A stretch of DNA of 64,000 bases, taken from contig NC_092317.1 of assembly GCF_036785885.1 (NCBI RefSeq), forward strand, positions 9,302,501 through 9,366,500, written 5' to 3'. Within the stretch, counting starts at the first letter, position 1. Each line of letters begins with the position of its first letter. A model generated the notes under the pieces. The model ran no database searches, had not been told where the DNA came from, and saw only the letters and a program-made list of their open reading frames with translations. Position numbers and translations under genes: made by a program. This DNA comes from Coffea arabica. Its lineage: Eukaryota; Streptophyta; Magnoliopsida; Gentianales; Rubiaceae. Shown here in pieces: positions 1-64,000 of this stretch.

Positions 1-3000
1 TTGGGGAGTTCTCTAGTAAATATCAAATACTTTGCTGAAGCAAATATTGCAGCTGCAACCATTTTTCAAATGATTGAACGCATTCCAAGCATAGACTCTA
101 CAGATCCGAAAGGGGAAACCATTAATGATGTCAAAGGTGAATTGGAGTTCAAGGACATTGACTTCGCATATCCAACTAGACCAGATAACTTAGTACTTAG
201 AAAGTTCAATCTCAAGGTGATACCCCGCCAAACTGTTGGCTTGGTTGGTGGCAGTGGTTCAGGGAAATCAACAGTGATCAATTTGCTTGAGAGATTTTAT
301 GATCCGCTTGGAGGAGAAGTATTACTCGATGGGATTAATATAAAGACCTTGCAACTAAAATGGTTGCGGAAGCAAATGGCATTAGTTAGTCAAGAACCTA
401 TACTTTTTGCAACATCAATCAAAGAGAATATTTTGTTTGGAAAAGCTGAAGCTTCAGAAGAGGAGATTATCCAAGCGGCCAAAGCTGCCAATGCGCATAA
501 CTTCATCACACAATTACCTGATGGATACGATACTCTGGTAGGTCAAATGTCGTTTGCATATGCTTTGGCTTATCTATGCCAATATTTCCTAGGAATTTTC
601 TCAGTATGTAAAAGAACTTTATGTATTTTCAGGTGGGTGAACTAGGAATTCAGATGTCTGGAGGGCAGAAACAGAGGATTTCCATTGCAAGAGCATTGCT
701 CGTGAACCCAAGAATCTTGCTGCTTGATGAAGCCACAAGTTCACTAGATTCACATTCTGAGAAAGCTGTTCAGAATGCCTTGAATCAAGTCTCACAGGGA
801 CGTACTACTCTTATAGTTGCACATCGTCTTTCTACCTTGCGCAATGCTGATGCAATTGCTGTCATTCGGTCAGGACAAGTTGTAGACTTTGGTTCACATG
901 ATGAACTTGTTCAGAACAAGTATGGTCCATATTCACTGATGGTGCAACAACAGAAGAAACTCATGAATGATGAAATAATTTGTACGCCTAAAGAAGCTGA
1001 AGTCCACAGCTCCTCGATCACTGAAACGAACGCTCCAGCTGAAATGAGGATGACCTATCCAGCTTCTTCACTCTTCCTCCATAAGAAGCAAAAAGACCAC
1101 GAAGTGATGGATAAAGAGTACAGTCCCCCTACTTTTCTGCAATTGTTGAAAATGACCACACCTGAATGGAGTTCAACCCTACTGGGAAGCCTTGGAGCCC
1201 TACTCTATGGATTTGTACATCCATTGCATTCTTTTTGCCTAGGTGCATTAATATCCGTTTACTTCATCAATGATCACAATGAAATCAAGTCACAGACAAG
1301 AATATATTGCTTTGTCTTCGTGGGCCTATCAGTTGTTGCTTTCATAACAAATACAATTCAGCATTACAGTTTCGGAATAATGGGAGAGAATCTGACCAAG
1401 AGAGTCAGAGAGGCAACCATGGCGAAGATCCTAACTTTTGAGACACAGTGGTTTGAACAAGAAGGTAACAGTACTGGTGCTTTGTGCTCAAGATTAGCTA
1501 AAGATGCAACCCTGGTAAGATCTCTGGTTGCAGATAGATTGGCATTTCTTATTCAGTCAATTTCAGGAGTTACTATGGCAGTCATTTTGTCACTGGTGTT
1601 GGCTTGGAGAATTGCTCTCGTAGCTATTGCACTGCAGCCAGTTACCGTTGGTGCCTTTTATCTAAAGGGCAAGATGATGACTAGCATGTCCAAGAAAATA
1701 TTGCAGTCCCAAAACAGAAGCAATGAGTTAGCAAGTGAGGCTGTTGGTAACCACAGAATCATTACGGCATTTTGCTCTCAGGATAAGGTCATGACATTGT
1801 TTCAGAAGGCACAAGTAGGCCCCAAGAAGGAGAGCCGCAAGCAATCTTGGTATGCTGGCCTGGGGCTATTCACCTCACAGTTTCTTGGAGCAACAAACAT
1901 GGCACTACTTTTCTGGTATGGGGGTAAACTGATTTACCATCAGGATATATCATTCAAGCACCTTTTCCAGACATTTTTCATCATGATGACAGCAGGAAAA
2001 GTGGTAGGAGAGAGTGGAAGCATGAGTACGGATCTATCAAAAGGGACGGACGCATTGAAGGCACTTTTCATGATTCTGCGAAGAACGAGCATGATGGATC
2101 CGGATGACCAACATGCCATCATTCCCTCACAATTACATGGAAAAGTAGAACTAAAAGAGGTGGATTTCTTCTACCCAACAAGACCAAAGCAACTGATCTT
2201 AAATAATCTCAGCTTAACAGTTGAAGCAGGAGAAGTGGTTGCTTTGGTCGGTCAAAGTGGCTCCGGAAAATCAACAATCATCAGAATGATTGAAAGATTT
2301 TATGACCCATCAAAGGGTTCAGTCGAAATAGATGGCATTGATATAAAATTATACAATCTGAGAGCTTTAAGGTCACACATTGCCTGGGTAGGTCAGGAGC
2401 CCTGTATTTTTGCAGGAACAATCCATGAAAACATTGCCTACGGAACACAGGGTGCAACCGAAGCCGAGGTTGTTGAGGCAGCAACTCTTGCAAATGCACA
2501 TGAATTCATAAGGTTAAATGCTAGTTCCGAATTCTAGGATATTATTTCTCACCTAGTCAACAAATTTCTTTTATTCTATAGTTAATCATGTGAACTTTTC
2601 TAGTTGTGCTTACTAATTTCAACCAACAGCTCAATGCAAGATGGTTATGGAACTTACTGCGGAGAAAGAGGAGCGCAGTTATCAGGAGGCCAAAAACAAA
2701 GGATAGCTATCGCTCGTGCGATTTTGAAAAAGCCACGAATATTTCTTCTAGATGAGGCAACAAGTGCATTGGACGTTAAATCTGAAAATCTTGTACAAGA
2801 TGCCTTTGACAAGACCATGACTGGTAGGACATGCCTGATTGTGGCTCATAGACTATCTACAATTCAAAAGTCAAACAAAATCTGTGTGGTTGAGAATGGT
2901 AGGATCATAGAAGAGGGCTCTCATGATGATCTGCTAGCAAAAGGAGAAAGTGGTGCCTACCATACACTTGTAAAACTCCAACACCAGGCAACAGCGAAAT

Positions 3001-3002
3001 GA
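1..3002 (+). CDS. ABCB-family (P-glycoprotein/MDR-type) ABC transporter, 3' part
   Basis: Full-size ABC exporter of the plant ABCB15-like group; in plants these plasma-membrane pumps move auxin and other small organic molecules. The 5' end lies outside the window. Coding exons are 1-537, 633-2512 and 2630-3002; both introns are GT-AG and restore the conserved joins YDTL-VGELG and HEFI-SSMQDGY. That gives 929 residues of an expected roughly 1240. Order: end of TMD1, NBD1 (Walker [10 protein letters not shown], signature MSGGQKQR, Walker [13 protein letters not shown]), charged linker, TMD2 (about nt 1130-2060), NBD2 (Walker [10 protein letters not shown], signature LSGGQKQR, Walker [13 protein letters not shown]). 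Both ATP sites keep their core motifs, so the visible part looks functional. The substrate cannot be told from sequence. Confidence 0.93.
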
Positions 3003-3328
3003 AGAGCAACTCATGTTAAGGCCAAGGTGAAAAAGATTCATACAAATCAACATCTATAGAGTCAAACAGTGAGAGTTCGTTTTTATAAGCTCAATTTGTA
3101 TCATATCGTCAGGCATTTCGTTGTATGATCTCTCCTATGGCTATTGATATCCTACCCAGTGAACTAGTTCCAGTTAATCAGTCTGATGTTTGTATCAGCT
3201 TTTCCAATCACTGATGATTCTAAGATTGATCACAATATATCTGCTATGCTTAGATGATTGGAAGTTGGTTAATGTAATATCTGTGTAGAAACGTAATGTG
3301 CTAAAGTTGATTCAAGACTAAATCATGT
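3003..3328 (+). other. ABCB 3' flank, probably 3' UTR
   Basis: AT-rich sequence with no open frame, directly after the ABCB stop and before the LTR composite. It probably holds the 3' UTR and polyadenylation signals; no single site is convincing. Confidence 0.4.
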
Positions 3329-3333
3329 GTAGT

Positions 3334-4595
3334 TGATAGGGTGTTAATTGTTAGCAATTTTATTGTTAATTTCCCCTGTTATCCTTGCCAAATATTGTTT
3401 TAATTATTAATATTTACTTATATTTGGTATTGGACCCAATTTCAGGAGTGAAGCAGAAAATTACCAAAAAGGAGGGACTTGTATGGAAAAATGCAGATTT
3501 CTAAGGGCTTCAATCCTTGGGCCCTTGAATTGGTGGGGGACCACAAGCTAGTGAAAGGCATTTGGTCATTTGGGCTTCAAAGAAAGCAACGTAGAGAGAC
3601 TTGGAACAAGAAGTACTTGGGAGGCTTTGTCCACATGTGTGGGGACCACCTAGATAGCTTTTAGTCATCTTTCTTTTGTTGCTTTAAAAGGGGGACAACG
3701 TACAGAAGCAAGAGATATCTAGGGCTTTAGTTTTAGTTTTTTAGTTTAGTTCTAGTTTTCTTTCTTTGGACTGGCCTCTGACACACGCCAGGTATTCGAC
3801 AATATTCCCCAACGGGGAGAGTTTCTCATGAGGCGTGGTTAAGCTTTTCTAGTCAAGGGGACAACTGACGATTTGGTTCGACAATTACTGTGAGATCGAA
3901 TCTGTTTTAATTATTTTCTTCATTTATTGGTATTTATATGTTCCTTGATTTTAATTGCTATGGCCTTGTGTATGATTGATTAGTGCGCAATAATTAATTA
4001 TTCATATAGGCTATTTTTGCTAAATAGGGGTAATTGAATCCGTAATTGTTCGTTATCTCTACCTCAGTAGCAACTGGCGTAATTGGGTTTATGTCAGGGG
4101 AGCATATGATCTAATTTAAACAAACCCTCGTAGCGTGTTTGTTGGTTAGGATTGGGCCTTTCTAATTATTAATGCAATCTAGAAATTAAATCCTACGGTC
4201 GTACCTAGGGTTATTTTTGGGTTAGAGAAATAGCTAACGGTCGTACCTTAGCTATCGAGAAATTAAGGAAGGGTTGGTTGTTTATCGCGTGCATGACAAC
4301 TATAACTAATCTATTGCTAAATGTTGGAATTATTTCTGCATCAATGATCAGTGCATGAACCATTTCTGATGTGTACCCTTGGCTAGAGTTTCCCCTTAAT
4401 TATTTCTTTGAATTAATTATTTCCTGCAGTTAACTTATTTAGTTAGCATTTAATCCAAAACCCCCCATACTCTGGACTCTAGAAGGAACGAGTTATCCCC
4501 AGTCCCTGTGGATTCGACCCTGCTCACCGCTATATACAAAATCTGTATTTTTTCTCGAGTAGGTATTTATTATTGTACAGGTTCGGCACCTGTCA
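3334..4595 (+). repeat. 5' LTR of the forward element (form alpha)
   Basis: 1262 bp, TGATAGGGTG to CCTGTCA, followed by the tRNA-Asp-type primer site. It matches the inverted LTR at 9229-10490 in length and in every stretch I compared, but differs strongly from the 3' LTR of its own element over roughly its positions 330-520. That makes this an unusual pair of unlike LTRs. Confidence 0.9.
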
Positions 4596-4681
4596 ATTTT
4601 TGGCGCCGTTGCCGGGGACTGGCGCTAGTTATTTGTTTCTTTTTAAGTTCATCTTGTTTTCATTTTTTTTTTTTATAGTTT

Positions 4682-5809
4682 ATGGCTGCTAGCATTCCAT
4701 ATTTTGATGATAGACCGGACTTTGTTCCTGAATGGGGTTATGAGACTCATGTTTTTCCTAATGATCAATGGGCTGTTGCAAATTGTGGAACTTATTTTGA
4801 CTCAGGTTATTCAACTGACACATGCCCCGCATTTCAAGACAATCTAAGTGCTCCAATTGATACTTTCGGAGATTTTCCACCCCAATATCAAATGCAGTAT
4901 GACCCTTATTCAAACGGGTATGATCAAGGATGGTGGGATAATTCCAGTTTTGATTATGCAACCGGGCCAATGGATTTTCAACAGCAAGAGTTTCAACAAC
5001 CATCGTCCCTGTCAGGGTACCAGCAGCAATACCAACCCCGACCACCTCCGCCCCCTCAATCTGGTTCATCTACGGAGGAGATGCTGAAACAAATGATGAC
5101 AACCATGGCGCAAAATCAGCAAAGGACGGAGGCAGTTATTATGCAAAATCAGCAAAAGACGGACTCCGAAATGCAGGACATAAGGAATCAGATAGGTCAA
5201 TTGGCCACCAGAATGAACCGTTTGGAGTCCCAGAACCAAGGGAAGCTGCCATCTCAACCGGAGTTGAATCCGAAGAACGTGAGCGCAATGATCCTAAGGA
5301 GTGGGAAAGAGGTTCAAGGGCCTGAGCCTGTGATCCCTAAGGACAAGGATGACGAGCTGCAAGATTTTCAAGAAGAGAGATGTACAGATGCAGTTGAAAA
5401 AGAAGCTGAAAATGAAAAAATGAAACCCCAACCGCAACCCATTCAAGTGAAAGAATCCAGTGGAGAATCATCAAATGTGGTGACACCACCTCCATTCCCT
5501 AACCCGCATTTTCTTAACTCTTACTCCATGATTTCTGTTAATGATATTGATTTTGTTATACCGGAAGTTCTTGAGTCTCATAGCAGGAATGAGTTAAGAG
5601 TAGCTATGGTCAAATATCTTGAACCGTCGAAGGCTCTTGATGGAGGAGTGGATGAAGAATTGCGATCAATGCTTGATTACTTGGCGCCATCAACTAGTTC
5701 ATGGAAGACCGTAGCTCGTGTGCTCAAAGATTACTCCATCTATGAGGGCTATCAGGACTATGTAGAGGATGAAGCAATGAGACGAGCCACAAGATTTTAT
5801 CCTCCGTGA
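4682..5809 (+). other. gag-like coding part of the Ty3/gypsy-like element
   Basis: This is the only substantial coding part of the internal region. It is rich in Gln and Pro, with a heptad-like Gln/Met stretch and the segment LPSQPELNPKNVSAM. That segment resembles the one following gag in Athila/Tat-type plant elements, where a pattern such as GKLPSQ..NP..VSA..LRSGK is common. No protease, reverse transcriptase, RNase H or integrase follows, so the element would depend on a relative for replication. Fossil element; assignment to the Athila/Tat side is tentative. Confidence 0.7.
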
Positions 5810-5984
5810 ACAAAACATGATAATGTCTAGCCAAAGACATTAAAGAAAGGCGCTCATTGGGAGGCAACCCAATTGTTTCTTTTAATTGTTTGTTTGATTT
5901 CGTGTCTTAGTTTAAATCTATTTTCCTTGAATTTGACTGATTTTGGGTGTTAGTTTTCGTTTTTGCTGCTTTATAGGTGCCATT

Positions 5985-6220
5985 CAGTCATGACGCGCCC
6001 GCGTGGTGACGAGCAGGAAGCTAACGATCAGAAACTTCAAACTTCTGGGAGCTCTCTCGCCCTCATGACGTGCCCGCGTGGTGATATGCAGGAAGCTCAC
6101 GACCTGAACTTCTGGGAGCTCTCTTGCCCTCTTGACGTGCCCGCGTGGTGACGTGCAGAGAGCTCACGATCAGAAACTTCTGGGAGCTCTCTTGCTCTCT
6201 TGACGTGCCCGCGTCACGTT
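5985..6220 (+). repeat. Short tandem repeat inside the LTR element, unit about 68 bp
   Basis: The core tgacgtgcccgcgtggtga recurs at about 5990, 6065, 6132 and 6201 (last copy partial), each followed by ctcacgatcagaaacttc-like and tgggagctctcttgc-like segments. It lies in the untranslated part behind the gag-like region. Low-complexity purine and pyrimidine runs follow to about 6520. Confidence 0.8.
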
Positions 6221-6856
6221 CGTGGGAAAGGTCAGGATTCAAAAAAAAAAAAGAGAAAAAAAAAAGAAGAAAAATTTTTATTTAAAAAAGTCGAAATCAA
6301 TTTTTCGAAAAAAAAAGGGGAAATATTTCCGTGGCTCAAAGAGCCTCATAATTGGAAGAAAAGAAAAGAAACATTTTTGCCAAAAAAAAACAAAAACAAA
6401 AGAAAAAAACAAAAACAAAAACAAAAAAAACTATTTTTTTTTCTTTTTCTTTCTTTCTTTCTTCTTTTTCTTTCTTCCTTTCTTTTCTTTCTTTTCTTTC
6501 CTTTTCTTCTTCTTCTCTGCCGTTCCCCTGTTTTTCCCTTTTCCTTCCTGTCCTTCATTCGTCCGCCGCCGTCGCTAGCTCCTCCTCCAAGCCCGCGAGC
6601 CGCGTCTCTGTCCCTCCACCAGACGCCGCCGCCACCTGCAGCCCACAGTGACGCGCGCCGTCCATCCCGCAGCTCCGCCTCTCGTCCAACCCAACCTCCC
6701 TGGTTCCAGAATGATGTCGAGAGTCCATGGTGAAGCCACGAATGGCACCAGCTCCAGATGTGAGTTGCCCCACAACTTCCACCTGAACCGCCCCTATTTT
6801 GATGACTTCAGGGAAGTACCGTTGCCCCTCTCATTCCTTCTGCTTTTACATTATCA

Positions 6857-6894
6857 CATTGAGGGCAATGTGTCATTTAGGTGTGGGGGGGAGA
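6857..6894 (+). repeat. Second polypurine-tract-like motif inside the element
   Basis: The block ttgagggcaatg...tttaggtgtgggggggaga resembles the true tract before the 3' LTR (ttgagggcaag...tttaggtgtggggggaat, about 7879-7911). It lies about 1 kb upstream of it and may be an older 3' end or a second tract kept by the element. Confidence 0.55.
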
Positions 6895-7911
6895 TCAGTT
6901 GGAGTGCTAGTATTTTTGTTTTTAGTTTCTAAAGGCTTTTCCTTTGTTTTAGTTTGATATTTATCTCCTTTTTCGTTTATTTTCTTTTCTTTTTTCTTTC
7001 TAGTGGTCAGTTTTCATATGAATACCAAGTTTGATGCTGGATTGTTGTCTCTAATTCTGTTATTGCCAAGTTTATTAATAAAAAGGTATCAAGTTGATGT
7101 GGTTGAGTTCAGGAACATCTCTTTGGTGAATATCAATAATTGCTTAACTTTTCCAATTTTTGGTTAATTTTTCTAGGCATAGGGAATGATTGTTGGCATT
7201 TTTCATGTGAATTGGTCCAATTATTAATTTTAGTTCTCCATGTCTGGAAATTTGAGGCTGGCTGCTGTTATTCTTGTGTTGCTTTTAGATATCGTGTTGT
7301 ATGATGTAAATAAGAATTGACTGTACTCCACTAGTAGTTACTACTGAATAACCGGGGATCTTCACCTAAAGTGTCGATTCTCGCGTCAAAAGGTAGTAGT
7401 TACTATGAGTGCGTGGTCCCGTAGCGATTGGAGCTGAGTAACCGGGCTCCTCCATCTGTCAAATGTTGGAGTTCGCGTCAAAAGGTTCTAAGGGCTATAG
7501 ACTAAGTCTTTTGTTATTCAAAAAAAAAAAAAAAAAAAAAGAGAAAAGGAAAAGAAACAAAAACAAAACAAAAAGAAAAAAATAAAATAAAGATTGTGTT
7601 AGTATGTGTATAAGTCAGCTTGCCTATTTGTGATCTTAATGTCGAGATTTTGGTTAATAGATGAACCATTTACTGATAAATATGAGCAACCATTCCTTTT
7701 TCTTAGATTAGTTTGCTTTAAAATTGGAGGAGTTGGTAGTTTAGATGCTAACCGGGGTGATTTTTCTTGGATCTTGACCTGTGTCGCTTGATATATGATT
7801 TTCTTGGTGTCTTGACAATACGGTAGTTGGAGTAACCGCCATGGTCAAATTTGGGTGTTCAATTGTTGTTCCCATGCTTGAGGGCAAGCATGATTTAGGT
7901 GTGGGGGGAAT

Positions 7912-9215
7912 TGATAGGGTGTTAATTGTTAGCAATTTTATTGTTAATTTCCCCTGTTATCCTTGCCAAATATTGTTTTAAGTATTAATATTTACTTATA
8001 TTTGGTATTGGACCCAATTTCAGGGATTGAAGCAGAAAATTATCAAAAAGGAGAGACTTGTATGGAAAAATGCAGACTTCTAAGGGCTTCAACCTTTGGA
8101 TCCTTGAATTGGTGGGGACCACAAGTTAGTGCAAGGTATTTAGTCATTTGGGCATTTCAAAGAAAGCAACGTAGAGAGACTTGGAACAACAAGTACTTTG
8201 GAAGCTTTGTCCACATGTGCGGGGACCACGGATAAGAAGCATGAGTCATTTGGACTCTAGGAAAAGAAACGTACAAGACTTTGAATTTGGTGTGGGGACC
8301 ACTAGAGATAGCATTACACTTCCTTTTGGCTTTAAAAAAAAGGGAAAAACGTACGAGAGGGGGAGGAATCAATAGTTTTAGTTTAGGCTTTTAGCATAGT
8401 TTTAGTTTTCTTTTTGCTTAGCTCTTTCGCATGGTTGTTCTCCATTAATGGAGGACTAACCTCTTAATTCTAGTCAAGGGGACAACTGAAGATTTGGTTC
8501 GACAATTACTGTGAGATCGAATCTGTTTTAATTATTTTCTTCATTTATTGGTATTTATATGTTCCTTGATTTTAATTGCTATGGCCTTGTGTATGATTGA
8601 TTAGTGCGCAATAATTAATTATTCATATAGGCTATTTTTGCTAAATAGGGGTAATTGAATCCGTAATTGTTCGTTATCTCTACCTCAGTAGCAACTGGCG
8701 TAATTGGGTTTATGTCAGGGGAGCATATGATCTAATTTAAACAAACCCTCGTAGCGTGTTTGTTGGTTAGGATTGGGCCTTTCTAATTATTAATGCAATC
8801 TAGAAATTAAATCCTACGGTCGTACCTAGGGTTATTTTTTGGTTAGAGAAATAGCTAACGGTCGTACCTTAGCTATCGAGAAATTAAGGAAGGGTTGGTT
8901 GTTTATCGCGTGCATGACAACTATAACTAATCTATTGCTAAATGTTGGAATTATTTCTGCATCAATGATCAGTGCTTGAACCATTTCTGAAGTGTACCCT
9001 TGGCTAGAGTTTTTCTTAATTATTTCTTTTAATCAATTATTTTCTGCACTTGATTTATTTAGTTAGCATTTAATCCAAGAACCTCCCATACTCTGGACTC
9101 TAGAAGAAATGAATTATCCCCAGTCCCTGTGGATTCGACCCTGCTCGCCGCTATATACAAAATCTGTATTTTTCTTGAGTAGGTAATTATTATTGCACAG
9201 GTTCGGCACCTGTCA
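7912..9215 (+). repeat. 3' LTR of the forward element (form beta)
   Basis: 1304 bp, TGATAGGGTG to CCTGTCA, directly after the polypurine tract. The last 750 bp are nearly the same as the alpha LTR. The block around 8235-8465 is a different sequence, shared only with the outer inverted LTR remnant (10588-11194). Confidence 0.9.
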
Positions 9216-9228
9216 ATTTTTAAAAAAT

Positions 9229-10490
9229 TGACAGGTGCCGAACCTGTACAATAATAAATACCTACTCGAGAAAAAATACAGATTTTGTATATAGCGGTGA
9301 GCAGGGTCGAATCCACAGGGACTGGGGATAACTCGTTCCTTCTAGAGTCCAGAGTATGGGGGGTTTTGGATTAAATGCTAACTAAATAAGTTAACTGCAG
9401 GAAATAATTAATTCAAAGAAATAATTAAGGGGAAACTCTAGCCAAGGGTACACATCAGAAATGGTTCATGCACTGATCATTGATGCAGAAATAATTCCAA
9501 CATTTAGCAATAGATTAGTTATAGTTGTCATGCACGCGATAAACAACCAACCCTTCCTTAATTTCTCGATAGCTAAGGTACGACCGTTAGCTATTTCTCT
9601 AACCCAAAAATAACCCTAGGTACGACCGTAGGATTTAATTTCTAGATTGCATTAATAATTAGAAAGGCCCAATCCTAACCAACAAACACGCTACGAGGGT
9701 TTGTTTAAATTAGATCATATGCTCCCCTGACATAAACCCAATTACGCCAGTTGCTACTGAGGTAGAGATAACGAACAATTACGGATTCAATTACCCCTAT
9801 TTAGCAAAAATAGCCTATATGAATAATTAATTATTGCGCACTAATCAATCATACACAAGGCCATAGCAATTAAAATCAAGGAACATATAAATACCAATAA
9901 ATGAAGAAAATAATTAAAACAGATTCGATCTCACAGTAATTGTCGAACCAAATCGTCAGTTGTCCCCTTGACTAGAAAAGCTTAACCACGCCTCATGAGA
10001 AACTCTCCCCGTTGGGGAATATTGTCGAATACCTGGCGTGTGTCAGAGGCCAGTCCAAAGAAAGAAAACTAGAACTAAACTAAAAAACTAAAACTAAAGC
10101 CCTAGATATCTCTTGCTTCTGTACGTTGTCCCCCTTTTAAAGCAACAAAAGAAAGATGACTAAAAGCTATCTAGGTGGTCCCCACACATGTGGACAAAGC
10201 CTCCCAAGTACTTCTTGTTCCAAGTCTCTCTACGTTGCTTTCTTTGAAGCCCAAATGACCAAATGCCTTTCACTAGCTTGTGGTCCCCCACCAATTCAAG
10301 GGCCCAAGGATTGAAGCCCTTAGAAATCTGCATTTTTCCATACAAGTCCCTCCTTTTTGGTAATTTTCTGCTTCACTCCTGAAATTGGGTCCAATACCAA
10401 ATATAAGTAAATATTAATAATTAAAACAATATTTGGCAAGGATAACAGGGGAAATTAACAATAAAATTGCTAACAATTAACACCCTATCA
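9229..10490 (-). repeat. Inner inverted LTR (form alpha)
   Basis: Reverse complement of the alpha LTR, also 1262 bp. It is joined to the forward 3' LTR by about 13 bp of A/T. Read in its own direction it is the 3' LTR of the second element, preceded by a 90-bp internal stub with the polypurine tract (10491-10583). Confidence 0.9.
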
Positions 10491-10587
10491 ATTCCCCCCA
10501 CACCTAAATCATGCTTGCCCTCAAGCATGGGAACAACAATTGAACACCCAAATTTGACCATGGCGGTTACTCCAACTACCGTAATTG

Positions 10588-11194
10588 TCGATCTCACAGT
10601 AATTGTCGAACCAAATCTTCAGTTGTCCCCTTGACTAGAATTAAGAGGTTAGTCCTCCATTAATGGAGAACAACCATGCGGAAGAGCTCCGAAGAGAAAA
10701 CTAAAACTATGCTAAAAGCCTAAACTAAAACTATTGATTCCTCCCCCTCTCGTACGTTTTTCCCTTTTTTTTAAAGCCAAAAGGAAGTGTAATGCTATCT
10801 CTAGTGGTCCCCACACCAAATTCAAAGTCTTGTACGTTTCTTTTCCTAGAGTCCAAATGACTCATGCTTCTTATCCGTGGTCCCCGCACATGTGGACAAA
10901 GCTTCCAAAGTACTTGTTGTTCCAAGTCTCTCTACGTTGCTTTCTTTGAAATGCCCAAATGACTAAATACATTGCACTAACTTGTGGTCCCCACCAATTC
11001 AAGGATCCAAAGGTTGAAGCCCTTAGAAGTCTGCATTTTTCCATACAAGTCTCTCCTTTTTGGTAATTTTCTGCTTCAATCCCTGAAATTGGGTCCAATA
11101 CCAAATATAAGTAAATATTAATACTTAAAACAATATTTGGCAAGGATAACAGGGGAAATTAACAATAAAATTGCTAACAATTAACACCCTATCA
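10588..11194 (-). repeat. Outer inverted LTR remnant (form beta)
   Basis: Reverse complement of roughly the first 600 bp of the beta LTR, ending TATCA at the target duplication. It joins the 90-bp polypurine-tract stub at about 10583-10590, where the two parents share a few bases. The second element therefore lacks nearly all of its internal region. Confidence 0.88.
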
Positions 11195-11199
11195 GTAGT

Positions 11200-12471
11200 T
11201 GAGCTATAAACTGATGTTCAAGGCTTCTAATATAGCACAAACGAAAATATGATTGTAAGACTGTTCCCCGTTTTACTTTGATCAGGAAATTGCTCAACCA
11301 ACCAGGCATTGTAGAAACAGACCCAAGGAAGCAGCAGTTCCTTGTTGGGCCATTACTAAGAAAGACTTTGTTTTTTTTTTTGGCGATTATACTTCAATGT
11401 ACAGTTTATAGGTTTACAATTGAAGTTTTATGCACTAAATAGGAAAATAATCCAGTCAATCTAAATTATAATAATCCTTTTTTTTTAATTGTTCGAGTTC
11501 TGTTTGAGTAAAAATTGTACGATTTGAAAGCTCATCCAATTCTAAGAGTTGAGCTCCTACTTTACAGAAAAAATTGGATGATTTAAGTTTGGTTTGTTCT
11601 AAAAGTCAAGTTTAGACTTAGTTGTATCTCAAATTTTATGGGTTTCATATTATACAAAATAATGAGATTTAAAATACTTTAAGAAGGGTGTATTAAAAGT
11701 TTCACATGAACAAGTATCAAAAAAAAAAATTTAAATACATGCTCCAAAGGCTCGATTAAGATAAACTAGCTCTCAAACCTGGTAATTTTATATTGGAGCT
11801 CAAAGTACATGCACCCCTAAGGCAAGGAAAACCAAGCAGAAGTACATAACAACTCGAAATAAACATCTCTTAAAATAAACCAGGAATGATATATTGCATT
11901 TTGTTTAAGGCAATTTTTTGAACCTTAAACGAAATTATTGTTTCAGTTTGAACAACGAAAACTGTTGCTTCATTGGATTAAAAGTACAGCAATTTGAACT
12001 AGGATGACTTTTCTTTTCCTCCTTTCTGCCTTTTTTGGTTCTTTAAAGTGGGTTTTTTTTTTTATTTTTTATTTTTGGTGCTTGTGTTTGTGCGTGTGCG
12101 TGTGTGACTGAGTGAGTTGGGGTAGAGAAGAACTTGAACAGGAAAAAAGAAAATCCCTTGATCATACCATTCTGCTGTCCCCATTCTTCCTCCATCCCAA
12201 GGAAAAACAAGAAAAAAACTTCAAAACATCTCAAGTTGTATCCAAAAAGTAGAAAGTCATATGGCAACAGGGTAAAATGCAAAAGATTAGCTAAGTGTGA
12301 AATTATATGGAACCACAAGTATGACCAAAAGTAGGAGACTGCAAAATGAATAGATGATATTCCTGATTTCATTTGACTCAAAGCAAATCAGAAGAAGGGA
12401 TATTCTAAGCAAATCAGAACTAAAGACACACTTTCAATAGTCAGAAAATAAAAGAGTACGACAGATCCAAC

Positions 12472-12503
<32 letters not shown>

Positions 12504-12731
12504 GCATGTACAGTTTTATGCACAAAATGAACTTTTCACAAGATAAATATCAAATCAGGAGTCAGTCAACAAAATTGTACCTCCAGCAGAAGTCTCTCAA
12601 TTCTACTTAGGAAGTGAGAAAATTTCTCTCTCGTTGAAATTTACATGGACTGGATGCTGATATAAAACGCATCAAGTAGTAAACCAGTATGAAAAGGCCT
12701 ACCATATGCACATTAAAATGTCCTTATCCTA
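11200..12731. other. Intergenic sequence between the LTR composite and ATG16-A
   Basis: AT-rich with no credible gene. It contains T-rich and A-rich runs and an (ATA)n microsatellite at 12472-12502. The last few hundred bases are the likely 3' UTR of the minus-strand ATG16-A. Confidence 0.5.
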
Positions 12732-15304
12732 TCATGCCCATATGCAAATAGAACCATTCTTGTCAGATGTAGCTAGTGGTTTTCCAAAGCCACTCCATGT
12801 ACAACAGACAACTGAACCTTTGTGCTTCTTTAGAGTGCTTACTACACTACCATTTGATGTTGACCAAATAAGAACAGATCCATCTGCCGATCCAGCAGCA
12901 ATGTAATTGTCATCTGAACTGAGACAGGATCGGCTCCAGTTAGAAGCAACTCTACTGCCATTCGCTCTAAACGTGCCACAGATTTCTAGACTCCGCATGT
13001 CAAATAAATTGTGCATGTTGTCTCTCCCACTCGTCAATATTAGATTGCCATTATGGGATAGAGATAATGATGTAACAGCAAGTGAATGTGCTGCAACTTC
13101 ACTCAGAAGTTTACCAGTTTGGATATCCCACAGCCGAAGACATCCATCTACATGACCTGAGAAAATGGCTTGACCGTCCGTGCTAAAAGAAAGTGCATTG
13201 CAATTGCTGTGGAAGAGAAGTGTTTTCATACAATAACCAGTGTGCAGATCCCAAACTTTTATGGTACGATCATAAGCTGAGCTAACAACATGGTGGCTTG
13301 AAACTTTACTAACATCTACAGCACATACTTTCTCTACATGGCCCGTGAGAGTATGGCGTGCTCGGCCCGAATTTACATCCCAGGCAACTAAGTTGTTGGA
13401 AACACTGGCAGCAATGATGGTTCTGTTATCATGGGTGATAGAAAGATCAATAACAGAGCCCACACAGCCATGAAAGGTGCGCACCAATGCCCCGGTAGTT
13501 GTGTCCCACATGTTTACTACTCGGTCCTGCCCTCCGCTAATCAATTTGGTGGAGTTATGCTCAAACACTATAACATCACAGCCACCGTCATGTGCAGAGA
13601 TCTGTCGCTTGCATATGCTGGGAACAGTTGATTCCATGCAGTACTCATCCTCCTCTCTCAGGCGGACCACACCATCTACTTGTCGTCGAGCCAGCTGTTC
13701 GATACTGCTAGCCTTCATTTTGTTCATCATATCTTCAAACGTGGCATCTGCCTAACCAAAAAAAAAAAGGGAGAATTCATCATGTTCAACAGGCACCATA
13801 GCTGACATGTAAATGTTATACTTCTTACTTATCCATGTTAGGACTATGAGACTTCCTTCAATTTCTTAATTCCAACATAAAAAAAAAATTACAGGCAATA
13901 TATTAAAAAGAAAATGATGCTTGTACCTCATTCAGGTGTTCAGCTTCCTGCATCTTCTGCAGCATCCATCGATCAATTAACGTCTTGTTTTCTGCTTCAA
14001 GATCATCAGCTCTAACAGTTGCTGCTTCAAGTTGTATTTTCAGATCATTGTGCTCAGTCATGATAAGTTCTAGAGCTTCAGTCTTTTCTGCTAAGAGTGC
14101 GTTTAAACGAGAACATTCCTCCCTGTAATTAAAGAAAGTTCAGTCGCCATAAAATAACTAAAATCTTTAGTATCATATCTTGACATGGGAAACAGAAAAA
14201 TCCAAATTGGGTGGTCGATAACACCTCGATTGTGCAAGCTCATTTTCTAGATCAGTGATAAGGGCTTCTTTCTCCTGTACCAATGTTTTCGACTCCCTGG
14301 ATTCAGCAACTTCGACCACAAGCTGCTCTGACAATCGAGCTTGAGCTTTATAACATTGCTGAAGTTCCAATTCAAGATTTTCAGCTTTCGTTTTCCATTC
14401 TGAGCCCTTCGGTGCCACATATCAACGAGGTCAATCAAGATATCCAATGTCTAGTGAAATGCCAAGGACAAGTATTCACAACAGCAACACTTTCTATCAG
14501 ATTTCTACTCATCAAATTCTGAAATATTCAAAGCATACACAAAACCAAAGCCCTCGACGAATACTAGTACTCAGCATTGTCATATAAGAATCCATGAAAA
14601 CAAATGAAGAATATACACAGCATTGTCAAACAATCCCATAAACCCATGAAGACTTTAGTTGCAAACCTAATAAATAGTCAAGTTTAAAGCAAATTCTGCC
14701 CCATATCACGCTCCTCATATCTTGCTGCAACCTTGCAATTTCGTCAAGGAAAATAAACATATCCACTTGCATCTTTCATGTCATAAAGTTGTAATCTTCT
14801 GAAAGTTATTACTGCCTCACTGTGCAGTCTAAACAAATATACAACTTAACAACTTAAAGCGACGACTCAAAATAATCAATGAAAATTAAATAAAGAATAA
14901 AAACAATTAATTTTTAAGCAAGTTAACATGGCAGGCAAGTCAAGAATGCTATAAATAGTTAAAGGGGCCCCGAATGCTTTGATCTTAAAACTAGTTCACA
15001 ACCAAGAAAATCAGTATTAACAGTAGCAATCAAGTTGAATATCAGACGAATCAGGGAGATTATCCAAAAACCAAGCTAGCTAAAAGAAGCAAAAAAATAT
15101 AAATTGAATAACGGGGTCGGCCGGCAAGTACCTGAGAAAGAATCGGCCTAGCAAGAGCGAGGAAAGCTGGAGCATGAGCGGCTTCTTCGACTAAATGCCG
15201 TTTTCGAAGAGCCGTGATAGCTTGCTTGATTGCTTCTTTTGTTACTACTATATCGTCCTCTGGTTCAGGCCTAAACCCAAAACAAGAAAAAGAAAAATAT
15301 CAGA

Positions 15305-15345
<41 letters not shown>

Positions 15346-15439
15346 AGTTTTATCAAAGTGAATTTTTATAGGCAAACTGCAAAAGGTTGAAGGGTTTTAG
15401 TTGTGCTTACATTATACTGTGAATTCTTAGTGTTACCAT
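12732..15439 (-). CDS. ATG16: ATG16 autophagy protein, copy A
   Basis: ATG16 binds the ATG12-ATG5 conjugate and directs ATG8 lipidation at the growing autophagosome. Coding exons on the minus strand are 15411-15412 (AT of the start codon), 15132-15270, 14225-14406, 13927-14122 and 12732-13751, all with GT-AG introns. They give 512 residues with no break, close to the 509 I recall for Arabidopsis ATG16. Residues about 1-45 are the ATG5-binding helix region (KEAIKQAITALRKRH), 50-210 a coiled coil (GSEWKTKAENLELELQQCYK), and 220-512 a seven-bladed WD40 propeller (e.g. AYDRTIKVWDLHTGY). The ATG is split AT|G by intron 1. An in-frame ATG nine codons upstream (15437-15439) would add an N-terminal extension. 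A (GA)n microsatellite lies in intron 1 (15307-15341). Confidence 0.94.
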
Positions 15440-16294
15440 AGCGGGGCTATGGCGTAAGAGAGGAAGAGGGGTTGATACAATGGATACCAGTTGAGGTTTC
15501 TTTTTTTGATTTGGAAGTTGGAAGAGGGAAATAGCGAGGATTTACAGCAGCAAGAAATTAGAATGTTACGAGTTACCGGGCTGTTCACCTTGAGAGGGTT
15601 GGGGTGTTTGAGGAGGGGTAATTCCGGAATTTTGGATTTTACCCTCTGAAGTGAAAAAAGGTCTCTACTTTACTCAATGAAAAATTAGCATGTAACAAAA
15701 AACACTAAATTAATTGTAAAGGTAGTCATGGTCATGGTATAACTTTTAAGAACTGTTATCTTTTTCTTCATGAAAGGGTAAATTTAGCATATATGCAAGA
15801 AAACAGCATAAGTTATTCCAATTTTTGTAAAAATTCTTCCATTTTGGTAACTTTATGGAAGGAAATGAGGAGTGTATTGAGTGTTGCTTTCTTGTCGTAA
15901 AAAAGTAAAACTTTTTTTCTTTATGAAAGACTGGATGCAACAAATGTAATTCAAACTATGGGAAGTTTTCCTTGTAAGTCAGCTCTTGTGATGATATTTT
16001 GATGTTGTCATCTCGTGCCCTAGTAAATTTTTTTTTAAAATTGTAATTCCCACCAAATTTGGATGTTGAAGTCTTGGACTCATTTTGGGATATCAACATC
16101 AAGAAATCAAGAAAAACTTCAATTATAATTCCCGTAAAAGTTCGTAGTTTAGTATATAGATTGAAGGATCAAATTTCCTGATTTGCAGTTAATCCAAAAG
16201 TTGCTCAAATGTACCATTTTAGCTTAAAGATGACTTAATCTCCTTTAAGCTAACTTTTGACTTATCTGATTTTAAATTCACCCGTTCTCCCATA
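15440..16294. other. Intergenic, promoter side of ATG16-A
   Basis: The first 150 bp should hold the 5' UTR and promoter of ATG16-A on the minus strand. The rest is AT-rich with no recognisable gene or element. Confidence 0.4.
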
Positions 16295-16818
16295 GTATAT
16301 GTGGGCGCTCACCTCGGCCCTTTTCGGATCTTCAATGCCGAGGTGATTACCTCGGTTCCTTAGCGTTAGAACGCATCTCATCTTCGCCTTTCCGAGATAA
16401 GTATTGTCTCAGTTTATCGATTCAGCTTCGCCCTCGAGCATGGTCATTCAATTCGCCTTGACATATGATGCTCACAGGCAAAACTGACTGATACCTGACA
16501 AATTGATATCACCACCGCCGCCCTTTTGTCCAGGCCTACTTCTGACACCGCCACCCTACACTGTCGTGCTACAGTTGACAAGGAGTAAAATTCATCATTC
16601 CTCCTATAGGTCTCTCTACTATAAATACCCTTCTACTATTTATGAATAAGGTATGCAAAAACTCCAATCTAATTGGTTTTATTTGTAACTTTCGACTCAT
16701 AACTGACTTCAGCATTGGAGTGGGATCGGGTATAAGACCCCGCACGCTCTTATGTTTCAACAGGTGAGTTCGTGCTGCCGACTTTGCTCGCCCGCCCAGA
16801 AATCACCTCGTTAGTATA
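16295..16818. mobile_element. Solo LTR of a gypsy-like element
   Basis: Element 16300-16813, flanked by the 5-bp duplication gtata (16295-16299 and 16814-16818). It starts TGTGGGCGCTCACCTCGG and has a TATA-like box (ctataaataccc, 16618-16629) followed by a ctgacttcagcattggagtg block, which resembles the transcript-start to polyadenylation region of many plant gypsy LTRs. The last bases are TTA rather than CA, so the end has drifted or the boundary is off by a few bases. Confidence 0.72.
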
Positions 16819-17525
16819 AAAGTAAGAATATATATAGCAAAAAAAAAATCAAAAATCAATGTCCCCATTTCAATTAGGGTTCAGTTAGAACTCCCATTTT
16901 CCCTCCGAAGTCTTCTTGTAATTATGGATGGATTAAGATCCAAATGCTAGAGTCAAATGTGGATATCTAGAAGGTGTTACCATCCGTCCGGATATAGATA
17001 CATATTAGATCCAGATTCAAAGTCCAGCCCTATTGGCAGCAGGGTTTGAACCGTCAAATGAAGTGTGCAATATTAGCAATTAGTAGCACTCTTGGAGGAT
17101 TTGTTTTGCCTTTAGAATTAATGAGGAAAGTTCTTGGGATGATGCTTCTTTGGTAGAGATGTTATAAACCATTTTTAATTATTTATTTTTAATGCAATCT
17201 GATACAGATAACCATTTTTCACTTAATCACCACTTTCGCAAAGAATAAGTTAATAAAGATCTCGAACTGTCTTTAACGTGTCCTAGCCCAAAGGCCAAAT
17301 GAAAACAAATTACCTTGTGTTTACTAACTAAAAGAAAATCACAGCGCTAAACAAAACTGGGCAAAGAAATACATGTTTACAGCAAAATCAAAGTGGTTTC
17401 GGTTTGAGCTTTAGGCATGATATACATTTCAAATGTACAAATGTACATTTGTACAGTAGGTATAGACCACAGAAGGAAGGAGAAGACATCATATAAATAC
17501 AAATGTACAAATAACTTGCTTCCTA
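16819..17525. other. Intergenic, 3' flank of ATG16-B
   Basis: AT-rich; no gene seen. The final 100-200 bp are the likely 3' UTR of ATG16-B, with a short palindromic run of acaaatgtacatttgtac at about 17436-17453. Confidence 0.4.
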
Positions 17526-20333
17526 TCATGTCCATATACAGATAGAACCATTCTTATCAGATGTTGCTAGTGGTTTTCCAAAGCCACTCCATGAACAACA
17601 AAGAACTGAAGTTGTATGTTCCTTTAGAGTGCTTACAATTTTAGCATTTGATATTGACCAAATATGAACAGATCCATCAACAGATCCAGCAGCAACATAA
17701 TTGTCATCTGAACTGAGACAGGATCTGCTCCAATTAGATGCAACTCTGTTGCCATTTGCTCTGAATGTGCCACAAACTTCAAGGGTCCGCATGTCGAATA
17801 AATTGTGCAAGTTGTCTCTGCCACTTGTCAATATTGTGTTACCATTTCGAGATAGAGATAGTGATGTAACAGCAAGTGAATGTGCTGCAACCTCACTCAA
17901 AAGTTTACCAGTTTGTATATCCCACAGCCGAAGATTTCCATCTACATGACCTGAACAGATAGTTTGTCCATCTATGCTAAAAGTCAGCGCATTGCAATTG
18001 CTGGGGAAGAGAATTGTGTTAATACAGTAACCCTTCTGCAGATCCCAAACTTTTATGGTACGATCATAAGCTGCACTCACAACATGGCGACTTGAAATTT
18101 TACTAACATCTACAGCAACTACTTTCTCCATATGACCTGTGAGAGTATGGCGTGTTCTGGCTGAACTTGCATCCCAGACAACTAAATTCTTTGAACCACT
18201 AGCAGCTATGATGGTTCTGTTATCAGGGGTGATAGAAAGATCAAGAACAGAACCCACACAACCTTCAAAAGTGCGCACCAGTGCACCAGTGTTTGTGTCC
18301 CACATTTTCACATCTCGGTCCTGCCCTCCACTAATCAATTTGGTGGAGTTGTACTCAAATGCTATAGTACCACAGCCACCTTCATGTCCAGGGATCCGTT
18401 GCTTACACATATTGGGAATACTTGACTCCACATAGTACTCAGCACCCTCTTCACTTCGGCGGACCACACCATCTACTTGTTGACGAGCCAGCTGTTCTAT
18501 GCTGCTATTATTCACCTGGTCTAGCATATCTCCATATATTGCATTAGCCTAACAGATCAATAGATCACCAATCATATATAGATACGCATAAATAGCTAAC
18601 ATTTGAATTATATGTTTCAGTACAAAGACCATAATGCTCTTATGCAAACCCTATTTAACATGCATTAAGTAAATAAAATTAGTTTTGCATGTATCAGGTA
18701 AGTGAAAATCGTGCATTTACCAATCATATCTGACATATGGTAGTCAATGTGTGCATAGGTTGAAATTCATAAAAGAACAGCAGATATTATGTAATAAGAA
18801 TGATGTAATTACCACCAAGCTTGTGTACCTTGGCGACCGTAAGGACTCTTTTCAACAAAATTTAAAATGAAGCTTCAGGGGGTGGGGGAATATGATTTTA
18901 GTTCTGCCAGCAAAGTGAACTGAATTATATTGCTCAAGTCACTACCAAAGTAGAATCAAGCACGTACATCCAGGAAGAAGAAGAAGAGCCAAGCAAATGC
19001 ATTAACCAGAAAAAAGTCATCTTACCTCATTAAGGCGTTCAGCATCCTGCATCTTCTGCAGCATCCATCGATCAATTAGCATCTTATTCTCTGCTTCAAA
19101 CTTGTCCGCTCTAGCTTTTGCCTCTTCAAGTTGTGTTTTAAGAACCTGGTTTTCACTTATCATGAGTTCTAGAGCTTTAGTCTTTTCTTCTAAGAGTGTA
19201 TTCAAATCTGAACATTCATCCCTGCAATTTAAGAAACTTCATTCACCACACAGTTCCTGAAATTCCAACTTATAATCCTTAATTGAGAAAGTGGTTATCT
19301 AATTCAGATTTTCCATTCTATAAATGCAAACTGATTTCATATTTCGGACAGCAGATAAACCTTGCTTTTGCAAGCTCACTCTGTAGATCAGCTATAATGG
19401 CATCTTTCTCTTGAATTGCAGTTTTAAAAGTTCTTGATTCAGCCACTTCCACCACAAGCTGCTCTGACAATCGAGCCTGAGCTTTATAACACTGCTGAAG
19501 TTCCACTTCAAGATTTTCAGCTTTCTCTTTCCACTCTGAGCCCTTCAGAAGCAAATTTAACGATTCAATCCAGACATCTAATGTCCAACAAAACGCCGAA
19601 AACAAGTACAGATACGACCAACTCTCCCTATCAGATTGTTAACAAGCAAGACCATCTAACTTCAATCCAAATTTTAATAAAGCACGATGAAAACTCTCAA
19701 TGAGGTATTATTATACAATTAGAATGCCATAAACTAACAACTTTAGGCACCATATTCCAATCAATATGCAACAAAATTCCTCGAAAGCTAGATGCCTGAC
19801 CCTTATGATCGGTAAAACTCAAGTAAAGTGACAATGCCAAAAACCACCTAAATGCCTGCACTCAAGCAAGAAGATCCCCTACCATCACTATTAGAGAAAA
19901 TTAGTTCCTGGGTTTTGGAGATGAAAGATTTTTGTTCATCATTTCCCTTTTTCTTATCACTATTTTTAGCCCAAACTAATTTGCACAAGAAATAACAGAG
20001 GATCAACTGAAACTTAAAAAAAAAAAAAACTATATAAAACTAAATAAACAAGTCAAATATCAAGAATTCGAATTGGGGAGGTGGGGATTGATAGTACCTG
20101 AGAAAGAAGAGGCTTAGAAAGGGCGATGAAAGCCGGGGAATGAGCTGCTTCTTCCACCAAATGCCTTCTTCGAAGGGCTTTGATAGCATGCTTGATTGCT
20201 TCCTTCGCTATCTTTATTTCCTCCTCTTGCAAAGCCCTGAACCCCACAATTAATTTTTCATCAGCAAAGAATCAACAATAAAAGTATCATTAAATTTACT
20301 GGAACTAGTCCGAGGTTAGATTTATACTTACAT
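17526..20333 (-). CDS. ATG16: ATG16 autophagy protein, copy B
   Basis: Second intact ATG16, in the same orientation as copy A about 2 kb away. Coding exons are 20332-20333 (AT), 20098-20236, 19361-19542, 19026-19221 and 17526-18548, giving 513 residues. The three internal exons have exactly the lengths of copy A (139, 182 and 196 nt), so the two arose by tandem duplication. Order: N-terminal helix (KEAIKHAIKALRRRH), coiled coil (GSEWKEKAENLEVELQQCYK; KMLIDRWMLQKMQDAERLNE), WD40 propeller ending NGSICIWT. This copy looks closer than A to the usual sequence at several family positions (EGGCGTIAFEYNS, DRDVKMWDTNTGALV). As in A, the start codon is split AT|G. A hAT MITE lies about 190 bp upstream. 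Confidence 0.95.
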
Positions 20334-20517
20334 TTTTTGCTGGAGGGGATGGACTCTTTGTTTTTGTTGTCTTGAGCAAAATGAATCTGAGTTGAAATTT
20401 TGTGATTTTTGCTTGTGAATTTGGAATAGGGAAAGAAAAGGAAAAGTGAAGGGGAGAAGTGGGGAGGAACGCTGCAGCCAGCCAGCCACCCACACCGGCT
20501 GTTGAGGCATTAATCTG

Positions 20518-21056
20518 GTCCCAGCTAGGCCTGTCAACGGGCCGGGCCGGGGCGGAATTCATTATTCCGGATCTGGCATGCCAAATCGGATCCGGATTCG
20601 ACCGGTTTACCAGACGGGTCTTCTACTCTATGTTACGGATCCGGATCCGACAGGTCTCGGATCCGGGTCTGGGTTTACCCGAAAAAATTATGAAAATTTA
20701 CAATTTCTAATAAAAATGAGAAAAAAATATATTTGTACACTAATTTCTAACTAATACAAAAAAAAAAACCAAATAAGAAAATAAATCAAATTGACTTTAT
20801 TCAAATACATCATCCTAATCAAATTATATTGATAAATATACATATTTTAAATTATTAATCTATTTATATCCGGATCCGGGTCTAATACGGATCAGAATAT
20901 TATATTCTGTATCCGACCCATTTTTTTGTTTGACAAAACGGATCCAGATCCGGATCTGGGTAACGGAATTAAATCCCTATCCATATCCGCAATAATTTCA
21001 CGGATCCGGGCCGGATCCGGATCTAGACCCGGACCGTTGACAGGCCTAGTCCCAGC
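20518..21056. mobile_element. hAT-type MITE upstream of ATG16-B
   Basis: Element 20526-21048 (523 bp) with the 8-bp target duplication gtcccagc (20518-20525 and 21049-21056). The terminal inverted repeats begin taggcctgtcaacgg. The interior is packed with ggatccgg-type palindromic motifs near both ends and is AT-rich in the middle. No coding capacity. It lies in the promoter or 5' UTR side of ATG16-B. Confidence 0.9.
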
Positions 21057-21380
21057 ATAAAATGGGAAAAATATTATTTAAAAAAATTGAGATAAGCATT
21101 ACTAGAAATTATTTTATGTGATAATTTTATTTTAAACGTATCACATTATAAAAAAAAGTGTTATATTAAAATATTTTTTGAAAATGCAATTTTAAAATAT
21201 TTCCCAGTTTTATCGAAGTATATTATAGCAAAATTTTAAAAAAAAATGGACTGGATTTTAAGTCAGTTTTCCCAATTTCTCATTTTCACCCGCCAAACGA
21301 ATTTTATTGATAGATTTGGTTGGGTGGAAGTGAATGGGTTTATGCCTTGTGAGCCCAAATTCACTTTGCTAAATTCCTTT
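21057..21380. other. Short intergenic stretch before the ATG16 pseudogene
   Basis: AT-rich sequence with no gene or element that I recognise. Confidence 0.35.
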
Positions 21381-22000
21381 TTATTTGGTGGATTCGGTTT
21401 CATTACTATCGAGGGACCATATGGATACCGTACCATCAGCAGAACAAACAGCAGCAAAATTCTCATCAGGACCAACACAAGTTCTTATCCAATTATTAGC
21501 CACATTACTGCCCTTTGTCTTAAATTTTCTGCAAACTTGCATTGTCCTAACATCAACCAAGTTGTGCAAAACATTTCTTCCGCTGCTCATCAAAATATTC
21601 CCATTTTGAAGTGAACGAATTGAAGTAATTGGTTGACCGTGTACCTTCATGTCACCAGCTTTTCTATGGTAAAAAACATGATTTTCCCATCATCATGGCT
21701 TGAGCAGAACATTCTGCTTTCATCTGCAAAACAGATGGCATTAGTGTTACTAGGAGAGAAATGAAGGCTAGTTAGAGGGTATTCATGTTGCAGGTTCCAT
21801 ATCTTTATGCAGTCACTAGGGGCAGCGCTGATGATCAAATATTCATCCTCAAACTAATATCAACTGCACAAACTTTTTGCTGATGGCCCTTCAAAGTTTG
21901 AAGAATTTGGCCTGAATTCAAGTCCCATACACATATATTTCGCGAGGTGAGGCCTGCAACTAGTAACCTGTTGTCTGTGCTGATTGCCATATCACAAACT

Positions 22001-22404
22001 TGACAAGTTTTCTAGATCAAAGACTGAATGCATCTTTTGTGCATCTTTTCCATTTAAATAGAAAAACTCTGTACCTTCTCTCCTCCGTCAGAATATCTAC
22101 CTCCCTAATGTATTAATTACAGATATGCTAATATACATCTAATATAGTAGACCATAATCAGCTCTCCTTGATTAGTGCAATTAGTAGACTAGATCCCATA
22201 AGCAGCTGTTCTTGTCTTTTGCTAGCAGATCAGATCCCATAATCAGTTGTTGCCCATGACTTTCATAAGCAGCTGTTCTTGACTTTTACTTTTGCTAGCA
22301 GACCAGATCCCATAATCAGCTGCTGTCCTTGACTTCCATAAGCAGCTGTTCTTGACTTTTGCATTTAGTAGACCAGATCCCATAATCAACTACTGCCCTT
22401 GATA
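22001..22404 (-). repeat. 3' LTR of the copia element
   Basis: 404 bp, ends TATCAAGG and CTTGTCA in element direction, next to the polypurine tract. Confidence 0.93.
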
Positions 22405-23712
22405 TCCCCCCTCAAATTGATGCGGGTTGACCAACAAGCTTCAATTTGTCAACCAGAAAATTGTGCCTATGACGGGAGAGAGCTTTAGTAAATATATCAG
22501 CAGTTTGGAGATCAGTGGTAATATGAGGAAGAGAAATAACATGATCATCATATGCTTCACGGATAGAGTGACAATCAACTTCAATATGTTTTGTACGCTC
22601 ATGGAATACAGGATTAGCAGCAATATGAATAGCGCTAGTATTATCGGCATGAAGGGGAGTAGGTGCAAGTTGGGGAAACCCAAACTCACCTAAGAGGCCT
22701 CGAAGCCAAATGATCTCAGAACATCCAGAGGACATAGCACGATACTCTGACTCAGTAGAGGATTTAGACACCCTATCTTGCTTTTTGCTTTTCCAAGAAA
22801 TAAGAGAATTTCCAAGAAACATGCACCAACCAGTAATTGATCGTCTAGTATCTGAACACCCTGCCCAGTCAGCGTCGCTATAGGCTACCAAATGAATAGG
22901 AGAATTTTTGGAGAAGAATAGACCACGAGAGGAAGTGCCTAGTAAATAGCGAATAATGCGACGAACAGCAGCTAGATGGAGATGCCTAGGCGTCTGCATA
23001 AATTGACTAACTTGTTAAACAGCAAATGAAATATCAGGCCGAGTAATAGTTAAATAGTTAAGACTTCCCACCAATTGCCGATAGAGAGAGGAATCTGAGA
23101 GAAAATCACCCTCATCACGGCGATATTTAACATTTACTTCCAAGGGAGTATCAACAGACCGACCATCTTGAAGACCTGCCAAAGCAATTAATTCCTGGAT
23201 GTATTTATGCTGATGTAAGAAAATACCAGCTGAGATAGAGTGCACTTCTAGGCCCAAAAAATATTGTAGAGGACCTAAATCTTTCATATGAAAAGAACGT
23301 TGAAGATGCTCTTGAAGTTGAGATATTAATGCAGAGTCATTTCCTGTGATAACAATATCATCAACATATACCAGAAGTAAAACCAGTCCCTTATCAGTCT
23401 TGCGAAGAAACAAAGAGGAGTCATACTGGCTCTGAACAAATGAGAAGCTAATAAGGGTAGAACGGAACTTATCAAACCAAGCCCGTGGAGCTTGTTTTAA
23501 GCCATAGAGTGAACGTTTTAGCTTACAAACATCAGAAGAAGATGTAAAAAAAAACCCTGATGGTGGAGTCATATAAATATCTTCTTGAAGATCGCCATGT
23601 AAAAAGGCATTCTTAACATCCATCTGTCGCAATGACCAGCCTGTAGAAACAGCAATAGCTAGAACAAGTCTAACTGTTGTCATCTTTGCCACAGGAGCAA
23701 AGGTCTCCTCAT

Positions 23713-24116
23713 AATGTACTCATAGTTGTCAAAATCGCGATCCGGATCGTAGGATCGTACGATCCTACGATCCGGATAACCAAAATCGATCCGGATCGTA
23801 TGCAGAGTCGCAAATCATATTAATCTTTGTAGGATCGCATAGAATCGTAGCAGGATCGGTAGGATCGTGTAGGATCGGTAGGATCGTACGATTCTACAAT
23901 TTTTTTGTAAATTTGTGAAATACGAAGCTCCATTTTGCAAGTAAATGAAAATATTTGTGGTATATTTGTAATTTATCAAAGAATTACAACCTTTAATTGC
24001 AATTAAGAGCTTTTGGTAGGATCTTACGATTCTACGATCCGATCCTACGATCCGATCCTGTGAAACTAAAATCGATCCTATGTAGGATCCCAATTTTACA
24101 AACCTTGAATGTACTC
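23713..24116. mobile_element. Mutator-type MITE nested in the copia element
   Basis: Element 23722-24107 (386 bp) with the 9-bp duplication aatgtactc (23713-23721 and 24108-24116). The termini are imperfect inverted repeats (tagttgtcaaaatcgcgatcc against aggtttgtaaaattgggatcc). The interior has many copies of aggatcgtacgatcc-type palindromes. It is younger than the copia copy it sits in. Confidence 0.85.
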
Positions 24117-26987
24117 CATACTTTTGCCGATTACCAAGAGCTACTAATCGTGCCTTATACCTTTCAAGTGAGCCATCAGATCTCAATTTAACAGAAAACA
24201 CCCATTTACAACCAATGGGTTTAACACCATCGGGACAAGGAACAATATCCCAAGTATGATTCTCCTGAAGAGCTTGAAGTTCCTCATTCATAGCTTTCAC
24301 CCAACATGCTTGTTTAGTTGCCTGTGAATAGGATGTAGGAACTGTAGTGTCAGTTATAGTGGCAGAAAAACCATACCGATCAGGCGGACGACTAAGACGT
24401 AGGGACCTTCGAAGAGTGGTTGGAGCAAGGACTGGATTAGTGTCAAGAAGAGGTTGTGATGAAGAAGCCTGTCGTCTCTGATAAACAATCCCAGGTTTAA
24501 ATCGATCAACTGGTGGAGCAATATCATCAAAGCTAGGAAGAACAACACCTTCAGACGAGGAAACATGGTATGGAAAGTAGTGCTCATTTTCAAAGAAAAT
24601 CACATTTCTAGAAATGTGTAGATGATTAGCAATAGCATCATAACACAAAAATCCTTTATGAGTTGTACTATAACCCATGAAAGCACATTTTACAGATTGA
24701 GCTGTAAGTTTGTGACGCTCATGAGGAGGTAAGTGAACAAAGCCAACACATCCGAATGTGTGTAGATTGCCATAATCAGGATGTACACCAAAGAGACGAT
24801 AATAAGGAGAATCAAAATTCAACCGTTGAGAAGGTAGACGATTGATTAAATAAACTGCAGTGGATAAAGCTTCCACCCAAAATTTAGATGGAACCGAAGA
24901 CTGCAAGAGTAAGGTGCGTACCATATCCAACAAATGGCGATGCTTACGTTCAGCCACCCCATTCTGTTGAGGGGTATAAGGACATGATCGTTGAGATAAA
25001 ATACCTCTCTGTTGCAAAAATGCTTGAAAGGCATGTGACATATATTCCCCGCCATTGTCAGAGCGTAAAACTTTAATGCAAGTAGAAAATTGTGTTTCTA
25101 CATAAGCTACAAATTTCTTAAAAACAGCAAATACTTCAGCTTTAGTACGCAAAAAATATACCCATGTGAAACGACTATAGTCATCAATGAATGTCACAAA
25201 ATATTTATATTGTGCATGTGAAACAACAGGAGTAATACCCCAAACATCACTATGAATGATCTCAAAACTTGTATTAGCATGACCACCATGACTAGGAAAA
25301 TGTAATTTTTACTTTTCCCTAGTCTACAAGTAGAACAATCAAAAGACAATTTATGATTAAAACACTGATCCTTGCTCCCCAGAAAATCGTGCTTTATTAA
25401 ATGAGATAAAATGACATTATTTGGATGACCCAATCGTTGATGCCATACTTCAACTTTATTGTCAACAACCATAGAAGCCAAAGACAAACTACTTGGAACT
25501 GAAAATTGCAAAGGAAATAGTCTGCCCACTTTAGGCCCCTTCGCGATCACCTTCCCCGACACCTGGTCCTGCACAAGACAACCATCACGAGAGAACCGTA
25601 CATCACAGTTATTATCCACCATCTGACCAACAGAAATCAAACTCGTAGACAACCCTGGAGAGACAAATACATGACGAAAAGAAGGTCCAATATCACCAAT
25701 GGCTGTAATTGGAAGATTACTGCCGTTAGCAATCTGAATATTTTGTGTACCAGTATATTGCCGTAGATTATGTAGTGATACAGATGAACCAGTCATATGA
25801 TTTGATGCTCCAGAATCAACTAACCAAGGAGTAGAAACAATTTTACCTTGACCTTGAAGTCCAAGAGCAGAAAATGCTGAAAGAATCATTTGTTGAACCA
25901 TTTCTGGAGTAAGTGTTGTGGCTGTGGATGTAGAACCAATAGTGTTAGAGTCTTGGACAGCACCTTGAAAGGCTTGGACTCTTCGATTCTCAGGGCGTGT
26001 AGGACAGTCCTTGATAATGTGTCCAATTTGCTTACAATAATTGCAAAATTTCTTTCCACAATTGCGTGCAATATGCCCAAGTTCCTTGCAACTATAGCAC
26101 TGTACTTGTCCCTTTCCGCGATTCTTCCCTTGAGCAGCATAGGCAATATTGACAACTTCAGATATCTCCTTTGATGTACCTATGATAGTTTGTGTAGCCA
26201 TTCTCTGTTCTTCTCGCAACAAGTCACCAAGACATACGTCTAAAGAAGGAACTGGGTTTCTATTTAACAATCCAGCTCTAATCGCCTCAAATTCAGGCCT
26301 CAGTTTCATTAGAAACTGGTCACGCTTACTATCTTCGTGAACCGCTTGAATACCGGCTAAGGCTTCGCTTGGTACCTTAGAATAGATTATACCAGAGTAT
26401 TCACTCCATAAATTAAGAAATCCAGAATAATACTGCTCAATAGAGAGATTACCTTGGCTATATGTACTAATTTCCAATTCAAGCTGAAATCTTCTTGCTG
26501 TATTATCTTGATGATATACACGCTTCAAATGATCCCACATCTCCTTTGCTGTATTAAAAGAGCGTAAATTGTTCACCATATGAGCTTCAATAGATGCTAG
26601 AATCCAAGAAATAATTCTAGCATCCTTTGCCTCCCATTGACTAATTTCCTTTCCATCTCTAGGTGCTGTAGAAGACCCGTCAATATGACTCCAAAGCTCT
26701 TTGCCTTTTAGAAACATCCTAAATTGAAATTCCCATGCCGCATAATTTTTTCCAGTGAACTTGATGGACAAAGATTCCGTATGTATTTTTCCCAAAGAGT
26801 TTTCCATAGACATTCTTTCAAAAAAAAACAAAGATCTGAATTACAAGAAAAGCTGCCAACCACAATATGATTGACCCAAAAGGATATCTTGAAACCAAAT
26901 GATTGATCAAAATAATCAACCCAAGAAGGATAACAACTCAGAAAGTTTGGAAAGGCTGAGAAATTCAAATAACTGGCTCTGATACCA

Positions 26988-27391
26988 TGACAAGTTTTCT
27001 AGATCAAAGACTGAATGCATCTTTTGTGCATCTTTTCCATTTAAATAGAAAAACTCTGTACCTTCTCTCCTCCGTCAGAATATCTACCTCCCTAATGTAT
27101 TAATTACAGATATGCTAATATACATCTAATATAGTAGACCATAATCAGCTCTCCTTGATTAGTGCAATTAGTAGACTAGATCCCATAAGCAGCTGTTCTT
27201 GTCTTTTGCTAGCAGATCAGATCCCATAATCAGTTGTTGCCCATGACTTCCATAAGCAGCTGTTCTTGACTTTTACTTTTGCTAGCAGACCAGATCCCAT
27301 AATCAGCTGCTGTCCTTGACTTCCATAAGCAGCTGTTCTTGACTTTTGCATTTAGTAGACCAGATCCCATAATCAACTACTACCCTTGATA
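26988..27391 (-). repeat. 5' LTR of the copia element
   Basis: 404 bp, nearly identical to the other LTR, next to the initiator-Met-type primer site. Both contain three short internal repeats built on cagatcccataatcagctg. Confidence 0.93.
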
Positions 27392-27858
27392 AAACTGCAC
27401 CTTGAAAACCTTCGAAAGAGTTAACTTGTGCTCCATTTCTAGGGTCCCAGATTTTTATGGCATTGTTTTTCGCACCAGTGACCAAGTAATCTTGTTGAGA
27501 AATAAGACAGAGTTGCATTGCCCTGTGTGAGCATAAATCTTGTGCCTGAGGTGGTTTGGGATCAGGGGCTGTGGCAGATTCGCAGCATTTGCCTGAGTTA
27601 AGCTGGATTCACTGAGATTTTGCCCTTCTTTCGAGGTGGCGAAAGCTAAATATTGGCTTGATCTTCCATTTCTTCCAGAGAAACATCTTCCATGGTGTAA
27701 AAACAAATTTCCTTCTATCCCTTCAATAAGTAAAACAAATAAAATATAGATGATATATAAGATTGACAGGAACTAGAATTTGAGATCATTATCTAATAGG
27801 GATCTAGGAATTGGATCTCAAAACGTTCAAATACATGGAATAAAGAAGTTTGAACTTA

Positions 27859-28482
27859 GCTAATGAGGATGGTCAACCCGGCTCGGTTTAACCAAGCCGA
27901 GCCCCCTTTCCTGTCCATAGTTTCTGATAATGGTCATCTTGGCCCGGTCGTGCCGAGATGATCCCTTCATCTCGTAGGGGACCCCATCCATTCTAGTCAC
28001 CTCGGCCATACCTCGCCTATGAAGGATTGAGGTGACTCTACGTCTACTGTTGCCCCAAAGTGACACTGTGATTGACGTGATAATAGAGGTCTAGTCAAAA
28101 GTCTTGACACTTGCAGGACAGACAGGACATCTAATGAGACCTATCCCCTGCACAAACCTATCAAATCAGGCAGATACTCTCAATCCCCATCAGATCCTAG
28201 GAACGTGGATTCCACCATCCTTCCCTCCAAGTTGTCTCATATAAGTATTAGAGCCTCCCACTCAAGAAGGACCAACTGAATACTCTGTAAGATCACTCCC
28301 AATAGCTCCTTCCATTTTTTATTCCTATCCGAACTAATTAGACCGTCGGAGGGGAATCGGGGGACACAGCCCCACCTCTGATAACTTGAGCAGGTGGTTT
28401 CTATAGAGCCGTACCCCACTACAGGAGAATACCCTAGCCGCTCCACACAGCTCATTAAACCAGAATTCACCTCTTCAGCTAA
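27859..28482. mobile_element. Solo LTR
   Basis: Element 27864-28477 (614 bp), TGAGGATGGTC to CACCTCTTCA, with the 5-bp duplication gctaa (27859-27863 and 28478-28482). It holds a ctcatataagtatt TATA-like box and a gaccgtcggaggggaatcgg block like other plant gypsy LTRs. It is similar in type to the one at 16300 but not an obvious copy of it. Confidence 0.85.
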
Positions 28483-29481
28483 CAAGCAAAATAAAATGAT
28501 ACACAGTAACACAGTATTGTATATTCTGGACTTGGCCCCCAAGCAAAAGTGTAATATACTTGTTAGCTTATCTTAATAATTTTAGCTAATATGCGAAGTC
28601 AACAAGAGGATAATGAATGGAAGTTCCTTCACAGGTGTAAAGGCTAAGGTTTCACAAGGGCGTAGATTTGGGATCATTCTTAGGCTTGAAAGTTGTATTT
28701 ACACGCTATGGTTTTAAGAGTGCAAAATTTGCTCATTACTTAATGTTCTTGATCTCATAATTAGAAAGACATCCCATTCATTTTCTATTTTCCATTGTAG
28801 TGGCCTTCTTTGTTTTCTCATTTTTAAGGGACTTAATTAGTTTCATACTTTTTTTATAATTTAATTCAATCAACTTGTCACCCCCATGTTGTGGTATATT
28901 AGTATTTTGGTAGTAATGATCAAGCTTTACTAAAATGTGTATGGATGATATCTTAAATGATGATATACGGACAGATTGAAATGTGAGGCAGAATCAGAAG
29001 GCGAAGGAAGTTTTACATGTATAACCATCTTAGTCTTGTAATATACCACAGGTTAGCTAAAAATTTTTATCAACTATTGTGCTAGGAATGTTTTGTGCTA
29101 TCAGGATTTTAGCAACTGAAGTTGTGAGCATATATTCACTTTTGCCTTGAAGACTGTAGTAGTTGGTTAATTACTTGTATCCTGAACTGTAGAAAGATCT
29201 AAATCTGACCACTTTATATACTAGAAATCAAGAATTTCTTCTCCTATGTCTACTTTTTATAAGAATTTTCCAAGCCAACACGGCCTCAAAAGAGATAGAA
29301 CTAGGTCTTCCATTCACTTCAGTGAAGGAAAGATGTTAATATATACAGATGAAGTTTAAGAGCCTCCATAGATCAACAGCAGTGAAGCAGTGCAAACGAA
29401 AGAGTTCAACTGACATAATAGAACTTCTAATTCCAGTGGGAGTTAGCAGAAACATAATAGTTCTTCGACATTCCAGAAATT
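28483..29481. other. Intergenic, 3' flank of the Argonaute gene
   Basis: AT-rich with no recognised gene. The last 100-300 bp are the likely 3' UTR of the minus-strand Argonaute. Confidence 0.4.
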
Positions 29482-32400
29482 TCAACAGAAGAACATTGAG
29501 GAACGCACATCCTTGTGCAACTTGGGAAGTTCTGAAGGGGATGGAATTCGGTTTCCTGGATACATCTTCCTTGTTTTATCAGACTTGAACAACTCTAACA
29601 TCTGAGCTGCAGCCAAGCGTGCATAGCGGATTGGAGCAACTGCAAGAAGCACGATTGTTAGTGATTTTAAAGTAGTATTTCTGGATGTAAATGCAAGAAA
29701 ACCAAAATGGTTAGCTCATCATGGCAGAATAAGAAGTCTAGGGCTCCACCCAGAGAGAACAAAGCTTCTCCATCCTCTCCTGGACGTGACGTGACAGTAG
29801 GGCAGCAAGTCATCAAATTAACAGCTTGAGATGGGAAACCTGGTTTCATTTTCTATTTCTCTCGCTGAAAATGATCATAACTGATGTGTACTAATGCAAG
29901 AATGACCTATTAATAGGTTCTGCACAAATGTCTGAACTTAGATCCAAAGCTCTAATCTAACTGGTAAAGTGAGAGTTTGGTACCTTCGGAAATGGCAGTC
30001 GTGCTTTTCTGGTACCTATAAAATGTACAAACGCTAAGTTTCTGGAGCTCTGTAAATCAAATGAAGGATATTAAGATGATTGTCAACTTACACATATGAT
30101 AAACAATGAATAAGTTCCTGTATTTCATCAGATGAGAAACCAATCTCATCTAACAGAACATGATAATGAGTAGGCCTTGCTGTTCCCTAAAGTGAGACAA
30201 GAAACATTTAAGCCATCAGATACATTTTTCCACCGTCAAAAAAAGAAGATGTAGCAATAGCTAGATTCCATAGCATTGTATTTTCTTTTCTTTTTTTTCC
30301 CTAATGCGAAAGCAAAGAGGAGTTGCAAGGGTCATCAGATCAGTGGCAGCCTTCCTATCTTGGCCTTTACATGGAACCTTCCTCTCCCAAAGGAAACGAA
30401 ATGAAAAACCAAATTCAAGCAATTATGCAGGTACTAATGCATGGTTTACTCAATTTGAGTTGGTGTAAAGGTGGTGCTGCTGTCTTTCATGAGATGAGTG
30501 TTGTTTGGTCTATATAACAGTCTCACCTTCTTAGCTATATGGGGGCACAAGAAGAAGTTGTTACATTTTGCATGACAAATCTTTTTGTCCACAACAGTTC
30601 CTGCAAAGAACAAGGACAATAAACATATGTTTTAAATGGTCAACATTGATGCTTAAAGGAGCCAGAATGTTACCAGGAGGAACATTGTCAACGGGAGAAG
30701 CTTTAATGAATTTTGTGTGATGTGATCTCTCTGATATAATCAAAGTGAACTTAGGACACCAGGTCTCATCAAGCAATTTGCATGCCTACAGAAGATAGGA
30801 GGTAGTAACTAAAAAGTGTCAACTTACAGTATGGGGGAAGACAATATATACGTCTAAGCACAAAGACATAATAAACCTTGAAAATTTGATCCATCTCATT
30901 GTTTAGAAGTTGATTGAACTGTGTTGTGCTGAGTCCATTCCTAAAGAACAAAAAAACCAGTGAGTAATGATTAGCACCAAATCCTGCCACTTTCGGAACT
31001 CTCACATTTGATGGATAGTTAAAGAATGAAGATTCTTTTTTTGATAATGGCACAAAGATAATAGCGCTAACTGAGCAGATTTAAGTTAACAGCGCACTGA
31101 AAAAAGATGGGATTTTAGATTGGAAGCATTCAAAGGAAGATTACAAGGGGATGTGATTGCTACTAAATTTTAATGTGGCTGGAAAATTGCCAAAAAACCT
31201 GTTATGCCTTTCTTAGCTAGGTGGAGTTTGATCTTCAAAGTCTGGCCCAAAATCTAAGCGTGACTAAATAACTTACAATTCTGGTTCTGTCAAGGAGCAT
31301 AAACATTGATTCCCATAGCTGTATGTGCCTTAATCTTAATTCATGTAGAGAAATGATTAATGCATCTAGTAGTGTTAGAGAACATAAAGTCTACTGAGGA
31401 ATGAGTATTACCGCATAATAACAAAAGATATCAGATAAAGACTAATTAATCCTTAATAGAAAATACACCTGAAAATGATGATTTGTGCAGGTTTTTTCTG
31501 TCCTGAACTTGCATAGAAATCCATCAGTAGCTCCCTGTTAAATAAGAAGAATAAAAATTAGACTACTCCAAGTACTCATAATAACACTTTGATATACTAG
31601 ATGATAAACTGAGGTCAATAATTTCCAGCCAAGAACGGTTCCATTGCATCATCAATTTTGTAGGTAATAGCTAATAGGTATCCAGAAAGGACACCATATA
31701 CGCCTGTAGTTCCTCATTCCCTTTTGTATGTGTTATTTTTACTATACAGGGAAAGGGAGACGCTACCTGATCATTCCCTTGTCCTCCTGTTGGGACACTT
31801 GCCTAAACAGTGAATCCATCATTTGGTCGTTCCTAGTCTGCGTATGAATAGATGCTCTATAGCAGGAAATTGATGGCCATTGTCTAGAGCCAACCACCTA
31901 AGTCAACAAAGAGAACCAATGGGTGAAAATGATTTCTACACTGATCTATATTTGATTTATTAGTTATTGAAACCAGAGTCCACACTAACTGGTACTTGAA
32001 CCTGAGCATCAGTACAAGAGGACACTTACTGCGGCAATGGGAGGTAGCTCTGACTGCCCATCGACACATGGCATGACTTCCATTCCCAAAATCATTGTAG
32101 GAATCTTCGATACCCAAGGGATGGTTCTTGTCATCTCAGAAGCTAATCTTGTATTAAAGCCACCGAGCTGCAAGAAGGCAACTTGTTACATGAGAGAGAT
32201 AAAATATATGCAAATTAAGAATCAAGTTTGTACTGAAGAACATTACTTTTGCATTAATCTTCAAAAGAACATGCAGCAGATAACTCTCATCAACTCTATC
32301 ATTTGCAAGGCACTGATTTGGAACTCCAACCTCAGCCAGGCTTTTCCATTTCCAATAACCTAAAAGAAGAAACTCAATCTTTGACTAAAATATAAAACTT

Positions 32401-35141
32401 GAAAGACGTGTCTAGTCAAATGATGTTTGGAACAAACCATATAGAGGACTCTGTCGTTTCTCAGATAAGAAACAAAGCACAAAGTAAAGAGGGTTGTTGC
32501 GAACTTTTGAGCTTATTTGCTCACACATCTTCTCCACTCTAACATGTGGTGGTTTCTTTCTGTATTGGGGATTCTCTTCAAAGACACATACTGGGGGATC
32601 CAATGTCTAGAAATTGGAAACAAGATAAGCTATGCAATAGATAGAGCAACTCAGTAGTAAACCTACTGGAGAAGTGAAACATATATGAAGACAAAGAAGT
32701 CTACCACTCCTATCTTTGCACCAAGTTTTGCCAACTCTTGACAGAAATTGCGGGTGTAATGCTGACTAGAGAAGTTTACCACTGCCCAGCACTGAACTCT
32801 TTTTGGTTCCACGAGCTTCTATTTAAGATGTAAATGGCTATTAGAACCAATAATGTAGAATTTCCACATTAAATATTTCATTCACCTTATCTTTAAAGCT
32901 CCATGAGGCATGTCTAGGAATAAGATCTTCATTGTTTCCCACTTTCAACTGCAACAGTGGGATAGATTGGAACCATCAGAGTTATTCAAGTTTAGACAAA
33001 TGCCCAATGGGACATTAAAATTGTAGAAAGCAGAAAAACTGTCAGAATACCCTGGGTGCTGATAATACACGACCTTCAACTTGGGTGTAACTATTAGAAA
33101 TTGAAAGGCCACAAGAAAGCAACAGTGGATCCGCATTGTAATTACAGTGCCTCAGTTCCTGAGAAAGAGATATATTTTAGTATGAACTCCAATTGTTGCT
33201 TTAACCAAACTGCGGTGATAGTCGTAAAATAAGTGGTCGTTGACCTACATTTGTCAAAACCAAGTATAATTCTTCTGGCTGTATGCTTGATTTTGATACC
33301 CTCATTCTCCTCTGATGATTGGTCAATGCTTTTTTATAATGTTGCAAAGAAACCAATGAACAGAGCTGAATAAATTACACGAATTACATCACATTTTTTC
33401 CCAAGAAATCGTGACTGCCGGCTGCATGGATTAATTAACTTGAAAATACAGAGAAAATACAAAGAAGACAAAATTTTTCACCTCAACTGGAAAATAAGTT
33501 GGTCTGCATGGTTTTCCAGCATCGATGCATGGCAGGTCTGCAGAGTAAGTCAATGAAATGCCAAGCACTTTAGTAAAATAATCATATACCGTCATTTCTT
33601 TTTGTTGGAGAAGAGCAACTTGATTACTTCCTCCATCTAGTTTACACCAAAATCTGCGGAGGATTATCAGCAACGCATTAAGGGAAGAAGAAGCATCATT
33701 TTTGGCCGGCCAAAATTTGCCATAAAATCATAGCAGTTGAACTTACTTCTCTTGCTTGCAGGACTTCTCTGAAAGCCCAGTGATTCTCCATTCACGGTTG
33801 TTGTGCGCTACCTTTATCCTTAAATTCTTTAATGTTCGTTTTGCCTTGTGTAGAATGAGCAGAAAAACACCTGAGGAAGGTTCATCTACATGGTCTGCGA
33901 ACTTAACATCAATATAATTTTTATTACCTGCAACCAGTCAACCTTGAAGGGATCGCTCACATTTTGGTGGCTGATGAGAAAATTAATCACTGGACCAGGC
34001 TGAACAATTGTTGTAGTAGTCACATCTGGCATTTGAAATATATTAGCTACTAGGAGACCTACTTTGAAACCTGAATCTAAATGATGTCTTACCAAAATTC
34101 AAATATAATCCACCCTGGAGATCCTGAAACCTTGAACTGAAACCTCTACAACCAAAAACGCCATCACCCAAGTCCATGAAATTCTTTGAGTCATTTGAGA
34201 AGTATGATTGGCGAAGAACAAGATATTCCCTAAACAAAATTTTCAATTTAAATGGAAGTGATGCAAGAGGAACAAGGAATCTCCAAGCCAGTCATGCACG
34301 TACTGTTTAGCTGCATGTTGCCTTAAAATGGTATCTAAGACTTTCAGGCCTTCATGCTTCTCTGGTCCTTGTTCGCTTGTTGTATTCGTAATCTGCTGTG
34401 TAGAAATGGTTGCCACAAAGCTCATTTGTATCTTAAAAGTTTTGGCTGAAGACATAAGCCTATGCCTCTTTTGATCATTTTCACAGGGACTCTCTTTGCC
34501 GCTAAGATTACCTCCTCCAGAAACTCTGAATTAAAGAAAAGACCTTGTAAATTGAACCAGCAAATACTACAGGATATTACAAAACCACAAACGAGAGAAG
34601 GAAAAAATTTCCTGTTACCTTTTTAGCGAGATGGCGTTAAGCACAACAACAAAGTCCAGATTATTTCGTGGGAGACAACCAACTGTATATAAGTTCTTAA
34701 ATCCATCATACGCAAATGATTTTTCAGCTAGTTCTGATTTGTATGTCTCATGGGCTTGAGCTATAACCTTTCTTCTAAGGTTTGAACTGCCAACAAGCTT
34801 CCCATTGTCATGCAAGATGGAAACCTGTAGGAAGACATTAAAACTTCAGGAATGCAGAAATCCCCTTCTCATCAGAATATAGGAAGGCAGGAGTTTACAT
34901 TGTAATGGTAGAAGTCAGGAATCTTAGCAGCAACAGAGACTTTGAAATGATTAGTCAGTAGCAATATTTTCAGTCCTTTGGACCCGGGGCAAGGCGGGTT
35001 CATCACTTTGCTCTTCTGATTTAAGAGTTCAACCCTCTCAGTCTCAGGTCCCTTTTCTACTTCTATTCGCATGGGAGCTACTGTCAAAAGCTGTTCAGCG
35101 AGTGGCCCAGCACAATGCTTTGATAAGTCTGCAGGCTTCAT
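29482..35141 (-). CDS. AGO: Argonaute of the AGO4/6/9 clade with all four slicer residues substituted
   Basis: Small-RNA-binding protein; this clade guides RNA-directed DNA methylation. Coding exons (minus): 34899-35141, 34619-34824, 34304-34525, 34093-34229, 33928-34025, 33747-33844, 33482-33653, 33249-33365, 33051-33158, 32886-32948, 32708-32818, 32438-32606, 32247-32359, 32030-32167, 31767-31897, 31469-31534, 30877-30940, 30674-30785, 30527-30600, 30092-30186, 29984-30015, 29482-29639. All introns are GT-AG and phases match throughout: 908 residues, no break (AGO4 about 924). N domain, PAZ (DYF...YSADLPCIDAGKP), MID, PIWI, conserved end SSMFFC. The MID 5'-phosphate pocket is kept (Y581, K585, Q597, K615, K619). 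The catalytic DEDH positions read E649 (GMEVMPC for GMDVSHG), Q690, N732 (IFRNGL for IFRDGV) and R864 (YARLAAAQ for YAHLAAAQ). A 5'-UTR intron ends at 35151, nine bases before the ATG; its upstream exon was not found. Loading without cleavage is inference; early pseudogenisation is the alternative. Confidence 0.93.
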
Positions 35142-36667
35142 TTTCAATACCTACAGCATAGGAGGAAACGAGTTGCAAGATATTCTGTTTATCCCATCAT
35201 ACAATTTTCTTAGTGTAAACAGCAGATTTCTATAATCCACAAGAAGTACTTTTTTCTTGGAAGAAACTTAAACATGGCATGGAAAACATAATTTCTTAAG
35301 AATACGAAAAACCAACATGGTTCTAATTTAGTAGATAAAAGCAACTCAGAGAACAAAACTTCTTATTCAGGAAATCTTAGAAAGTTCAGAGCTTCACAAC
35401 TCATTACATAAGACTTCTACTCAATAGTATGATATATAAAGATGAGAGGAAATTCACCTCCTTGGTCATTCTAACTATTCAAATAACAGGACTAAAGAAC
35501 TGACTGATAGCTGCATAAGATGCTCCAATTAGAGTAGTAAATTTTGAAGTTGTCTTACCAATGTTCTTGTTCAGCAGAGGAAAAAAAACAGATTGTTTGT
35601 TCTATTCAAGTTGAAGAAGCCATTAAGTATTACTTCCTAGTTGTCTTGGTTGCTTGCTTGTCCTAATCAGTATATATATTGAAAAGTGAAATACTACATA
35701 TGGGCTGATCATTTTTATACCGAATCAGAAGAATGTTCATGCCAGCCTGGTGAAACTGTGATTTCCGCTTGCAAACATATAGTCTTTGTTTGTCGTTCAA
35801 GATCAATCCACAGATTAATCCACAAAGAATGCATGTGGAAGGCGAGTACTTAAACTTTGTTCCTTTCTATTTGAGGACAGGAGAACATTTCCACACGCCA
35901 AACTAAGAGCTTACGTGAGTACAATTGTTTCAGACTGCAACCTGCAAAGATGTTTCCTCATCTGAATCATACATGACTATCAAATACTTCTACATCTTGA
36001 CTTCTAAACTTCTAAGAAATTCTAGGATGTAGGCTTTATCGCAGATATACATGCAAAAATGAGTTTTTCCGTGTGACGAGCAGTGAAAATATTGTGGCAA
36101 ATTAATGGAATTAAGACAGGTGGTTGAGGAGAGTGAAAGTGTTCTGGTGCACCTATTCAAGACTTCATTTTTTTAAGATAGGAGAACAAGGGAATTTCAA
36201 CTCTCTTCCCTTACTTTATGTTTTTCTTTTTCCTGGGGGAAATTCAACCCTTTTCCAGTCATATTTTGGACATACGTGTCAAAAAATTTTGTTATCAATA
36301 TGTCTATCTAGACTGTACCTATTACATCGAACCCCATATTTCACTGGAAATGTGACAAGAAGCTGCAATAGTCTTGCTGCAGGTTTTTAACGTCTGAGAA
36401 ATGGGGATTTTTGTCTTCTTCTATAACTTAAATTACCTTATCAAAATAGCAACTTAGTAGAGTGCAAAAATTTCTATCAATTTTTCTTCTGACCGTTCAA
36501 GGTTTCACAACACAGATGATCTATTGCATTTAACCGTTATTGGAGAAAACATCAGAGCAAGAGAGGACAAACACACAGAACCACCAATTAATTTTCAACT
36601 TCTTCGCCTATATGCACTCCTCACAAATCGAGACGCTAGTTACAAAATCTAAATGAGGTTTAAAGAG
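35142..36667. other. 5' flank of the Argonaute gene, containing a 5'-UTR intron
   Basis: A splice acceptor (gctgtag, minus strand) at 35151-35152 shows that the 5' UTR is spliced. The upstream exon and promoter lie somewhere in this AT-rich stretch; I could not place them. The right edge is the 3' UTR side of the ABHD17-like gene. Confidence 0.5.
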
Positions 36668-39600
36668 TCATGTAGCTCGTATCCTGTCTAGCCAATCCAC
36701 ACTCTTCCTCGCTTTCTCTGGCTGTAGATCAATGCTCATCCGAGACTTCTCGTGATACTCCACGCTCCTGCGAGATCTCTCCATGTAATCACAGGATATT
36801 CTTGACTTTGAGATTTTGTCATCAGTTGTATGCTTGTGTTCGTAAAATTTCAGTCTTTCCCCCTTGTCAGTGCTTCGCCTTGGTTTTTCTCTCCGGTCAG
36901 TGCTTTTTCTTGGAGCCTCAAAACAATCACTCTTCCTGGAAATTTCAGGCCGGTCTATACTTCTCCTTGTAACGTTTCTCTGTGAGGGTGGTTTTTCAAC
37001 AGTGGTTACAAACTTCTTCAGGTGCCTAATGTATTCAGGATATAATTCCAGGTTACAATGGTTTCCTCCCTTGAGCCATAATGGCTCATATTTCTCTTGG
37101 CACAGTTCCCAGAGCTGTTTCCCATGAGAGCAGTCAACAACTTCATCAGAAGTGCCCTGCAGAATTGAGCCAGTGTCAATGCATATCAATAAGACAATAC
37201 CTAGAAGTTTGAGAACCAAAAATCTAGCTTAGAGAGTGCTAAAGGCAGTAGAAATAGAATGAGAACTTGAATAATATTGTTGCTTTCATAAGAAGATGAG
37301 TCATTGATTTGAAAAGATAGATCTTGCCCTTAATGGGTTCAACTGCCAGGGCCAGCTATAAAAGCAGACTCCTCAAGATGAGCCCCCCTTCCGTGACACG
37401 GTCCGTGCGTGTCACACCGGCTATTGCATAAGTAAATTAGCCAACCTTTGACACCTAGCACCTAATAAACTTTTGGTTGCAGTTAAGGCATTTCACAACC
37501 TAGTACCTGGAAATCAGTTGCACTAAAGCAACATCACTTGCACTAAAAAACTTTTGGGGATCTGAAAATCAGTTGCACTAAAGCAACATCAATTGCTATC
37601 AGGACCAATTTTATTCAAACACAGAAGCTATGTACAGGAATTGGAGATTCAAGCAACAATTTTTCTGCATTTCAGATCAGAAGAGGTAATGAAACACAAC
37701 AAAGACTTGGACCATTAGGTGGACAAATGCCACATGGTAGAATGAGATGGATAAGGAGTATGGATACTCTGACTGATCAAGTAATTGATAGAAGTATCCA
37801 GATTATGGTCAATAAAACATTATGGGAGGAACTACTTATGATTAAAGAAAAATTAGACATAGCGAACAAAAATGAGGACACTATCACTTCTCGAAGGTCA
37901 ATGTGCATGTAAAGAGGCTGGCACGTCACCTTCATGAGGACATAAGAACATAAGAAGGTATTACTCCATGGTCTTCGCTAATCAACTAACTAGCTGTATT
38001 CATTAATATACAATTCACACCCTGTTTCAGGCATTGATACAGGAACATGATTTCTGACACTAGGTTTTAGCTGCATTGTGAAGCTGAATGATTCCTAAAG
38101 AGATCAACCAAATCCAGCCAACAGACATCTTGATGACCTACTACTGCCACAATATTTTAAAAACAGCAAGATAGAGTTTGGTCAAGGGAGTCAAATAACA
38201 TTTTGTTGCCTTTACTTATCAACTCCCCTTCTCCTGGGGGACAGGCAATGGTGTGCTTTCACTATTCTACTGACAGTCAGTTTGATACGCATTGCATGTA
38301 TTAGAACAAAATTTCCATGCAGTGTTCCATTTAAATTGTATATAGAAAGTCTGATACGAAAAGAAAATCAAATCTACATTCCTTCATTGAACTCTACAGA
38401 TGCTACTTGCAATGTTAATTAAAATCTTTGACATTTCAACATCAGCTTCAGTTCATTTACCCACTTAATTCCTGTTCTCCTTTTTGGTAAATATAGTTCC
38501 CCATTGAAATGGGTGCCTGTCATCATGATTTCGCTCCAGATACTGTTTCAATTGTTTTTTAATGATGAACATTACCATATTCAATATGTCAATCTAGAAG
38601 GACAGGTTACTGAAACTCAAGATACATTATTGTGGTTGACTCACTTGAACGTAAAATAGACACACATAATCTGACATGAATTCTATTGAGGAAGCTAAAA
38701 AAACTACCATGTTAAGGGCTGCTTTAATCCAATTTCCAACGCACATATTAATTAAAAAAACAACTGAACACTTACATGAATGACCAGAACCGGACACTTC
38801 ACTAATGGTATTTTGTCAATATTCTGCAGGAAACCAGCAAAAGCATGCTTAGAGATAGGATATGTTGAAGTCCTTCTTCTTAAAAGGCAGATGATTCACG
38901 CACTGGAGCTATTTGGGCAGTCTGGGGAGTTGAATGGCACAATATAACGTTACAATTAACAGGATCAAAAAGATCAATAAACAATTTTCTCACCTTGTAG
39001 ATGTCAAACCAGTATGTACGCTTCACAGGATACATAACTCTTAAGCCAGATAGAATAGGACTATGCAGAACAACAGCCTTTAGCTGAGGCAAACGTGCAG
39101 CAAGATCCAAAGTAGGGCCGCTTCCAACGGATTGACCATAAAGGATGACATCTTCCTGCTTAGCACCATATGTCTCTTCAAGACACTTGTATGCAGCTTC
39201 AATATCTGCATAAGTATTATGCTCACTTGGCTGCAAAAGTGGCACGCATGAACTTCAGTGGGTGCAGTAGACATTTGATCACTTAAAAGAGAGGGCCAGA
39301 TATTGCCATGACAAACTTTTTTTACCTTTCCAGTTGATTGTCCATAACCTGAGTAGTCATACCTGCATAGATGATAATACATTTTAGAACACTCAAGATT
39401 CTTTGATTAACTTGACCTAAGCAGTTAAAACATACAGGGAAAAAAAATTACCATCAGCTCAAGAATGATGGAGCCAGCCATGAAAATTTTAGAGACATCA
39501 ATAGCATGCTAGCTTATTTGTCGTTGTTGAAATAATTTTCACATCTGCATTCAGTAAGACAACTTTCTCTGTACCATTAACTATACGAAACACCAATTTC

Positions 39601-40288
39601 GGAACCAACCTCATTCCTATTTCAATAACAACAGGGAAGGTGCCAACATCTCAGTTTCCAAGCCAAGATCAGATTATAATGAATCAAAATCACATTTTTC
39701 AACCAATAGTTTAACAAGCAAAACCTTTTATCTTCTAATACTCCGCACCCCCACCAAAAAATTAATACATACACAAATAATCCTCAAACCAGGATTAAAA
39801 AGAAAGAATTTAAGCAAAGATTAGTTCTTGAAGGACTGCCACCTAATTTCCAAAAATTTTCAACTTTCAACAAAATCTCTCTTTTTCCACAGCTTTTATT
39901 CACATAAATCAGCATATAAAATATGCAGTTACACAGTTATTTCCAAAATGAAAGGACATAAAAACCCAGAAAATTCAAAATCATACCCCATAAGATTAAC
40001 TCTGAGATGAATGCTGAGCTCAATGAAGAGCTCATACATCTGCCCAACATCAGCAGCATTCCCATGAGAATAGAGCAGAGTAGTGGAAGCCATTGGGTAC
40101 CTAATATAAAGGGCCACAATTTCATTCCCTCTTCTTGTGGGCAGCCTCAGAATATCCACATTTTCTCTATGGGGAAAAGGGTCCATCAGCAACAGCCCAG
40201 TTTCTTCATCCTTGAGTATCTTATATGTTGGTGGGTTTGGTGGGAAAAATGCTAACTTTGCTGCCATTGATGATGTCACCCCTCCCAT
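36668..40288 (-). CDS. ABHD17: ABHD17-like alpha/beta hydrolase (putative protein depalmitoylase)
   Basis: Serine hydrolase of the ABHD17/FAM108 family, whose animal members remove palmitate from membrane proteins. Coding exons are 39987-40288, 39326-39362, 38994-39230, 38776-38823 and 36668-37156 (minus); GT-AG introns; 370 residues, no break. Catalytic triad by position: S147 in YGQSVGSG, D212 in [10 protein letters not shown]241 in GGNHCNLE. The oxyanion segment [11 protein letters not shown] is present. The N-terminus MGGVTSS could be myristoylated at Gly2; it lacks the cysteine cluster of animal ABHD17. The C-terminal 110 residues are a charged tail with repeated Arg-rich Ser motifs (RRSID, RKSTD, RRSTD, RRSVE, RMSID, RKSVD), likely phosphorylation sites. 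Intron 4 is 1.6 kb and holds no recognised gene. The start is the first ATG, with a pyrimidine-rich leader upstream. Confidence 0.92.
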
Positions 40289-41112
40289 CTCTTCCCCTTC
40301 CTTCCCTCCCTCCTCCTCCTGCTCAATCCCCCTATTTTCTTGATAATGGTGGTATAAACTTTGAAGGGCTTGTTCTGGGAAGTGGGCAGAGAGAGATTAG
40401 AGAAGATGTTTGATGGCTGCTTTGGTCACTGGGAAGGAGTAGATTATTCAAGTTGACATGTGCAAGTTAATAATGGTTTTTTCCCCTCTTCCCTTTGTAC
40501 AACATAAAAGAGTGGTAGTTTTTGTGTGTGTGCTATAAAAGATGATGAAAATTGGGATTGGACTTGAGGGTGATAGGAGATTGCCCCTCCCTCCATAATC
40601 CATGGTAGGAGAACTATCCCAAAAAATAGATAAACATTCTGGAGGAATGGGGAATCCCAAATAGTGCAAAGTTGGCACAAAAAGGATAAAAAATTAGAAT
40701 GTGTAGTTCCTCACAACTGGAAATGGTAGTATTAACCAAAAAAGAGTAAACATCAAGTACTTGTAGAATTATGGTAGATTGGATATGTTAGCAAGTATTG
40801 GTCTTCTTCTTTTTCTTTTTTCTATTATATGCAAATATTATGCCCACTATTATGGCTAGTAATTTGTTTATTTTGTTCAAGTGAGACTCAAGCTGCATAA
40901 GGAAAAGGGAGAGGTGAGAGAGTTTGAGAGTGAAATCAAGAATTTCATGATTAATTGATTAATACTTCATGACGCGTCTGTTAATATTACGTTATTTTGA
41001 GGTACTTTCACAATTCAAAGAATTAGTACTTAAATCCCCTAATGACTAATAATCTATATAAGTACTCAATAAAAAGCCCTTAATTTTAATTCTTTTTCTT
41101 GGTTACATTTGG
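40289..41112. other. 5' flank and promoter region of the ABHD17-like gene
   Basis: Starts with a CT-rich leader (ccctccctcctcctcctg on the plus strand, so GA-rich in the transcript). No other gene. Promoter elements could not be assigned with confidence. Confidence 0.45.
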
Positions 41113-42187
41113 CCCATGACCAATGTTTTAAAAACCGGACCGTTAATCGAACCGGTGAAGTGAAAGGGTCGAGGTTCAACCGGTCGGACCAGTTCAACCT
41201 CGGTTCAATGAATTTTTTAAAAAATAATTTATATAAATATATATGTGCACAAAATAAGACATGTAATGGATAATTTAATACTTTATATGATGAAAAGTTT
41301 ACTATTTTTTAATAACTTGGATTTTTAAAAATAAATTTTTTAAATTATAAGTTAAAACAAATAAATTTCATCTCAATTTCAATTATATCTACCAAAAAAT
41401 TCTTAAATATAATCCAAAAATATCACAATATTTGAAATTATACAAAATTCACGTCTATGAGAATTTAGACATTGTGAACTTAAATTTTAATTTACAATTT
41501 AAAAAAGGAAGTTTGGAGTTCGAAGAAAATCAAGAGAATTGAAAATAGAAATGCAAATTTGATAAGAAACAAAAAATGAGATAAAAGTGAGTGGTTGTGG
41601 TATTAAATAAATTGGGTTAAAGAAAAATAATTCTTTTTTAAATTTTTTAAATTTAATGGACAAAAACAAAATTAATATATGGAAGAAAACATCAATAAAT
41701 TAAAAATAAAGAGATTTGATTAAAAAATGAGTGGCAAAAGAAAAGATGATAGAGAGAGAGAGAGTGTGTGTGTGTGTGTGTGTTGAAGATTAAAAAGAAA
41801 GAGTCATGAAAAGATGATATTTTGTAAAAAAAAATGGAACAAAAAAAATGTGAGTGTTTGTTTTATATAAATAAGTTATAAAAAAAACTAATAAGATGTG
41901 ATAGTGCAACGGTTACTACATTGGTTTTCTATTACAAAGGTCTTGAGTTCGAATCTTGATAACTACATTTTGCAAAAAAAAAAAAAAAAAAAAAAAAAAA
42001 GGAAAACTCAAAAACCGGAAATGACCGGTTCAAATCCGGTTCAACGGTTTCGCGGTCCGACCGATTTTTGACCGGTTTCTTGACAAAGTCAAACCTGCCA
42101 TTGAACCGGACCGGAGCCATGGCCGGTTCGCGGTTCAACCGGTCGAACCGGCCGGTCCGGTCCGGTTTTCAAAACACTGCCCATGAC
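41113..42187. mobile_element. Non-autonomous hAT element, about 1.06 kb
   Basis: Element 41121-42179 with the 8-bp duplication cccatgac (41113-41120 and 42180-42187). Terminal inverted repeats caatgttttaaaaaccgg and cagtgttttgaaaaccgg. Both ends are rich in ccggttcaa-type motifs; the middle is AT-rich with no transposase. A (GA)n(GT)n microsatellite lies at about 41753-41782. Confidence 0.9.
41893..41998 (+). mobile_element. Possible SINE inside the hAT element
   Basis: A short stretch with a box-A-like tgatagtgcaacggtt and a box-B-like gagttcgaatc, ending in a long poly(A) (about 41974-42000). It looks like a tRNA-derived retroposon, but no target duplication is clear, so it may be native to this hAT family. 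Confidence 0.4.
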
Positions 42188-43465
42188 TATATTAATTTTG
42201 GAAGCCTAAAAATATTTTTCGAAAAAAGAGTGACTATAAACGTTTAGCCAATACTGCCCTGGTATGGACCACTACTATACCTTTTTTTTTTATATATATA
42301 AGTATCTATTATAAGTAAAGATTACCTTTGAATATCTAAGAGGAAAAGTAAAAGGAAAACTTCTATGAATGATTATTAGCTTTTGTTTGGGATGGGAAGA
42401 AATAAATTTGCTTCATTTTGTAATTAGTCGTTTTAGTCCCCAGTCAGTTTCGGGTGTGAACTAGTTAGCAATTTGGTCCCTTATATATTTTACAAAACTA
42501 GTTTAGTCCCCCTATTTTCACTGTTGACCAATTCAGGGCCTTTGACTAAGAGTCAGGTCACTAGTGTTGAAGAATTTGGACAAATGCCTTTCCACGGAAG
42601 TGGTTGAAATTGTGTTCTGCATAAAGAAGCTTATAAGGATCACTGAGTATACATTTCAACTTTGTACCATTAACTAAATGATTAAAAATACGTGTTCGAT
42701 AAAATTATGTATATAAATTTGTACGTGAGTAGTATGAATACATTTAAAAGTTGTGGAATTAAAAATGCCAATAAAATTTACTACGGTTTTCAAATACTAT
42801 GATGCATTTTATATCAATTTTAAATTTATTTTTATGAATAAGACGTTAAATTTATTAAAATTTTATCACCTTATTACTTAAATATGTATATATCTACATT
42901 TATTATGATAGACATATATATCGCTCTTATTTCTACATTTATTATGATATATATAGATATCGCTCTTATTTTGTATATAACTCAAAAAGTATGTCATTAT
43001 TCTTATTCAAATTTTAAAATTTTTAACAGTTAAAATATAATATGTTAAAAGTTTATTATGTCTTTTATACGGTAAAGTGAAAAGTACAATTATTTTTCAA
43101 AGTATTTTTAAAATATATGATTATGAGAGTTTTTTTGAATGATATATACAAACGTATATTATATGGATATAATATGAGTATTTACTAACAAAGGCCGGGG
43201 GCTAAAAGTCTAAAATAGTATTTATCCCTTTGGATTGGAATGGAGGTGAGCAAGAAAATAAAAAACACATTAACTAATAGTAAATGCTTCAGCAAATCCT
43301 ACTAAGAAAGGTTTCCTAAAAAGAAAAATCCGAAATCCGAAACTAAGAACCTATCCATTCTTTTGCCTCTTTATAGGAAGGAATCAAATATGGAATAAAT
43401 TGCAAAATCAAAAAGTTGTTGCCATTCTCAATTGTTTTCTACGTGTTGGTTGAAAAGTTAATCAC
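42188..43465. other. Intergenic AT-rich sequence
   Basis: No gene. The stretch 42420-42580 (tttagtcccc / ttggtccctt wording) looks like an old repeat fragment without readable ends. Confidence 0.35.
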
Positions 43466-43804
43466 ATACTCCCGTTTGGATTGCATTTTTTTGGATTTTT
43501 GGTAGAAAAATTACTGTAGCAATTTAATGTATGTGAGGAAAAAAGAAAATAGGGAAATGTGATCACGAAAAATGACACAATTTTTCGGAGAAAAATGGCT
43601 GTCCAAACGGGGGTGTTTGTCTAAAACTTTACTGTAGCTTACTGTAGAAGTTTTTTAAAAATTTTTTGAATTGTGTAAATTTCTGAATATTTTAAAGTGT
43701 ATAGTTTAAAAACTTTGAAAATTTTTTTGAAGTTACTGTAAAGTTTTTAAAAAACTTGTAACAGACAAACTTGACAAAAAACTTGTCTGCCAAACAAAGC
43801 CCCA
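43466..43804. mobile_element. Two adjacent fold-back MITE remnants
   Basis: First: about 43468-43613, ends ctcccgtttgga and tccaaacggggg. Second: about 43608-43804, ends gggggtgtttgtc and gacaagt...caaacaaagcccc, both with ttactgtag motifs. Target duplications are not clear because the two share the middle boundary. Confidence 0.55.
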
Positions 43805-45487
43805 TTTCTTGACACTTGCATAGGATGCCCTTTGTCTCTTCCCTTGTTTTTACACTACCTCATGAACTACAATTAAAGAATTTGGATGAATATCTCCATA
43901 TCATTTGGAAAAGTCTTCTTTTATCACAAGCAAATTTTTGCATAAACCTAATAATTACCTATTGTTATTTCATTTCGAGATAGTAAATGACATATTGACC
44001 ACTCATCATCATTATCTTTTAATGATGAGTCCAACCCAATTTAGATCAAAATTAACAGACGCACACTTATTATCTCTGTTTTAGTGAGTTTGTCTAATTG
44101 CAACCTTTATCAATGACAATCAAACAATACAGTTATCAAATATTGAATCTATAACTGTATCCAGACCCTAGCCTTGAAGTTGAATTCATGTGGAATTATG
44201 GAATGCAGAGTTTGTTGGTGACTGGAACAACTCGTGATTAATCACCTCAATCATATGGAGGACTTTTCTTGTCAAAGGAGGTGTCACATTCATATCTGAT
44301 TTACTTATGCCTATAGTAATTGTCATATCTTCTCAATTAATTAAATAATTCAGTAACTTAATAGATTCAAATTTCAGATAGAATAAGTAATACTTTGATC
44401 TAGTAAGGTCTGTGTACCTACTAGTCCCCAACACAAGCCTCTTTAGACTCCCCCTCCTCTGTAGTTTAGGATAGAATAGATTATACAACAATTATCGTCT
44501 CAAAAAAAAAGATAATAGATTCAAATTTCAAATTTCAGAACTAATTCACATCAAAAAGTCGTGATAAATTGGAGTAAATTAAACAGGAATAATAGGCAAT
44601 ATCTTTTTCCTTTTTGTTTTCTCCATGAACAAAGGGAATACACTAATACATAGTAACTTCTTAAATTTTGCATGATAACATTTTAATATTGGATTGACAG
44701 ATATGTATTCCTTGACTATCTGGTTCTAAATCTAATACCTTATCCATCAATTGTTGCTTTATGTTTTACCATTTTCTGTGTCTTTCAAATCAAATGAGTG
44801 CTTAATTTTCTTTCCTTCTTTCTTTCTTTTTTTTTATCTTTTTCTAAAATTTTGCATCATGACTGGTCTTCATTGGGGCAACTCATGCGTTGCATTCTTG
44901 ATGATGGAAATTATTGTTGTGAAGAGACCAGAAAGAGCAAGAGTAGTCTGCATCAACGCATTCTAGGCGTGCGTTCTGCTGTAAAAATAGTTGTACTTTG
45001 CCAATTCATGTGCATATAACGCATGCCATTGCAATTTCACTTTGAATTTATGGTTCACATCTAAATCTTTATTAATTTTCAATATGTTTCTCTGTCACTG
45101 AGAAGTAAAAGCTGAACCTCTAAAAGTAAATTTTTTGAAGTTCAGCTTTTAGACACGTTTTCAATTTAATTTTATGTTTTCTGAGAAAAAAACTTTGGTA
45201 CAATTCACAAGTGCCCATTTTGAGCCCTTGGCATATGAACTCATGTAAATTGTACGATACAATACACTTTTGCAGAATATTCGCAAAATAAGTTTATGTA
45301 GAAAAACTTTTACGTTTTTTGTGAGCATATTTTTTAGTCACCTTTTTACTTCACATAAATCAAATCGCTACGGTACATTTTTCTACAAAAACTTCTAAAA
45401 ATAGCAATCCAAACGGAACCTTAATTCTTGATAAGGACTATTTTGAAAACTTCCCAATTTTTAAGGGGTAAAGCAGAATTTTTTAAG
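43805..45487. other. Intergenic AT-rich sequence
   Basis: No convincing gene; the longest open frames are short and of low complexity. A fragment at about 45370-45420 (ctacggtacattttt, ccaaacggaacc) resembles one end of the MITE type at 43.5 kb. Confidence 0.35.
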
Positions 45488-46109
45488 ATCATAGGTAGGG
45501 GTGGCAATGGGGCGGGGGACACCTCCCCCAACCCCCGCCCCGTTGCATTTTAATTCCCCCCGCCCCTGCCCCCGGCTTCCCCCGCCCCGCCCCGCCCCGC
45601 TTCCCCCGTGGAGTTAAAAAAAATTTATTATATAATTTTATTATAATTAAATTTGAACAAATAATCAAGTACTAAAATATCAACACATCACCAAATTATT
45701 ATTCATTATAACTTCACAATTGAAACTCATAAAAATAATTAAACAAAGGTTATTTGAATACAATCTAATATGATAAAACAAATATAACTAAAATAATCAA
45801 GTTTTCACTTTTAATACAAATACAATCACTAAATTATTATTGTATTTTTTTAGAAAAAAGTGTTACTGTATTAAGTGTAGTTAGGAATTTAACATAAATT
45901 TATTAATAAATTTAGTATAAATAATTAATAATTTTTATTAATAGACATATATAATTAGTAGTATAATTGATAATAATATCATTATATATATAATTATGTA
46001 CATATATATATTTTTAAACGGGTGACGGGGCGGCGGACGGGGAAAAAATTCTCCCCCGGCCCAATGACCCTCGCGAGTGCCCGCCACCGTTGCCATCCCT
46101 AATCATAGG
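45488..46109. mobile_element. hAT-type MITE with G/C-rich ends
   Basis: Element 45496-46101 (606 bp) with the 8-bp duplication atcatagg (45488-45495 and 46102-46109). Ends taggggtggcaatggggc and tagggatggcaacggtggc. The two 100-bp ends are strikingly rich in cccgcc-type words, while the middle 380 bp is almost all A and T. Confidence 0.9.
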
Positions 46110-46734
46110 GGCAAAGGAAAGGGTAAGTGGCCCCTCCCTTCCCCCATATTCCCAAATCCCAATCTTTTTCAATAGTTAAAAAATCATAAACTTTTGTATC
46201 ACTAGGATTTACTTTATTATTATTCAATTTTTCTTAGTAATTTTTTACTTTTTCCTCTTCCTCGAGATAACTACTAAAAGCCCTTATCCAATCCCAAAAA
46301 TAAAAATAAATAAAAATTAAACACAGCAACCCAAAAAAAAAACCTTGGTGATCTCACTTTTGAGTTTCCAATGTATCTACAATTTGTGTGGCATTGTAAT
46401 GAATAATCCTAGAGAAGGGCACCACACAGCTATACATGAATCATTACACAATGAGAACTGTGATCACTGGTTAGTTTATTAGTAAAATTGGTCAATAACT
46501 GTTCAATTTATGAAATATATCCCACTGTTTCCAGCTAGGAAAGTTGAGGCTATTGCTTGGGATAAGAGTCTGAGATCCAATCCAATCTATATGAGGGCTC
46601 ACATGCCACTTTAGAATAATTGTTCTTCCGCCTTGGCCAATGAATGTATCTTTGGTTGGAGAGATTACAATGGAATGTATTCAATTATTTTTATTTATTT
46701 ATTATTTTTATAATAAATTAATTAGGGTAAATTT
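46110..46734. other. Intergenic AT-rich sequence
   Basis: Nothing recognised. Confidence 0.3.
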
Positions 46735-46880
46735 ATATATACACCGACAGTGTATAGACCATTACCATTAGAATCATGACACATGCGTAAAAATTAAATT
46801 TCAAACTTAAATTTTATATAGTTGTCATTCATTCAAAACTGACAGTGTATACACTGTTAATGTAGGAAAGATTAATCCAA
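46735..46880. mobile_element. Fold-back MITE with gacagtgtata ends
   Basis: Inverted ends built on cgacagtgtata (46745) and tatacactgttaatgta (46848-46864), inside attagggtaaattta / gattaatccaatta. It has the same end motif as the element at 55766-55884, so the two belong to one family. Confidence 0.6.
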
Positions 46881-49800
46881 TTACTTATGTCTCGTATGAA
46901 ATTTTTTAAAAAACTTTTTACTATGTCTTAGATTACAATTTGTGCTAAACACAGAACTCTATCTAGAACCCTGTTCAATCTGTGAACCCAACAAAACTAG
47001 GTCTAGGAACTAAGAAGGGCATGCAAGAAACTTAGAATGTGACTAGTTGTTAGGATTAAGGACACCTTATATGTCCCCACAAATATTGACCTTAATTATT
47101 TTTTGCAGATGTCTAGTGCACATGAGATGAGCCCATAAGAATGCAGGGAGTATGTCTGTGAAGTCCATGACACTTTCCTTGAAGCAAAAGAAAAGAAAGG
47201 CCATATGTTCCTTCTTTCATTTCTCCTTCAGCAAATTAGAAAATAAATTCTAGTGTAATTAAGAGGAGAATTAGGCTGATAAACCGGATTACTGAAGAAA
47301 GCATGTTCCTCAAGGGCTGGAAAAGTATAAGTTATGGCTGATTAAATAGTAGAGAGAAGAAAAGAAAAAAAAAAAAAAGAAGACTCGTATGAGCTGTACT
47401 AGCTAGATCCTCCATTAGCACGTAACATGTATTTGATTAAGTCAAAATTAGTGTCCCTTTTCTAACTTTGCTGGATATTAGTCTCCCTTTTATAATAAGA
47501 ATGTCACAAAAGTTGTGAGGCTCACAATTTCGTTCATGGATTAATAGATAATATCATATTTGTCTTCTTTTTATATGTTATTCGTGCGACTCATGGTTTG
47601 ATACAAACAGAAGAATTTTAAATGAAAACTGTTTTTCTTGAACATTTCCTCTACCGTTTCTTGCATGAAATGATAGATTAAACAAAATTAAAATTATACA
47701 ATGCTTCTAGCTTGAAAAATATCAAGGTCTCATTGAGGTTTCTTGTTTCAAAATTATATTCCTCATGACATTACCTAAAAATTAGCTGGAAAATTGAGGT
47801 TAGTTTTGTGTAAGCCACTCTATGCTAAAGTTGTCTAAGAAATTAGAGGATAGTAATTTTTTTTTTCCTTTTTCATTTCATCACAGTGGTAAAGCTCATG
47901 TAGGTAGGGTTGCTATGAAGGAGAACTTGAGTTCGAACTCGTTGAGCTCTTAAATGTTCTGTTCGAACTCAAGATCGATCTTATTTTCACCTTATTTGAG
48001 CTTAAACTCAAGTTTGATCAATTAGAGCTCAATTGAGTTTAGTTGAGTTCAACCGTGTTCTCAAGTTTGGTATTTGGGTAAATTCTATAACTCACTTACC
48101 AATAAAAGTAATTGTGCGATAAATAAATAATTAAATACGCACACACACATACATACATGCTACACACATGCATACACACCACTTGATAAATCTCGATGAA
48201 TACTCGAGTTTTAGTTTTTCTATTCATTTACGACTCGTTTTGTTTTTTCTATTCATATACAACTCAAATACCTTATCAAGTAGCTCAAATTCGACTCGAA
48301 TTCAGTTAATACCGTGTTAGAGTCAAGTCTTTGACCAAGTAGCTTGTAAAGTCTGAATCGAGTAGTTTGATTAAATTACATGCCATATAGTTTAAATTAT
48401 TATAGATAAACTATAAAAGAGAGGGAATTGTGCAGTTCATTTTGGGTATCATATATATATATATATATGAGTTTAATTTAGTGTTCGATGTGCAAACAGA
48501 TGTTAGTATATTAAGATTTTAAATTATTGAATAATGTGGCAAGAAATAATTGAATCACAATCATAGATATAATAGTCAAAAGGGGTAGTAGAATTTTTTT
48601 TAAAAAAAAAAAAAGAAGAAGAACATAGGATGAACCACAAGAAGCAGCTGAAGCCTTTTTAAGGGCAAGGAAAAGCAGGTTTGACTGTTAATTCTGTCTT
48701 TAGAAGCGGGTTAATTGGGCTCTGTTGTAGAGCCCTGGCTAGTGCTAAATATGACTGAAGATGAACTGCTTTTTCCACGGAGCCCAGTACCTAGCCCAAA
48801 TGCATCCCATCTTGGGTTTTCTAGTGCCCATTCGGGGCAATGCATTTCAATTGAACGACAATAGTTTTTTTTTTTTTTGTTAGAGACCACGTGTGGTATC
48901 CTGAATCATCAGACTAATCCATACGTGTCCATACTAACATGTCCAAGTCATGTTAACGATGAATTTAAGAATGTACTATTCGTTGCAACCATAACATTTT
49001 TTCTTTCAACAAGAAAAAGATGGAATTTAAAAAACAGGGAAGGGAAAGAGGAATTTGAACCCTCGTAATGAAACTGAAAGACTTCTTTGTCTGATTCTAT
49101 TATGCATTAATCATTCAATTCAGTATCAAGATTAACAAATCTGCAGGCAAACTACAAGAAGAAGATTGCTTAATAAGAGTTATTTCACTTCAATAATAGA
49201 CTGAGGCATTCCATGTTTTTGGATCAAATCATCTTGGCTTATAATGTTGAGGCACTCAAGTTGATGATATGCTAAGCATTGAACTACTTCATTATATGAA
49301 TGTGTTGCTCTATTATTAATGATTAAGGGAAAGAAAAAAATTTACTTGGACAATAAGAGACAAGAAAAGTTCAACTCTTTCAAACTAGATCGACTTAGAA
49401 ATTACACGAAATGATATCTCAACATAATTAAGGCAAGGGGAGAAAAATTTTCATACACTAATCAAAAATTTTGAGATAAGATTGTTTATGAAATTTGTTT
49501 TGAAACAATCTTTGACCCTTGGAGCTAGCAGCTATGCGTGCAATCCTCCTGATTTATTGAGTTGAACTCAATTGCTTATTTTTGTCTAAACTTGCACTAG
49601 AAGTTATAGAAACTTACAATACTTTAATTGCTAATTGTTCTTGATTCTATAGATGATTATATTAATTTTTTTGGCATATTTGGATGAATAGTAATAAGAA
49701 ATTCAAAAAATTCCAACTAGTGTACTCTTTGATTACTTTGGATTAAGGTTAATACAACTTTAACCTTCCAACTTTAGTTACTTCCATCAATCATTTGCTG

Positions 49801-50110
49801 TTAGACGATTTCCAACAATCTGAGTAATAAAAATTCTCTTTTTATAAAAATAAAAAAAAAAGGTTAATACAACTTTTAATTGCACTCAAAAGTAGGTATT
49901 AATAATTTGATGATTCACTACCAAAACCTCTACAATTGGCAATTTTAGTCGAATTTAAGAGTTACGTGGAAACTAAACTAAAATAGAGCAGAAACGCCAA
50001 TTACTGAACACAATTCGCTGGACTGTTATACAGTGTACGATTATTGTCCATCACCATCTAGGACTAAAGCGATGTTGAAGTGATTAATACACATTCACAG
50101 GTATCATCAA
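46881..50110. other. Gene-poor AT-rich sequence
   Basis: No gene found. 47890-48370 has repeated ttgagttcgaactcg / aactcgagt-type words and looks like an old relative of the MITE at 50796. An (AT)n run lies at about 48452-48469. Confidence 0.4.
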
Positions 50111-50567
50111 TAAAATATACGGCAAATTACATTTTATCCCCCTGTGGTTTAGCATTTTTTTACATAACCCTCCTATAGTTTCAAAAGCTATACATAACCC
50201 GCTCATGATTTTGATTAAAGTGTCAAAGTGACGAAAATAGTCATTCGTAACGGAACTTCTAAAAATATCGAAATTACCCTTATAAATACATGAAACACTA
50301 ACCCCGTATGATTTTTATATTTTACCATATAACCTCCTTATGGTTTAATATTTTACCATTTAACCCCTTTATGATTTTTAAAATATACACACAATCCCTC
50401 TTGATTAATAAATAATTTTCAACTTTACACAATGAATGATCATTCCCGTCACTTTGACACTTTAATTCAAATCATGAGGGGGTTATGTATAGCTTTTGAA
50501 ACTATAGGAAATCATGTAAAAAATGCTAAATCACAGAGGGGTAAAGTGAAATTTGCTCTAAAATATA
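50111..50567. mobile_element. Mutator-type MITE
   Basis: Element 50120-50558 (439 bp) with the 9-bp duplication taaaatata (50111-50119 and 50559-50567). It has long imperfect inverted ends (ggcaaattacattttatccc against gagcaaatttcactttaccc) that extend well over 100 bp, so the whole element can fold into one hairpin. Confidence 0.85.
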
Positions 50568-50787
50568 ATTAATTAGCGACCTAGCTAAATGCACGAGAAG
50601 CTATTTGCTTTTCTCTTTTCTGCTCTTGTGAGTGTAGAACTATTGAAATGATTCGATGGCCTAGCTAGGCAACAGAATAGCAAGAATAATACTTAAGGAC
50701 GTAACCCCGATTGATGACCTTGTTGATGCATTGTACCTTAAAATTTGATTTTATGTACAGAATGATTTTCTTAAATAAAAATAACCC

Positions 50788-51262
50788 CCCTCGACTAGGG
50801 GTGAAATCGAGCCGAGTCGAGCTCGAGTAGTGACGTACTCGAGCTCGAGCTCGATGCTGACCTCCAGAGCTCAAGCTCGAGCTCGAGAAATAAAAATCGA
50901 ACTCGACTCGATAGTAACATAAATAGGCTCGAACTCGACTCGATTGAGCTCGGCGTGCCATTCGAGCTCGAGCTCGAGCTCGAGTACTCGAGTCCTCGAG
51001 CTCGATTTCATCCTGCACCCTTAACACGAGGTCAATATTGAGTCGAGTACTCGAGCTCGATTTGATCATGCACCCCTATTCGAGCTACTCGACGAGCTAA
51101 AAATGCCTCATCCTAACTACTCGAGATCGACTCGTTTCATATACTCGAGCTACTCGAGCTCGACTCGAGATCGAACAAAATCGATCTCGCGTCGAGTAGC
51201 TAATCAAGCTACTCGCGAGCTCGATTCAAGCTACTCGATTGGTGTGCACCCCTACCCTCGAC
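50788..51262. mobile_element. hAT-type MITE with nested ends, ctcgag-rich
   Basis: Element 50796-51254 (459 bp) with the 8-bp duplication ccctcgac (50788-50795 and 51255-51262). Ends taggggtgaaatcgag and taggggtgcacaccaatcg. Two more right-end-like segments (tgcaccctta near 51014-51023 and tgcacccct near 51068-51076) lie inside, which suggests that related elements inserted into each other. The sequence is built from gagctcga words. Confidence 0.85.
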
Positions 51263-51458
51263 CTCCCATACCCCCCAACAAAAAAAAAAAAAAAACAACC
51301 AAAAGAAAAGTATCCAAGACTCCATGCTTATCGTCCTATGAACTTTAAGGTGTATGAAGTTTCATCTTTCATTTTCTAAGCAAAATGGTAGAGACTTCAT
51401 TTGACTGGAGTTGATCTAGGCTAAAGGCAGACCTCGGTCGTAACAATCCATACATATT

Positions 51459-51628
51459 GATAGATCGAATTGCTCCGCTCCGCTGGATTCCTCCGCGCAC
51501 TTAACGTGTCCGGGCCGGGTTGGGGCGCCGGACCCGGGCCGCAGGGGATTAGTCGGGCCCCGTAAGGATTGACCCAGACACCCCTGTGTGTCGACAAAAA
51601 AAAAAAAAAAAAGATAGATCGTATTGCT
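51459..51628 (+). mobile_element. SINE, 5'-truncated, plus orientation
   Basis: Body 51475-51612 ending gtgtgtcgac + poly(A), flanked by gatagatcgaattgct (51459-51474) and gatagatcgtattgct (51613-51628). It shares the tail block caggggattagtcgggcc...acacccctgtgt with the SINE at 52204. Confidence 0.85.
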
Positions 51629-52188
51629 ATATATTTGTTGAATAGACAAATTGATTGAAAAAAATCATGACTATAATTAATAATATAACACTCTCAAAAG
51701 ACCACATACGATGAAGACTTTTTGTTGCTAGCGAAAAAAGAAGAAGTCCAACCCCTATTAATATAGGAATTGAAAGTGGTATGAAAGGAGTGATCCACCA
51801 TTAACGGTAAATATTGTGATAGCTAGGAAAACCAATCATTCAACAAAGTGGCATTTGAAAAGTTGGGTATTGAGAAGGAATTTAAATTATTTTTTTGTAT
51901 TATAGGTCGGATGTTCGAAATTTGCATCTAAAATTTTAAAAATTTTAAAAATGTGCAACAATGCACGCTTTTGGTTTAGTTGGTCCTGTCCTTCTAGCCC
52001 CTTATATTCAGGGGTGAGGCCCCTTCCTCCTTAGAGAACCGAAGAATAGGTTACACATGTTGCTGTATGAGAAAGGAAAACAGAAAAATAAAATCATTCA
52101 TAGGGCTGCTTGATTGAGGAATAGAGCAATGACACATCTCATTCCGACCAATATTGAAGTACCCTTTGTGTAGAGTGACACGTTGATT
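51629..52188. other. Intergenic sequence between two SINEs
   Basis: No gene found. A fragment near 51970-52040 (gtccttctagccccttat, ggggtgaggccccttcc) may be another repeat remnant. Confidence 0.3.
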
Positions 52189-52401
52189 TCCACTCAAGAG
52201 ATTTTTTTTTTTTTTTTTGTCAACACAGGGGTGTCCGGGTCAAGACCCGAAGGCGGCCCGACTAATCCCCTGCGCCTGGAGTACAGCGCCACCCCAACCG
52301 CACCCAGACGTTAAGTGGGATTCGACTACCTGACCTTGGAGTTCCGGAAGAAACCCAAGACCAGGTGGTCTAGCCCCGGGGGCTGCTCCACTCAAGAGAT
52401 T
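52189..52401 (-). mobile_element. SINE, apparently full length, minus orientation
   Basis: Body 52204-52386 with the 15-bp duplication tccactcaagagatt (52189-52203 and 52387-52401). Read on the minus strand it starts tggagcagcccccggggc, has box-A-like ctagaccacctgg and box-B-like agtcgaatccca segments, and ends gtgttgac + poly(A). This is the layout of a tRNA-derived SINE. The long duplication argues for a recent insertion. Confidence 0.9.
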
Positions 52402-53237
52402 GTTATAGTTGTATTTCACAATGCCCTGATAACATCAAATTATATGCTAGCACGTGCAAATGAGATTGATGAATCAAGATTAATCGACTCTTTTCTTCAG
52501 GAACTTGATTAATTTAATCTTCACAGACACGGTCCCAGGTGGATGCTGTTCCTCTTTAACTTAATCTTTGTCACTTTCGGAGTAGTATAATATATGCTTA
52601 ATCTATGGTAGGAATAAAGGTTGTTAAAACCTTAATCCTAACTCAAGGCACCAATGTCCCTTGACGGCCATCAAGACAGAGTATTCGGCGCAACCAATAC
52701 ATTGAGGAACCCAAAGTTTAATAGAACATCAAAAGTTATGCATATTTTTTGTTTTATCAATTTCTATAGATTGGTTTAAGGCAAAATTGATCTCAAATGC
52801 ATAAGGATTTATACAGTCCAGATCTATTCCATTTAATTCAGAATATATCTTATCACTTCTGCGAATTTGCAGAAAAATGATAAGATTAGGTTACCTGTAG
52901 AGCTATGATAAGATTGAACTATACACAAATTTGCAATAAATTAATAAAAAGAGGTTATTGATTGGCACAAATTCCAAGCCAACGTACCAATCTTACGTGA
53001 CAAATATAATTGAGTACTAATACAGCAAACATGTTCTTTTGCAAAAAGCAAGGAATAAAGAATATTTATGTCCTTATCGATGGTTAGGCACCAAAGGACA
53101 ATTGTTCAGGCTCTCAATTCTTATTTAATCCTTAATTACCTCACCTAGTTTCAATCCTCATCTGCCCCTTTTCCTCCTTCCCCTTTAGCTTTCTCTGGTG
53201 CATTTTCCGAGTTGATCAGTTCTGATCTTGAGGACTA
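52402..53237. other. Upstream region of the JINGUBANG-like gene
   Basis: AT-rich; no other gene. The last 100 bp are CT-rich (cctcatctgccccttttcc) and probably form the 5' UTR. Confidence 0.4.
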
Positions 53238-54488
53238 ATGGAGGTCCATTCATGGTTTGAAACCAGCCCGCCTGTTTTACCAAAACCAGGATCATTAACA
53301 TCCTCCAGAACTTCATCTTCTGGCTCAATCACAATACCTGATCGAATGCAATATTCATCGGCAATTTATGAGGAAACGAGTTTCAGTAGTCTTCAATCAG
53401 ATGTCTCTCAAGACTCATCTCACAATTCTCACCAAAAAATGATAAACAGCCCTTCAGTAACTCACTCATGCACTGGCAATTTTCAAACGTTAACCCCACA
53501 AATAAGCTTTCTTGCAGTGCATGGCAACACCCTTTATGCTGCTTCGTTGAATGAAATCAATGTCTTCGATTTAACGAATTATTGTCTTGTTGACAACTTG
53601 AACTGTTCAGGCATGGCTAAATCAATTGCATTTGTCGAAAACAAGATCTTCACTTCTCATCAAGATTGCAAGATCAGAGTATGGCAAATTGCATCATCAT
53701 CAAAAAAGCATCAACTAATCTCAACACTGCCTACTGTTAAAGATCGCCTGAGGCGTTGTGTTTTGCCAAAGAATTATGTTCAAGTTAGGCGGCACAAGCA
53801 AAAGCTTTGGATTGAACATGCAGACACCATATCAGGTTTAGCAGTGAATGATGGATTAATCTACTCGGTTTCTTGGGATAAAAGCTTTAAGATATGGAGA
53901 ATATCAGACTTGAGTTGTTTAGAATCGGTTAAGGCGCATTCTGACGCGATTAACGCCATTGTTGTTTGTGCAAATGGATTAATCTACACTGCATCAAGTG
54001 ATGGAACTATCAAAATTTGGCAGAGAAATGATGATGGGAGAAAGAAGCATAAGCTAGTAACCACTTTAGACAAGCACAAGGCAGGGATTAATGCATTGGC
54101 TATAAACGAAGATGGATCAGTCTTGTTTTCAGGAGGTTTTGATGAGAATATTTTGGTGTGGGAGAAGGATAATACTGCAGATGATCACATGGTGCTTTCA
54201 CATTCATTGAAAGGACATACAGGCGCTATACTTTGCTTGACAATTGTGGATGATTTTCTAATCAGTGGATCATCTGACAGAACAGTGAGGATTTGGAAAC
54301 GCAGTAGAGAATATGGATACTGTTGCATTCGTGTTCTTGAAGGACATTTGAAACCAATCAAGACACTTGTTGCAATTTCAGGTAGGAATGGAGATGGTAC
54401 TGTTATTTCAATATTTAGTGGAAGCCTAGACGGACAAATCAAAGTCTGGAAAGTTACTACAAATTCCACAAGTTGCACATCTCCTTAA
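53238..54488 (+). CDS. JINGUBANG-like WD40 repeat protein
   Basis: Single-exon gene of 416 residues. Residues 1-75 are a Ser-rich, probably disordered leader; from about 80 onward there is a seven-bladed WD40 propeller, with blades ending in IRVWQI, FKIWRI, IKIWQR, ILVWEK, VRIWKR and IKVWKV. The basic insert between blades (DRLRRCVLPKNYVQVRRHK) is typical of the plant JINGUBANG group, whose Arabidopsis founder restrains pollen germination and binds a TCP factor. The ATG chosen is the first in frame, after a CT-rich leader. No partner genes nearby suggest a pathway. This could be any paralog of the group. Confidence 0.9.
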   Translation: MEVHSWFETSPPVLPKPGSLTSSRTSSSGSITIPDRMQYSSAIYEETSFSSLQSDVSQDSSHNSHQKMINSPSVTHSCTGNFQTLTPQISFLAVHGNTLYAASLNEINVFDLTNYCLVDNLNCSGMAKSIAFVENKIFTSHQDCKIRVWQIASSSKKHQLISTLPTVKDRLRRCVLPKNYVQVRRHKQKLWIEHADTISGLAVNDGLIYSVSWDKSFKIWRISDLSCLESVKAHSDAINAIVVCANGLIYTASSDGTIKIWQRNDDGRKKHKLVTTLDKHKAGINALAINEDGSVLFSGGFDENILVWEKDNTADDHMVLSHSLKGHTGAILCLTIVDDFLISGSSDRTVRIWKRSREYGYCCIRVLEGHLKPIKTLVAISGRNGDGTVISIFSGSLDGQIKVWKVTTNSTSCTSP

Positions 54489-55765
54489 GTTTTCATGAGA
54501 TCATTAATAGTAGCATCTCATATGTGGATTCATGGATTGTGCCCATTAATGTTCATCAAGTTGAGCATTCTTCAAGATTTTCATTGATGTATGAAAACTT
54601 GTAATCCACACAAGAAATTTATGGAAGTATTATTATAATTCTTTTATTAACGATTTAAATTTGTATACATAGTCTCAATTTGCAAAGTAACTTTGTTTGA
54701 AAATCGTGCCCTAATACATTCTGACTTATATTAAAGTTAGAGGAGGACGAGAAGGAGGACGAGAAGGAGGGGGAAGGGGGGGATGGTTCTTTGCTAATCA
54801 TACCTCCTTCCTTGGACATTCCTTCCCCCTTCGTAATCATAATTAAAGTTAGCAAGAAACACACTAAGAGTTAATGTGATTCACCTCAATTTTAAAATAT
54901 AATATACAAGACTTTTCTGTAGAAACAATTGACTCTCTTGTAGTGGAAGATTTTCAAATAATTGAATATGGACAATCTTTTTTCTTGAAGAACAGGAAAG
55001 TAATAATTTTTTTTAAAAGAAGACATGAATGGCATCGAACTAAGCAATAAAATCAATTGTATGGGATTAATTTTTATAGGTGGGTCAATGTCAAACACGT
55101 TTTGTGCTGTGCCTTTGTAGACTTTGATAGGAGCAATGAAAATACAAGAACATGATGATTGTTGAGTTGTTGGAGTTGAAGGTTTTACAATTCAATAATT
55201 TCAGCCTATCTTCCTGTTTGCAGATAAAGGTAGCAAGAGACAACAATAATATAAAACTGAACTTGCTTTTCTACCAATTCTAATATAACCAAATGCTATC
55301 AGAAAAGGGCCATCCCAGCCTTTGGGTTCATACCATTACCTTGTCAATCATTCACAGGACAATGTTGGAATGCACTTTTGAGAAGTTTGACGCCAATTTG
55401 AAAAACTCAACCAAAACTATGATAACCTGCAGACGGTCCAAACCAGTTGAGGCTCGAAATGGGAAAAACATGTCTCTCTGCGTACACTTGGAAAAATTAA
55501 ACTAATACTAACACAGATTCGAATAGATTTTTTGTACTATCAAATGATCCTTCTATGCATATGATACGCATTTAAACACGCTTGTGTGATACTTTAAGCC
55601 GACAATGAAGGAAGCCGTAATCCAAACAAGTTTAACATTTGGTTTTGCAGAAGATATATTTTTTTGAGTCCTCCTCGTTGTTAGGTTCAGGGTTTGAATT
55701 CTGTTCCTAACAATTGAATGTAGGAAGGACATGGAGAGAAATGGAAAGATAAATTATATATATAT
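54489..55765. other. 3' flank of the WD40 gene and intergenic sequence
   Basis: The first about 170 bp are the likely 3' UTR. A purine-rich run (gaggaggacgagaaggagg words) lies at 54741-54783. No gene seen. Confidence 0.4.
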
Positions 55766-55884
55766 ATTGACAGTGTATACATAATTGCGATTGGATATAT
55801 AACACAAGAGCAAAATTTAGATTTTAAATTTAAATACAGATGAGTTGTCGTGCATCCAATGGCGATCATGTATACACTGTCAAT
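55766..55884. mobile_element. Short fold-back MITE
   Basis: Perfect 17-bp inverted ends attgacagtgtatacat (55766-55782) and its complement (55868-55884), embedded in similar agataaattatata / agattaattatata flanks. Same family as 46735-46880. Confidence 0.75.
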
Positions 55885-56440
55885 CTGTAAAAGATTAATT
55901 ATATATATATACATATATTTATATAATCTTGAGAGTGTGTGTGACACTCTCAAGATTTCCGACGGAGCATAAAAAAAAAATACTAATGTGCCAAAAGAAG
56001 CCTTGCACGCTTGTCACCCATCCACACAGCTTTTCAATCAAACAGAAATTAGATTCCAGGTTAGTAGGAGTAAGTCATAGGGGCATTTCACATGGATTAC
56101 TTTAAAATTATTGAGAGGTTATTTTAATTAAAGTAAGCAGCAAGGTTTAACCAATGTTTAAGGCAAAAAAGGTGTAATTAATGTTTATAATTCTTTCCAT
56201 AATTCTAGAACCACTTTTACGCAAGTGCTTACGTAGTTTGAGAATGCGATTCATCTATATACTTACTAGTACTTACAGGAGTTAATACACTGTTTAAATA
56301 TATTTATCCTCGTAAACCTTTAGAAAATCACCAGAATTAGTGCCCACGATGAATTATATAGATTCATGATTTTGTCCTCTAATTGGCCGGTAAAAATGGG
56401 CTTCTTAACTTTGACTTCACAAACGTAGATAGTTTGACAA
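55885..56440. other. Intergenic AT-rich sequence
   Basis: Nothing recognised. Confidence 0.3.
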
Positions 56441-56543
56441 AACTTAATAAATTAAAGTATAGGGTCAATTTTAGCTCATTAGTACCTTATAGCTCATTAA
56501 GGTACTAATGAGCTAAAATTGACCCTATACTTTTAATAAGTTG
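56441..56543. repeat. Near-perfect hairpin, 36-bp arms
   Basis: Left arm 56454-56489 and right arm 56498-56533 are exact inverted copies around an 8-bp loop (tagctcat). The flanks continue as an imperfect inverted repeat (aacttaataaatt against aacttattaa). Outer arm sequence: aaagtatagggtcaatttta. Confidence 0.9.
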
Positions 56544-57614
56544 AATTTAAAGCCTTTAATTTTTAGGATAGCAATTTTAATCAGTAGACCAAGGCATTTT
56601 CTAAAAGCCGATGAACTTGTCTTGCAATTTTTGAATTAAAAAAGTTTTAGTACTACAAATTTGAACCCGTCTACTAAAACAATCTTATGCTTTTATGGAT
56701 ACTAAGTAGATCTTTTCATTTCTAAATAACTACCAAGATTCATTAGCCAATATTGGTTTGAGCAACTTATTAGAAATTGTCAGTATGAGATAATAATTAA
56801 GTGCTACAATTAATAGTTTATTGTGTAAATTGCAAATGAGTGGTAATCTAGGAATGCAAATTACAATTAACTCTATGTTATATATATCTACAAACACAGC
56901 AAAATGATACCCACTTTGATGCAACTTTATGTGTGTGTGTTCATAATTGGCCTATTGAAGAAGTTGGATTAATTTCTTTGGCAGGTTCACTTGGGAACTA
57001 ATGACCAATCTTAAGCCAAATCATGTCCAAGGAAAAAATAAAATAAAATAAAGGTAACCGACTATGATTTCATGAAAGTATGCTTTCTGCTTATAAACAA
57101 GCATTATTATGGAATCGTTTAGAATCATCTAATCCATAATTTACTACTATTATATTTTGAAAACCTGAATAATTGATGATCTCTAAACATTCCTGCTCTG
57201 AAATTTCCTTCACCAAGAATTCCTTATGCCTTGGTTTATCGTTGAGGATCAGAGTAGTTGAGATGTGACAGATATGGAAATGGTGTGCCACTAATTATTT
57301 TACTGGGGTTGGAATTGTGAATTAGGATTAGGTTATTAATTTTTTATTTTTTTCAGGTGAGAAGAAGGGTTTGGGAGTTAGGCTGAATGGTTGGAATCTT
57401 AACTGTTCGTGGCAGCATATTAGCATTATTTTGGTGTCAAAAACTTATTAATAACATGTTTGGATGCATTTGATAACCAAAAATTCAACATTTGAATTAC
57501 TTAAGTGGCATTAAATTTTTTTTTAAGCAAAATTTGCTTCCAAAAATAAGCGATAAGTTATTCATTTATTACTTAATATGATATACATTCAAATGCATCA
57601 GATTTAGTAGTTAA
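56544..57614. other. Intergenic AT-rich sequence
   Basis: No gene found; short open frames have no family resemblance that I know. Confidence 0.3.
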
Positions 57615-58011
57615 TAATTTAATGAAAAAATCGTACAAAACGTCCCTCACATTTTATAAAATGACTTTTTTTGTAAAATATGAGGGATGAAAAAATTCAT
57701 TTTGTGAAATGTGAAGGACGAAACAATTTATTTTGTAAAATGTGAGGGACGAAACAATTCATTTTGTGAAATGTGAGAGACTATGGATTGGATGATGTAA
57801 ATTTTGATGTGACAATTTTGCCCTTCAAAAATAATCACGTGCAAGGCACGTGGTGGATTCCGACAAAAACTAGTCGAAAACCTAGATAATGACTAAATTT
57901 GATCAATGTGAATTTGTAAGGGACGTAAAAGTACATTTTTAAAAGTGAGGGATGAAAAAAGTCATTTAGCAAAATGTGAGGGACGTTTTGAACAATTTTC
58001 CCTAATTTAAT
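57615..58011. mobile_element. Mutator-type MITE with internal repeats
   Basis: Element 57624-58002 (379 bp) with the 9-bp duplication taatttaat (57615-57623 and 58003-58011). Inverted ends contain caaaacgtccctcacatttt. The interior repeats aaatgtgagggacgaaacaa and ttcattttgtgaaatgtga several times in tandem. Confidence 0.88.
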
Positions 58012-59429
58012 AACTTAATATATTCAAATTTCAAACTTCAGTTTTATCGAACATACTTAAGTGGGAGGTCTTGAATTGGGGACATCTCACTTGCACTCCC
58101 TAATCCCCTTAAAACTTGTTAAACTTGCTAACTTATTATTTCATACTCGTTCCTCTTTATTTTACATTACACTATTACCAGTTCGGAGATTAATCGATTT
58201 TGAGTTCTGATCATTATATTTAACCATGAAGTAGTGATAATTAAACGTTTATTATAGGAAACAATTCTGAAATCTACAATTAACGGATGTTTATGCATGC
58301 GCGCGCATTATGCTTAGAATAGAATACATGACTGTTGAATAAGATCTGTATCTAGCTCTAGGCATCATCAAGTGTTTATTGTTTTTTAGTTTAAATATCT
58401 GTGTAAGAATAAATTACAATAATTAATTAATTTTAATGTGTGTAGATCCAATCAAGCACGCATATATAGAAGATAAGCGATGCAAAATTAAAACATTATT
58501 TATTTAATTACAATAACTCGATGATTGATGATAAATATTCAATTTTGGGAACTTCAAAGCAATCTCGTGATTCTTCTTGTGTATGTAATGAGAATTGTTA
58601 TCATTTATTCCCGCAATTAATTTGTTCTTCACTAGGGCTTTTCACCATTTCTTTTTCTTATTTTGATTTAAGAGGAAGGAGAAACTTTGTCAAAACCTAT
58701 CTCATTTCTTGACTTTTAAACTTAATAAAGTTAGCAAATCAAGTCGATTTTGAAGTCATCCTCATTTCATTAAGAAAGAGTTAGCCAAAAAATGTGGACA
58801 CAATCAACAGCTTCTCTTATCATATTGTATTCCATGAGACCGTCCGATATGATTAAGTATTAGTCAAATGCCAACTCTCTTTTTTTTCTTTGAAAAAAAA
58901 TACACGATTGATGAATATTATAATAGGAGTGCCATATTTTTCATTTTGTTAGTTGTAGAGTTTTTGAACATATGACTCAATCAATCATAAGAGTATGTTT
59001 GGGTAGCTTATTATTAGCAAAAATTTATTTGATTGCATTACAAACACATTATTTTACATATATCACACTAAAAAAGTGTTACGGTAATTTTTTAAAAAAA
59101 TTATGTCAAATAATATCCTAGCCAGACACATTTGTTTTTATTCCCCTTTTTTCTAGAATTCCCTCTCCAAAATTACCTCACTTTGCCCCCTTCAATGTTG
59201 AATTAGATCAATTACCCCTATGTGATATTCGATTGTTTCCAATCGAGTACATAGATCACAAGTGGCAGAATCTTTAGTATATATGCAATGGTCCTCTTAT
59301 CTCTCCCACTTGTAGGCAGAATCTTTAGTATATATAATTGTTTGAAAGAATGAAACTTGTAGTTCGAATTTGGTTTATATTTAGTCTTCTATTTTTTTTT
59401 TTGGCTTACTTTTCTTCTTTTTTATTCTA
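58012..59429. other. Intergenic AT-rich sequence
   Basis: No gene. Contains a short duplicated phrase ggcagaatctttagtatata (59262 and 59316). Confidence 0.35.
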
Positions 59430-60319
59430 TTAAAAGTCTTCTTTTTTTGTTAAAACGATAACATTTGTATTGATTTAAACTTGATAATACAAGTATTCTT
59501 CACAAAAGAGGCAAGCTGCCCTCACAATCCTTTCGTGCTAGATCTTTTATCCAGCCCGGGAAATTTATTTTCCAATATACATCATTAACTAGCTTCAAAG
59601 CAAATTTTGCTAGCCTATGACACACTTCATTTCTTTCCCTATATATAAAGGAGAAATTGCATTGATCAAGAAACTCCCTCAGCTTTTGTATATCCTCCAA
59701 TATCACAACATAGCTGCAGTTGTTGCATGAGACTGTTAGGATGCAGTCTATCATACTTTTGCAGTCCGATTGTATTTCAATCTTCCTCCAGCCCGCTTCT
59801 TTTCCTAATTGCATAGCGGTTCTGATTGCCACAGCCTCATCTAGCCCTGGTTCACCTATCTTTTCCTCCATTATGGCCCAAGCTTTCAGAATCTCTCTTT
59901 TCCAGTTCCTAGCAACAATTCCTTTACCAGTTCTGATCATTTGTGCTGAGATTGCAGTGTCTGTGTTTATCTTGTACACCTTCTATTGGAGGCTTCCAGC
60001 TTCTACCATGCTGAGTGGGTATTTTTGCAATCTTTTGGGCTATCTCTCTACTAAAGATTCTATTCAGTAACTCCTTGTCCCATTGTCCTTGTTTAATCAG
60101 CTCTTTGACATATTATACGTCCCCATGTGCTACTCTATCTGGTTCCACTCTGCTATCTCTTGAGTCTGGTACCCATCTATCTTGCCACACCTTGATAGTA
60201 CTCCCATCCCTAACTTGCTTCCTTATTCCATTTATCAATAGAAATCTTGCACTTAGTAGGCTCTTCCATAGGTATGATGCTGATGTAGAAGCTTCCCTCA
60301 TCCAGTCTTGTTAAAAGTC
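59430..60319 (-). mobile_element. 5'-truncated L1-type LINE fragment (RNase H end)
   Basis: Body about 59439-60310 between two copies of ttaaaagtc (59430-59438 and 60311-60319). On the minus strand it encodes part of the zinc-binding region after the reverse transcriptase (VRDGSTIKVWQDRWVPD) and a plant-type RNase H domain (INTDTAIS; DEAVAIRTAMQLGKEAGW; IEIQSDCKSMIDCI; ERNEVCHRLAKFA). The reverse transcriptase and endonuclease are missing, and the two pieces lie in different frames. Dead copy. Confidence 0.82.
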
Positions 60320-60744
60320 GAATATGATATTGTATGCATCTTGTATGAGCAAGTTAATGAGAAATTAGGCCTATTATGCTGATTGTAGTCGCAAGCGGCA
60401 AATTAAACCAAATTAACATCCAAAGGGAAAAGTGAGAAAAATGTAATTTTAGAAGGACTATCTTAAATTAAAATAAACATTTTTCTAAAATCTAACTGTT
60501 TATAAAGTTAGATCAACTATTGTTACTAAAAAAAAAAAAAATTGTTTAGGGGAAGGGTTAGGTTGAGTGGAAATGTGGGAGGATTATAAGTCGGAGGTTT
60601 TGGGTTCAAGACGACCTTAACTCCCACTTAGTGAATGTTGTCCTTTTTCAAATATCAATACTCCAACTCTATTAAAGGACAAAATCGTACACACTGCCCA
60701 CAAACATGGTCAATAAATAATCTCCCATAGTGTTTTATTTGAAG
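60320..60744. other. Intergenic sequence before the tRNA array
   Basis: AT-rich. At 60541-60640 a ggttgagtgg ... ttttgggttcaagacg stretch has box-A/B-like words and may be a SINE remnant; no duplication seen. Confidence 0.35.
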
Positions 60745-61042
60745 ATAATTGCTAAAATCTATACTATAGATAAAGGGAGAGAGAAGGTATTAATGTAATC
60801 TATTTGTGTCACTTTTATAATTTCTATTTTACCCTCTAAGTACAAGACCAAATAGTATCATCATCCCTCTAAATTAAACACACGCAAATACACACAACAT
60901 CCTCATTCCTAGACTAATAAAACCTCTAATAAGATAATAACTGCCAACAATTTTCCATCCAAAAAAAAGAGAGAAAGAAAAACATAATTCTTCCATTCAT
61001 ATTTAAAAAAAATTATCCTAGATGTTTTGCTAATGACAGAGC

Positions 61043-61114
61043 TGCCCCCATGCTGGATCAAACTACAGACCTTCAGTTTACAAGACTGATACTCTACCAT
61101 TGAGCTATAGAGGC
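61043..61114 (-). pseudogene. tRNA-Thr copy 1, degenerate
   Basis: 72 nt, anticodon TGT kept. Changes in the acceptor stem (GCCTCTA), T stem and box B (GTTTGATCC) make it a probable pseudogene. Confidence 0.8.
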
Positions 61115-61433
61115 CTCCTGACGCTCTTCCATTCATAATTGCTAAAATCTATACTATAGATAAAGGGAGAGAGAAGGTATTAGTGTAATCTGTTTGTTTC
61201 ACTTTTATAATTTCTATTTTACCCTCTAAGTACAAGACCAAATGGTATCATCATCCCCCTAAAATAAACACACACAAATACACACAACATCCTCATTTCT
61301 AGACTAATAAAACCTCTAATAAGATAATAACTGCCAACAATTTTCCATCAAAAAAAAAGAGAGAAAGAAAAACATAATTATTCCATTCATATTAAAAAAA
61401 AAATTCTCCTAGATGTTTTGCTAGTGGTAGAGC

Positions 61434-61505
61434 TGCCCCCATGCAGGATCGAACTACAGACCTTCAGTTTACAAGACTGACGCTCTACCACTGAGCTATA
61501 GGGGC
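61434..61505 (-). tRNA. trnT-UGU: tRNA-Thr(UGU), copy 2
   Basis: 72 nt. Acceptor GCCCCTA pairs with TGGGGGC (one G-T); D stem GCTC/GAGC; anticodon stem TCAGT/ACTGA around loop CTTGTAA (anticodon TGT); T stem TGTAG/CTGCA with loop TTCGATC. Box A TAGCTCAGTGG and box B GTTCGATCC are both good, and a T-run for Pol III stop lies downstream on the minus strand. Identical to copy 8. Confidence 0.93.
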
Positions 61506-61772
61506 ATCCTGGCTTCTGAGATTCGCTTGTTCTTAAATCACAAAAATATAAATACACACAAATTAAACACACACAAAAATGGTATCATCATCCCCCTAAA
61601 ATAAACACACACAAATACACACAACATCTTCATTTCTAGACTAATAAAACCTCTAATAAGATAATAACTGCCAACAATTTTCCATCCAAAAAAAAGAGAG
61701 AAAGAAAAACATAATTCTTCCATTCATATTAAAAACAAAAAATTCTCCAAGATGTTTTGCTAGTGACAGAGC

Positions 61773-61844
61773 TGCCCCCATGCGGGATTGAACTACAGAC
61801 CTTCAGTTTACAAGACTGACACTCTACCACTGAGCTATAGGGGC
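61773..61844 (-). tRNA. tRNA-Thr(UGU), copy 3, borderline
   Basis: Same fold, but with a G-T pair in the D stem (GCTC/GAGT) and one T-stem mismatch (TGTAG/CCGCA). It may be weakly functional or dead. Confidence 0.6.
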
Positions 61845-62097
61845 CTCCTGGCATCTAAGATTCGCTCGTTCTTAAATCACAAAAATACAAATACACACAA
61901 ATTAAACACACACAAAAATGGTATCAACATCCCGTAAAATAAACACACACAAATACACACAACATCCTTATTTCTAGATGTTTTGTTGGTAACAGAGTTG
62001 CCATAATTCTTCCAAAAAAAAAAGAGAGAAAGAAAAACATAATTCTTCCATTCATATTAAAAAAAAAATCTCCTAGATGTTTTGCTGGTAACAGAGT

Positions 62098-62169
62098 TGC
62101 CCCTATGCAGGATCGAACTACAGACCTTCAGTTTACAAGACTGACGCTCTACCACTGAGCTATAGGGGC
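62098..62169 (-). tRNA. trnT-UGU: tRNA-Thr(UGU), copy 4
   Basis: Differs from copies 2 and 8 by one base, which turns the acceptor stem into seven Watson-Crick pairs (GCCCCTA/TAGGGGC). Looks intact. Confidence 0.9.
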
Positions 62170-62435
62170 CTCCTGGCTTTTGAGATTCGCTCGTTCTTAA
62201 ATCACAAAAATACGAATACACACAAATTAAACACACACAAAAATGGTATCATCATCCCCGTAAATAAACACACACAAATACACACAACATCCTCATTTCT
62301 AGACTAATAAAACCTCTAATAAGATAATAACTGCCAACAATTTTCCATCCAAAAAAAAGAGAGAAAGAAAAACATAATTCTTCCATTCATATTAAAAACA
62401 AAAAATTCTCCAAGATGTTTTGCTAGTGACAGAGC

Positions 62436-62507
62436 TGCCCCCATGCGGGATTGAACTATAGACCTTCAGTTTACAAGACTGACACTCTACCACTAAGCTA
62501 TAGGGGC
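62436..62507 (-). pseudogene. tRNA-Thr copy 5, degenerate
   Basis: Anticodon TGT kept; D stem (GCTT/GAGT) and T stem (TATAG/CCGCA) weakened. Shares changes with copy 3, so the two units are sister duplicates. Confidence 0.75.
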
Positions 62508-62761
62508 CTCCTGACTTCTAAGATTCGCTCGTTCTTAAATCACAAAAATACAAATACACACAAATTAAACACACACAAAAATGGTATCGTCATCCCCCTA
62601 AAATAAACACACACAACATCCTTATTTTTAGACTAATAAAACCTCTAATAAGATAATAACTGCCAACAATTTTCCATCCAAAAAAAAGAGAGAAAGAAAA
62701 ACATAATTCTTCCATTCATATTTAAAAAAAAATTTCCTACATGTTTTGCTGGTAACAGAGT

Positions 62762-62833
62762 TGCCCCCATGCAGGATCGAACTACAGACCTTCAGTTTAC
62801 AAGATTGACGTTCTACCACTGAGCTATAGGGGC
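62762..62833 (-). pseudogene. tRNA-Thr copy 6, degenerate
   Basis: D stem GCTC/GAAC and anticodon stem TCAAT/ACTGA each carry a mismatch; boxes A and B are otherwise good. Confidence 0.7.
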
Positions 62834-63087
62834 CTCCTGGCTTCTAAGATTCGCTGGTTCTTAAATCACAAAAATACAAATACACACAAATTAAACACAC
62901 ACAAAAATGGTATCATCATCCCCCTAAAATAAACACACACAACATCCTTATTTTTAGACTAATAAAACCTCTAATAAGATAATAACTGCCAACAATTTTC
63001 CATTCAAAAAAAAGAGAGAAAGAAAAACATAATTCTTCCATTCAAATTTAAAAAAACATTTCCTACATGTTTTGCTGGTAACAGAGT

Positions 63088-63159
63088 TGCCCCCATGTAG
63101 GATCGAACTACAGACCTTCAGTTTACAAGACTGACGTTCTACCACTGAGCTATAGAGGC
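63088..63159 (-). pseudogene. tRNA-Thr copy 7, degenerate
   Basis: Acceptor GCCTCTA and D stem GAAC weakened; T stem fully paired (TGTAG/CTACA). Shares the D-stem change with copy 6. Confidence 0.7.
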
Positions 63160-63421
63160 CTCCTGGCTTCTAAGATTCGCTCATTCTTAAATCACAAAAA
63201 TACAAATACACACAAATTAAACACACACAAAAATGGTATCATCATCCCCTAAAATAAACACACACAAATACACACAACATCCTTATTTCTAGACTAATAA
63301 AACCTCTAATAAGATAATAACTGCCAACAATTTTCCATCCAAAAAAAAGAGAGAAAGAAAAACATAATTCTTCCATTCATATTTAAAAAAAATTTCCTAC
63401 ATATTTAGCTGGTAACAGAGT

Positions 63422-63493
63422 TGCCCCCATGCAGGATCGAACTACAGACCTTCAGTTTACAAGACTGACGCTCTACCACTGAGCTATAGGGGC
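63422..63493 (-). tRNA. trnT-UGU: tRNA-Thr(UGU), copy 8
   Basis: Identical over 72 nt to copy 2: full cloverleaf, anticodon TGT, good internal promoter boxes, and an A-run on the plus strand (a T-run for the transcript) about 35 bp past the 3' end. Confidence 0.93.
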
Positions 63494-63601
63494 CTCCTGG
63501 CTTCTGAGATTCGCTCATTCTTAAATCACAAAAATACAATAAATTAGCTTTTTTTCTCTCATTAACCCCCCTTTTTTTATTGACGAGACCTGAATCAATC
63601 G

Positions 63602-63952
63602 ATGGAGACCTCTTTTGATAGCGTAAGAATCCCTTTCCCAGTTTCCCTCCATTTTTGTACCTATTTTTTCTTTTGTTTTGCTTTCCCTAAATTCCATGCT
63701 CTTTTTTTTTTTTTTTGGGGGACAATGTCCATATATCTATATGTATGAACAATTGAATTGATTAGTGTCAACGAAATTTAGGATTTAATCGGTGAAATAT
63801 TCAAGCGCATTTGGAGGAGAAGAGCCGCAGGTTCTTTTCTTTTCTTTTTTTGTTGTTTGGTTGTGTGGTTAACAACTTTATTTGCTTATTTATTTGTTCC
63901 CATTCATGCAGAGCGCGAGAGAAATGAAGTTACTGAAGCTCCGGATACCGAG
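63602..63952 (+). CDS. Possible first two exons of an unidentified gene
   Basis: ATG at 63602 starts METSFDS and meets a good donor (gtaag) at 63623. A candidate acceptor (catgcag) at 63911 precedes a short open stretch that reaches a possible donor (gttttc) at 63953. No family can be named from so few residues, and the frame after the join is not certain. The gene would continue beyond the window. Confidence 0.25.
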
Positions 63953-64000
63953 GTTTTCCGAATTCATACTTTTTTCTTTTTTACATTAAAATTTTCATTT

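Follow-up and report, generated by a model that had tools for sequence, protein, structure and literature searches.

The locus analyzed here raises the question of whether an AGO4-clade Argonaute lacking all four residues of its slicer tetrad is still a kept protein or a gene in decay. It lies in a window of 64,000 nucleotides of Coffea arabica (NC_092317.1, positions 9,302,501 to 9,366,500; coordinates below are those of the window). Spliced alignment placed the coding exons on the minus strand from 35141 to 29485, followed by the stop codon TGA (29484-29482), and yielded a frame of 909 residues with 0 stops and 0 frameshifts (Table 1). The 22 in-phase exons and intact protein claimed in an earlier note on this DNA were recovered, although its length of 908 residues was not. 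All 21 introns are GT-AG, which is a consistency check only, because the aligner restricted donors to GT (or GC before AAG) and acceptors to AG. The Pfam models ArgoN, ArgoL1, PAZ, ArgoL2 and Piwi (five of six Argonaute models) scored above cut-off, and ArgoMid fell slightly below it (26.6 bits vs. 27.5); the N-PAZ-MID-PIWI architecture is present, with this reservation for ArgoMid.

Table 1. Features of the Argonaute gene in window coordinates. Exons are from the spliced alignment; codon positions were hand-counted from the exon table.
Feature	Position	Strand	Remark
AGO4-clade Argonaute gene, start to stop codon	29482..35141	-	22 exons, 909 aa; spliced alignment and Pfam
exon 1	34899..35141	-	start codon 35141-35139
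exon 2	34619..34824	-	
exon 3	34304..34525	-	
exon 4	34093..34229	-	
exon 5	33928..34025	-	
exon 6	33747..33844	-	
exon 7	33482..33653	-	
exon 8	33249..33365	-	
exon 9	33051..33158	-	
exon 10	32886..32948	-	
exon 11	32705..32818	-	
exon 12	32438..32606	-	last residue Y582, 5′-phosphate pocket
exon 13	32247..32359	-	pocket residues K586, Q598, K616, K620
exon 14	32030..32167	-	E650 for first catalytic Asp; M652 and P653 for Ser/Thr-His
exon 15	31767..31897	-	Q691 for glutamate finger; R688 at AtAGO1 H798 position
exon 16	31469..31534	-	66 nt
exon 17	30877..30940	-	N733 for second catalytic Asp
exon 18	30674..30785	-	
exon 19	30527..30600	-	
exon 20	30092..30186	-	
exon 21	29984..30015	-	
exon 22	29485..29639	-	R865 for catalytic His; conserved C-terminus SMFFC
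codon GAA, E650	32078..32080	-	GAT Asp in three AGO4-clade paralogues
codon CAA, Q691	31823..31825	-	GAG or GAA Glu in three AGO4-clade paralogues
codon AAT, N733	30937..30939	-	GAT Asp in three AGO4-clade paralogues
codon CGC, R865	29617..29619	-	CAT His in three AGO4-clade paralogues

The protein is 48-53% identical to three other AGO4-clade loci of the same genome (paralogues X, Y and Z) and 28-34% identical to five further loci. A maximum likelihood tree of own-genome loci (AGO2-type absent; outgroup names AGO1/5/7/10 assigned by chromosome position rather than by a sequence test) grouped it with X, Y and Z, outside (X,Y) with support of 92 and a branch of 0.82. An origin as a duplicate of paralogue Y was rejected (AU 0.029); placements as sister to X (0.088), sister to Z (0.059) or basal to all three (0.20) were not. 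Paralogues Y and Z also have 22 exons, most of them equal in length to those of the window gene. The first coding exon of paralogue X (L018, L019) is doubtful, and its initial 34 residues were removed before trees and codon fits, but are still included in the pairwise two-copy figures.

An equally intact second copy of the window gene was found on contig C7. Since the assembly is of a di-haploid C. arabica line, paired contigs are more likely subgenomes than haplotypes. The two copies therefore most likely represent the two subgenomes, and the pair figures are between homeologs.

The tetrad was read from an alignment with the three AGO4-clade and five AGO1/5/7/10-type loci of the genome and one AGO1 PDB chain, two AGO2-type loci being left out. 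The DEDH columns fall on E650, Q691, N733 and R865, and 0/4 catalytic residues are kept. The earlier note had named the same residues with each number one too low (E649, Q690, N732, R864). Mis-alignment was ruled out: the motifs at each site are gap-free against the three AGO4-clade paralogues, and the sites agree with the AGO1 chain. Next to the first catalytic residue, Met-Pro takes the place of the Ser/Thr-His pair. Paralogues X, Y and Z retain DEDH, so that active-type members are present elsewhere in the genome, as the earlier note had proposed to look for. Its statement that known AGO4, AGO6 and AGO9 keep the tetrad holds for these three loci, but not for two published exceptions, CcAGO4.1 and Solanaceae AGO15.

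The guide 5′-phosphate pocket (Y582, K586, Q598, K616 and K620 in the alignment that includes the AGO1 chain) is kept, as had been claimed. When tetrad and Ser/Thr-His pair are taken together, 6/6 positions are changed, whereas 6/6 positions of the 5′ pocket are retained. Two L2 positions at which X, Y and Z all have Arg are altered (R401H and R425L), and one PAZ position is Leu instead of their Arg. The residue lists for PAZ, seed, L2 and tryptophan pocket are approximate, and some positions may be misassigned; the argument draws chiefly on the tetrad, the Ser/Thr-His pair and the 5′ pocket. All 4 tetrad positions are changed when compared with 19 of 93 conserved PIWI positions, a larger share than chance would give (tetrad counted in both; hypergeometric P 0.0013).

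The changes are not confined to the catalytic site. With hand-set domain borders, 29 of 154 positions identical in the eight other AGO loci are changed, and 25 of these 29 fall outside the tetrad, with some in each domain; the corresponding counts for the three AGO4-clade paralogues are 2/156, 5/159 and 6/158. Codon fits (858 gap-free columns; the window gene and paralogues X, Y and Z, each represented by both copies) gave a stem-branch omega of 0.185 vs. a background of 0.073, the stem value being rough at a synonymous change of ∼1.5 per site. An omega of 1 was rejected on the stem (2dlnL 37.7), indicating purifying selection, and a two-ratio fit was better than a one-ratio fit (2dlnL 12.3), with the stem faster than the remaining tree. 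Because conserved positions are lost in all domains and the stem is fast, we consider the whole protein to be under relaxed constraint. Fitted separately, with the same hand-set borders and L2 excluded, N+L1 (2dlnL 8.8), PAZ (14.5), MID (7.7) and PIWI (12.4) each rejected an omega of 1, although both tip lengths reached zero in some of these fits, a sign of weak convergence. The tip omega of the window gene was 0.32, with an omega of 1 disfavoured (2dlnL 5.6).

The two copies differ by 11 nonsynonymous and 10 synonymous changes, and the resulting dN/dS of 0.30, based on these 21 differences, lies within the span of 0.17-0.33 seen for pairs of the paralogues. A dN/dS near 1, as expected of a pseudogene, was seen neither in this pairwise comparison nor in the codon fits. 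Indels between the copies number 0 in exons vs. 4 events in introns, which is weak evidence because the three paralogue pairs also lack exon indels. In a neutral simulation at a dS of about 0.0086 per lineage, which assumes a frameshift share of indels of 0.7 and 84 splice-site bases, a single copy stayed intact in 0.025 of 2000 runs, and both copies would do so with a probability of ∼6e-4 if independent. Three degenerate AGO4-clade copies (L016, L017, L024) look quite different: they carry 4-9 frameshifts and 5-8 stops, whereas neither the frame nor the splice sites of the window gene are broken. Chance decay was set aside as the main reading on these grounds. Simple decay is unlikely, as the earlier note had argued, with the frame intact, the pocket kept, all four catalytic residues lost and an omega of 1 rejected in four stretches. 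Decay driven by methylation through CpG loss was likewise rejected, the CpG observed/expected ratio of the coding sequence (0.33) showing no clear difference from that of the paralogues (0.32-0.39).

The locus is very probably already in print as CcAGO4.1 of C. canephora, one parent species, to judge from the available part of its published description (PMC5407642), on which the comparison is based. CcAGO4.1 (Cc04_g10830 plus Cc04_g10840) and the window gene are both on chromosome 4, the number of the window's chromosome being inferred from contig pairing. The positions of AtAGO1 D760, D845, H986 and H798 are E, N, R and R in CcAGO4.1 and E650, N733, R865 and R688 here, so that the ENR/R motif is shared, as is the spacing of 38 between E and the H798 position. 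CcAGO4.1 is a partial GenScan model (PIWI 355-465), whereas both copies of the window gene have the full 909-residue frame. The E-to-N spacing is 61 there vs. 83 here. The shortfall matches the 22 codons of exon 16, which was perhaps skipped in the published model. As described there, CcAGO4.1 was scored for DDH and H798 but not for the glutamate finger, and functionalization or loss of function was offered. In C. canephora, no expression was reported for the stem or for any of three leaf stages, which the authors took as support for an inactive protein (PMC5407642). The earlier note had held that absent expression would speak against its proposal, and these leaf and stem libraries show such absence in part.

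We propose, with a probability of roughly 0.55, that the window gene is the C. arabica counterpart of CcAGO4.1, a divergent AGO4-clade member that no longer has a slicer yet is maintained by selection, binds siRNA without slicing, acts by binding alone and is probably conditionally expressed. Judged from its residues, the protein would use the kept pocket to load 24-nt siRNA duplexes, would be unable to slice passenger or target RNA and could act by binding only. It might sequester siRNAs from the active AGO4 paralogues and damp RNA-directed DNA methylation, or it might be a weak effector that recruits partners without cutting; expression would probably be confined to particular tissues or stress. 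A recruiter or competitor role is inferred, and the sequence evidence fits decoy, recruiter and competitor alike.

The nearest functional model, of the same clade, is engineered slicing-defective Arabidopsis AGO4. According to the available part of PMC10069450, natural AGO4 slices passenger and target, in contrast to what the absent tetrad predicts here; D742A alone makes it slicing-defective; and in the slicer-dead protein unsliced 23-nt passenger strands persist and methylation is only partly restored. For this reason we lean slightly to the brake over the weak effector. Catalytic-mutant AGO4, AGO6 and AGO9 RISCs are described as binding RNA and DNA with picomolar KD, and Arabidopsis AGO8 is termed a pseudogene, in the accessible text of PMC11194062. 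So far, engineered mutants have been used to ask whether AGO4-clade proteins are useful without slicing. A natural member that selection has kept without the tetrad would, if true, be a direct example and might serve as a brake on DNA methylation; it would also amend the CcAGO4.1 picture, which was built on a partial gene model and on leaf and stem libraries.

That the protein still cuts, using E650 and other ligands, is very improbable. Glu is able to bind metal, but at three of the four sites the substitution (E to Q, D to N, H to R) costs the ligand its charge or its shape, and Met-Pro stands in for the Ser/Thr-His pair. PDB chains 5w6v and 6oon, which we take to be human AGO1 and AGO4, are natural Argonautes whose tetrad is incomplete and, like that of the window protein, has Arg at the fourth position; they are of another clade and have retained the first Asp, replaced by Glu in coffee. 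Human AGO1 and AGO4 are poor slicers or non-slicers despite fewer changes. Animal AGOs work with GW182, which is missing in plants, as stated in the part of PMC10772731 available. The authors of PMC7689493 argue that the third change in the potato AGO15 tetrad may leave function unaffected; the single D742A change in AGO4 cited above points the other way. A gene in the course of being lost, with a silenced promoter, no longer in use and still intact in frame because the loss is very recent, is improbable, though less so. It is consistent with the lack of reported expression in leaf and stem of C. canephora, the raised stem-branch rate and the loss of conserved residues in every domain. The intact state of both copies under the neutral simulation, a copy-pair dN/dS like that of the paralogue pairs and an unremarkable CpG ratio argue against it.

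The age of the slicer loss is a separate matter. With odds somewhat short of even, the window gene and Solanaceae AGO15 are orthologs, in which case the slicer would already have been lost in the common lamiid ancestor and the tetrad letters would have drifted later at jobless sites. AGO15 is a deep branch of the AGO4 clade with a ruined tetrad (PMC7689493, PMC3847217, PMC5979589); the coffee tetrad is ruined as well, and the coffee gene may also branch deep. The potato StAGO15 tetrad, G667-E708-Q750-R882, ends in Arg as does E-Q-N-R here, but keeps the glutamate finger, which is Gln in coffee (PMC7689493). AGO15 transcripts are undetected in tomato organs and barely detected in pepper (PMC7689493, PMC3847217, PMC5979589), to be set beside the missing expression reported for C. 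canephora leaf and stem; StAGO15, in the part of its description available, is activated upon pathogen challenge. Sizes are close (pepper AGO15, 893 aa and 6.0 kb), and in both cases an AGO1 gene lies on the same chromosome (tomato chr3, coffee chr4), perhaps by chance. Against orthology, the likeness is drawn from published descriptions while the tree covers own-genome loci, in which a place beside paralogue X was not rejected; the spacings of 83 and 132 that the window gene shares with potato AGO15 also occur in two ordinary coffee AGO4s and are thus uninformative. More tentatively, and rather unlikely as a whole, a slicer-dead lineage may predate the coffee-nightshade split and have been kept across lamiids as a conditionally expressed AGO4 antagonist or non-cutting partner, with catalytic sites drifting separately in each lineage (to EQNR in coffee and to GEQR in potato) and guide binding under selection. 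Orthology with AGO15 is compatible with our preferred reading of a kept, non-slicing CcAGO4.1 counterpart, and would date the loss of the slicer.

The window lies in a genome of 1,197,963,845 bases in 131 contigs. Protein-to-DNA spliced alignment gave the window gene, an AGO4-clade Argonaute, 22 exons with a single 909-residue frame, a TGA stop and no frameshifts, upholding the claim of the earlier note that all four DEDH positions (now E650-Q691-N733-R865) are replaced in an intact Argonaute. The query was the protein taken by eye from the three-frame translation of the window, and the aligner accepted as donors only GT, or GC where AAG follows, and as acceptors only AG, which makes the alignment a consistency test rather than a test of exon choice. 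That choice is backed by the second copy on contig C7 (L009; 909 residues, 22 exons, no stops or frameshifts) and by most exon lengths being those of Y and Z, two of the three AGO4-clade paralogues (X, Y and Z) that keep DEDH. Pfam ArgoN, ArgoL1, PAZ, ArgoL2 and Piwi exceeded their cut-offs, and ArgoMid fell slightly below its own.

Coordinates of the window gene, its neighbours and the degenerate AGO4-clade copies (window positions unless a contig is given)
Feature	Location	Strand	Remarks
Window	C8, 9302501-9366500		
Window gene	35141-29482	-	AGO4-clade Argonaute
tRNA-Thr (TGT)	61043-63493	-	eight genes, tandem array, spacing ~330 to 390 bases
Ty1/copia-like polyprotein fragments	22412-26831	-	several open frames, ~2.7 kb past the Argonaute gene 3' end; family assigned by eye
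WD40-like open frames	12732-13730 and 17526-18527	-	two, alike; apparent tandem duplication; named by eye
L016	C1		scored with Y; 4 frameshifts, 5 stops; ~140 to 150 kb from intact AGO4 gene Y
L017	C2		scored with Y; 5 frameshifts, 5 stops; ~140 to 150 kb from intact Y
L024	G000:C9:36310000-36319999		degenerate copy of Z, scored with Z; 9 frameshifts, 8 stops; ~70 kb from Z

The two copies of the window gene most likely represent the two subgenomes, because the reference individual of a C. arabica HiFi assembly (1,198 Mb, 132 scaffolds, 22 pseudochromosomes) is described as a di-haploid line (PMC11018527); because all 10 chromosome-placed AGO genes of the 11 reported in C. canephora (1 is unplaced) have an AGO locus on the expected contig pair, if pairs are numbered by chromosome; and because Z exon 15, 24 bases longer than that of the window gene, matches the wider D-to-D spacing (91) of CcAGO16 (PMC5407642). 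The published counterpart, CcAGO4.1 on chromosome 4, has the same E, N, R and R as the window gene at AtAGO1 positions D760, D845, H986 and H798, but its model is partial, with an E-to-N spacing of 61 vs. 83; the shortfall equals the 22 codons of window-gene exon 16. CcAGO4.1 is reported as not expressed in stem and three leaf stages of C. canephora, and functionalization or loss of function is proposed (PMC5407642). The locus and the missing triad are already in print there, and the literature searched under the gene's names held no further account. As far as our searches show, three points are new: both copies keep an uninterrupted full-length frame, the glutamate finger and the Ser/Thr-His pair are lost as well, and there is evidence of purifying selection.

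At 154 positions with an identical residue in all eight other AGO loci, the window gene differs at 29 (N+L1 4/18, PAZ 2/16, L2 1/9, MID 3/18, PIWI 19/93), and leave-one-out equivalents are 2/156 for X, 5/159 for Y and 6/158 for Z. Every part of the protein is therefore relaxed. Replacement of the tetrad (4/4) exceeds the expectation from the gene's own PIWI rate (P 0.0013).

As decay controls, two degenerate AGO4-clade loci (three copies: L016, L017, L024) of the same genome were each scored with the closest paralogue. The window gene does not look like these copies. A C10 counterpart of L024 was absent among the Piwi-search matches listed, counts from that search being "at least" values. Simulated neutral decay (2000 runs per dS; 0.124 indels per substitution from C8/C7 introns; an assumed frameshift share of 0.7) left one copy intact with probability 0.111, 0.025 and 0.001 at dS 0.005, 0.0086 and 0.017, respectively.

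In codon fits to eight AGO4-clade sequences, stem-branch omega was 0.185 vs. 0.073 on other branches, values that are rough because stem synonymous change is ~1.5 per site and tips converge poorly in some domain fits. Stem omega = 1 was rejected (2dlnL 37.7), as was one omega across all branches (2dlnL 12.3). The per-domain comparison suggested earlier gave the same outcome, with omega = 1 rejected separately in N+L1, PAZ, MID and PIWI. The C8 and C7 copies differ by 11 nonsynonymous and 10 synonymous changes (dN/dS 0.30; paralogue pairs 0.33, 0.17 and 0.21), and their introns at 27/2893 sites with 4 indel events. No exon indels were found between them or within the X, Y and Z pairs, and the 11 amino-acid differences all lie outside the tetrad and the 5'-phosphate pocket.

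AGO4 lacking one catalytic residue is reported to carry 24-nt siRNAs plus unsliced 23-nt passenger strands and to restore CHG and CHH methylation only partly (PMC10069450), and catalytic mutants of AGO4, 6 and 9 to bind RNA and DNA tightly (PMC11194062). A natural slicer-dead relative would bind siRNA and targets without cutting, and so would act as a brake by competition or as a weak recruiter; sequence alone favours neither. The earlier proposal of a binding but non-cutting Argonaute stands in part: purifying selection and the intact frame in both copies agree with it, but any function is most strongly called into question by the general relaxation and by the published lack of CcAGO4.1 expression in leaf and stem.

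AGO15, an AGO4-clade Argonaute of Solanaceae whose DEDH tetrad is lost and reads G-E-Q-R in potato (PMC7689493), is described as not detected in tomato organs (PMC3847217), barely detectable in pepper (PMC5979589) and, in potato, activated by pathogen challenge. In tomato, AGO15 lies on the same chromosome (3) as AGO1B, and in coffee AGO4.1 lies on the same chromosome (4) as AGO1; it is plausible that the coffee gene and AGO15 represent one old lineage. The own-genome tree prefers the window gene outside X and Y (support 92); the AU test rejected a sister position to Y but not one to X, one to Z or one to the three paralogues together.
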